Source: Candidatus Solibacter usitatus (lineage in GTDB: Bacteria; Acidobacteriota; Terriglobia; Bryobacterales; Bryobacteraceae). Taken from it: a stretch of DNA of 39,230 bases. The notes under the pieces are model-generated. The model searched no databases, had not been told where the DNA came from, and worked only from the letters and a program-made list of their open reading frames with translations. Where the stretch lies: the NCBI GenBank assembly GCA_016185465.1, contig JACPNO010000018.1, positions 1 through 39,230 of the forward strand, in the 5' to 3' direction. Position 1 is the stretch's first letter. Each line of letters opens with the position of its first letter. Shown piece by piece: positions 1 through 39,230 of this stretch. Position numbers and translations under genes: made by a program.

Positions 1-17
1 GCGATCCAGATGTTCAT
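1..17 (-). CDS. Start of a gene cut by the left edge (first 5 codons)
   Basis: An ATG on the minus strand at 17-15 is followed by an open frame (M-N-I-W-I) that leaves the window. An AAGGAT Shine-Dalgarno-like sequence lies at 30-25, seven bases upstream. That spacing is the only real evidence for a gene. The product cannot be named from five residues. It would lie downstream of the large di-haem protein gene on the same strand, about 180 bases away. Confidence 0.35.
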
Positions 18-199
18 GCGTTGTATCCTTGAACCACGAATGGCTTTGCTCTTCTTGCTGTGGAACGGAGGTTTGGAAGCTGTAAAGCGCGTTGGTATTT
101 CCAAATGCTTGTTAAACCATTGACGAATTGCGTCGTGCTTCTTCGTGGGCGAGTAGCTTTTCGTCGCCGGCTGGGCAAGACTTGGCGCACTTCTTACCG

Positions 200-3100
200 C
201 TAAGGTTGTCGACTAAGCAGCTCACTGCTGCCGCTCTTGCGCAGCGCGGCGGTATCCAGCACCCAGCGCCGGATGATCTGGTAGCCGCGGTCATCCGGCT
301 TATAGCGCACGCCGCCCTGGTGGCCATCTTCCTTGCCGGTTTGGACGTTCAGCGGCTTGCGCAGCAGTTTGCTGTTCTCGACTTCGCCCTCATTCACGCG
401 TTCCAGAAGTGCACGGTAATCGCGCCACAAATCCTTGGCGCTGATGAGTCCGTTGCGAGCCGGCGCCGCCAGTTCCATTGAGGGCACGCGGCCGGCGACA
501 CCGTGGCAGCTAAAGCAGGCCTGCTCGTCGTAGCGGTTGGGGCGATTCATCTCGGGCATGACGTAATCGCGGAAGTACGCAAGATTTTGCATCCAAACGG
601 CGTTCATGGGTGGCTTGCCGGGCGCGGAGTCGCCGTCGATGGCGGCGCGTAGTTCCTTGTCGAAATCCTTGTAAGGATCCGCGTCCATTTTCTCGAGGGC
701 AGCAATGACCTCCGGATTGCTGCGTATTGCTGTTTCCGGAACGTAAAAGATTGCGGTGAGGCGCAGCAGATTCTCGACCCCGGGAGACAATTGCCTGATA
801 AACAACTCCAGGGCGCGGCGGCGGATTTCCGCGAGAGAGTCCGGCGCCGCGGGCGCGTTACCGCGCACCTCGGGCAGGGAAGTTTTATACGTGAGAATCC
901 ATTTCACGTTGAGCAGCCAGAAATATTCTTCCAGGCGATTGCTAAACGTTTTCGGGAACAGGCTCAGGACCACATCGGTGTGCAGGTCCGGATTATCGGA
1001 CAGCAGAAGGCCCAACTGCTCGGCCAGATACTCCTGCGATTCGCTTTTGCCATCATCGAGCTTCGGAATGAGGGCGGCGAACAGCAGGCGCTGCTGTTCT
1101 TCAGTCCCCGGAATATTCCAGTGGCCACGATTGAACAGGCGCATCACGGGTTTGGAAAGCTGATCGCGCCGGTCGACGTCCACTGCGCCGCGCTTCACCT
1201 GCTCGATCAGCGGCTCGACAAATTCCTGCGTTCCGGGCAGAGAAATAAAGCGCGGATCGGACATCGAAGTGGCTGCGACCGGGCGCAAATTCTCCGGCCC
1301 GTTCTTGGCGAAGACCAGCAGCTTTTTCTGTAGCGGCTCATAGCTGGCGCCGGCGGCGGCTTCAAGCGAGAGGCGCACGCCATTTTCATTTTTACGATTC
1401 TCCGCGCGATTCCAATACGCGACCACCGCCTTGCCCACCATGTCTTTGCTGTGCTCGGTGGTGTAGCCCAGCTGCCCGGGGCCGCCATCGCCGCCGGCCA
1501 TGTTGTAATAGGTTCCCGCCACGGCAACAATGTGTTTCACCAGCGTGGGATTGGGGCGATCGAGCTTTTTCGAAATCGCATCGAACAGTTGGGCCAGCTC
1601 CAAATACTGGTGGTCGTTGGTGCCGTTGGCCCTGTGTCCATTGGCGATGAAGAGCGCCTGGGTCTGATAGCGCTGCGCATTTTCCACCAGCACATTGGGC
1701 TCCGGCCGTTCCAGCATGGCTAGAAACGAAGCGTTCAGCGCCGTCCGCACCGGCGGATTCCAGATCCACCAGTTCCACGCCGCGCGCACCGACCACGCCC
1801 GCACCGCCGGACTTGGATCGCGATTCATCATGCGATCCATCATGGCCGTGAGCCGCGGAAGATCGGCGTGGGCCCCCGTCATGACCGCATCGGCGCGCAT
1901 GATGAGCGCCGCGGCAATTTGCTCGCGAGTGATATCGCCGCCACGCGCGTACGCCGTGTAGACTTCGTTCCAGCCGCGATCGTCCAGCAGCGTTTGCCGC
2001 AAGCCCCAGCGCGCCGCTTCGCGCACCATTTTCACCGAATCGGCAAGCCCGAGCATCAACGGCGCAACGCCGGCATCGGCATGGGCTGCGCCCAGCCCAA
2101 TCATGGCCCAGTAACGCACTTGCGGGCTGGCATGAGTCGCGCCCGGCAGGATCAAATCAATAAATTGCGGATCGGACTGCTGCGCGAGCGCGCGCAAGCG
2201 GGCGATAGTATCGCTTAGCGATTCATCGGGACGCGGCTCGAAATCGGCGCGCACGAGGGGCCGCGGCGTATCCGGATACAAACGCGCCAGCGCGTGCAGG
2301 GCGTACGACGTGGTGACGAATCCGGTGAGCGCGTTCTTGTTCCAGCGGCCGCAGGGATCCTGCATGCGCAGCAGCGCCTGCACGCCTTTGGCGACCACGG
2401 GGTCGTCGTCCTTGTAGCCCAGCGCGGCGAGCGCCCACACTGCCAGGGCCGTGGGAGCGGGATCGTCCTTGGGGTCCACCACCCCGGGCGTGAAACCCCA
2501 GGTGCCATCCTCGCGCTGCGACTTGCGTAAGCGCGCTTCGTCGGTCTCGAGCTGCGCCGCCACACGCGCCATGAACGAGCGGGCTTCCTCCGTGTTGCCT
2601 TTCAGCGCCAGGTAATCGCGCGGGAAAACGTTGCGGAAAAATTCGATGCGGTGCGCCATGTCGTCGGTAAACTTGGGCAGCACGCCCAGCATCTTCTCGG
2701 CTTTTTCCTCCAGGGCCTCGAAATATTTCGCTTCGTGGGTCTTATCCCAGGCCACGCGCAGAATCTCGCCGGCGTAGTTGTAAACCACGGCCTGTCCGAC
2801 GTTCGAGCCCGGCCCCGCGGCATTGATGCCGCCCGGATCGCTCGATTGCAGCACGAAATTGGCGGTCCGGATTTGCTGTTTGGCTTGCAGCTTGCGAGCC
2901 GGCATCAGTTGTTCGAGCGTGGCCACATTGTGTCCGGCCACGCGCGTGCCTGCCGGGCCATCGCCCAGATCGTAAGGCGCAAGGCTGGTATTGTTGGCGG
3001 CGTCCTTCAGAAAATTAGTGGGCCGCAGCGATTCGTACATCACGTTGATCAGGTGGCGGAAGTTCTGCACGTTTTCCGGGCGGTAGCCGCGCTGGATAGG

Positions 3101-4174
3101 CACGGCCGAGCCCCACACGCCGGATTGCGTGTGGCAACTCATGCAGCCGGTGCCCAGCAAGTTGCCGGTGTCGCGGATGCGGCGCTCGACGCTTGCGCCG
3201 CGCGGACGGTTGAGCAGCCACGCATCCACTTGCGCCAGATGATCGTAGAGTCCCTGGCGAATGGCATCGTGCGGATCCGTATAGGGCGCCGGCCGGCGGA
3301 TGCGCAGCTCGATCTCGTAACCCGGAGAGTTGGCTTCCGCGCGCAAAAAATAAACGCCGCCCGGCTTCAGGATGCGATTGATCTCGGTGCGGTGCTCTTC
3401 AATCTGCTGGTGCACGCGCTCGTTGGCGTTCATGCCTTCTTTGTACTCGGCATGGTCGGCGGTGTAGAAACGCAGCCGTGCGGCTACCAGCGGATCGGCA
3501 AATGTCAGGTTCGCCGTGAACAGGCGGGGTTCGGTGCCTTTGTATTCGATGCGGAACCAGTCGTCGCCGGAATCGCCCACCGCGCCGTTGTCGAAATACT
3601 CGATGTCGTCGGCGCCGCCGGTGATGTGCAGTGTTTGATCCTGATTGCCGGCTTCGAGCGGAATATTTTGCGCCATCTCAATCGAATTATTCGGCTCCAT
3701 CTCGACGATCATGTGGCGCGCCGCCGCGCCGAACTCGACCGGCTTGACCGCGATGCGCATGGCAACGCTTTTACCCGCGGGCCACGGCGTCAATCGGGGA
3801 AATTCGTTGACCGCCGGGATAATTCCGCTTTCCCGCCAGCGCGGAGAATTGAACAGCGGCGTTTCGTCCGTCACCGGCTGGATGGCGAGGGTATACTTCC
3901 CGGCCACGGGCGCGCGATAGACGAAGTAGACGTCAGGATCGAGCGCGTGAAGCACTTTGCGCAGACTGGCGCCGGCTACCGGCGCGGTCCATGCGACTGC
4001 TACGCGGCCGTTCACCGGCAGCGTGGAAGGCGCGGCTACGCCCGCCGAGATTTCGACGGTCTCGCCGGCGGCCAGCGTAACGCTCTCCGCCCACGGCTTT
4101 TCCAGGCGAATGTTGCGGTCCAATCCGGCCAGCAGGCCGGGCAGTAAGAAGAGAATGAGGCGCGCGCGAACCAT
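200..4174 (-). CDS. Large secreted di-haem cytochrome c-like protein with PPC-like, cyclase-like and HEAT-like regions
   Basis: This 1324-residue protein begins with a short signal peptide (about residues 1-18). Residues ~140-290 resemble a pre-peptidase C-terminal (PPC) beta domain. A first haem site, C-M-S-C-H, lies near residue 344. Residues ~545-640 carry two DG/CG-x-W repeats (near 553 and 603) like those of alpha/alpha-barrel prenyltransferase or squalene-cyclase folds. Residues ~680-780 look like HEAT repeats. A second haem site, C-F-S-C-H, lies near residue 1220. The two haems are therefore about 875 residues apart. The protein should act outside the cytoplasm, probably in electron transfer or as a redox-active scaffold; no substrate can be named. 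It is divergent from the alcohol dehydrogenase gene. A TAGAAT hexamer lies 9 bases before the ATG, and no Shine-Dalgarno sequence is visible. The domain boundaries are estimates by eye. Confidence 0.85.
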   Translation of the reverse strand: MVRARLILFLLPGLLAGLDRNIRLEKPWAESVTLAAGETVEISAGVAAPSTLPVNGRVAVAWTAPVAGASLRKVLHALDPDVYFVYRAPVAGKYTLAIQPVTDETPLFNSPRWRESGIIPAVNEFPRLTPWPAGKSVAMRIAVKPVEFGAAARHMIVEMEPNNSIEMAQNIPLEAGNQDQTLHITGGADDIEYFDNGAVGDSGDDWFRIEYKGTEPRLFTANLTFADPLVAARLRFYTADHAEYKEGMNANERVHQQIEEHRTEINRILKPGGVYFLRAEANSPGYEIELRIRRPAPYTDPHDAIRQGLYDHLAQVDAWLLNRPRGASVERRIRDTGNLLGTGCMSCHTQSGVWGSAVPIQRGYRPENVQNFRHLINVMYESLRPTNFLKDAANNTSLAPYDLGDGPAGTRVAGHNVATLEQLMPARKLQAKQQIRTANFVLQSSDPGGINAAGPGSNVGQAVVYNYAGEILRVAWDKTHEAKYFEALEEKAEKMLGVLPKFTDDMAHRIEFFRNVFPRDYLALKGNTEEARSFMARVAAQLETDEARLRKSQREDGTWGFTPGVVDPKDDPAPTALAVWALAALGYKDDDPVVAKGVQALLRMQDPCGRWNKNALTGFVTTSYALHALARLYPDTPRPLVRADFEPRPDESLSDTIARLRALAQQSDPQFIDLILPGATHASPQVRYWAMIGLGAAHADAGVAPLMLGLADSVKMVREAARWGLRQTLLDDRGWNEVYTAYARGGDITREQIAAALIMRADAVMTGAHADLPRLTAMMDRMMNRDPSPAVRAWSVRAAWNWWIWNPPVRTALNASFLAMLERPEPNVLVENAQRYQTQALFIANGHRANGTNDHQYLELAQLFDAISKKLDRPNPTLVKHIVAVAGTYYNMAGGDGGPGQLGYTTEHSKDMVGKAVVAYWNRAENRKNENGVRLSLEAAAGASYEPLQKKLLVFAKNGPENLRPVAATSMSDPRFISLPGTQEFVEPLIEQVKRGAVDVDRRDQLSKPVMRLFNRGHWNIPGTEEQQRLLFAALIPKLDDGKSESQEYLAEQLGLLLSDNPDLHTDVVLSLFPKTFSNRLEEYFWLLNVKWILTYKTSLPEVRGNAPAAPDSLAEIRRRALELFIRQLSPGVENLLRLTAIFYVPETAIRSNPEVIAALEKMDADPYKDFDKELRAAIDGDSAPGKPPMNAVWMQNLAYFRDYVMPEMNRPNRYDEQACFSCHGVAGRVPSMELAAPARNGLISAKDLWRDYRALLERVNEGEVENSKLLRKPLNVQTGKEDGHQGGVRYKPDDRGYQIIRRWVLDTAALRKSGSSELLSRQP

Positions 4175-4183
4175 CGAAGCTAG

Positions 4184-4189
4184 ATTCTA
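4184..4189 (-). promoter_or_regulatory. -10-like hexamer TAGAAT for the di-haem protein gene
   Basis: TAGAAT on the minus strand ends 9 bases before the ATG at 4174. No good -35 and no Shine-Dalgarno sequence are visible. If used, transcription would begin at or next to the start codon. Confidence 0.35.
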
Positions 4190-4227
4190 CCAACGTTTTG
4201 ACTCCGGCGACGGGTCTGCAGCCAAGT

Positions 4228-4233
4228 TATACT
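4228..4233 (+). promoter_or_regulatory. -10-like hexamer TATACT for the alcohol dehydrogenase gene
   Basis: TATACT ends 7 bases before the ATG at 4241. A TTGACT sits at 4198-4203, but the 24-base spacer is too long for a standard sigma-70 pair. No Shine-Dalgarno sequence fits in the gap, so a leaderless message is likely. Confidence 0.4.
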
Positions 4234-4240
4234 GGCCCAG

Positions 4241-5269
4241 ATGAAATCGATCCAGATGGTGGCGCCGCGCGTGCTGGAGCCGCGTGAAATGCCGATGCCG
4301 CCCGACCCGGGACCGGGCGAGGCGCTGGTAAGGATGCGCGCGGTGGGGATCTGTGGCAGCGACATGCATTGGTATCTGGAAGGCGGCGTGGGTAGTTTTC
4401 GCGCTGTGTATCCGCAAATACTGGGACACGAGCCGGCGGGGGAAATCGTGGCTGTTGGAAAAGGCGTAACAGAATTCGCCGCCGGTCAAAAAGTTGCCAT
4501 GGAGCCGGCGATTACCTGCGGCCATTGCGAGTTCTGCCTCAGCGGCCGGCACAACAATTGTTCGTCATCCGTTTTCATGGGCAGTCCGCAGGCGTTTGGA
4601 TTTTTTCGCGAGTACGCTACAATTCCGGTGCGCAACATGGTGGCCGTTCCGGTCGGCATGAGCTTTGCGCGAGCGACCGTCATCGAGCCGGTGTCGGTGC
4701 TGCTTCATGTGTTGGAATTGACCGAAATCCACCTGGGCGATACGGTGGCGGTGATGGGCGCCGGGCCCATCGGATTGCTGACCGCGGCGGTCGCGCGCAC
4801 TGCCGGAGCATCGCGGATTTTCGTGGCGGACAAAGTTCCGCATCGCCTGGCTTTCGCCAAAGAGATGGGCGCCGACGTTTGCGTCGCGACGATGCGGCAG
4901 CTGGTGGAAGCGGTCAGGGACGAGACTCGCGGCCGCGGCGTGGACGTGGTTTTCGATGCGGCAGCCGCGCCCGAAACCATTAACACCTGCATGCAAATCG
5001 CCCGGCTAAGCGGGCGCGTGGTGCTGATCGGCATCCCCAGCGAGCTCAGTTTTCCGGTGGATATTCACACAGCCATGGGGAAAGAGTTGAACATCCAGAC
5101 CATCAAGCGTTCCAATCACAACGGGCACGCGGCAATAAAGCTGATGCAATCCGGACGCATTCCGGAATCTCTGATTACGCATCTGCTGCCGCTGGAGCAG
5201 ACGCCGGCCGCGTTCGAAAAGATCGCCGCTTACACGGACGGCGTGGGCAAAGTCGTTATCGAAATCTGA
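4241..5269 (+). CDS. Zinc-dependent alcohol/polyol dehydrogenase (sorbitol dehydrogenase-like)
   Basis: This 342-residue protein is a medium-chain dehydrogenase/reductase. It should oxidise a polyol or sugar alcohol with NAD(P). Catalytic zinc ligands are visible as C38 (in GICGSD) and the H63-E64 pair. The structural-zinc lobe has four cysteines in the pattern C-G-H-C-E-F-C followed by a last Cys eight residues on. The cofactor-binding motif is GAGPIG. Length is normal for the family. Its TGA overlaps the ATG of the rhamnulokinase gene by one base, so the two should be co-translated and act on related sugars. The closest named families are L-iditol/sorbitol 2-dehydrogenase and threonine dehydrogenase. 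The exact substrate is not shown by the sequence. Confidence 0.9.
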   Translation: MKSIQMVAPRVLEPREMPMPPDPGPGEALVRMRAVGICGSDMHWYLEGGVGSFRAVYPQILGHEPAGEIVAVGKGVTEFAAGQKVAMEPAITCGHCEFCLSGRHNNCSSSVFMGSPQAFGFFREYATIPVRNMVAVPVGMSFARATVIEPVSVLLHVLELTEIHLGDTVAVMGAGPIGLLTAAVARTAGASRIFVADKVPHRLAFAKEMGADVCVATMRQLVEAVRDETRGRGVDVVFDAAAAPETINTCMQIARLSGRVVLIGIPSELSFPVDIHTAMGKELNIQTIKRSNHNGHAAIKLMQSGRIPESLITHLLPLEQTPAAFEKIAAYTDGVGKVVIEI

Positions 5270-6753
5270 TGTCACAATATCTGGCGTTCGATTTAGGCGC
5301 CGAAAGCGGCCGCGCCATTCTGGGCACGCTCACTGGCGGCCGGCTGATGCTGGAAGAGCTGCACCGTTTTGCCAACACGCCTGTGCGCGCGCTTTCCGCG
5401 CTCTACTGGGATACGCTGCGCCTCTGGCACGATATTCAGCGAGGCCTGGCAATCGCCGGACGCGAGCGCCGCCTGACGCTGGCGGGAATCGGCGTCGATA
5501 CCTGGGGCGTGGATTTCGCGCTGCTGGGCGCCGATGGCGCGCTGGTGGACAATCCTCGCCACTATCGCGATGCGCGGACCAACGGCATGCTCGAAGCCGC
5601 GTTCCGCATCATTCCGCGGGAAGATATTTTTGCGCGCTCCGGCGTGCAGTTCATGCAGATCAACACGCTGTATCAACTGTACGCAATGAGACTAGCCGAA
5701 TCGCCGGCGCTGGCCAGCGCGCGCACCCTGCTGATGATGCCGGACCTGTTCAATTACTGGCTGACCGGCGTGGCGCGCTCGGAGCTCACCATCGCCAGCA
5801 CTTCACAGATGTACGATCCGCGCCGCGGCGGCTGGGCGAAAGAGCTATTCGAAAGGCTTGGGCTACCGGCGGGGATTCTCCCTGAGATCGTGTCGCCAGG
5901 AACCAGGCTCGGGCCGCTGCTGGCAAGCGTGCGCGAAGCCGCCGGCCTTGCCGAAACGCCGGTCTACGCCACCGGCTGCCATGACACGGCTTCCGCGGTG
6001 GCCGCGGTTCCAGCCGAGGGTCGCGACTGGTGCTACATCAGCTCTGGCACGTGGTCCCTGATGGGCGTGGAACTGGAGGCGCCGGTGATCGATGAGCGCT
6101 CGCTCGCCCTGAATCTTACCAATGAAATGGGCGCGGCCGGCAAAACGCGCCTGCTGAAAAACATCGCGGGACTCTGGCTGCTGCAGGAATGCCGGCGGGC
6201 GTGGGAGCTGGCGGGGCAACAATACACCTACGAGCAATTAACCGAATTGGCGGCGGCCGCCACGCCGTTCACGGCGGTAATCGATCCCGATGCGTTTCTC
6301 GAGCCCGGCGATATGCCGGCGCGCATTGCCGCGTACTGCCGGTCTACTCTCCAGCCGGAACCCGCCTCGCACGCAGTTTTCGTGCGCACGATTCTCGAAA
6401 GCTTAGCCCTGCGCTATCGCGAGGTGCTGGAGAGCCTGGAAACTTTGCTCGCGCGCCGTTTCGGCACCATTCATATCGTGGGCGGCGGGTCGCGCAATCG
6501 CTTGCTCAATCAACTGGTGGCGGATGCCACGGGGCGCACGGTAGTGGCGGGGCCCGCCGAAGCCACGGCCATGGGCAACGTGCTGATTCAGGCCATCGGC
6601 GCCGGTGAAGTCTCCGGCTTGGCGGAGGCGCGCGCGATCGTCAGGAACTCGTCGCAGCTCGAAGTGTTTCATCCGGGTAGCGCCGCCGGTTGGGATCAGG
6701 CGTACGAAAAATACTGCGCGCTACCAGGCCGTATAACCGCCGTCGACCACTAG
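5269..6753 (+). CDS. rhaB: Rhamnulokinase (FGGY family)
   Basis: This 494-residue sugar kinase should phosphorylate L-rhamnulose to L-rhamnulose 1-phosphate in the cytoplasm. The N-terminal phosphate-binding motif FDLGAESGR and the central GCHDTASAV and SSGTWSLMG motifs are typical of RhaB within the FGGY family. A C-terminal GGGSRN motif matches the second FGGY signature. The length is normal. Its ATG shares a base with the TGA of the upstream dehydrogenase gene. Its last 33 bases overlap, tail to tail, the end of the SDR gene on the other strand. No rhamnose isomerase or aldolase gene is in the window, so the rest of the pathway must be elsewhere. A related kinase, for example for fuculose, is a less likely alternative. 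Confidence 0.88.
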   Translation: MSQYLAFDLGAESGRAILGTLTGGRLMLEELHRFANTPVRALSALYWDTLRLWHDIQRGLAIAGRERRLTLAGIGVDTWGVDFALLGADGALVDNPRHYRDARTNGMLEAAFRIIPREDIFARSGVQFMQINTLYQLYAMRLAESPALASARTLLMMPDLFNYWLTGVARSELTIASTSQMYDPRRGGWAKELFERLGLPAGILPEIVSPGTRLGPLLASVREAAGLAETPVYATGCHDTASAVAAVPAEGRDWCYISSGTWSLMGVELEAPVIDERSLALNLTNEMGAAGKTRLLKNIAGLWLLQECRRAWELAGQQYTYEQLTELAAAATPFTAVIDPDAFLEPGDMPARIAAYCRSTLQPEPASHAVFVRTILESLALRYREVLESLETLLARRFGTIHIVGGGSRNRLLNQLVADATGRTVVAGPAEATAMGNVLIQAIGAGEVSGLAEARAIVRNSSQLEVFHPGSAAGWDQAYEKYCALPGRITAVDH

Positions 6754-7482
6754 GTGCGCGGCGGTAATGAAGCTGGCTTCGTCCGACGCCAGAAACAGCG
6801 CCGCATTGGCCACTTCCCGCGGCTCACCGAGGCGTCCGAGCATATGCATCGGGGCCACCTTGTCGCGCCATTGCTCGAAGGTGAGGCCCATGCGCTCGAT
6901 TTCGCGGACCGAGGCGCTGGTGAAAATGCAGCCCGGGCAGATGCTGTTGACGCGGATTTTATGCTGCGCCAGATCGAGCGCCATGCACTTGGTCATCGTC
7001 AGGATGCCGCCCTTGCTGGCATTGTAGGTAGCGAAATCGCGCTGCGCGATGATGCTGCTCATGGACGCCATGTTGACGATCGCGCCGCCGCGCGCCTTCA
7101 TGTGTTCAATGGCGAATTTGGACACCATCGCCGTGCCGATGATGTTGACGCCCAGCACCTTCTGCCAGTCGGCGGGCTCGGCGTTTTCGACGCTCTTGGA
7201 AGTGAAATCGGCCGCGTTGTTTACCAGAATGTCGATCGCGCCGAAGGCTTGCATGGCGGCCGCGGCGATGCTGCGGGCGCCGGATTCCTGGGAAATATCG
7301 GCGACCACCAGAGCCGCCTTGGCGCCGAGTTTCTCGACTTTGTCCCGGGTCTTTTCGCCGGCGTTTTCCTGGATGTCGTTCAACACCAGGTGGGCGCCCT
7401 CTTCGGCGAAGCGCAGAGCGATAGCCTCGCCGATGCCCGCGCCCACACCGGTGATGATGGCGGTCTTGCCCTTTAATCGCAT
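6721..7482 (-). CDS. Short-chain dehydrogenase/reductase
   Basis: This 253-residue classical SDR has the cofactor motif TGVGAGIG (residues 11-18), the NNAA motif near 88-91, and the catalytic set S140, Y153 and K157. It ends with the common VDGGYTAW tail. It should be a soluble NAD(P)-dependent oxidoreductase acting on a hydroxyl or keto group, and the substrate is unknown. It starts 12 bases after the clpP stop on the same strand, so it is probably the last gene of an rrf2-clpP-SDR operon. Its last 33 bases overlap the end of rhaB on the opposite strand. Confidence 0.88.
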   Translation of the reverse strand: MRLKGKTAIITGVGAGIGEAIALRFAEEGAHLVLNDIQENAGEKTRDKVEKLGAKAALVVADISQESGARSIAAAAMQAFGAIDILVNNAADFTSKSVENAEPADWQKVLGVNIIGTAMVSKFAIEHMKARGGAIVNMASMSSIIAQRDFATYNASKGGILTMTKCMALDLAQHKIRVNSICPGCIFTSASVREIERMGLTFEQWRDKVAPMHMLGRLGEPREVANAALFLASDEASFITAAHLVVDGGYTAW

Positions 7483-7494
7483 GACCCCGGCGGG

Positions 7495-8115
7495 CTACTT
7501 GTTTACGGGCGCCGGCGCCAATTCACGGCTCGAAACCACGCGGTCGATCATGCCGTACTCGACCGCCTGCTCGGCGCTCATGATGGAGTCCCGATCCACG
7601 TCGCGGGCGATGCGCTCTACGCCTTGCCCCGTGTATTCCGCCAGAATCTGGTTGAGAGTTTCGCGCATGCGCAGGATTTCTTTGGCGTAAATATCGATGT
7701 CCGCGGCTTGCCCAGCCAGACCGTGCATCGAGGGCTGGTGAATCATGATGCGGGAATTGGGCAGGCTGTAACGCTTGCCTTTGGTGCCAGCCGCCAGCAG
7801 CACTGCGGCCATGGACGCCGCTTGTCCCACGCAGAACGTCACGATATCGGGCCGTACGAACTTCATCGTGTCCAGAATCGCCAAGCCGGCCGTGATCGAC
7901 CCGCCGGGGGAATTTAGGTAAATCGAGATATCCCTTTCCGGATCTTCCGCTTCCAGGAAAAGCAGTTGGGCGATGACCAGATTGGAGACATTATCGTCAA
8001 TCGGCGTGCCCAGGAAGATGATGTTTTCTTTCAGCAAGCGCGAGTAAATATCGTACGCACGTTCGCCCCGTGAGGTTTGCTCGACCACCATCGGGACTAG
8101 TACAGATTGACCCAT
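7495..8115 (-). CDS. clpP: ATP-dependent Clp protease proteolytic subunit
   Basis: This 206-residue serine protease forms the ClpP tetradecamer that degrades proteins unfolded by ClpX or ClpA-type ATPases. The catalytic residues are S101 (in GQAASMAA) and H126 (in MIHQPS), with the likely aspartate at 172. I chose the ATG at 8115 because a GAGAGGAA Shine-Dalgarno sequence lies just upstream. The frame can be extended to a TTG at 8139, but that would place the ribosome site inside the gene. The mature-like start ([12 protein letters not shown]) fits the family. Its usual partners clpX and tig are not adjacent. Instead it lies 30 bases after an Rrf2 regulator gene and 12 bases before an SDR gene. 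Confidence 0.97.
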
Positions 8116-8145
8116 TCGATTCGTTTCCTCTCGTTTCAAAAGAAC

Positions 8146-8610
8146 TTAGCGTGACTTCGCGGCAGGGCGCTTGCTGCGTTTGGGTTTTAGCGCCTTGCGC
8201 TTCTCGCGAAGCGCTTCCGCCAGGCCGCCGATTGTATTACGGCCCAGATATTCCATGATACGCGAACGCAGCGCTTTCCACGAGTCGTGCAGCGGACAGG
8301 GGACATCGTCGGTGCATTCGGGAAATCCGGCGATGCAGCGTTCACACGCCGAGCCGCCATCCAGCATGTTGACGACGTCCAGCAGGCGAATGTTTCCGGC
8401 GGGCTCGCGTAGGCGGAAGCCGCCGGTCGGCCCTTTGTTGGAGCGCAGCATCCCCTCGCGGGCCAGCTGCTGCAGAATTTTTGCCAGGAAGTGCGCCGGA
8501 ATTTTCTCGTGCGCGGCAATGTCCTTCACCATCGCGTAATGGCCTTCCGGCAGGTCGGCCAGATAAATGAGCGCGCGGATGGCATGTTCGACAGTGCGCG
8601 AAAAGATCAT
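8146..8610 (-). CDS. Rrf2-family transcriptional regulator with probable Fe-S cluster
   Basis: This 154-residue protein has the Rrf2 winged helix over about residues 1-85, starting MIFSRTVEHAIRAL. It carries cysteines C89, C92, C99 and C105 and H108 in the region where IscR, NsrR and RirA bind an iron-sulfur cluster. It probably senses iron, Fe-S status, nitric oxide or redox state and binds DNA accordingly. The tail (about residues 135-154) is rich in Lys and Arg. A GGAG Shine-Dalgarno sequence lies five bases before the ATG. It appears to be the first gene of a unit with clpP and an SDR, and may control it. It is divergent from comEC with 50 bases between them. Confidence 0.92.
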   Translation of the reverse strand: MIFSRTVEHAIRALIYLADLPEGHYAMVKDIAAHEKIPAHFLAKILQQLAREGMLRSNKGPTGGFRLREPAGNIRLLDVVNMLDGGSACERCIAGFPECTDDVPCPLHDSWKALRSRIMEYLGRNTIGGLAEALREKRKALKPKRSKRPAAKSR

Positions 8611-8660
8611 GAATTCTCCATGGTAATTCGCGGGTGCGCTAAAATAAAGGCAACTTCCTC

Positions 8661-11165
8661 TTGCGAGACCCTTTGCTCGCGCCGTTGGCTGTCATTGCCA
8701 CGGGTATCCTGGTTTCGCGATTTGTTCCTTTCGAGACGCGCGAACTCCTGGCTGTACTGGCGGCGTTCTTTGTCCTCGGCCTGCTGAGCCTGTGGCGCGA
8801 TGCCCGCGTTCTAGCCGCGGTGTGCGCGCTGCTGGGACTGACGGCGGCCGGCGCGCTGCTGAGGGTGGCTCACCCGTTGGCGGCTGCGCCCGATCTGGGA
8901 ATTGACGGGCGCGAGCTGGTTCGTTTTACCGGATGCGTGGTCGAGCCTTCGGCGCTCTCGGAGGGGCGCGACCAGTTTACGCTGGAGATCGATCGCGGAG
9001 CGCGCGTCCGCGTTTCGCTGTGGTTGGGGGAGGGGGAAGCCCCGCCAAGCTTGCGCTACGGCCAGCGGATCACCGTCGACGCGCGTCTCCGCCATCCGCA
9101 TAATTTCGGCAACCCGGGATCGTTCGACTATGTGCGCTACCTGGCGCGCCAGCGTATTTACTGGACCGCCTCGGCGAGTTCCGGGACGCGGGTCGAAATT
9201 CTGCCGGGCGAGTGCTGCTCGAAATTCATGCGCGCCATCTTTGCTCTGCGAACCGCCGCGCTCGACCGTCTGGAAACGCTGTATGCGGGCAAGCCTTACC
9301 AGACGGGCATGATGCAGGCTGTGCTGATCGGCGAGACGGCCAAGCTACAGAAGATCTGGACTACCGAATACCGCGCCACCGGCACTTTTCACGCGCTGGT
9401 GATTTCCGGGGCGCACGTGGCGGTGCTGGCGGCGGTTTTTTTATTTCTGCTGCGCCTGTGCTTCGTGCCGTCGGGCGCGGCTCTGTGCCTCACTACCCTA
9501 GCTGCCTGGGTGTACGCCGTCGTTACGGGATGGCAGGCGCCCGTGGTCCGTTCAGCCGCCGGTTTCACGCTGTTCACGCTGGGGCGATTCCTCTATCGCC
9601 GGGGCCAGTTGATGAACCTGCTGGCCGCGGTAGCGATTGGGTTCCTGGTCTTCGACCCGGAACAGATGTTCGAGGCCAGTTTCCAACTCTCATTTCTCTC
9701 GGTAGCGTTCCTGGCGGCCTTCGCGGTTCCGTGGATCGAGCGCAGCACCGGCCCGATGGCGCGGGCGTTGAGCGATTTGACCGACGCCGCCCGCGACCCC
9801 CGCTTCACCATGCGCGCCGCCCAATTCCGCGTGGAGATGCGGCTGCTCGCCGAAACCGTGAGCCTGGCGACCAAGCTGCCGGAACGCTGGGCCGGCTTCG
9901 CGATTGCCGCGCCGGCGCGGACGGTTTTTTTCTTTCACGATTTGATCGTCACGTCCGCGGTGATTCAATTTGGCCTGGCGCCCCTCATGGCGCTGTATTT
10001 CCACCGCGTATCGTTCTCCGGGCTCTCGGCGAACGCATTCGTGGTGCCGCTGCTGGGGATGGTGGTGCCGGTGGGATTCGTGGCCATCTTCACGGGATCC
10101 ACTTGGGCCGCCGCCCTGGCCGGATGGCTGCTCGCGCTTTCCCAGCGCGCAGTGGCCTGGCACGCGCATTGGGAACCAAACTGGCGAATCCCGACGCCGC
10201 CGGTTTGGCTGCCGGCTGCTTTCGCCGCTGCGTTGATCTTGACGGCATTTCTGCCGCGCGGCTGGCGCCGGGCGAAGATGGCTTCGCTCGTCGGCGCGGT
10301 GGTATTTTTTTCTCTGCTGGTCTGGCATCCATTCGCGCCTGCGTTGGCGCCGGGCTGGCTCGAGATGACCGTGATCGATGTCGGCCAGGGCGACAGTATC
10401 TTGCTGGCGTTTCCCGATGGCAAGCTGATGCTGGTGGACGCCGGCGGCATTCCGTCGTTTGGAAAGCGGCCGAAGACCGGTCTGGATATTGGCGAAGACG
10501 TGGTTTCGCCTTACCTCTGGAACCGCTCCATACGAACGCTCGACGTCGTTGCGCTCTCCCACGCGCATGACGACCACATGGGAGGGTTGCGGGCGGTGTG
10601 CGAAAACTTCCACGTGCGCGAATTATGGACTGGCGCGACACCGGACAGTCCGGAATGGACCCAGCTCCGCGATCTGGAGGCCGCGCGCGGCGTGAAGATC
10701 GTTCCCCTTCAGCAAGGGCGGCGATTCGTCTACGGCGGCGTGAATGTAGAGATACTTGCGCCGCTTGCTGAGTATGTTCCCGCCGCGGCGCCGCGCAACA
10801 ACGATTCGCTGGTGTTCAGGCTGGACTATGGCCGTCGTTCTTTCATCTTGAGCGGCGACGTGGAACGCCCCATCGAGAGAGCCATGGCCGCCGGGAACCT
10901 GATTCAACCGGCCGACGTGCTCAAGATCGCCCACCACGGCAGCAAGTCATCCACCAGCGAAGCGTTCCTGGATTTGGTGCATCCCGCGTTTGCGGTGATC
11001 TCAGCGGGCTTCGAAAATTCCTACGGCCATCCGCACGCGGATGTATTGGGCCGGCTAGCCGAGCACCGTACCGCCACTTATCGCACCGATAAAATGGGGC
11101 TGATCACGATTCGCACCGATGGCCAGCACATCGAGGTCATCGCGCCGGATAGTAGCCATCCCTAG
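8661..11165 (+). CDS. comEC: ComEC/Rec2 family DNA-uptake channel
   Basis: This 834-residue inner-membrane protein should form the channel for single-stranded DNA during natural transformation. The order is an N-terminal membrane/DUF4131 region (~1-170), the Competence membrane domain (~195-520) with many hydrophobic helices, and a C-terminal metallo-beta-lactamase domain (~565-820). The metal-binding motif H634-A-H636-D-D638-H639 is intact, as are the DVGQGDS motif and a later HHGSKSS motif. The full three-domain form is present, so it is not a truncated copy. The start is a TTG with a weak AAAGG ten bases upstream, so the first residues are uncertain. No other competence gene is nearby. Its final 29 bases overlap the VWFA gene on the other strand. 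Confidence 0.95.
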   Translation: MRDPLLAPLAVIATGILVSRFVPFETRELLAVLAAFFVLGLLSLWRDARVLAAVCALLGLTAAGALLRVAHPLAAAPDLGIDGRELVRFTGCVVEPSALSEGRDQFTLEIDRGARVRVSLWLGEGEAPPSLRYGQRITVDARLRHPHNFGNPGSFDYVRYLARQRIYWTASASSGTRVEILPGECCSKFMRAIFALRTAALDRLETLYAGKPYQTGMMQAVLIGETAKLQKIWTTEYRATGTFHALVISGAHVAVLAAVFLFLLRLCFVPSGAALCLTTLAAWVYAVVTGWQAPVVRSAAGFTLFTLGRFLYRRGQLMNLLAAVAIGFLVFDPEQMFEASFQLSFLSVAFLAAFAVPWIERSTGPMARALSDLTDAARDPRFTMRAAQFRVEMRLLAETVSLATKLPERWAGFAIAAPARTVFFFHDLIVTSAVIQFGLAPLMALYFHRVSFSGLSANAFVVPLLGMVVPVGFVAIFTGSTWAAALAGWLLALSQRAVAWHAHWEPNWRIPTPPVWLPAAFAAALILTAFLPRGWRRAKMASLVGAVVFFSLLVWHPFAPALAPGWLEMTVIDVGQGDSILLAFPDGKLMLVDAGGIPSFGKRPKTGLDIGEDVVSPYLWNRSIRTLDVVALSHAHDDHMGGLRAVCENFHVRELWTGATPDSPEWTQLRDLEAARGVKIVPLQQGRRFVYGGVNVEILAPLAEYVPAAAPRNNDSLVFRLDYGRRSFILSGDVERPIERAMAAGNLIQPADVLKIAHHGSKSSTSEAFLDLVHPAFAVISAGFENSYGHPHADVLGRLAEHRTATYRTDKMGLITIRTDGQHIEVIAPDSSHP

Positions 11166-12138
11166 TCTGGACAATCAGGCCTTTTTGTCTAGGCGTGGTC
11201 ACCTGAATTTTGCGGAACCCGCCGGCGGTGCCCGCGGTAGTGGAGGTATAGCCCAGGCTGTACTGGTTGCGCAGTTCTTCCTCGATGCGGTCGTAGATCT
11301 GCTCGATCGATTGCTTCTTGGTCACTTCAAAGAAACCGCCGCCCGTTTCGCGGGAGAGACGTTCGAGAATTTTCCTGCCATCGGGACGGGATTGCTGCGG
11401 ATACCTGCCGCGCCCGCCTCTGCCGTACCCGCCCCGGCGTCCGCCTCCGCCATAGGCGTCCGGATCGGCAAACAGCACCGAGTAAACCAGGGTGTCAGCC
11501 CGCTGCGCCGATTCGATGGCGGTCGACAGACTGACCTTGCTGCCGTTATCCACGCCATCAGAGAGCAGGATGAGGGCTTTGCGGCCGGTCTGTTTCTTCA
11601 TCAGTTCGTCGGACGCCAGCAGCACGGAATCGTACAGCATCGTGCCGCCTCCGCGCCGTCCAGAGCCACCGGGACGCCCTCCAGCGCTTCTTTGAACTGG
11701 CGCCGCCGCGTCCACCGAACCCAGCGCCGATTCCAGTTTCTTGCGGGATGAAGTCAGGTCCTGCAACAGCTCCACTTCACGATCGAAGTGAATGACGAAT
11801 GCCCGATCTTTGTCTTCACGCAAGACTCTTTCCAGAAACGTGTAGCTAGCGGTTCGCTCTTGGCTGAGAACGCGCCGCTGGCTCATGCTGGTGTCGATAA
11901 GAAGCCCGAGGGTGAGCGGAAGATTGATTTCCTGCGCGAAATAGCGAATGGTTTGCGGGTGCGAGTCTTCGTCCAGCGCGAAATCGTCCTTGGTCAGATT
12001 GCGCACGATCTTCCCCTGCTTGTCACGCACGGTGGCAAACACGTTGACTACTTTGACGTCGGTGGAAAAGGTCGTCTCCTGGCCGCTGGTTGGCAGCAGA
12101 GATACCAGGCAGAGGCAGAGCGCCGCTTTCATCCGCAT
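11137..12138 (-). CDS. Secreted VWFA-domain protein, acidobacterial type
   Basis: This 333-residue protein has a signal peptide (~1-19), a beta-rich segment of the kind common before the VWA fold in Acidobacteria (~25-70), and a von Willebrand A domain. Its MIDAS metal motif D82-T-S-M-S86 is intact. A later LLSDGVDNG segment fits the same fold. Two Gly/Arg-rich low-complexity insertions lie within the VWA region, which is unusual. The ending TRDGYYPAR is typical of this family. The role is probably metal-dependent protein binding in the periplasm or at the surface, with no partner known. It lies 57 bases after the TolC-like gene. ATGs at 12138 and 12132 are both possible starts. Its end overlaps comEC by 29 bases. 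Confidence 0.85.
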   Translation of the reverse strand: MRMKAALCLCLVSLLPTSGQETTFSTDVKVVNVFATVRDKQGKIVRNLTKDDFALDEDSHPQTIRYFAQEINLPLTLGLLIDTSMSQRRVLSQERTASYTFLERVLREDKDRAFVIHFDREVELLQDLTSSRKKLESALGSVDAAAPVQRSAGGRPGGSGRRGGGTMLYDSVLLASDELMKKQTGRKALILLSDGVDNGSKVSLSTAIESAQRADTLVYSVLFADPDAYGGGGRRGGYGRGGRGRYPQQSRPDGRKILERLSRETGGGFFEVTKKQSIEQIYDRIEEELRNQYSLGYTSTTAGTAGGFRKIQVTTPRQKGLIVQTRDGYYPAR

Positions 12139-12195
12139 AAGGGCTTTCAGTGACAGATGCGCCGCCGGAGCGCTGCGTTACAGGATTGCTAGCGA

Positions 12196-13443
12196 TCAGG
12201 GAGCCGGCGCCATCAGCAGCATTCCTTGTATCTCGACCGATCGCTGCCAAGCGCTGACCAGCGCCATCACGTAACCATCCTGCAGCTGGAACAGGTTGCG
12301 CTGGGCAATCAGGGCTTGCGGATACGCGGCTGCCATCTGGCGGAAGCTGTTGAGATACAGATCGTACGCCTTCTGCGCCTTGGGCAGCATGGTCGTGCGA
12401 TAACGCTCGGCGGCGGCGGCGGCATCGCGGTATTCTTTGTAGGCCACTGCCAGGCGGGCGCGCAGCATGAGTTTGGTGCGGTCGACATCCAGGCGCGAGC
12501 GATCGAGATCGGCGCGGGCCGCAGCCACATTGCCCTGATTGCGATTGAAGATTGGAATCTGCACGCCGATCTCAAAAAAGCCTTCCTTGCCCACGGGCCG
12601 CAGCCCGCCGGCGGCGGATTGCTCCAGCAACTCGCGGTTGTAACGCACACCGCCTGAGACCATAATGTCGGGGATTTTTTCCACTTGCGCGCGTTTCATC
12701 GCGGCTTCGGCGCGAGCCGCGTCCGCCTGAGCCGCGCGAATTTCGGGGCTCTCATTCAGGATGGTTTGCAGGGCTGCTTCCTGCTCCAGCGTGGGCAGGT
12801 TTTCCAAATCGCCTTCGAGCGGACCCGGCTGCAGGGAGGGGTCGTTGACGACTGCCGCCAGCTGCCGCCACGTGCGCTCGCGGGCATTTTGCGCGTTCAC
12901 TAGCTCAAGTTCCACACGGTCGGCTTCAATCTCGGCGGCCAGAACGTCCGGCTGATCGGCCTGGCCCACGTTGGCAAGCTCGCGGGAAATATCGACGGCG
13001 CGCCGTGCCAGCTTAGCCAGATCGGTGCGCACCTCAATCAGACGCTGGTCGCCGAGAGCCTGGTAGTAGAGCGAGCGCACGGCATTCAGCACGCGGTATT
13101 TTTGCGCGTCGGCGTCCGCCTCGGCCTCTTTCTGATGTTCCCGCGCCACACGCCGGCTCAAGCCAAGTTTTCCGGCCGTCACCAATTGTTGCGAGAATCC
13201 TCCGCCGAATTCACCGCCGCGAATGATAGGACCGCCTGAAATTTCGTCGCCGTGCGCGCTGATCACGGGGTTGGGATACAGCCCGGCCTGCACGCTTTTT
13301 CCCGCCGCCGCGCGCACGCTGGCCGCCGCCTGGCCTAGCGCGGGATTGTTGGCCAGCGCCATGCGCTCCAGGTCTTCCAGTCGAAGCGGCGCGGCAAACG
13401 CCGTCACGACCGACAAGCAGAGCAGCGGAAGTTTAGTTTTCAT
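12196..13443 (-). CDS. TolC-family outer-membrane efflux channel
   Basis: This 415-residue protein should form the outer-membrane channel of a tripartite efflux system. It has a signal peptide ending near AFAAP, an OEP-type repeat opening with LRLEDLERMALANNPAL, and long Ala-rich helical segments in two halves, as in TolC and CusC. I chose the ATG at 13443 because GGAG lies seven bases upstream; an earlier in-frame start at 13464 would lie deeper within the upstream gene. The start overlaps the end of the multicopper oxidase gene by 11 bases, so translation is probably coupled. No RND pump or membrane-fusion protein gene is adjacent. With the oxidase, this suggests export of copper or another metal. 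Confidence 0.9.
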   Translation of the reverse strand: MKTKLPLLCLSVVTAFAAPLRLEDLERMALANNPALGQAAASVRAAAGKSVQAGLYPNPVISAHGDEISGGPIIRGGEFGGGFSQQLVTAGKLGLSRRVAREHQKEAEADADAQKYRVLNAVRSLYYQALGDQRLIEVRTDLAKLARRAVDISRELANVGQADQPDVLAAEIEADRVELELVNAQNARERTWRQLAAVVNDPSLQPGPLEGDLENLPTLEQEAALQTILNESPEIRAAQADAARAEAAMKRAQVEKIPDIMVSGGVRYNRELLEQSAAGGLRPVGKEGFFEIGVQIPIFNRNQGNVAAARADLDRSRLDVDRTKLMLRARLAVAYKEYRDAAAAAERYRTTMLPKAQKAYDLYLNSFRQMAAAYPQALIAQRNLFQLQDGYVMALVSAWQRSVEIQGMLLMAPAP

Positions 13444-14854
13444 GATGATGCTCCGGCATGTCATCTTTCTTCTCCTTATTCCCCGCGGGCGGCTGCTTGG
13501 CTTTGAGATCCATGATCTTGTCGTAGAGCTCCGGCGGAAGGACGCGAACCAGCGTCATCATGCCCATCATGGCCCCGCTCCAACCCTTGCGCAGGCCGTA
13601 GTTCTCGGGCTTGCCGGCGCCGATTTCGTCCATGGGCATCCACATATCCTGCGGATAGCCGGGAATTTTTTTCTTTTCCGGATCGTCCTTGGGGTACCTC
13701 TCCATCGGGTCGCCCGGCTTGGTCATGGCGGACATGTCGTGGCCAGCCGGCATTTGCTGTCCGGCGGCCACCAGATTGGAAGTGGCGCGCTCGCGATCTC
13801 CGGCGAGGCCGATTCCTCGCCCCAGCGCCGGGCCATTTTCTTCCGCCAGCGCGCCGCCCTGGCGCATGATTCCCATGCCTTCCTGCATGCCGCCGCCGGT
13901 GTGCAGACCGTGCCCGGTGTGGGTGATCGGCCCCACCATCGACATCATCTGGTTCATCATGTGGTGCGGCATGTGGCAGTGCAGCATCCAATCGCCCGTG
14001 CGCGCCGCCACGAATTCGATGTTGCGCGCCTGTGCGATTCCGACCAGCACCGTGTTCTGGTCGTACCAAAGCTCGCGGGGAATGCGGCCGGCCTCGGTTC
14101 CGGTGACGGCGAATTGCGCGCCGTGCAGATGAATCGGATGATGATCCATGCCCAGATTGATAAGGCGAATGCGCACCCGCTCGCCCTGCTTGATGAGCAT
14201 GGGCGTGGTGGCAGGCGCGGTTTTTCCATTCAACGTCAGCCAGTTGAATTCCATCGACAGCGTGTTGGGAACCGTATTGTTGGGCAGCAGCGCCCACTCC
14301 TGCAGGATGATGCCGAAGTCGCGGTCGACGGCGGGCGTGTACGGTTCCTTGGGATGCATGATAAACATGCCCAGCATGCCCATCATTTCCTGCATTGCAA
14401 AGTGAGAGTGATAGAAGAAGGTCCCGTGCTGGTTCAGCGTGAATTCGTAGACGTACCTCCCGCCGGGCGGCACCGGATCCTGGCCCAGGCCGACGCTGCC
14501 GTCCATCTCGACAGGCACTTCGAAGCCGTGCCAATGGACGGCGGTCATCTCCGGCAGATGATTGTCGAACACCACGCGTACGCGGTCGCCCTCATTGATT
14601 TCGATGGTTGGACCGGGCACGCTGCCGTTGTATCCCCAGGCGTCCACCACGCGTCCCGGCATGAATTCGGTGCGGACCACTTCGGCGATCAGGTGGAATT
14701 CCTTGACGCCGTTGACCATCTTGTACGGCAGCTTGGGCAAATCGGGCATCTCCACGGGAAGGTTGCGGGCTCCCTGCGCCAGCACCTTTGGAGCCGCCCA
14801 AAGTCCCGCCCCAACCGACGCAAATCGGGCAAAGAAATTCCTTCGATTGTTCAT
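13433..14854 (-). CDS. Tat-exported multicopper oxidase
   Basis: This 473-residue enzyme should oxidise a substrate (perhaps Cu(I)) and reduce oxygen in the periplasm. The N-terminus has a twin-arginine motif, RRNFFARF, at residues 4-11, followed by a hydrophobic stretch. All copper motifs are visible: H107-W-H109, H149-S-H151, H239-P-I-H242-L-H244 and H292-C293-H294 with H298 and M303. The region after residue 295 is unusually Met/His-rich, and the protein ends in E-H-H-H-E-N, which may bind copper. A GGGAGGT ribosome site lies five bases before the ATG. It is followed by a TolC-like gene overlapping by 11 bases and preceded by a small Cys-rich secreted protein. Relatives include CopA/CueO-type copper oxidases; laccase or nitrite-reductase-like activity is not excluded. 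Confidence 0.93.
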   Translation of the reverse strand: MNNRRNFFARFASVGAGLWAAPKVLAQGARNLPVEMPDLPKLPYKMVNGVKEFHLIAEVVRTEFMPGRVVDAWGYNGSVPGPTIEINEGDRVRVVFDNHLPEMTAVHWHGFEVPVEMDGSVGLGQDPVPPGGRYVYEFTLNQHGTFFYHSHFAMQEMMGMLGMFIMHPKEPYTPAVDRDFGIILQEWALLPNNTVPNTLSMEFNWLTLNGKTAPATTPMLIKQGERVRIRLINLGMDHHPIHLHGAQFAVTGTEAGRIPRELWYDQNTVLVGIAQARNIEFVAARTGDWMLHCHMPHHMMNQMMSMVGPITHTGHGLHTGGGMQEGMGIMRQGGALAEENGPALGRGIGLAGDRERATSNLVAAGQQMPAGHDMSAMTKPGDPMERYPKDDPEKKKIPGYPQDMWMPMDEIGAGKPENYGLRKGWSGAMMGMMTLVRVLPPELYDKIMDLKAKQPPAGNKEKKDDMPEHHHEN

Positions 14855-14885
14855 GAATACCTCCCATTACATCGCGCAGGGACAA

Positions 14886-14908
14886 CTCCGCAGTCTCTGC
14901 GCCTCTGC
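14886..14908. repeat. GCAGAG-type intergenic repeat, copy 1
   Basis: The minus strand reads as overlapping GCAGAG / GCGCAGAG / CTGCGGAG units between the Cys-rich protein gene and the multicopper oxidase gene. A related sequence lies after atpE at 26403-26459. It resembles short dispersed intergenic elements seen in many environmental bacteria, but two copies in one window is thin evidence. Confidence 0.4.
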
Positions 14909-14934
14909 AAGAAATGATTTTTTTGGGAAGGGTT

Positions 14935-15267
14935 TTAGATGCGCAGAACAGCGCCGGCGGCGGCGCCGCTAGCCTCAGGAGGCGATGGATCACTTACAGG
15001 TTCTGAGCGAGCCAGCGGGTTGCTGACATGCCCGATTACCGCCGGCTCAAGAGCCAGGAACGCTTCGCCATCGGAAATGATCGCTTTGACCTGCCGCCCA
15101 TCCTCACTGACAAAAAGCTGATGCCCGCAAGGCGTAGGGGCGCTGCTTTGTTTGTGGTGGCAACTGGAGGACGCAACGTCGCGCGCGCAAGACATCAGGG
15201 CGCACGCCGCAAAGCATTGTGCGCCCAGGATCAACGCAGCGACCATCAGAATGGCTACCCGGCTCAC
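14935..15267 (-). CDS. Small secreted Cys/His protein of unknown function, next to copper genes
   Basis: I do not recognise a named family. The 110-residue product has an N-terminal hydrophobic segment (~5-20). Cysteines follow at 18, 22, 27, 36 and 47, with H37-H38 after C36 and H49 near C47. This gives C-H-H and C-G-H clusters suited to metal binding. Cys22 lies after F-A-A, so a lipoprotein is possible though the lipobox is weak. The remainder is polar, with a Pro/Ala-rich tail. It starts at a GTG, 13 bases after the desaturase stop; an in-frame ATG at 15246 is an alternative. It lies 80 bases upstream of the multicopper oxidase gene on the same strand. A periplasmic copper-binding or chaperone role is an inference from position and residues only. 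Confidence 0.65.
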   Translation of the reverse strand: MSRVAILMVAALILGAQCFAACALMSCARDVASSSCHHKQSSAPTPCGHQLFVSEDGRQVKAIISDGEAFLALEPAVIGHVSNPLARSEPVSDPSPPEASGAAAGAVLRI

Positions 15268-15280
15268 TAATACAAGGGTA

Positions 15281-16000
15281 TCACGCGGCTTTGGCTGCCG
15301 GCAGTTTCTTGACTTTAGCCAGGCGCAGGCTTTCGAGCAAACGAATCACCGGCCAGGCGGGATCGACCTCGAAACGCTTCCAGGAAAATCGCGCCGAAGT
15401 CGGAAACTCGTGATGATTGTTGTGCAGCCCTTCGCCGCCGGTAAGCAGCGCCACCCATTGCAAATTGGTGGCCTTGTTGTCCCAGTTGCGATAGCCGACC
15501 ATGTGGCACACGCTGTTGATTGTGGAATTGAGCAGGATATATCCCACCACGTGCGCGAGCCACGCCGCCGCTCCCCACAGGTAGCCGAACATCCAAATGA
15601 AAATGCCCAGCCCGCCCAGCACTGCGGCATGCATGTGCGGAACTTTATCCAGCCAGTCTTCTTTCCAATCCGGCGTGTATTTCGCCACCATGCGGGCGTC
15701 GGATTTGGCTTCCCGATAAAACCAGAAATTGGCAAATAGTACGGTCCACATGCCGTGCTGGTAGGGGCTGTGCGGGTCGCCATCCTCATCGGAGAATTGA
15801 TGGTGCTTGCGATGAACGGCCACCCACTCGCGCGGCACGATGCCGGTAAACAGGCTCAGTTCAATGTGCATCAGCAGCCCGAGCGCGGGGTGTATTTCGA
15901 GGCCGCGGTGAGTTTTGGCGCGATGCAGGTAAATGGTAGTGAGAAAAACTGACGTCTGGAGGATCGCCAGAGTGATGATCGTCATCCACAAAAAGCTCAT
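15281..16000 (-). CDS. Membrane fatty-acid desaturase
   Basis: This 239-residue integral membrane enzyme should introduce a double bond into an acyl chain using a di-iron centre. All three histidine boxes are present: H26-R-A-K-T-H31, H63-R-K-H66-H67 and H193-N-N-H-H197. Hydrophobic segments lie between them. I placed the start at the ATG at 16000 because the typical desaturase N-terminus begins there. However, the reading frame is open without a stop back into the damaged amidohydrolase gene (up to 16774), so a fused product is formally possible. No good Shine-Dalgarno sequence is visible. The length is slightly short but complete for bacterial acyl-lipid or acyl-CoA desaturases. The substrate is unknown. 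Confidence 0.9.
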   Translation of the reverse strand: MSFLWMTIITLAILQTSVFLTTIYLHRAKTHRGLEIHPALGLLMHIELSLFTGIVPREWVAVHRKHHQFSDEDGDPHSPYQHGMWTVLFANFWFYREAKSDARMVAKYTPDWKEDWLDKVPHMHAAVLGGLGIFIWMFGYLWGAAAWLAHVVGYILLNSTINSVCHMVGYRNWDNKATNLQWVALLTGGEGLHNNHHEFPTSARFSWKRFEVDPAWPVIRLLESLRLAKVKKLPAAKAA

Positions 16001-17492
16001 GCGGGTTTGACCGGAGATGATATCAAAAAATAGTGGCGCAGCCACTTTCTCTTCCACCTGGTGCAGCATGCCATCCAGATCGGTTCGCGCGTAACGCTTG
16101 CCACCTTTGAAAACCGCGTCGATTTCCTGCGTGTGGCGGATGGCTTCGAGCGGATTGGATCGCAGGATCAGCAAGTCCGCCACTTTCCCGCGGTCCACGG
16201 TACCCTGCGTGTCGGATTCGCCTCGCCATCGCGCCGCATTCACAGTCGCCATGCGCAGCGCTTCGGCCGGAGTGAGCCCCGCTTTGACGAGTTCTTCCAG
16301 TTCCTCATGGACCGACCAACCGGGAAACACGTAATTGTTGTTGGCGCCGCAATCGGTACCGAGGATCATCGGCACGCCTGCTTTGTGCGCTGCCAGCGTG
16401 GCTTCCTGCCAGTGTTTGACGCTGATCCGCCGGAGCTCGAGCGCGCGGCCCTGCGGAGGAGTGCGGATTCCTAGCTTAGGGTCCCAGGTAATCCAGATGG
16501 CGGGAAAGAAGTAGCGCTTACGGGCATCCGCCTCGTAATCGCGAACGCCGCTCTCCACACTGTGCGCGAATACCGCGAGGGTTGGATCAACCCAGAATTG
16601 TTTCTCCGCCATACGGCGATAAACGGTTTCGCTCTCCTTCTTGTCTTCCATGGCTAACAGCCTTGCGGCAGCTTCCACGCCTTCCAGCGCCCAGGCCGTG
16701 TCAACCCTCCGGTCGCCTTTCGCGCGCGAACCTGTCGTACTCGCCGCGTTCGCTGGCTGGAAGGTACTGGGCATGCTCCATGCCGTCTACTCCACTTTCC
16801 ACGAATTCCTGAATGGACATGTTGACCGGCTTGTGCCCGGTAACCTTGAGGTTGAGCTTGTGGGCTTCCGCGATGACGGCGCCAAGAACTTCAGGCGTCG
16901 TCCTGCCGAAATAGATCTTCACGAAATCGGCGCCGCTTTGCTTTACCTGGCGGACGGCTTCGCGAGCGTCCGCCGGGGTCTTGCGTCCAAGGGACCCGGC
17001 CCATGCGGGCGGCTCCTGATCGATCTTGCGGCCCGCCGTCAGAATGCGTGGACCCGTGCGCTTACCGGCGCGAATCTCCTCGCGCCAGTGCATGATCTCG
17101 TCGCCGATATCGCCGCCCATCTCGCGGATGCCAACGATGCCGTTGGGCAGAAACAGGTCGAGCAGCGCGGCGTTCTCGTCGATCAGGCGGATTGTGGGAT
17201 TTTTCTGGTCGCTGCGCAAGTGAGCATGCATGTCCCACAAACCCGGCATGAGGTAGCGCCCGTCGCCGGGTATGCGCACGGCGCCAGCCGGAATGTTCAA
17301 GCTGTCGGAGGGGCCAACGGCTTCGATGATCCCGTTCGCGATGACGACGGTCTGGCCGGCGCGGATCTCCCCCCGAACCACATCCACCACATTGATTCCG
17401 GTGATCGCCGCGGGCGGCGCCTGAGCCGGAAGTTGGCAAGCCAGGAAGAAAATCAGGCAGGAGGCGCAGAGGTAGCGCAACATGCCGGACAT
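16001..17492 (-). pseudogene. Amidohydrolase, split by an apparent one-base frameshift
   Basis: The N-terminal part (17492 to the TGA at 16703-16701) has a signal peptide, the metal motif D-M-H89-A-H91, a probable carbamylated Lys in FVKIYFG, and histidines in GHKP and MEHAQY. The C-terminal part continues in another frame from about 16705 and holds the remaining metal ligand in ILGTDCGANN, plus the usual GKVADLLIL segment. Removing one base from the GGG run (16705-16707) joins the halves smoothly. Without that, the metal site is divided between two frames and the enzyme should be inactive. The second half has no stop before the desaturase ATG at 16000. I chose 17492 because it lies 4 bases after the upstream SDR stop; 17483 is also possible. 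Intact relatives are imidazolonepropionase/prolidase-like secreted amidohydrolases. A sequencing error is a real alternative to a true pseudogene. Confidence 0.8.
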
Positions 17493-17496
17493 CGTA

Positions 17497-18273
17497 TCAG
17501 ATGCCGCGCGCCAGGAATCCGCCGTCCACGGCAATCGTCTCGCCGGTCACGAACCCCGCCGCTTCCGACGCCAGGAACACCGCCGCTCCCACCAGTTCCT
17601 GCAAGTTGCCGAAGCGGCCCATGGGCGTGTGCGCCTTGATGGCTGCGGCGCGTTCCGGAATATCGAGCGCCGCTGAATTGAGCGGCGTGCGAAACACTCC
17701 GGGCGCAATCGCGTTCACGCGCACGCCGTGCTGCGCCCACTCTGATGCCAAAGTTTCGGTTAGACTCACCACGCCGGCTTTGCTGGCCGAGTAAGGCGCG
17801 ACGCCGTTGAAGCTGACGAAACTGGTGAGCGACGCCGTATTGATGATGCAGCCGCTGCGCTGCTTGATCATTTGCCGCCCGAAAACCTGATCGGCGCGAA
17901 ATGTTCCGTTCAGGTTGACATCAATTACGTAGGTCCAGTCTTCTTCCGGCATCTCGGCGGCGGGCTTTTTGCGCAGCGTGCCCGACGTGACCACCAGAAT
18001 ATCCACGCTGCCAAAGGCCAGCACCGTCTCGTTGCACAGATTCTCCAGGCTGGCGCGGTCCTGCACGTCGCTCGCGATACGCAGCGTTTTCGATCCCAGG
18101 CTTTCCAGGTGCGCGGCTTCGGCCTCGACCCGCGCCTGATCGCGGCTGCTGGCGATGGTGGTCGCCCCCGCTTGCGCGTAAGCGCGAGCGATCGTCTGGC
18201 CGATGCCGCTGGTGCCTCCGAGCACTACGGCAACTTTATCTTTGAGGGAAAACAGCTCTTGAATTGGGTTCAT
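17497..18273 (-). CDS. Short-chain dehydrogenase/reductase (gluconate/2-keto-3-deoxy-sugar-acid type)
   Basis: This 258-residue classical SDR has the cofactor motif GGTSGIG (residues 19-25) and the catalytic set S148, Y161 and K165. It ends with the usual VDGGF tail. The NNAG motif is replaced by VTSG at about 95-98, a departure from most relatives. I chose the ATG at 18273 over an in-frame TTG at 18294. It should be a soluble NAD(P) enzyme. The divergent neighbour, 32 bases away, encodes an FAH-family hydrolase. SDR plus FAH is the known pair in non-phosphorylating L-rhamnose and L-fucose breakdown (dehydrogenation and then cleavage of a 2,4-diketo acid), so that role is plausible but inferred. 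The damaged amidohydrolase gene follows 4 bases downstream. Confidence 0.87.
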   Translation of the reverse strand: MNPIQELFSLKDKVAVVLGGTSGIGQTIARAYAQAGATTIASSRDQARVEAEAAHLESLGSKTLRIASDVQDRASLENLCNETVLAFGSVDILVVTSGTLRKKPAAEMPEEDWTYVIDVNLNGTFRADQVFGRQMIKQRSGCIINTASLTSFVSFNGVAPYSASKAGVVSLTETLASEWAQHGVRVNAIAPGVFRTPLNSAALDIPERAAAIKAHTPMGRFGNLQELVGAAVFLASEAAGFVTGETIAVDGGFLARGI

Positions 18274-18289
18274 GGTGAATTGGCAATGA

Positions 18290-18295
18290 TACAAT
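18290..18295 (+). promoter_or_regulatory. -10-like hexamer TACAAT for the FAH-family gene
   Basis: TACAAT ends 10 bases before the ATG at 18306. No good -35 and no Shine-Dalgarno sequence are seen. It lies in the 32-base gap shared with the divergent SDR gene. Confidence 0.3.
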
Positions 18296-18305
18296 ACCAG
18301 CTCCC

Positions 18306-19157
18306 ATGAAATTCTTGACTTATCGACGCAACGGGTCTGCCGAGGCAGGCGTTTTACGAGGCACGGATGTAATCGGCCTGAAAGGAGCCGGCTTCGCCGA
18401 CATGATTTCCGTCATTGCCGGGGGCGCCGAAGCACGCCAGAAAATCGACAAATGGCTGGCGGAAGCTCCGGCCTCGGCCATCGCGCCTTTGTCGTCGGTG
18501 AAAATTCTCGCGCCCATGCCGCGGCCGCCGAAAGTGATTTGCGTTGGCCTGAATTACCGGGATCACGCCATCGAATCCAACATGGAAATTCCCAAAGTGC
18601 CGACCATCTTTTCCAAGTTTTCCAACTGCGTGGTTGGGCCGGGCGACAACATCATCCTGCCTAAGCTGTCGGCGAAACCGGATTACGAGGCCGAGTTTGC
18701 CTTTGTGATCGGCAAGGGCGGCCGCCATATTCCCGCCGATCGGTGGAGAGAGCACGTCTTCGGCTACACGATTCTGCACGACGTCAGCGCGCGCGACTAC
18801 CAGTTGGCGACTACGCAATGGCTGATGGGCAAGACCTGCGATACGTTCGCGCCAATGGGCCCGTACCTGGTAACTGCCGACGAAATTGCCGATCCGCACG
18901 CGCTCGATATTCAAATGGTGATCAACGGCGAGACGCTGCAGAGCTCCAACACCAAGCATCTGATCTTCAACATCCCGACGCTGATCGAATATCTCTCCGG
19001 CTCATTTACGCTCGAGCCGGGCGATGTGGTGTCAACGGGGACGCCCGCCGGCGTTGGGGCCTCACGGACTCCGCCGCGCTGGCTGCGTCCTGGCGATGAG
19101 TGCGTCGTGAAAGTTCAAGGTCTGGGCGAACTGCGCAATCCAGTAGTCGCGGAATAG
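18306..19157 (+). CDS. Fumarylacetoacetate hydrolase (FAH) family protein
   Basis: This 283-residue protein has a small N-terminal domain and the FAH catalytic domain from about residue 70. Visible motifs are GLNYRDHAIE, the metal-binding D-Y-E-A-E-F followed by DVSARDYQ, and STGTPAGVG near the C-terminus. Enzymes of this family cleave or isomerise diketo acids with Mg or Mn in the cytoplasm. Candidates are 2,4-diketo-3-deoxy-L-fuconate/rhamnonate hydrolase, 2-hydroxyhepta-diene-dioate isomerase or ureidoglycolate lyase. The divergent SDR neighbour favours the sugar-acid role. Its TAG is immediately followed, with no gap, by the stop of the RRM gene on the other strand. Confidence 0.9.
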   Translation: MKFLTYRRNGSAEAGVLRGTDVIGLKGAGFADMISVIAGGAEARQKIDKWLAEAPASAIAPLSSVKILAPMPRPPKVICVGLNYRDHAIESNMEIPKVPTIFSKFSNCVVGPGDNIILPKLSAKPDYEAEFAFVIGKGGRHIPADRWREHVFGYTILHDVSARDYQLATTQWLMGKTCDTFAPMGPYLVTADEIADPHALDIQMVINGETLQSSNTKHLIFNIPTLIEYLSGSFTLEPGDVVSTGTPAGVGASRTPPRWLRPGDECVVKVQGLGELRNPVVAE

Positions 19158-19457
19158 CTACCAGCTCTTCCGTCCACCGCCGCGTCCACCACCGCCGCCA
19201 CCGCCCGTGCGCGGCGGACGCGCTTCGTTCACCACCAGTGTGCGGCCCAAAAAATCTTTGCCGTGGCACGCTTGTATGGCTTGCTCGGCCTTGGCGTCGT
19301 CGTTGATTTCGACGAAACCGAAGCCGCGTGCTTCGCCGGAATATTGATCGCGCACGATGGTAATCGCATCCACGGTGACGCCGGCCTGCGCAAACCAGTT
19401 CGTCAACTCGCTCTCGGTGCCTTGGTACGGCAGGTTGCCTACGTAAAGCTTTTTCAC
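19158..19457 (-). CDS. RNA-binding protein with one RRM and a glycine-rich tail
   Basis: This 99-residue protein is a single RNA recognition motif. RNP2 (KLYVGNLPY) is at residues 3-11 and RNP1 (RGFGFVEI) near 44-51. The tail from about residue 81 is glycine-rich with a few Arg and Lys. Small RRM proteins of this type bind single-stranded RNA and are known in cyanobacteria and other phyla, often linked to cold or stress. The start is GTG, supported by a very strong AAGGAGG seven bases upstream. It ends directly against the FAH gene stop. No operon partner is certain, as the acetamidase gene ends 68 bases upstream. Confidence 0.93.
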   Translation of the reverse strand: MKKLYVGNLPYQGTESELTNWFAQAGVTVDAITIVRDQYSGEARGFGFVEINDDAKAEQAIQACHGKDFLGRTLVVNEARPPRTGGGGGGGRGGGRKSW

Positions 19458-19525
19458 TGCGGCCCTCCTTGACTGCGCCCAAGTACGGCACCTATGTTCG
19501 TCTAGCGGGGACCGAGAGTCAAATT

Positions 19526-20545
19526 CTATTTGGCGGCCACGTATTTCTTCGCAATTCGCAGCGCCATCGTGCCTTGCGCGGTCACGACCTCGTACCTGCC
19601 GACAGCGCCGATGAGCACGTGCGCGGCCCAGGGCTCAAAGCCGTGGTCGTTCACCAGCCAGCGCACCATATCGGTGGTGGCAAGCTGCAGCGCGCGGTCG
19701 AGAGAACTCGCGAATTCCGGCTGAGCGCCCAGGCTGATCAGGTCGTCGGCGGTTTCAACCCGCGGCCCCGTCACTCTCGCGCCTTTGCGCACTTCAACGG
19801 AAAATTCCACGTCCATGGAAGTCTCGACGCCGGTGCCTGTCGGCTCGCCATCGGCCATCAGCGCGTGGCCATCGCCCATGAAAAGCAAACCGCCGGGATG
19901 AAACACCGGCAGGATCACGGTCGCGCCCTCGCCGATCTGGTTGTAATCCAGATTGCCGCCGTAGTTGCCGGATGGAGTGGAGGTCGGCGCGTAGTCTCCC
20001 TGCGCCGCCACGCCCACGCAGCCTAGCATGGGCCGTACCGGAAATTCCAGCGCGATACGGTTGCTGACCGGTTCGCGCAGCTTGGTAGTGCCGCGCGCCA
20101 GATCGATATCCCACGGCACCAGCGTGGATGAATTTTTGCGAACCAGATCGGCTTTGTAATCGTTGCCGTAGATTTTTTCCACGTACTCCGGCATCAACGC
20201 GAACAAGCCCAACCGCCACGCCGACCATCCCCAGTTGCGGTTCAAACGCACTTTGCGGAAATGCACCAGCAGCGCATCGCCGGGCTCGGCGCCCTCGACG
20301 TAGAACGGTCCGGTGAGCGGGTTGGAGGGCTCGGAGCGCTGGGCATCCTTTTCATCCTGACCGCCGGCGTCCAGGGTTTTCGTAATGACCACGTCGCCGG
20401 GACGAATGCGCGCGCCAACGGCGTTGGTATGCGAGAACGTGCGGTAGTAAGTCTGCGGCTCAAAGCGATGCGTCTCGGCCTGCAGTGCCAGCGTGCAGGC
20501 CAGTGCCGCCGCGAGCTTCAAATGGCTAAACAATCTGTTTGGCAT
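19526..20545 (-). CDS. Secreted acetamidase/formamidase-family protein
   Basis: This 339-residue protein belongs to the FmdA/AmdA family of small-amide hydrolases. Family marks include the GPFYVEGAEPGD segment near residue 85, the GCVGVAA segment and a MGDGHALMADGE stretch that helps form the metal site. An N-terminal signal peptide (~1-22, ending LQAE) is clear, so the enzyme acts outside the cytoplasm, unlike the classical cytoplasmic formamidase. The substrate may be an amide other than formamide. Its first 20 bases overlap the end of the GMC oxidoreductase gene, so translation is probably coupled and the two may share a pathway. Confidence 0.87.
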   Translation of the reverse strand: MPNRLFSHLKLAAALACTLALQAETHRFEPQTYYRTFSHTNAVGARIRPGDVVITKTLDAGGQDEKDAQRSEPSNPLTGPFYVEGAEPGDALLVHFRKVRLNRNWGWSAWRLGLFALMPEYVEKIYGNDYKADLVRKNSSTLVPWDIDLARGTTKLREPVSNRIALEFPVRPMLGCVGVAAQGDYAPTSTPSGNYGGNLDYNQIGEGATVILPVFHPGGLLFMGDGHALMADGEPTGTGVETSMDVEFSVEVRKGARVTGPRVETADDLISLGAQPEFASSLDRALQLATTDMVRWLVNDHGFEPWAAHVLIGAVGRYEVVTAQGTMALRIAKKYVAAK

Positions 20546-22175
20546 ATTCGTGAGTAATGTAATCGCAGGCTCGCACCGTGATCGCCATCATCGTGAGCGT
20601 TGGATTCTGGCAGCCGCTCGAGACCCAGCACGCGCCATCGGTCACAAAAATATTGGGCACGTCGTGCGCCTGGCAATATTTGTTGACCACGCTGGTGGCC
20701 GCATCGTTGCCCATGCGCGCGGTGCCCACCTCGTGAATGCAGAAACCCGGCACGGAGTGGCGGCCGGCCTTTTGGACATCTTTCGCGCCGGCGGATTCGA
20801 TCATTTCGGCAGCCTGCTCGCGGGCATCCTCCCACAGCTTCTTTTCGTTGTCGCTCCAATCGGCGTGGACCTTCAGCACCGGAATTCCCCAGGCGTCCAC
20901 GCGGTCGCGATCGATCTCGACGTAGTTCTCCTTGCGCGCCAGGCACTCGGCCCAAACGCCCAGGTTGATCCGCCACAGTCCCACGCGTACGGCTTTTTTG
21001 TACGACGCCCCGAACCCCGGAGCATCGGTGGAAAATTGCGGGCTGCTTCCGCCCTGGTACCCGTAGCCTCGGATGAATCCGTTGGTGGATTTTTCGCGCA
21101 CATTGCGAAAACGGGGAAGGTAAATCCCGTTGGGACGGCGCGGCGGACCCGCCCACGGCTTGGCTTCAATCTGCGGCATGACGCCGTGCGCGCCGCCTTC
21201 GTAGATATGGTCCATCACGTGTTTGCCCAGCGCATCGCTCGAATTGCAAATGCCGGAATTCATCAGCAGACGCGTGGATTCGAGCGTCGAAGCGCACAGC
21301 AGCACGATCTTGGCGCGCACTTCCCGCGGCTCACGCGTGAGGCGATCGATGTAGGCAATCCCGGCGGCCTTGCCGTCTTTCATTACGACGTGGCTGGCCA
21401 CGGCATCGGTTTGCAGCGTGAGGCGCCCGGTTTTCGCGGCGTCGGCGATGGTGGTCCACGGACTGCTGAAATAAGAAAACGTGCTGCAGCCCTGTTCGCA
21501 GGGCCCGCAATAGTGGCAGGCCGCGCGGCCGTTGTGCGCCTTGGTGAGAATCGCGACGCGCCCGATGGTGACCGTGCGCCCAAAATTCTTTTTGACCGCC
21601 GCCTTCAGGATTTCCTCGCCGCAAGTCATCTCCATCGGCGGTTGGAAAATGCTATCCGGCAATTGCGGCAAGCCCTCCGCCTGGCCGCTGATGCCCACAT
21701 AGCGCTCGACGATCTCGTAGTACGGCACCATTTCGTCGTACGAGATCGGCCAATCGTCGCCGTAGCCGTCGTGGCTGGCCGCTTTGAAATCCAGATCGCT
21801 CATGCGATAACTTTGCCGGCCCCAACTTAGCGAGCGCCCGCCCAGCACGCGCTGGCGAATCCAATGGAACGGCTTGGACTGCGTGTAGGGATTTTCGCGA
21901 TCGTTGACGAACCAGTCGGAATTGTATTCGCGGCAGGCGTAGCAGAGGCCCTGGATGGGCCGGTCCTTCTTCACCGTGGGCGAATAACCTAAAAACGGAA
22001 CCTGCCAGCTTTGTTTGTGCTCGGTGAAATCTTTGGGCGTGATTTTCTTGCCGGCTTCGAGCAGACAGACCCGCATGCCGGCTTCGGTGAGGCGTTTGGC
22101 AGCCCATCCGCCGGTGGCGCCGGAACCGACTACAATCGCGTCAAACGGATCCTTGGGAGCAACGATTTGCAGCAT
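20526..22175 (-). CDS. GMC-family FAD oxidoreductase with extra cysteine cluster
   Basis: This 549-residue flavoenzyme should oxidise an alcohol or sugar. The FAD motif G17-S-G19-A-T-G22 lies at the N-terminus, and the C-terminal GMC region contains the expected HEVGTARMG and CQNPTLTMMA segments. A C-x2-C-x2-C-x3-C cluster at about C220, C223, C226 and C230 suggests a structural or redox metal site; similar clusters occur in gluconate-2-dehydrogenase-like GMC proteins. I chose the ATG at 22175 because the FAD domain begins there. The open frame extends to 22349, but that part overlaps hemD on the other strand and shows no domain. No signal peptide is evident. A gluconate-dehydrogenase small subunit gene is not adjacent. 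Confidence 0.9.
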   Translation of the reverse strand: MLQIVAPKDPFDAIVVGSGATGGWAAKRLTEAGMRVCLLEAGKKITPKDFTEHKQSWQVPFLGYSPTVKKDRPIQGLCYACREYNSDWFVNDRENPYTQSKPFHWIRQRVLGGRSLSWGRQSYRMSDLDFKAASHDGYGDDWPISYDEMVPYYEIVERYVGISGQAEGLPQLPDSIFQPPMEMTCGEEILKAAVKKNFGRTVTIGRVAILTKAHNGRAACHYCGPCEQGCSTFSYFSSPWTTIADAAKTGRLTLQTDAVASHVVMKDGKAAGIAYIDRLTREPREVRAKIVLLCASTLESTRLLMNSGICNSSDALGKHVMDHIYEGGAHGVMPQIEAKPWAGPPRRPNGIYLPRFRNVREKSTNGFIRGYGYQGGSSPQFSTDAPGFGASYKKAVRVGLWRINLGVWAECLARKENYVEIDRDRVDAWGIPVLKVHADWSDNEKKLWEDAREQAAEMIESAGAKDVQKAGRHSVPGFCIHEVGTARMGNDAATSVVNKYCQAHDVPNIFVTDGACWVSSGCQNPTLTMMAITVRACDYITHEYAKQIV

Positions 22176-22184
22176 GTGAAGCAC

Positions 22185-22190
22185 AGTATA
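22185..22190 (-). promoter_or_regulatory. -10-like hexamer TATACT for the GMC gene
   Basis: TATACT on the minus strand ends 9 bases before the ATG at 22175. No Shine-Dalgarno sequence is seen between them. It faces the hemD promoter in a 43-base divergent gap. Confidence 0.4.
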
Positions 22191-22205
22191 ACGCCCGCGC
22201 CCCGC

Positions 22206-22211
22206 TATAAT
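22206..22211 (+). promoter_or_regulatory. Consensus -10 hexamer TATAAT for the hemD operon
   Basis: A perfect TATAAT ends 7 bases before the hemD ATG at 22219. There is no clear -35 and no Shine-Dalgarno sequence, so the message is probably leaderless. This would drive the whole hemD to atpE run unless there are internal promoters. Confidence 0.5.
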
Positions 22212-22218
22212 AACGGCG

Positions 22219-23037
22219 ATGTCGTTCGCCGGCCGCAAAGTTCTCGCGTTCGAAAGCAGGCGCGCCGCTGAAATGGCGGAATTGATTCGCCGCCAGAAGG
22301 GCCAGCCGGTGATTGCGCCGTCGATGCGCGAAGTTCCTATTGAACGCAACGAAGAAGCCTTTCACTTTGCCGAACGCCTGTTTGCCGGTGAGTTCGACAT
22401 GATGATTCTGCTCACCGGCGTGGGCACCCGCTTTCTGGACAAATTGCTGGCCACGCGCTATCCCGCCGGGCAATTCGCGGAAGCGCTGCGTAAATTGACG
22501 GTGGTCGTGCGCGGCCCGAAACCCGCCGCCGTGCTGCGCGAAATGAATGTGCCGATTGGCATACAGGTTCCCGAGCCGAACACCTGGCGTGAACTGCTGG
22601 CCGCCACCGACGGCCGGCCGGAGCGCCGCATCGCTGTGCAGGAGTACGGCAAGTCAAATCCAGAATTACTGGCGGGTTTGAGTGCGCGCGGCGCGGAGGT
22701 TACCGCCGTTCGCGTGTACCAATGGGAGCTGCCCGAAGACACAGGCCCGCTGCGCGACGCTGCCGGACGTCTGGCCGCGGGCGAGATCGACGCCGTGTTT
22801 TTCACCACGTCCGTGCAGTTAGAGCATGTGCTACAAATCGCCGCCGAAGCGGGTCTGGAAAATCGGGTGCGTGCGGCTTTGGCAAAGGTCTTCGTGGCGT
22901 CCATCGGGCCCACCACCAGTGAAGCGCTCAAAGAAAGCGGCATTCGCGTGGATTTCGAGCCCAGCCATCCCAAGATGGGCGTTCTGGTGCAGGAAGCGGC
23001 TGCGCGCATGGAAAACGTGGTCGAGGAAACGCGATGA
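22219..23037 (+). CDS. hemD: Uroporphyrinogen-III synthase
   Basis: This 272-residue protein should cyclise hydroxymethylbilane to uroporphyrinogen III, the branch-point step of haem and other tetrapyrroles, in the cytoplasm. The two-lobed HemD pattern is visible: an opening VLAFESRRA, a mid-protein YGKSNPELLAGL segment, then an RVYQWELP linker and an FFTTSVQLEHVL segment, ending with SIGPTTSEALKESG. Sequence conservation in this family is low but these segments are typical. Its end overlaps the next start by four bases (ATGA). Location upstream of a hexahaem cytochrome gene in the same unit makes functional sense. No other haem gene is in the window. Confidence 0.87.
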   Translation: MSFAGRKVLAFESRRAAEMAELIRRQKGQPVIAPSMREVPIERNEEAFHFAERLFAGEFDMMILLTGVGTRFLDKLLATRYPAGQFAEALRKLTVVVRGPKPAAVLREMNVPIGIQVPEPNTWRELLAATDGRPERRIAVQEYGKSNPELLAGLSARGAEVTAVRVYQWELPEDTGPLRDAAGRLAAGEIDAVFFTTSVQLEHVLQIAAEAGLENRVRAALAKVFVASIGPTTSEALKESGIRVDFEPSHPKMGVLVQEAAARMENVVEETR

Positions 23038-24179
23038 ACCGCCGCCGCGCCCTGCAAAATTTCTTGGCCTTCGCCGCAACCTCGCCGCTTTGGCCGCAGC
23101 AGGAGCCGCGTCTCACTAACGATCCCGATGACCCCGCCTGGCCCGTCAATGTGCACGAATTCGAAGCCATCGCCAAGCGCAAATTGCATCCGTTAGCCTA
23201 CGATTTCATCGCCGGCGGCGCCGAAGGCGAACAAACGCTGCGCGCCAATGTCGAAGCCTATCAACGCGTGTTTCTGGTGCCGCGCGTCATGGTGGATGTG
23301 AGCACGGTCGACACTTCAATCGAACTGCTCGGCTTCAAGCTGGAAAAGCCGATCATCATCGCTCCCACCGGCGGCAAGAATCTGGTGATCCCGAACGCAG
23401 AGATCACCGTCGCGCGCGCCGCTGAGGCCAGCCACACGGTCGTGACCACTGGCTCCGGCGCCGACAAAGTGATGGATGAGGCTGCGAACGTGATCTGGTG
23501 GTCGAACACCGCGGGGCACGAAAAGAAATCCGACGCTGCCAGCTACGCCAAACGCATGGAGGACCGCGGCGCGAAAGCCATCGTGGTGACCGTGGACAAT
23601 CCGTACCAATCCACGCGCGATCGCAACAATCGCAATCGCTTCGACTACGGCTACATGCAGACCGGCGTGCCGAACGAAAAAGTTCCGCCGCGCACGCCGG
23701 CGCTGGCCGGTATGTGGCAGCCGCACGCCGCCAACATGACGTGGGACTATGTGGGCTGGCTGCGCAGCGCGGCCAATTTGCCGGTGATCCTGAAAGGGAT
23801 TCTCGCGCCCGAAGACGCGCGGCTGGCGGTTGAGCACGGCGCTTCCGCCATCGTGGTTTCCAATCACGGCGGCCGTCAATTGGATGGCGCCATCGCCACA
23901 CTCGACGCGCTGCCTGGCGTGGTGGAAGCGGTGGCAGGCAAGATTCCGGTGCTGATGGATGGCGGCATCCGGCGCGGCGCCGATATTTTGAAAGCGCTGG
24001 CCTTCGGCGCCAAAGCCGTGCTGGTGGGCCGCGCGCCGCTGTGGGGCCTGGGCGCGTTCGGGCAAGCCGGCGTCGAGCGCGTGCTGTGGATGCTCACTAT
24101 GGAATTGAAAGTCGCCATGGCGCTGGCTGGCAAGCCGCGCATCGACGCCATCGATCGCAGCCTGGTGCGGCGCGCATGA
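23034..24179 (+). CDS. FMN-dependent 2-hydroxyacid dehydrogenase with a Tat-like signal
   Basis: This 381-residue protein is of the L-lactate dehydrogenase/glycolate oxidase family (TIM barrel, FMN). The active-site segment SNHGGRQLDG contains the catalytic H278, and the FMN phosphate segment DGGIRRGADILKALAFGA follows. The family's PIIIAPTGG segment is also present. The N-terminus MNRRRALQNFLAFAA has two adjacent arginines before a hydrophobic stretch, which suggests Tat export of the folded flavoprotein; that is unusual, since most family members are cytoplasmic or membrane-attached. Substrate could be lactate, glycolate or another 2-hydroxyacid. It overlaps hemD and the cytochrome gene by four bases each, which suggests the cytochrome may accept its electrons. 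Confidence 0.9.
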   Translation: MNRRRALQNFLAFAATSPLWPQQEPRLTNDPDDPAWPVNVHEFEAIAKRKLHPLAYDFIAGGAEGEQTLRANVEAYQRVFLVPRVMVDVSTVDTSIELLGFKLEKPIIIAPTGGKNLVIPNAEITVARAAEASHTVVTTGSGADKVMDEAANVIWWSNTAGHEKKSDAASYAKRMEDRGAKAIVVTVDNPYQSTRDRNNRNRFDYGYMQTGVPNEKVPPRTPALAGMWQPHAANMTWDYVGWLRSAANLPVILKGILAPEDARLAVEHGASAIVVSNHGGRQLDGAIATLDALPGVVEAVAGKIPVLMDGGIRRGADILKALAFGAKAVLVGRAPLWGLGAFGQAGVERVLWMLTMELKVAMALAGKPRIDAIDRSLVRRA

Positions 24180-24676
24180 GATGGGCGCTGGCGGTGCTCT
24201 TGTGGGCGCTGCCGCTGTGCGCGGAAAAGACGCATGAACTCTGCGCTCCCTGTCATGCGCAGCAAGTCGCGGACTCCCAAACGCATCCGCATTTCCAAAA
24301 GGGAATCAGTTGCGATGCGTGTCATGGCGCGAGCGTGAAGCATCGTAGTTCCACGGGTGCGTCTGCGCCGGATAAAGTCGCTTCATCGGATGAAGTGCCC
24401 GCGCTGTGCGGCGCCTGTCACGCCGCCGAAAAGAAGGAGTACGCCGCGAGCAAGCACGGTGTGCTGGTGCTGGCTCGCGCCAAAGTGAAGGCGGCGAATT
24501 GCACCAGCTGCCACGGCGTGCATAGCCTGCGCGCCGCGCAGCAAACCGAAGCGCAGTGTCAAAGATGCCATGCCGCGCTGCCTGCCGCGTGCAAGGCGGC
24601 GCCGGCGTCGAAAGCCGCGGCGGTCTCCTGTATGAATTGCCACGCGCGTCACACGTTGCGGGCGAAAAGCGGATGA
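24176..24676 (+). CDS. Periplasmic hexahaem cytochrome c
   Basis: This 166-residue protein has a signal peptide (~1-16) and six C-x-x-C-H haem sites starting at C23, C46, C78, C109, C128 and C152. That is one haem per about 25 residues. Extra histidines between the sites could be distal ligands. It should carry electrons in the periplasm. It resembles small NrfB/c7/c3-like or doubled-CxxCH proteins, but I cannot name a family. I chose the ATG at 24176 because it overlaps the previous stop as ATGA and gives a clean signal peptide. The next gene, atpZ, also begins in an ATGA overlap. Adjacency to a flavin dehydrogenase and ATP-synthase F0 genes is unusual. Confidence 0.92.
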   Translation: MRWALAVLLWALPLCAEKTHELCAPCHAQQVADSQTHPHFQKGISCDACHGASVKHRSSTGASAPDKVASSDEVPALCGACHAAEKKEYAASKHGVLVLARAKVKAANCTSCHGVHSLRAAQQTEAQCQRCHAALPAACKAAPASKAAAVSCMNCHARHTLRAKSG

Positions 24677-24888
24677 AAAAATCACCCATGGCCCTGGCCA
24701 ACGAATACCTGGAGCTGGCTTTTGTTCTGCCGGTTTCCACATTTGTCGGCTATGCCATCGGCTACTTGTTGGACAAAGCTTTTGGCACGCACTTTTTGTA
24801 TCTGGTCTTTCTCATCCTGGGTACTGTCGGCGGGTTTGTGCAGCTCATTCGCAGGTTTACGCGGGACAAGACCGATGACCCTCAATGA
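24673..24888 (+). CDS. atpZ: AtpZ-type small membrane protein of ATP synthase operons
   Basis: This 71-residue protein has two hydrophobic helices (about 15-33 and 40-60). It includes the G-Y-x3-G-Y-L-L-D-x2-F-G-T pattern of the AtpZ/AtpI family, which is linked to assembly of the c-ring or Mg/Ca transport with the F-type ATP synthase. It begins in a four-base overlap with the cytochrome gene and overlaps the following gene by 14 bases. The position directly before atpI-like and atpB genes supports the call. Confidence 0.87.
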   Translation: MKKSPMALANEYLELAFVLPVSTFVGYAIGYLLDKAFGTHFLYLVFLILGTVGGFVQLIRRFTRDKTDDPQ

Positions 24889-25267
24889 GCCATTGTTCTA
24901 CGATCGTGCGCTCGCCCGCATCGTTCGCTTCATGCTGGCGCTCGCGGCGATCGGGACGGTTGCCGTTTGGTTCCACGGCGGCTGGCGCTGGAGCGCCGGT
25001 TTTCTGGCCGGCTCGCTGGTTTCCTACCTTAGTTTTCGCGGATTTGAGCGGGTAGCGAATTCGCTCGGACCCGCCAGCGAAGCCAAGCCGCCGCGAGCGC
25101 GAGTCGCAATTCTACTGGGTGTGCGTTATCTGCTGTTGGCCGCTGCGGGCTATGCTATAGTGAGGTTTTCCACGCTGAGTTTGACGGCTGCATTGCTGGG
25201 TTTGTTCGTGTCGGCGGCCGCGGTCATCCTCGAAATTCTGTACGAATTAATCTATGCCCGAACATGA
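24875..25267 (+). CDS. atpI: ATP synthase subunit I-like membrane protein
   Basis: This 130-residue protein has four hydrophobic segments (about 18-35, 39-55, 80-97 and 100-122), as in ATP-synthase subunit I (ATP-synt_I). Sequence identity in this family is weak, so the call rests on topology and position between atpZ and atpB. It overlaps both neighbours by 14 bases. The role is probably c-ring assembly or stability. I chose the ATG at 24875; an earlier in-frame ATG at 24722 would lie entirely within the atpZ gene. Confidence 0.78.
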   Translation: MTLNEPLFYDRALARIVRFMLALAAIGTVAVWFHGGWRWSAGFLAGSLVSYLSFRGFERVANSLGPASEAKPPRARVAILLGVRYLLLAAAGYAIVRFSTLSLTAALLGLFVSAAAVILEILYELIYART

Positions 25268-25994
25268 AATTTGGCTCACCCGGCTGTTCAACGATTCGCT
25301 CGCCCCGCTAGGCCGCTCAGTGCTGGCAGCGGTGAACCTGCACGCTGAAAATCCCGGCCGCCCCTGGACCAACTTCATCACCATGGAAATTCTGGTGGCG
25401 CTCATCATCATCGTGGTTTTCGCCATTCTCCGTGGCCGCCTTTCCATGGACCGGCCCGGAAAATTTCAGCAAACGTTCGAGGTCCTTTATGACAGTCTAA
25501 AGGGCGAGACGCAGCAGAACATCGGACATTCAGGCCCGAACTATCTGCCGTTCATCGGCACCCTCGGCATTTTCATTCTGTTTTCGAATTTGATCGGAAT
25601 CGTCCCCGGGTTCGAGTCGCCCACCATGAATCCCTCCGTCCCGGCGGGGTGCGCGATGCTGGTTTTCTGTTACTACAATTTTCTGGGTTTCAAGCAAATG
25701 GGTGTGGGCAAATATCTGGCCCACTTTGCAGGCCCCATACCCGCTTTGGCGATTTTGATGATTCCCATCGAAATCGTGAGCCACCTGGCTCGGCCAGTCT
25801 CTCTCACGATTCGTCTATTCGCCAACATGCTGGCCGGCGAAAAAGTGACCATGGTTTTTCTCAGCCTCACTTATTTGGTGGCGCCGGCGCTTTTCATGGG
25901 GCTGCATGTGTTCGTTTCATTCCTGCAGGCTTATATTTTCGTGTTGTTGACGATGATGTACGTTGCGGACACCGTGCCGCACGAAGAACATTAA
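25254..25994 (+). CDS. atpB: ATP synthase F0 subunit a
   Basis: This 246-residue integral membrane protein should form the ion half-channels of the F0 motor. The family motif S-L-T-I-R-L-F-A-N-M is present, with the essential arginine at R187, followed by LAGEKV. Five or so hydrophobic helices are visible, and an N-terminal extracytoplasmic segment precedes the first. Length is normal. It overlaps the subunit I gene by 14 bases and is followed after 97 bases by atpE. The b, delta and F1 subunit genes do not follow in this window. Confidence 0.97.
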   Translation: MPEHEIWLTRLFNDSLAPLGRSVLAAVNLHAENPGRPWTNFITMEILVALIIIVVFAILRGRLSMDRPGKFQQTFEVLYDSLKGETQQNIGHSGPNYLPFIGTLGIFILFSNLIGIVPGFESPTMNPSVPAGCAMLVFCYYNFLGFKQMGVGKYLAHFAGPIPALAILMIPIEIVSHLARPVSLTIRLFANMLAGEKVTMVFLSLTYLVAPALFMGLHVFVSFLQAYIFVLLTMMYVADTVPHEEH

Positions 25995-26091
25995 TACCGG
26001 CTTACTGCAGCTTCCAGTGTGAGACCGGCATCCCATAGGTGATGACGGGAACCACCTCCTGGCAGGCAAATCTTAGACAAGGAGCAACACC

Positions 26092-26394
26092 ATGAACGTC
26101 AAACTCACTTTGATCCTGCTCGCGCTTTTCGTATTCGCCAGCCCGATCTTCGCCGCCACCGCCACTCCCGAGGCGACTTATCACTGGGTCGCCATAACTT
26201 CCGGATTTTCCATGGCCATCGCTTCCGGCCTCTGCGGTTTGGCGCAAGCCAAAGCGGTCGCCGCCGCCGCCGAGGGCATGGGACGCAATCCCGGAGCTTC
26301 CGCAGCCATTCGCGGCGCGCTCATCATCGGCCTCGTACTGATCGAGTCGCTGGCCCTCTACACGCTGGTCATCATCTTCGCCAAAGTATCCTAG
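26092..26394 (+). CDS. atpE: ATP synthase F0 subunit c with signal-peptide-like N-terminus
   Basis: This 100-residue protein contributes the rotating c-ring. The R65-N-P loop separates the two helices, and the ion-binding carboxylate is E85. Q52 is 13 residues before R65, and S86 and Y90 follow E85, at the spacing of the Na-binding Q32/E65/S66/Y70 set in Ilyobacter tartaricus; the family Thr67 is Leu here and Pro28 is Cys. So the Na signature is partial and H+ use remains possible. Residues 1-21 form an additional hydrophobic stretch ending in FAA, like a cleavable signal, which makes the protein longer than usual (about 75-90). A GGAG ribosome site lies eight bases before the ATG. A hairpin follows the gene. 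Confidence 0.95.
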   Translation: MNVKLTLILLALFVFASPIFAATATPEATYHWVAITSGFSMAIASGLCGLAQAKAVAAAAEGMGRNPGASAAIRGALIIGLVLIESLALYTLVIIFAKVS

Positions 26395-26402
26395 CCGTTT
26401 TT

Positions 26403-26459
26403 CGCAGAAGCGCGGAGAAGCCTACAAGGTTTCTCCGCGCTCTGTGCGCACCTCCGCAG
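26403..26459 (+). terminator. Hairpin after atpE, built of GCAGAG-type repeat (copy 2)
   Basis: An 11-base-pair perfect stem (26409-26419 with 26431-26441) encloses an 11-base loop, and pairing extends imperfectly outward. There is no T-run after it, so it may terminate weakly, protect the mRNA end or be a mobile-type repeat. The sequence 26431-26459 is related to the repeat at 14886-14908. The rest of 26395-26586 holds nothing else I can support. Confidence 0.55.
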
Positions 26460-26586
26460 AATTTGCCGCTCTCCCGCCGTCTCACCCCGTTTTGTTGAGT
26501 TCTTCATCTCACTGATTTGTCGACGTTTGGTACGCTGCTCACTGAATATTGCAACTGGAGTCGAACGTGCAGACGTCGCTCATATC

Positions 26587-27216
26587 ATGCGACGAATCCT
26601 AATTACCTTCTTATTTGCAACCATCTCTTTGCTGGCTCAGCCGGTATCCATCGGAGTGAAAGGCGGTGTGCCGATTACCGACGCCTTCCATACCATACAG
26701 GGCGATGAAGCGAGCTACGTTACCAACACCAAGCGCTACCTGGTCGGTCCCACGGGCGAAGTTCATCTGCCTCTGGGGTTTTCGATCGAAGTCGATGCGC
26801 TCTACAAGCGGCTGGGTTACCAATACCAGGCCTTTCCTACGACCGGGACCGTGAGCGCGCAGACGGTTGCGAACTCGTGGGAATTTCCCTTGCTCGTCAA
26901 ATGGGCTTTTCCGGGTGGGCCTATCCGGCCCTTTGTCGATGCCGGAGCCTCTTTCCGGCACATCAGCGGCGTGCACCAGTTCCAGGAAATATTTGGAGCG
27001 GGCAGTTCATCCACAAATAATCCGGTCGAGTTCCACAAATCCACCGACCAAGGCTTGGTCTTCGGCGGCGGCATTGAATTCAAGTTTGGGCGCCTCCGCA
27101 TTTCGCCGGAACTGCGCTACACGCGCTGGGGAGGAGAAAATTTCCGCGATCCGGTGCAAGCGTTGTTGCGTACCAATCGCAATCAGGGGGACTTCCTGCT
27201 CGGAATTACTTTCTAA
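26587..27216 (+). CDS. Outer-membrane beta-barrel protein
   Basis: This 209-residue protein has a signal peptide (~1-17) and then alternating polar/hydrophobic strands with frequent Gly and aromatic residues, ending in F as outer-membrane barrels commonly do (GDFLLGITF). The family looks like the OmpA-transmembrane/PorT-like barrels of about eight strands that are common in Acidobacteriota. No function can be assigned. I chose the ATG at 26587 because the signal peptide starts there; the frame is open back to 26527. No clear Shine-Dalgarno sequence is present. Confidence 0.82.
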   Translation: MRRILITFLFATISLLAQPVSIGVKGGVPITDAFHTIQGDEASYVTNTKRYLVGPTGEVHLPLGFSIEVDALYKRLGYQYQAFPTTGTVSAQTVANSWEFPLLVKWAFPGGPIRPFVDAGASFRHISGVHQFQEIFGAGSSSTNNPVEFHKSTDQGLVFGGGIEFKFGRLRISPELRYTRWGGENFRDPVQALLRTNRNQGDFLLGITF

Positions 27217-27231
27217 ATCTATTTTCGCCTC

Positions 27232-27260
27232 TTGTTCTCCTCAAAATTTTCGTGTATTGT
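27232..27260 (+). promoter_or_regulatory. Possible sigma-70 promoter for the mrfA operon
   Basis: TTGTTC at 27232-27237 and TATTGT at 27255-27260 are separated by exactly 17 bases. A leader of 26 bases follows to the ATG at 27287. The hexamers match consensus only partly. Confidence 0.35.
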
Positions 27261-27286
27261 AGCGAAGATAAGGCGAAATCAGAGCG

Positions 27287-29590
27287 ATGGCCCCGGCTCT
27301 CCTCAGCAAGCAACAAGACTTGCAATCGGTGGTGCGGCAATTTGAGCTGCTCATGCAGCAGGGTGATTCTCCCATTCGTGCGATCCGGCGCCAGGCCGCC
27401 TCCGTGGGCGACTTTCGCGATGTTCCGGACGCCGTTCATCCTAGATTAAAAGCCGCCCTCGAGAGCCGGGGCATCGCCAAACTTTACAGCCACCAGGCGG
27501 AGGCGGTCGCGCTGTCGGCGGCCGAAAGGAACCTGGTGGTTGTAACCCCTACCGCCAGCGGCAAAACGCTGTGCTACAACCTGCCGGTTTTTGATTTGCT
27601 CCTGCGCGAGCCCGAGGCGCGCGCGCTGTATCTATTTCCCACCAAGGCGCTGGCCGAGGATCAACTGCACGAATTCCAAAAGATGGCCGACGCCATCGGC
27701 GCCGATATTCGCGCTTTCACGTACGACGGGGACACGCCGCAGGACGCGCGAAAAACCATACGCGCGCGCGCCAACGTGGTGTTCACCAATCCCGACATGC
27801 TGCACAGCGGCATCCTGCCGCATCACACGCGCTGGGCCAAGGTGTTTGAGAACCTTCGCTACATCGTGATCGACGAATTGCATTCCTGCCGCGGCGTTTA
27901 CGGCAGCCATCTGGCTAACGTGCTCCGACGGCTGAAACGGATCTGCGCGTTCTACGGCGCCGCGCCGCGCTTCATCTGCTCTTCGGCGACCATTGCCAAT
28001 CCGCGCGAGCTGGCGGAGGCGCTCACCGAATCCGCTTTCGACCTGGTGGACGTGAATGGCGCGCCTTCGGGGGAAAAGTATTTCATTTGCTACAACCCGC
28101 CGGTGGTCAACGAGCGTCTGGGAATTCGCCGGAGTTATATCCACGAAACGCGGCGTCTCGCGCTCGAGCTCATCGAGCGGGGCCAGCAGACACTGGTGTT
28201 CGCCAACAATCGCCTCGCCACCGAAGTGCTGGTGACGTATCTGAAAGACGCCGTGGATCGCGGACCGCTGGAAAACGCCGTGCGCGGATATCGCGGCGGC
28301 TATCTGCCGCGCGAGCGCCGCGAGATTGAGCGCAAATTGCGCGACGGAGAAATTCGCGCCGTGGTCTCGACCAATGCCCTGGAACTGGGCATCGACATCG
28401 GATCGCTCGACGCTGTGGTGATGGCCGGGTATCCGGGCACGATTGCCTCCACCTGGCAGCGGGCGGGCCGCGCCGGGCGCCGTCAGACGCCCTCGGCCGC
28501 GGTGCTGGTGGCGTCGAGCGCGCCGCTCGATCAGTACATCGTCGAGCATCCCGATTATTTTTTCGGCCAGCCGCCGGAACACGCCCACATCAATGCCGAC
28601 AATTTGGAAATTCTGCTGGGCCACCTGAAATGCGCCGCTTTCGAGCTTCCGATTGCCGACGGCGAAAAATTCGGCCCGCACGCCGCCCATGAAATGTGCC
28701 GGTTCCTCGAGGAATCGGGCTTCCTACATCATTCCGCGGGGTCATGGCACTGGACGTCGGAGACGTATCCCGCCGATTCCATCAGCCTGCGCGCGGTCAC
28801 CAGCGACAATTTTGTCGTGGTCGATGTCACCGGCGAACCCAAGGTAATCGCCGAAGTGGATTTTCCGTCCGCGCTGACCACACTGCACGAGAAGGCCATC
28901 TATCTTCACGAAGCCCGGCAATTTCACGTCGAGCGCTTCGACTATGACGAGCGTAAAGCTTACGTGAAGCGCGTCAACTGCGATTATTTCACCCAGGCCA
29001 TCGACTACTCGCGCGTCACCGTGCTGGAAGAATTCGAAAAGGAATCGCAAGCCGCTGCATTTCGCGTGCATGGCGATGTGCGCGTGAACCGGCAAGTGGT
29101 CGGCTTCAAGAAGATCAAGTTCTACACTCAGGAAAACGTGGGGGCAGGGAAGCTGTCCATGCCGGAGCAGGAGATGCATACCACGGCCTTCTGGCTGCAT
29201 TTTCCCGCGGAGTTCCTGGCCCGCTTCCCGGATCTCACGCCCACCGAAAAGCTGGATGGCCTGATCGGCATGGGCCACGCGCTGCGAACCATCGCGGCAT
29301 TGCTGGTGATGTGCGATCCGCGCGATCTGGGCGTGGCCGTGACGGAAGACATCGCGGGATCGCTCGCCACCTTCGAGCCGAATCTCTACCTGTACGACAA
29401 CTATCCGGGCGGAATCGGGCAAAGCGCCCCGCTCTATCGCATGACCGGCACGCTGCTCGGGCGTACGGCGGAGTTGCTCGCCGCCTGCGTGTGCGAATCA
29501 GGCTGCCCCTCGTGCGTTGGCGCGGCGGGGGAAAACGGCGCGCGCGCCAAGCACGCCGCCATGCGCATCCTGAGCGAATTGTTACAGTAA
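27287..29590 (+). CDS. mrfA: MrfA/YprA-type DEAD/DEAH-box DNA helicase (DUF1998)
   Basis: This 767-residue superfamily 2 helicase should unwind DNA with ATP, and MrfA relatives repair mitomycin C damage. Walker A is at about 87-94 (TPTASGKT), and motif II is D196-E-L-H199. Motif III (SSATIANP) and a C-terminal helicase lobe with ELGIDIG and QRAGRAGR follow. The C-terminal DUF1998 region has the expected cysteines in the pattern C-x-C-x3-C-x2-C (CVCESGCPSC), which bind a metal. All parts are complete. It starts a plus-strand group; the PfkB kinase gene follows after seven bases. Confidence 0.93.
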   Translation: MAPALLSKQQDLQSVVRQFELLMQQGDSPIRAIRRQAASVGDFRDVPDAVHPRLKAALESRGIAKLYSHQAEAVALSAAERNLVVVTPTASGKTLCYNLPVFDLLLREPEARALYLFPTKALAEDQLHEFQKMADAIGADIRAFTYDGDTPQDARKTIRARANVVFTNPDMLHSGILPHHTRWAKVFENLRYIVIDELHSCRGVYGSHLANVLRRLKRICAFYGAAPRFICSSATIANPRELAEALTESAFDLVDVNGAPSGEKYFICYNPPVVNERLGIRRSYIHETRRLALELIERGQQTLVFANNRLATEVLVTYLKDAVDRGPLENAVRGYRGGYLPRERREIERKLRDGEIRAVVSTNALELGIDIGSLDAVVMAGYPGTIASTWQRAGRAGRRQTPSAAVLVASSAPLDQYIVEHPDYFFGQPPEHAHINADNLEILLGHLKCAAFELPIADGEKFGPHAAHEMCRFLEESGFLHHSAGSWHWTSETYPADSISLRAVTSDNFVVVDVTGEPKVIAEVDFPSALTTLHEKAIYLHEARQFHVERFDYDERKAYVKRVNCDYFTQAIDYSRVTVLEEFEKESQAAAFRVHGDVRVNRQVVGFKKIKFYTQENVGAGKLSMPEQEMHTTAFWLHFPAEFLARFPDLTPTEKLDGLIGMGHALRTIAALLVMCDPRDLGVAVTEDIAGSLATFEPNLYLYDNYPGGIGQSAPLYRMTGTLLGRTAELLAACVCESGCPSCVGAAGENGARAKHAAMRILSELLQ

Positions 29591-29597
29591 AGAATAC

Positions 29598-30548
29598 ATG
29601 CCTGAATTTGATGTGGTGGGCGTTGGGTTGAACGCCACCGATACGGTGCTGCTGGTTTCCCATTTCCCAGCGTACGGCGGCAAGGTGCCCTTCCACGATG
29701 AATTTCTGAGTCCTGGCGGGCAAGTAGCCAGCGCCATGGTGGCGTGCGCGCGCCTCGGACTGCGGGCGAAATACATCGGCACGGTGGGCGACGATGAGCG
29801 CGGGCGCATCCAGATGGAAAGCCTGCGCGGATCCGGCGTGAATCTGGATCACGTGCAGCTGCGCATCGGCTGCGCCAATCAATCCGCCTACATCGTGATC
29901 GATCAATCGACCGGCGAGCGCACGATCTTGTGGCGGCGTCCGGAGTGTCTGCGTATTGCGCCGGAGGAAATCGCGCCGGAACAAATTCTTTGCGCGCGCC
30001 TGCTGCATATCGACGGGCACGATACGCCGGCGGTCGAGCACGCCGCGAAAATCGCGCGCCAGGCGGGCCTGCCAGTGGTGGTGGATGTCGACACGATCTA
30101 TCCCGGCTTCGACCGCGTGCTGCCTCACGTCGATTATCTGGTGTCGAGCTCCGAATTTCCGGAGCGTTGGACCAAGCAGAGCGATCCGTTCAAAGCGCTC
30201 GCAATCATTCAGAAGGAATATGGCATGCGCGTGGCGGCGATGACGCTGGGCGCGCACGGCGCGCTCGCGCTCGAAGCCGGCCGATTCGTCTATTCGCCCG
30301 CATATGTGGTGAATTGCGTCGACACTACCGGCGCCGGCGACGTGTTTCACGGGGCCTTTTGTTATGCTGTGTTGCAGGGCATGCCGATGCGGGAAGCGCT
30401 CGATTTTTCCAATGCCATGGCGGCTTTGAACTGCACGGCGCTGGGCGCCCGCGGCGGCATCGCCAGCCCCGCCGAGGCGCGCGCCCTGATGAATTCCGCC
30501 GGCCGCCGCTCACAGCGCGAGTACCAACCTGTGTCATCCTCCAACTAG
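29598..30548 (+). CDS. PfkB-family carbohydrate kinase
   Basis: This 316-residue kinase belongs to the ribokinase/PfkB family and should phosphorylate a sugar or nucleoside. The anion-hole and base motif T-G-A-G-D is present with the catalytic D248, and the N-terminal GG-containing segment (SPGGQVASA) fits the first PfkB signature. The sugar cannot be told from the sequence; ketohexokinase-like, KDG kinase and adenosine kinase-like members look similar. Its TAG directly abuts the ATG of the rhomboid gene with no gap, and helicase mrfA ends seven bases upstream. Confidence 0.9.
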   Translation: MPEFDVVGVGLNATDTVLLVSHFPAYGGKVPFHDEFLSPGGQVASAMVACARLGLRAKYIGTVGDDERGRIQMESLRGSGVNLDHVQLRIGCANQSAYIVIDQSTGERTILWRRPECLRIAPEEIAPEQILCARLLHIDGHDTPAVEHAAKIARQAGLPVVVDVDTIYPGFDRVLPHVDYLVSSSEFPERWTKQSDPFKALAIIQKEYGMRVAAMTLGAHGALALEAGRFVYSPAYVVNCVDTTGAGDVFHGAFCYAVLQGMPMREALDFSNAMAALNCTALGARGGIASPAEARALMNSAGRRSQREYQPVSSSN

Positions 30549-31217
30549 ATGTTTCCCATCCGAGATACCCAGCCGAGCAATCACCGCCCGGTGATCAGCA
30601 TTCTGATCATCATCGTGAACGTGCTGGTATTCCTTTTCGAGTTTTCCCTCGATGACTACACGCGCAATCATTTCATCAGTGTTTACGGCCTGATTCCCGC
30701 GCGTTTTCATTTTTCCGCGCTGTTCACTCACATGTTTCTCCATGGCGGCTGGATGCACATCATCGGGAACATGTGGTTTCTTTGGATATTTGGCGACAAC
30801 GTGGAAGACGTGATGGGCCACGGCAAGTACCTGGCGTTCTATCTGGCTTGCGGCGTGCTGGCGGCGTTGACGCAGATGTTGTTCAACAGCGATTCGCGGC
30901 TGCCGATGGTTGGGGCGAGCGGCGCCATCGCCGGCGTGATGGGCGCTTATCTGATCAAATTTCCTCACGCCCGCATCGTTTCGGTTGTGCCGATTTTTCT
31001 TTTCTTTACGACTTTCGAAGTCCCTGCCGTGCTGATGCTGCTGTACTGGTTTGCGATCCAGCTATTCAGTGGATTCGGGTCCATCGGCTACTCCCACGTC
31101 TCCCAGGGCGGCACCGCGTTTTTTGCGCACATCGGCGGCTTCGTCGCCGGAATGGTTCTGGTGATGATCGTGGGCACACGGCCGCGTTATTCCCGGCGCG
31201 CGGATCTGAACTGGTGA
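30549..31217 (+). CDS. Rhomboid intramembrane serine protease
   Basis: This 222-residue membrane protein should cleave other proteins within the bilayer. The catalytic serine lies in G-A-S-G-A-I-A-G and the catalytic histidine in F-F-A-H-I-G-G-F. The HGGWMHIIGNM segment of the L1 loop/TM2 is also typical. About six transmembrane helices are visible. The substrates are unknown. Its start abuts the PfkB kinase stop, and its end shares one base with the start of the glutaredoxin-like gene. Confidence 0.95.
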   Translation: MFPIRDTQPSNHRPVISILIIIVNVLVFLFEFSLDDYTRNHFISVYGLIPARFHFSALFTHMFLHGGWMHIIGNMWFLWIFGDNVEDVMGHGKYLAFYLACGVLAALTQMLFNSDSRLPMVGASGAIAGVMGAYLIKFPHARIVSVVPIFLFFTTFEVPAVLMLLYWFAIQLFSGFGSIGYSHVSQGGTAFFAHIGGFVAGMVLVMIVGTRPRYSRRADLNW

Positions 31218-31468
31218 TGCCGACTCATCCCGCCGTGACGCTCTACACCCGCAAAGGCTGCTGCCTGTGTGATGACGCCAAACGCGCGCTGGTCTTAGCC
31301 GGGCGCCAGGCTGCGTTTCAACTCGAGGAGGTCGATATCGATTCCGATCCGAATTTGCGCACGCTCTACAACGACGAAGTCCCGGTGATTGCCATCAACG
31401 GCGCCAAGGCCTTCAAGTACCGCGTGACCGTCGATGAGCTGCTGCGGAAGCTGGAGGCGCGCTCATGA
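31217..31468 (+). CDS. Small glutaredoxin/thioredoxin-fold protein with CCxC site
   Basis: This 83-residue protein begins with a beta strand (VTLYTR) leading to the active-site sequence G-C15-C16-L-C18, a CxxC in which the second position is also cysteine. A cis-proline-like V-P-V segment follows. It matches the DUF836/glutaredoxin-like family and should act in thiol-disulfide exchange in the cytoplasm. It lies one base into the rhomboid stop and overlaps the bacillithiol gene bshB1 by four bases, so a role with bacillithiol is a reasonable inference. Known bacilliredoxins (BrxA/B) belong to another family, so I do not use that name. Confidence 0.87.
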   Translation: MPTHPAVTLYTRKGCCLCDDAKRALVLAGRQAAFQLEEVDIDSDPNLRTLYNDEVPVIAINGAKAFKYRVTVDELLRKLEARS

Positions 31469-32175
31469 GCCTCGACGTGCTGGCTCTGGCCGCGCATCCC
31501 GACGATGTCGAGCAAACCTGCGGCGGCACACTCATCCGCATGGCCGAAATGGGATACCGCACCGGCGTGCTCGATCTGACGGCCGGCGATATGGGTACCC
31601 GGGGCACGTCCGAGCAGCGCGTGGCTGAGGCTGAGGTCGCCGGAAAGCTGATGCTGGTGACGCAGCGCGAAAATATGCATTTCCCCGACGCGCGCTTGGA
31701 AAACAACATTTCCGCGCGCATGACGCTGGCGGTGAAGATCCGTGAATTGCGCCCCCGCGTGGTGATTTTGCCGTACTGGCAGGGGCGGCATCCCGACCAC
31801 TACCGCGCCGCCGAGTTGGGCTATGAGGCCTGCTTCCTCGCCGGCTTGAAAAAGATCGACGAGTATTCCGAGCCGCACCGGCCGCACAAAATCCTGTATT
31901 CGTCCATGTACGCCAACGTTGCGCCGTCGTTTGTGGTGGACATCTCCGCCCAATTCGAGCGCCGCATGTCGGCTCTGTTGAGTTACCATTCCCAGTACGG
32001 GGCAAGCGTCCAGGGCGGAGAACTGTTTCCCGAGGAGCAGGAGATCCGCGAGCGCCTGGCCGCCATCGCGCGCTACTTCGGAAACCTGATCGGCGTCAAA
32101 TACGGCGAGCCTTTTGTGGTGAAAGAAACCATGAAGGTCGACGACGTGGTGGCGCTGGGAGGAAGAAGCTTGTGA
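31465..32175 (+). CDS. bshB1: Bacillithiol biosynthesis deacetylase BshB1
   Basis: This 236-residue PIG-L-type zinc hydrolase should remove acetate from GlcNAc-malate to give GlcN-malate in bacillithiol synthesis, in the cytoplasm. The metal motif A-H11-P-D13-D14 is at the N-terminus. The second motif, HPDHYRA, and the QGRHPD context are typical of BshB1 rather than of other PIG-L proteins. The end region LIGVKYGEPF also fits. It overlaps the glutaredoxin-like gene by four bases. The other bacillithiol genes, bshA and bshC, are not in the window. Confidence 0.93.
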   Translation: MSLDVLALAAHPDDVEQTCGGTLIRMAEMGYRTGVLDLTAGDMGTRGTSEQRVAEAEVAGKLMLVTQRENMHFPDARLENNISARMTLAVKIRELRPRVVILPYWQGRHPDHYRAAELGYEACFLAGLKKIDEYSEPHRPHKILYSSMYANVAPSFVVDISAQFERRMSALLSYHSQYGASVQGGELFPEEQEIRERLAAIARYFGNLIGVKYGEPFVVKETMKVDDVVALGGRSL

Positions 32176-32187
32176 AAGGAGCACGCC

Positions 32188-33153
32188 ATGGCCAAGTACT
32201 ATATGATCAGCAACCGGGTGCTGCAGGGCGGTGATCTCGCCAATATTCGCGGACCTCTCAGCTTCCGCCTCAACGACACGGAAACCCTGCAAGATCTCGC
32301 CAGTTGGCGCACGGTATCGGCTGACGATTTCAAGAAAGAAATCCTCACGGCCGCGGATGATTTCCCCGATCTGACTCCGGAAGAATCGCAGGCCCAAAAG
32401 CACGTCACGCTGTTTATCCACGGCTTCAATAACACGTGGCGGGACGCCGTCAAGCGCTACCAAACCATCGTGAACAAGCTCTTCAAGGGCAAAGCCGGGC
32501 TCGGTCTGTGCATCTGTTTCACCTGGCCTTCGGACGGCGCTGCCCTGGGATATTTTCCCGACCGGGAGACGGCTCGCGAGACGGCCCCCGACCTCGCCGA
32601 TGTGCTCAACCATTTCTACGAGTGGCTGCTGCTCAAACAAAAAGCGGCCATGAAGAATCCCGACAAGGCCTGCAAGGCGAAAACCTCTGTCATCGCGCAC
32701 AGCATGGGCAACTACGTGCTCCAAAAAGCCATGCAACTCACCTGGACCAGGCAAAACCAGCCGCTGCTGGTTTCCCTCATCAATCAACTATTGATGGTTG
32801 CCGCCGATGTGGACAACGACCTTTTCACCGACGGCGGAGATGACCAGAGCGACGGCATCGCCATAGCCAACCTGACCTATCGGGTGACGGCGCTCTACAC
32901 GGGCCGCGATGAGACGCTGGGGCTTTCGGCGGGCTTGAAGCATTTCGGCAAACGCCGCCTGGGTCGCAGCGGTCTGGACCGCTCCGAGAAGATTCCGGAA
33001 GACAACGTGTGGGATATCGACTGCTCCAAGCTGATTCCCGCCAAAGCCACCAACATCCATTCAGCGTATTTCGAACCCAGTTCGCCCAAGACTTTGGCTT
33101 TGATGGACCAGCTCTTGCGCGGCGTGGATCGCAAGCTGATTGCCCCCGCTTAG
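32188..33153 (+). CDS. Alpha/beta hydrolase of unknown function
   Basis: This 321-residue protein has the oxyanion-hole segment F-I-H-G-F-N-N-T-W and the nucleophile elbow A-H-S172-M-G-N. It resembles DUF900-type hydrolases, for which no substrate is known. No signal peptide or transmembrane segment is evident, so it should be cytoplasmic. An AAGGAG ribosome site lies seven bases before the ATG. It follows bshB1 by 12 bases and may be in the same operon. Its end is three bases from the end of the opposite-strand Trp/Pro-rich protein gene. Confidence 0.85.
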   Translation: MAKYYMISNRVLQGGDLANIRGPLSFRLNDTETLQDLASWRTVSADDFKKEILTAADDFPDLTPEESQAQKHVTLFIHGFNNTWRDAVKRYQTIVNKLFKGKAGLGLCICFTWPSDGAALGYFPDRETARETAPDLADVLNHFYEWLLLKQKAAMKNPDKACKAKTSVIAHSMGNYVLQKAMQLTWTRQNQPLLVSLINQLLMVAADVDNDLFTDGGDDQSDGIAIANLTYRVTALYTGRDETLGLSAGLKHFGKRRLGRSGLDRSEKIPEDNVWDIDCSKLIPAKATNIHSAYFEPSSPKTLALMDQLLRGVDRKLIAPA

Positions 33154-33156
33154 GTT

Positions 33157-34749
33157 TTACTGGTTCTGCTTCCCCGGTTCGACCGGCCGTGTGACCGGCG
33201 GGCGATTATTGTCCGCAGGACCGGGCTGCGGACGCGGAGGCGCAACCGGCGGCGGACCCAGAATGACTCCGCCTTGCGGAATGGCAGGCGTGGCAGGCGA
33301 TGGGGGCCTCGCAGGAAGCGGCGGCGTGACCGGTACACGCTCCGGGCGTGGCCGCTCCGGCGGATTCACCACCACAATTCCGGTGTAGACCGGAACCGGA
33401 TAATAAACCTCGATCGGGTCGGGCACCGGCAGCGGAACACTCTGCGTCGGCGCAAAGGCTTCGACGCGAGGCGCGGGCGGGGCCGGTGGCTCAACTGGGA
33501 TTTCGGGAAGCGGCGCCGGCGGCGCTTCTGCCGCAGTAACGCCCGGCGGCGCATATACCGCATCTGGAAATACCACGCGCGCATTCGCGGCGCCGGATTC
33601 CGGTCGATCGATATCCAGGCGCAGCGCAGCCAGCGCGGGCGAGGGCGGAGCGATCACGAACACGGCTGCAGCCAGCGGATCGCGCGGCTTGTCGGGCTCA
33701 TCGCCCGGTAGCAGCTCGCGTGCATCCGCTGCCCAGCGAGCAAAAGTCGTATGAGCTTTCAAATACTGCCGGGGCGTCACGCGCGCATCCCAGGTCTCAC
33801 CGGGCGCGAGCGGTCCCCAACCCAGCCAGGTGCGGTCGCGCAGCCAATACACATCGCCGGGTTTGAAAACATTGCCGCCCGGCGCCCAGACCCATGCCGA
33901 CGCACTCTGCGCGATCCAACGCCCGTAGTGAAAGGGCAGCCATCCCCACGGCTCGGCGGCGATCCAGGTGAAGCCGACCCCGTCGTACCATTTCCAGACG
34001 CCATCGCGGAACGGAATCCATCCCTGCGGAACGTTGGGTTTCCATACGGCGCCGTATTCCTTGGTATCGATCCAGACGCCATCGCGGTCCAGATCCTGCA
34101 GCCCGTATTGCAAGCCATGCGCGTGCTTCGACGCGACGCTTGTGCTCAGCAGAAGATCGCGCTCATCGCTCCAGCGGTCCGCGTCCAGGCCGGTAATTTC
34201 GCGGTACAGAAAAAAGCGAGCCGAACGGGGAACCTCGACGCGCGCCATGTGCCCTTCTTTCAAATCAAGCTCGACGCCGGGCGAGGAAAATTTAACCAGC
34301 CCCTCGATCACCGCAATCTGGCTCCAGCCATCACGCGCTTCCAGACGAATGCGCGAGCCGCGGCGCAGAGAAATCTGCGCGCCCGGCAGGGCCAGAATGA
34401 GCGCATCGCGCGCGCCGGGTTCACCGGTGAAGTAGGCCACGCCGCGCTCGAGCGTGAGCAAAGTTACACGCTGGCCGGTCGAAAGGCGGGTGTAATCGGA
34501 AACGCGCGCCTGCGATTCGCCCGCCAAACGCAGCACGCTTCCCTCGTCCAGCTCGATCTCAATCTTGCCGGATACCGCCGTTCGCACCCAGGAGGATTCC
34601 ACCAGCGGCATGTTGCGCATGGCCGGCTGCCACGCGTCGACGGCGTGAACTTGGATTTCAACCGGCCCCTCTATTTCGCCAATGCGGGCAAAGCGGGTGG
34701 GGCCGGCGAAAACCGCTAGAGGCATCAGCCACAAAAGCAGCGCTCTCAT
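33157..34749 (-). CDS. Secreted FecR/DUF6600-like protein with Trp-rich middle and Pro-rich tail
   Basis: This 530-residue protein has a signal peptide (~1-16). A FecR-like beta region with inner repeats follows (~20-180, including GSVLRL and RGSRIRLEARD), then a Trp-rich region (~220-320) with repeated W-x-P and P-x-G-W-x-P-F segments like DUF6600. A long Pro-rich tail (about 370-530) ends in many P-x-P repeats. It probably sits in the periplasm or on the surface. The tail may span the cell wall or act as a flexible linker. I chose the ATG at 34749 because a perfect GGAGGT lies just upstream. The frame is open without a stop to 36003, but that part lies antisense to RNase R and is not believed. 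Confidence 0.85.
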   Translation of the reverse strand: MRALLLWLMPLAVFAGPTRFARIGEIEGPVEIQVHAVDAWQPAMRNMPLVESSWVRTAVSGKIEIELDEGSVLRLAGESQARVSDYTRLSTGQRVTLLTLERGVAYFTGEPGARDALILALPGAQISLRRGSRIRLEARDGWSQIAVIEGLVKFSSPGVELDLKEGHMARVEVPRSARFFLYREITGLDADRWSDERDLLLSTSVASKHAHGLQYGLQDLDRDGVWIDTKEYGAVWKPNVPQGWIPFRDGVWKWYDGVGFTWIAAEPWGWLPFHYGRWIAQSASAWVWAPGGNVFKPGDVYWLRDRTWLGWGPLAPGETWDARVTPRQYLKAHTTFARWAADARELLPGDEPDKPRDPLAAAVFVIAPPSPALAALRLDIDRPESGAANARVVFPDAVYAPPGVTAAEAPPAPLPEIPVEPPAPPAPRVEAFAPTQSVPLPVPDPIEVYYPVPVYTGIVVVNPPERPRPERVPVTPPLPARPPSPATPAIPQGGVILGPPPVAPPRPQPGPADNNRPPVTRPVEPGKQNQ

Positions 34750-34821
34750 TGGACCTCCGCGCAAGGATTGACGCTTCGCCATGTACAAGCGTGGGCGCAA
34801 AATCGTGCCACCATTGTCAGT

Positions 34822-37110
34822 ATGACGGATTCGGGTTTGATCGAGCGCATCGCCCGCTTGCCGCACGCCAGGGCAAATTTCAAGCAACTGGTGCGTGAAT
34901 TCGGCGTTCGCGGCGAAGATCGCGAAGCGCTGGAAGCCGCCTTGACGCGGCTCGCGGCACGCGGCGAACTGGTTGAATTCCGCTCCGGCCACTATGCCCT
35001 CACCCGGGGCAGCCGCGAATTCGCCGTGGGCCGCATCCAGCGCCATCGCAACGGTTTTGGCTTCCTGATTCCCGACCATCCGCCGCAAGGCGTCAGCGGC
35101 GACATTTACATCCCAGCGGATTCGGCGGCAATGGCCATGCACGGCGACCGCGCCCTGGTCCGCATCTCGCGCATTGAGGCCAGCGGCCGCGCCGACGGCG
35201 AAATTCTCAAGGTCCTCAAACGCGCGCATCCCACCGTGGTGGGCGAGTTTCAGATTAAGCGCGGCGGTTTTTTTGTGGTGCCGCAAGACTCGCGTTTGGA
35301 GCAATGGATCGAAATTCCCGCCGACATGGCGCTGCCTGCATCCGCCGTGCAGATCGACCGCATCGGCGCCAAGCCGCTCGAGATTACGAGCGCGGAAAAT
35401 CTCGCCGGCATGATCGTCAACGTCGAAGTGCTCGAATTTCCCGAAGGCGATGAGCGCGCCGTTGGCCGCGTGGTCGAAGTGCTGGGACGCCCCGGCGATT
35501 TCGGCATCGACGTCGAGATCGTGATCCGCAAACACCACCTGCCGCATCATTTTCCGCCAGAAGTGGTCGAGCAGGCGCAGGCCATGCCGAATGTCATCGC
35601 GCAGAGCGAACTCGAAGGCCGCCGCGATTTTCGCGAATTCGATATCGTCACCATCGATGGCATCACGGCTCGCGATTTCGATGATGCCGTCTGGGTGGAT
35701 CGCCTGGCTAACGGCAATTTCGCCCTGCACGTTCACATCGCCGACGTCGGCCACTATGTGCGCCCGGGCACGCCCATCGATGTCGAAGCCCGCCTGCGCG
35801 GCACCAGTGTTTATTTTCCCGATCGCGCCGTGCCCATGCTGCCGTTCGAGCTTTCGACCAACTTGTGCTCGCTCGTTCCCCACGTCGACCGGCTGGTGCT
35901 TTCGGCGCTGTTGGAATTCGATCATCGCGGCGATCTGGTGGCGCAGGAGTTTCACCGCGGTGTGATTCGCAGCGCCGAGCGCATGACCTATACCGACGTC
36001 CACCTGCTTCTTGAGGGTGACGCCGGGCTGCGGGAGCGCTACAAGCCGCTGGTAGCGCGCTTTGAGCTGATGCGCGAGCTGGCCCTGATACTCAACCAGA
36101 AGCGCGTGCGCCGCGGCTCGATCGACTTCGATCTGCCTGAGCCGCTCATTGAGTTCGATGAATGGGGCGCGATGACCGGTGTCTCACGCTCGCCCCGCAA
36201 CATCGCGCACCGCATCATCGAGGAATTCATGCTGGCGGCCAACGAAGCTGTGGCGGCTCACCTGGAAGCAACGGGCAATGCGTCCATCTACCGAATCCAC
36301 GAGCCGCCTGAGCCGCGGCGCGTCATGGAATTCGAAGAAGTTGCCGCGCATTTTGGCTACTCGCTGGGCGGCGGCGCCATCGCGGTAAAAAAGTTCGCGT
36401 ACTCGGACAAAAAACGCGACGGCCGGCGGCAGCGAAAAGAAGTCGTGGTGCCGCAGGCAACGACCACCATTTCATCGCGCCACTACCAGAAGCTGGTCGC
36501 CAAGATCGAAGGCAAGCCGGAGGAACGTATCCTGAGCTACCTGATGCTGCGCTCGCTGCGCCAGGCCCGATATAGCACCGATAACGTCGGCCATTATGCG
36601 CTGGCGGCGGACTTCTACACCCATTTCACTTCGCCCATTCGGCGCTATCCGGATTTGATCGTACACCGGCTGCTGGCCGCCGCATTCGAGAAGCGCGCGT
36701 ATTCGACGCCCGCCGATCTGGCGTCGATCGCCGAGGAGTGTTCGCTATCCGAGCGCCGCGCCGCCGACGCCGAACGCGAGCTGGTGGAGTGGAAAAAAGC
36801 CAAGTTCATGAGTGAGCGACTGGGCGACGAGTTCGGCGCGCTCATCATCAGCGCGACAAAATTCGGCCTGTTCGTCGAGCTGGAGAATTTGTTTGTGGAG
36901 GGGCTGGTCCCGATCGACACGCTGCCCGGCGACCGCTACACCTATCACGAAAACGTACGAAAAATCATCGGCCAGCGCTCGCGCCGCCAGTTTTCCATCG
37001 GCGACAGCGTGCGCGTAATTCTGGATCGCGTGGATTCAGTGGATCAGAAAATACAATTTTCAATCATAGGTAGGGGCGGGTTTCAAACCCGCCCGCGTGG
37101 ATCTATTTGA
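34822..37110 (+). CDS. rnr: Ribonuclease R (RNB family)
   Basis: This 762-residue 3'-5' exoribonuclease should degrade structured RNA. An N-terminal winged-helix-like region is followed by cold-shock-type domains (~60-240), the RNB catalytic domain (~250-590) and an S1 domain near the C-terminus. The RNB metal site is D279-G-I-T-A-R-D285-F-D287-D288, all present. I chose the ATG at 34822; a TTG at 34768 is in frame, but the N-terminus then looks unlike the family. The last ~14 codons, after IQFSII, are encoded by a palindromic repeat (see 37071-37097), so the tail is probably not native. The stop overlaps the end of the DapA-family gene by eight bases. Confidence 0.95.
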   Translation: MTDSGLIERIARLPHARANFKQLVREFGVRGEDREALEAALTRLAARGELVEFRSGHYALTRGSREFAVGRIQRHRNGFGFLIPDHPPQGVSGDIYIPADSAAMAMHGDRALVRISRIEASGRADGEILKVLKRAHPTVVGEFQIKRGGFFVVPQDSRLEQWIEIPADMALPASAVQIDRIGAKPLEITSAENLAGMIVNVEVLEFPEGDERAVGRVVEVLGRPGDFGIDVEIVIRKHHLPHHFPPEVVEQAQAMPNVIAQSELEGRRDFREFDIVTIDGITARDFDDAVWVDRLANGNFALHVHIADVGHYVRPGTPIDVEARLRGTSVYFPDRAVPMLPFELSTNLCSLVPHVDRLVLSALLEFDHRGDLVAQEFHRGVIRSAERMTYTDVHLLLEGDAGLRERYKPLVARFELMRELALILNQKRVRRGSIDFDLPEPLIEFDEWGAMTGVSRSPRNIAHRIIEEFMLAANEAVAAHLEATGNASIYRIHEPPEPRRVMEFEEVAAHFGYSLGGGAIAVKKFAYSDKKRDGRRQRKEVVVPQATTTISSRHYQKLVAKIEGKPEERILSYLMLRSLRQARYSTDNVGHYALAADFYTHFTSPIRRYPDLIVHRLLAAAFEKRAYSTPADLASIAEECSLSERRAADAERELVEWKKAKFMSERLGDEFGALIISATKFGLFVELENLFVEGLVPIDTLPGDRYTYHENVRKIIGQRSRRQFSIGDSVRVILDRVDSVDQKIQFSIIGRGGFQTRPRGSI
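37071..37097. repeat. Palindromic GGGCGGGTTT / AAACCCGCCC repeat at the 3' end of rnr
   Basis: GGGCGGGTTT (37074-37083) and AAACCCGCCC (37085-37094) form a perfect ten-base inverted repeat with a one-base centre. It resembles the dispersed GGGGCGGGTTT-type palindromes of many genomes. It lies inside the rnr frame and could also act as a hairpin between the convergent genes. Confidence 0.7.
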
Positions 37111-38107
37111 GCCACTCATCAAGATGCTCGCGCACAAACGCATCGTCGCTAAGATGCGGGTACGCCGCGCACACACGGTCAATCTCCTGAGACTGTCCAG
37201 GCGAAAGGTCCTCCGCCGGATTCAGACACCAGCGCCCTACCAAGAGGCCTTGCCGGCGCAACACTTCGTGCACGCCCGCGATCGCTCCGTGGTATTGATT
37301 CGCCGCATCAAACAGAGCCGCGTTGGCATCGGTAATCTGGGTACCGATCGCTAGCAGGTCGGCCGACGCGCTCTCAACGTGAATGCGCTCCAGCAACTCG
37401 ACGGCGCGCAGCGTCCACACGGCCCAGTGCCCAAGCAGGCCGCCCACCATCCGCAGCGTCCGCTCTGCAAAACCAAACGGCGTCACCAGATCGCCCACGA
37501 TATTGTCGTCATTGCCCGTGTAGAGCGCGATCTCTGAGGCGCGTCCCGAGTCCGCCACGGCGCGAATCACGTCCAGCGTCTGGTACCGGTTGAACGGAGC
37601 GATTTTGATCGCCACCACATTTTCGATTTCCGCGAAGCCGCGCCAAAAGTCAACCGGCAGCTCCCGCCCGCCTACCGCCGGCTGCAGGTAGAAGCCAAAC
37701 AACGGAATCACCGCGGCCACCGCGCGCGCGTGCTCCAGCAGCTCCGGAACACTTGCATCGGGAAGGGCAGCCAGGCTCAGCAGTCCGGTGTGATAGCCGC
37801 ACTCAATGGCGAGCTCGGCTTCCCGCACTGCCTGTGGCGTCGCTCCCACGATTCCAGCCACGGCCACGGCATCCCGCCCGCGCATTTCCTGCATGGCCAA
37901 TTCGAGCACCGGCCGGAACATCCCGCGGCCGGGCTCGTGAATTTCGAATTGCGTGGTGTGGACACCGACGGCGGCACCGCCCGCGCCGGCCGCCAGATAG
38001 TAGCGTGTGAGCGCGCGCTGGCGCCGCTCGTCTATCTTGCGCTCGGCTGTCAGCGCCAACGGATGCGCCGGAATGACGATGCCGCGCTGTAGTTTTTCGC
38101 GCCACAT
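37103..38107 (-). CDS. Dihydrodipicolinate synthase (DapA)-family aldolase
   Basis: This 334-residue TIM-barrel protein is of the class I aldolase DapA/NAL family. A Schiff-base lysine is visible in V-A-I-K-I-A-P-F, and the tyrosine in G-F-Y-L-Q-P corresponds to the family's active-site Tyr. It probably joins or splits a keto acid such as pyruvate or a 2-keto-3-deoxy sugar acid. It is longer than DapA itself (about 290), with an N-terminal stretch and a C-terminal extension, so I do not assign lysine synthesis. The ATG at 38107 shares one base with the stop of the epimerase-family gene. It overlaps the rnr end by eight bases. Confidence 0.85.
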   Translation of the reverse strand: MWREKLQRGIVIPAHPLALTAERKIDERRQRALTRYYLAAGAGGAAVGVHTTQFEIHEPGRGMFRPVLELAMQEMRGRDAVAVAGIVGATPQAVREAELAIECGYHTGLLSLAALPDASVPELLEHARAVAAVIPLFGFYLQPAVGGRELPVDFWRGFAEIENVVAIKIAPFNRYQTLDVIRAVADSGRASEIALYTGNDDNIVGDLVTPFGFAERTLRMVGGLLGHWAVWTLRAVELLERIHVESASADLLAIGTQITDANAALFDAANQYHGAIAGVHEVLRRQGLLVGRWCLNPAEDLSPGQSQEIDRVCAAYPHLSDDAFVREHLDEWLK

Positions 38108-39114
38108 CAGAATCGGCCGTCCCGCACTTCGAAGTGAGTGGGTTTGTCCAACGTCGCGCCGCCGCTGGCGATCCAGTCCGCCGTCCATTCGATCATCTGT
38201 TCTACGGTCACCGAGGGAACGCCAAGCAACGAATGACAGCGCGCCGCATTGCTTAGTAGAGCGGAATCCGATTCCATGCCCTGGTAAACCGGCTCCATGC
38301 CGAAACGATCCGCAAAGCGCCGCGCGGCGGAGCGCACGGAGAGTGCCTCAGGCCCGGTGACGTTCAGCACAGCAGGCGGCGATTGCGCGAGCGTGAAGGC
38401 ACGCAGCGCGACGGAGTTGGCATCGCCCTGCCAGATCACATTAACGTAGCCCATCGTCACATCCACTGGCTGCCGTCCAAAAACCTTGCGGCCAATGTCC
38501 AGCAGCACGCCGTAGCGCAGCTCCACGGCATAATTCAGGCGCAGCAGCGTGACCGGAGTCTTGTAGCGATCCGAGTAGTACTGACAGATTCGCTCCCGGC
38601 CCAGCGCCGATTGCGCGTATTCACCAACCGGCCCGACCGGCGACGTTTCCACCGGGCCGCCGAGCGCGACCGGCGTGAGCGGATAAACATTGCCGGTCGA
38701 AAAAACAACGATGCGTGAATCCCGAAAGCGCTCGCACACCAAACCCGGCAGCAGCGTGTTCATCGCCCAGGTGAGATGTTCGTTGCCGGTCGAGCCGAAT
38801 TTGCGGGCGGCCATGTGAATGACGTTGGCTGCGGACGGCAACTGTGCCAGCGCGCCGGGATCAAGCAGATCAGCTTGCACGGTCTCCACGCCCGCTTCTT
38901 CGAGTTTGCGGCGCGCGGCGGGATCGGAAAAACGCGCCACGCCAATCACGCGCTTCCGCGGACACGCCCTCTTGGCGCGGCGCGCAAGGCTCGGCCCCAT
39001 CTTTCCTGCCACACCCAGAATCAGCAGATCGCCTTCAAGCCGCGCCAGCGCCTGCACGTCGGTTTCCGAGGGCGCGGAGAGGAATTCCTCCAGCTGCGGT
39101 TCGGAGGAAATCAT
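38107..39114 (-). CDS. NAD-dependent epimerase/dehydratase-family protein lacking the YxxxK lysine
   Basis: This 335-residue extended SDR has a Rossmann motif G-V-A-G-K-M-G near the N-terminus, after a leading segment of about 30 residues. The usual catalytic Y-x3-K is Y-A-Q-S-A, so the lysine is missing and classical epimerase activity is doubtful. A S-T-G-N-V-Y segment corresponds to the catalytic Ser/Thr region. It may be a different oxidoreductase or a binding protein. I chose the ATG at 39114, which overlaps the upstream TGA by one base; the frame can be extended to TTG 39117. Its own stop overlaps the DapA-family start. Confidence 0.82.
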   Translation of the reverse strand: MISSEPQLEEFLSAPSETDVQALARLEGDLLILGVAGKMGPSLARRAKRACPRKRVIGVARFSDPAARRKLEEAGVETVQADLLDPGALAQLPSAANVIHMAARKFGSTGNEHLTWAMNTLLPGLVCERFRDSRIVVFSTGNVYPLTPVALGGPVETSPVGPVGEYAQSALGRERICQYYSDRYKTPVTLLRLNYAVELRYGVLLDIGRKVFGRQPVDVTMGYVNVIWQGDANSVALRAFTLAQSPPAVLNVTGPEALSVRSAARRFADRFGMEPVYQGMESDSALLSNAARCHSLLGVPSVTVEQMIEWTADWIASGGATLDKPTHFEVRDGRF

Positions 39115-39230
39115 CAACGCTTGTATCCGATCATGCGCAGAAACTCACGTCGCTTCCTGGCGTCATCCGCCGTCTCGACGCCCATAGGCGAAGCGCCATC
39201 GATCACGCCCAATACCCCTCGCCCCTGCGC
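39114..39230 (-). CDS. C-terminal end of an adenosine-specific-kinase-like (DUF355) protein, partial
   Basis: No start codon is in the window, but the minus strand is open from 39230 to a TGA at 39116-39114, giving 38 residues. The stretch [17 protein letters not shown] followed by FLRMIGYK closely resembles the end of DUF355 (adenosine-specific kinase-like) proteins of about 160 residues, known mostly from archaea and some bacteria. The stop overlaps the next start by one base, so it is the first gene of a DUF355-epimerase-DapA unit. I recall the family by pattern and could not search. Confidence 0.7.

Follow-up and report, generated by a model that had tools for sequence, protein, structure and literature searches.

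A flavoenzyme–hexahaem cytochrome gene pair lies between a hemD-like gene and the F0 genes of ATP synthase in Bryobacteraceae

In flavocytochrome b2, the yeast L-lactate:cytochrome c oxidoreductase, an FMN_dh domain and a haem protein act together in an extracytoplasmic location. This domain is homologous to the flavoenzyme described here, but the yeast enzyme carries its b-type haem in a fused domain, whereas here a separate six-haem c-type cytochrome is encoded. In Acidobacteria, a break between subunits c and b is a known feature of the atp locus (PMC4154653). The F0 block analyzed here likewise stops after atpE; it differs in having a hemD-like gene upstream and, in six genera, a two-gene cassette encoding an FMN dehydrogenase (FMNdh) and a hexahaem cytochrome. 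We found no description of such a unit in the openly accessible literature, subscription papers being outside the scope of the search, and the locus is a new combination of known parts.

The window, that is, the whole 39,230-nucleotide stretch analyzed, comes from Candidatus Solibacter usitatus (contig JACPNO010000018.1). Within it, the order hemD-like, FMNdh, hexahaem cytochrome, atpZ, atpI, atpB and atpE was confirmed to the base, all on the forward strand (Table 1). The coordinates and overlaps given in a first-pass annotation all hold: successive genes overlap by 4, 4, 4, 14 and 14 bases, and a 97-base gap then separates atpB from atpE. The start assigned to the run, position 22206, is where a TATAAT box begins.

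Table 1 Features of the hemD-like–atpE run in the window
Feature	Coordinates	Strand	Basis or remark
TATAAT (−10-like) box	22206..22211	+	Ends 7 nt upstream of the hemD start codon; predicted leaderless-transcript start for the entire run
HemD-family (HEM4) protein, Thermus / PRK05928.2-PRK07239 type, 272 aa	22219..23037	+	HEM4, E = 7.4e-38
FMN-dependent alpha-hydroxyacid-dehydrogenase-family flavoenzyme, 381 aa, N-terminal RR signal	23034..24179	+	FMN_dh, E = 7.7e-106
Tat-like signal of the flavoenzyme, MNRRRALQNFLAFAATSPLWPQ	23034..23099	+	Sequence; RR and SPL invariant in alignment A2; putative export
Hexahaem c-type cytochrome, putatively exported, 166 aa	24176..24676	+	Cytochrome_C7/C3 match; six CxxCH
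Sec-type signal peptide of the cytochrome, MRWALAVLLWALPLCA	24176..24223	+	Sequence, hydrophobic N-terminus in aligned orthologues; predicted cleavage site
atpZ, 71 aa	24673..24888	+	ATPase_gene1
atpI, 130 aa	24875..25267	+	ATP-synt_I
atpB (F0 subunit a), 246 aa	25254..25994	+	ATP-synt_A
atpE (F0 subunit c), 100 aa, closes the F0 block	26092..26394	+	ATP-synt_C

Comparison of gene order with relatives, which the first-pass annotation had proposed, revealed that the order is kept. The relatives are indeed Acidobacteriota, as that annotation had supposed. Across Bryobacteraceae/Bryobacterales MAGs, collected by a contig profile search with the FMNdh alignment (A2), the complete order from hemD-like to atpE occurs in 22 genomes of six Bryobacteraceae genera, the source genome included. 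The hemD–FMNdh overlap recurs in 19/21 junctions and the FMNdh–cytochrome overlap in 29/30, while the cytochrome and atpZ lie no more than 9 bases apart in all 31 junctions. This recurrence of order and junctions indicates that the arrangement is more than chance. The commoner neighborhood, present in 61 genomes, has the hemD-like gene directly upstream of atpZIB(E), with a gap of 565–725 bp; in 21 genomes this gap is filled by the cassette and measures 2.06–2.47 kb. The comparison separates two layers: a widespread hemD-like–atpZIBE linkage and the FMNdh–cytochrome cassette. The cassette also stands upstream of atpZ without hemD in three further genera (g24, g63 and g66); in about 20 genomes (genera g32, g54, g56 and g72) it is located apart from the atp genes, and the majority of atp loci are without it.

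The HemD-like protein of the locus scores 130.4 bits against the HEM4 domain (cut-off 27.5). Its best NCBIfam matches, PRK05928.2 and PRK07239, fall under their cut-offs, and a PHROGs scan gave no match. The only solved structures that it matches are those of Thermus uroporphyrinogen-III synthase (1wcw and 3d8n). The setting differs from that of the Thermus enzyme in that, in relatives, the locus type stands as a second copy besides a canonical HemD. This other copy, usually a CobA–HemD fusion, is encoded elsewhere in 19/19 relatives searched and matches the Pseudomonas, Shewanella and human enzymes; in the source genome, which is 73% complete, the locus HemD is the sole copy found. Judged by these matches, the locus protein is a second, Thermus-type paralogue and not the housekeeping enzyme of the relatives, which changes the meaning of the "haem-synthesis gene" in the first-pass annotation. 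Haem supply was rejected as the default reason for the hemD neighbor because the hemD–atp linkage is mostly without the cassette and a canonical HemD is found elsewhere. A HemD match beside a cytochrome thus need not signify haem synthesis.

These data also bear on the proposal, made in the first-pass annotation, that haem synthesis, 2-hydroxyacid oxidation, the cytochrome and F0 form one purpose-built functional module. Its order and junctions are conserved, and a HemD-family gene does sit beside a six-haem protein. However, the 61 cassette-free hemD–atp loci, the second HemD in all 19 relatives, the cassettes lacking either hemD or atp neighbors and the substrate tyrosines missing from the flavoenzyme (see below) make this reading improbable, and a functional unit with F0 is not supported, given the relocated cassettes and the lack of one at most atp loci.

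By contrast with this loose attachment to hemD and atp, the two cassette genes keep together. FMNdh lies directly 5′ of the cytochrome in 52/53 orthologous loci with usable flanks, with overlaps mostly of 4 or 10 bases, which identifies the pair as a functional unit. In a first sample of 61 genomes, eight carried both genes, one FMNdh only, two the cytochrome only and 50 neither (Fisher p = 1.3e-7, uncorrected for kinship). Neither this pairing nor that of the cassette with its neighbors is absolute, given that one genome (G026) has the cytochrome–atp arrangement without FMNdh and genus g14 (G013 and G186) has hemD–FMNdh without cytochrome or atp. G039, which resembled a cytochrome–atp link broken at contig ends, was rejected as such, as the 189 bases past the cytochrome do not encode atpZ. 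In the phylum sample, matches outside the window occurred in 10/395 genomes, all of them weak multihaem matches with a best E of 2e-19, compared with 4e-49 or better for full-length orthologues. The FMNdh–cytochrome arrangement is confined to Bryobacterales in the collections searched.

We favor, with a probability of roughly 0.6, the interpretation that FMNdh and the hexahaem cytochrome together constitute a self-contained electron-input pair, specific to Bryobacterales, that is co-expressed with F0 and is not part of haem synthesis. The flavoenzyme would leave the cytoplasm by Tat, probably with FMN already bound, and oxidize a small periplasmic substrate, which may be a 2-hydroxy acid, though this is uncertain. 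Electrons would pass to the bis-His hexahaem cytochrome, which would then supply the respiratory chain as putative acceptor. The link to F0 would be one of co-expression with no shared complex, and the HemD paralogue would be a neighbor rather than a demonstrated haem supplier of the cytochrome. Little is known of the respiratory inputs of Bryobacteraceae, a family with a wide distribution across soils, peat, groundwater and lakes; the dedicated flavoenzyme–multihaem pair, with its altered active site, offers a concrete and testable candidate for a new electron-donor pathway.

The cytochrome qualifies as a multihaem c-type protein by its exactly six CxxCH motifs, invariant in 55 aligned sequences except for one row incomplete at the first motif, by six further invariant histidines (H37, H39, H56, H94, H116 and H159) and by its hydrophobic N-terminus. 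Cytochrome-c assembly proteins were found in the source genome and relatives. The hexahaem cytochrome shows remote profile similarity to MtrA/DmsE (TIGR03508, E = 3.3e-7), to PDB 6r2q_A (E = 2.5e-7), which is labelled cystathionine beta-synthase and which we take to be MtrA within an MtrCAB structure, and to octahaem nitrite reductases (E about 3e-6). It differs from these cytochromes in its six haems, its size and its score far under the family cut-off. Membership of the decahaem MtrA/DmsE family was rejected on haem number and score (30.0 versus 192.2 bits). An AlphaFold model built with 46 sequences reached a pLDDT of 84.8 (64.7 with 8 sequences, too poor), and a search with the former returned no significant match to a known fold (best E 0.096).

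The flavoenzyme matches PF01070 (FMN_dh) over its full length at 354.5 bits (curated cut-off 24.9). Its catalytic Lys/His/Arg/Asp residues are invariant in 55/55 aligned sequences, and it shares the invariant Lys230, His254, Arg257, Asp157 and Arg164 (glycolate oxidase numbering) with glycolate oxidase, LldD, lactate oxidase and mandelate dehydrogenase. It departs from this family in its RR signal, its multihaem partner and its substrate-binding residues (glycolate oxidase numbering): Tyr24 is Phe in 54/55 sequences, and Tyr129 is absent in 55/55, replaced by Thr, Gly, Ser, Leu or Asn, mostly Thr or Gly. The loss of both tyrosines leaves a 2-hydroxyacid substrate unproven. The dehydrogenase-to-cytochrome route put forward in the first-pass annotation is thus retained in part: the dedicated pair and N-terminal signals that fit export of both proteins agree with it, but the 2-hydroxyacid substrate is not supported. 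Scores were below the NCBIfam cut-offs for LldD, lactate oxidase and MftD (best 227.8 versus 376 bits), and assignment to the mycofactocin enzyme MftD was ruled out (225.7 versus 470.9 bits). The altered active site leaves the chemistry open, and multihaem cytochromes serve either electron direction, so that the cytochrome might instead give electrons to the flavoenzyme for reduction of a periplasmic acceptor. Against this stand the invariant proton-abstracting His and its Asp partner and, to our knowledge, the oxidase or dehydrogenase activity of the characterized FMN_dh enzymes; we regard reverse flow as very improbable.

A twin Arg is present at the N-terminus of every full-length flavoenzyme orthologue, an A-x-A/Q-like end is frequent among them, and TatC was found in the source genome and relatives; the flavoenzyme is apparently exported in a Tat-like manner. 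The SPL core is more conserved than is usual for signal peptides. Together with the short hydrophobic stretch after RR, this means that export is not certain. The same features would suit a cytoplasmic flavoenzyme that is merely co-transcribed with its neighbors, the cytochrome having another partner, but the invariant twin Arg, the A-x-A/Q-like ends and the near-obligate pairing with an exported-type cytochrome make this rather unlikely. A more far-reaching proposal, which we hold tentatively and below even odds, is that the pair is a novel oxidoreductase of the periplasm, in which an FMN enzyme exported by Tat, its active site re-modelled, oxidizes a non-classical substrate and passes the electrons to its own hexahaem wire, the supply of the pair being tied to that of ATP synthase through one leaderless transcript.

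A −10-like box, scored as at least 5/6 matches within 16 nt of the ATG, precedes hemD in 21/55 loci, compared with 0.66 (maximum 4) in shuffled sequences, and precedes FMNdh, where FMNdh comes first, in 6/8 and 12/25 loci; these counts come from related loci and hence are not independent. It was found at 0/22 FMNdh genes following hemD, 0/43 cytochromes, 0/24 atpZ genes behind the cytochrome and 0/54 atpE genes. The box-to-ATG geometry is as in leaderless bacterial genes (PMC3160421). The placement of the box just ahead of hemD and its recurrence at whichever gene leads suggest a single leaderless transcript for the whole run. In the source and 21 other genomes, the cassette occupies the exact hemD-like–atpZ junction of the wider operon, from which it would be transcribed from the hemD promoter, probably on a leaderless mRNA, with its translation coupled to that of the F0 genes.

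Alternatively, the cassette may have entered an operon whose expression is strong and constant and been kept there for expression, physiologically unrelated to HemD or F0. We consider such hitch-hiking possible but doubtful. It agrees with the relocated cassettes, which have their own promoter-like box, and with the atp loci that mostly lack one, but the position is held with tight junctions in six genera with hemD and three without, and departures look clade-wise, not random. The occurrence of hemD–atpZ sites with and without the cassette, and of cassettes placed elsewhere, provides a natural series for asking whether sharing the ATP-synthase transcript matters, and six g56 genomes carry both an empty site and a cassette elsewhere.

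The seven-gene run from hemD-like to atpE is real, and more conserved than the first-pass annotation could know from the sequence alone, but its meaning shifts. A widespread hemD-like–F0 operon appears to have received, or in some genera to retain, a self-contained electron-input cassette comprising an FMN dehydrogenase-family flavoenzyme (FMNdh) and a hexahaem c-type cytochrome. Every coordinate and overlap reported by that annotation was correct on re-check. The products carry, in gene order, the Pfam domains HEM4, FMN_dh, Cytochrome_C7/Cytochrom_c3_2, ATPase_gene1, ATP-synt_I, ATP-synt_A and ATP-synt_C; atpZ/atpI and atpI/atpB each overlap by 14 bases, and atpE follows atpB after 97 bases. 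The window is one entire contig of a 2.3 Mb draft genome (73% complete). The open-library literature yielded no description of a hemD-FMNdh-cytochrome-F0 unit.

Features of the gene run and its flanks
Feature	Position	Strand	Detail
GMC oxidoreductase gene	20526-22175	-	~550 aa; diverges from hemD
TATAAT box	22206-22211	+	ends 7 nt upstream of hemD ATG
hemD/FMNdh junction	23034-23037	+	4-base ATGA overlap
FMNdh/cytochrome junction	24176-24179	+	4-base ATGA overlap
Cytochrome C139	24590-24592	+	13th Cys, outside any CxxCH
Cytochrome/atpZ junction	24673-24676	+	4-base ATGA overlap
OMP_b-brl_2 gene	26587-27216	+	small outer-membrane beta-barrel protein; follows atpE
Helicase-like gene	27287-29590	+	downstream of atpE

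Among 237 genomes of the family, the cytochrome was present in 56 (17 genera), the hemD-like gene in 157 and atpB in 221. Mapping of the flanks showed the order hemD-FMNdh-cyt-atpZ(I)BE to be kept in 22 genomes from six genera (g1, the window's own, and g4, g5, g57, g85 and g88); genome G140 has the full order, although a contig end truncates its atpB. FMNdh-cyt-atpZ occurred without hemD in eight genomes (g24, g63, g66), two of whose contigs end shortly past atpZ. In G026 the cytochrome-atp order lacks FMNdh; in g32, g54, g56, g72 and three sister-family genomes, FMNdh-cyt has no atp gene in its flank. The hemD-like gene lay immediately upstream of atpZIB in 61 genomes, with a hemD-to-atpB gap of 565–725 bases; in 21 others the gap was 2.06–2.47 kb and occupied by the cassette, leaving out G116, where a similar-sized gap reflects atpI displaced from atpB without a cassette. 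Six g56 genomes had an empty hemD|atpZ site and the cassette on a different contig. Separately, in g14 (G013, G186; loci L078, L320) hemD adjoins FMNdh with neither cytochrome nor atp genes beside them.

The coherent unit is the FMNdh-cytochrome pair, found at 52 of the 53 family loci whose upstream flank could be used (left out are G009 and G215, which start at a contig edge, and G162, with a remote cytochrome). Junctions overlapped in 19/21 cases for hemD>FMNdh and 29/30 for FMNdh>cyt (−4 in 20, −10 in 9), and cyt>atpZ spacing was −4 in 17/31 and at most 9 bases in all 31. Cassette-free hemD>atpZ junctions were about as tight (−4 in 11/25, ≤30 bases in 22/25). On the FMNdh tree, arrangements clustered by clade, with 4–5 label changes for the unlinked and hemD-linked classes versus ~17 in shuffles. 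Linked lineages fell on either side of the family's deepest split, so there may have been a single early insertion with later departures, or repeated insertion events. A scan of ~85,000 genomes confined FMNdh relatives of ≥54% identity over the matched part to this group, whose named members are MAGs labelled Bryobacteraceae, Bryobacterales, Bryobacter, Candidatus Sulfopaludibacter or Acidobacteria, with two labelled Acidimicrobiia; the next matches (≤41%) came from Chloroflexi, Actinobacteria and one gammaproteobacterium. Among 396 genomes sampled from the phylum, multihaem matches beyond the window itself were weak only.

The HEM4/HemD family assignment of the leading gene stood; the haem-synthesis role it had been given did not extend to housekeeping, since all 19 relatives searched had a HEM4 domain away from the locus (149–243 bits, the 149-bit match being cut by a contig end). 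Locus-type HemD was additionally present in 14 of these 19 (109–136 bits). Eight of nine off-locus HEM4 proteins scanned were fused to TP_methylase (CobA-type) and one was stand-alone; on several contigs a cytochrome-assembly/HemX-like gene lay 3–7 kb from CobA-HemD. In the PDB, locus HemD matched Thermus UroS only, and the stand-alone canonical HemD of G010 only types that we take to be those of Pseudomonas, Shewanella and human. The locus-type clade has invariant motifs of its own. On this evidence locus HemD is not the cell's housekeeping copy, but it may retain UroS activity. In the window's own incomplete genome, it is the one copy found.

A −10-like box (≥5/6 match, ≤16 nt from the start codon) preceded hemD at 21/55 loci (shuffles: mean 0.66, maximum 4) and FMNdh as first gene at 6/8 hemD-less atp loci and 12/25 other loci, counts that are not independent because the loci are related. 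None lay near the start of FMNdh behind hemD (0/22), the cytochrome (0/43), atpZ behind the cytochrome (0/24) or atpE (0/54); in 8/22 FMNdh behind hemD, a box-like hexamer lay farther upstream, within hemD. Shine-Dalgarno-like motifs preceded 20/22 FMNdh behind hemD versus 7/55 hemD. We infer that whichever gene stands first carries the promoter on which the others would depend. The box-to-ATG geometry equals that of leaderless bacterial genes, Acidobacteria included, whose TANNNT begins ~12 bp from the start codon (PMC3160421). The GMC oxidoreductase gene has its own TATACT box ~9 nt before its start, so the transcripts of the two divergent genes may both lack a leader. This GMC-hemD arrangement recurs in G021, G122, G125, G240 and part of g5 at 72–82% identity.

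The flavoenzyme had been called a 2-hydroxyacid dehydrogenase. Across 55 orthologues, Lys230, His254, Arg257, Asp157, Arg164, Asp285, Arg289 and Arg309 of glycolate oxidase are kept, and Tyr24 and Tyr129, which touch substrate in characterised family members, are replaced: by Phe in 54/55, and by Thr (43), Gly (8) or others (4), respectively. The glycolate-oxidase reference row agrees with PDB-alignment rows around both tyrosines; in the ungapped PDB alignment, Ala or Thr, never Tyr, faces Tyr129. Thus, the FMN_dh family assignment holds and the redox chemistry is probably kept, but the substrate should not be assumed. An APTGGKNL motif is peculiar to the subfamily. All full-length orthologues have an N-terminal RR, after which come a short hydrophobic segment and a conserved SPL, a pattern compatible with possible Tat export; TatC is present. 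The re-modelled enzyme's substrate, its possible export and whether sharing a transcript with F0 would matter are the most interesting points.

In 55 aligned cytochromes (one row truncated at the first CxxCH), six CxxCH motifs and H37, H39, H56, H94, H116 and H159 are conserved, the extra histidines matching the count that six bis-His haems would require. C139 is kept in 53/55. The N-terminus resembles a Sec signal without a lipobox, and cytochrome-c assembly proteins are encoded. Similarity to MtrA/DmsE-type cytochromes and octahaem nitrite reductases is remote; a fold search with the AlphaFold model (pLDDT 84.8, pTM 0.73) gave no significant match (best E 0.096).

We see no indication that the cassette belongs to the ATP synthase. 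The window's F0 block ends after atpE, as in the known acidobacterial split, where atpZ-I-B-E closes after subunit c (PMC4154653). In G246, atpZ and atpI lie ~2 kb apart, and in G116 atpI and atpB ~1.5 kb apart (L159, L306); therefore, even the F0 block is open to interruption in cassette-bearing genomes. The OMP_b-brl_2 gene was not seen at the other mapped loci. The helicase-like gene recurs downstream of atpE at ~69–75% identity in G001, G014, G020, G202 and G241.
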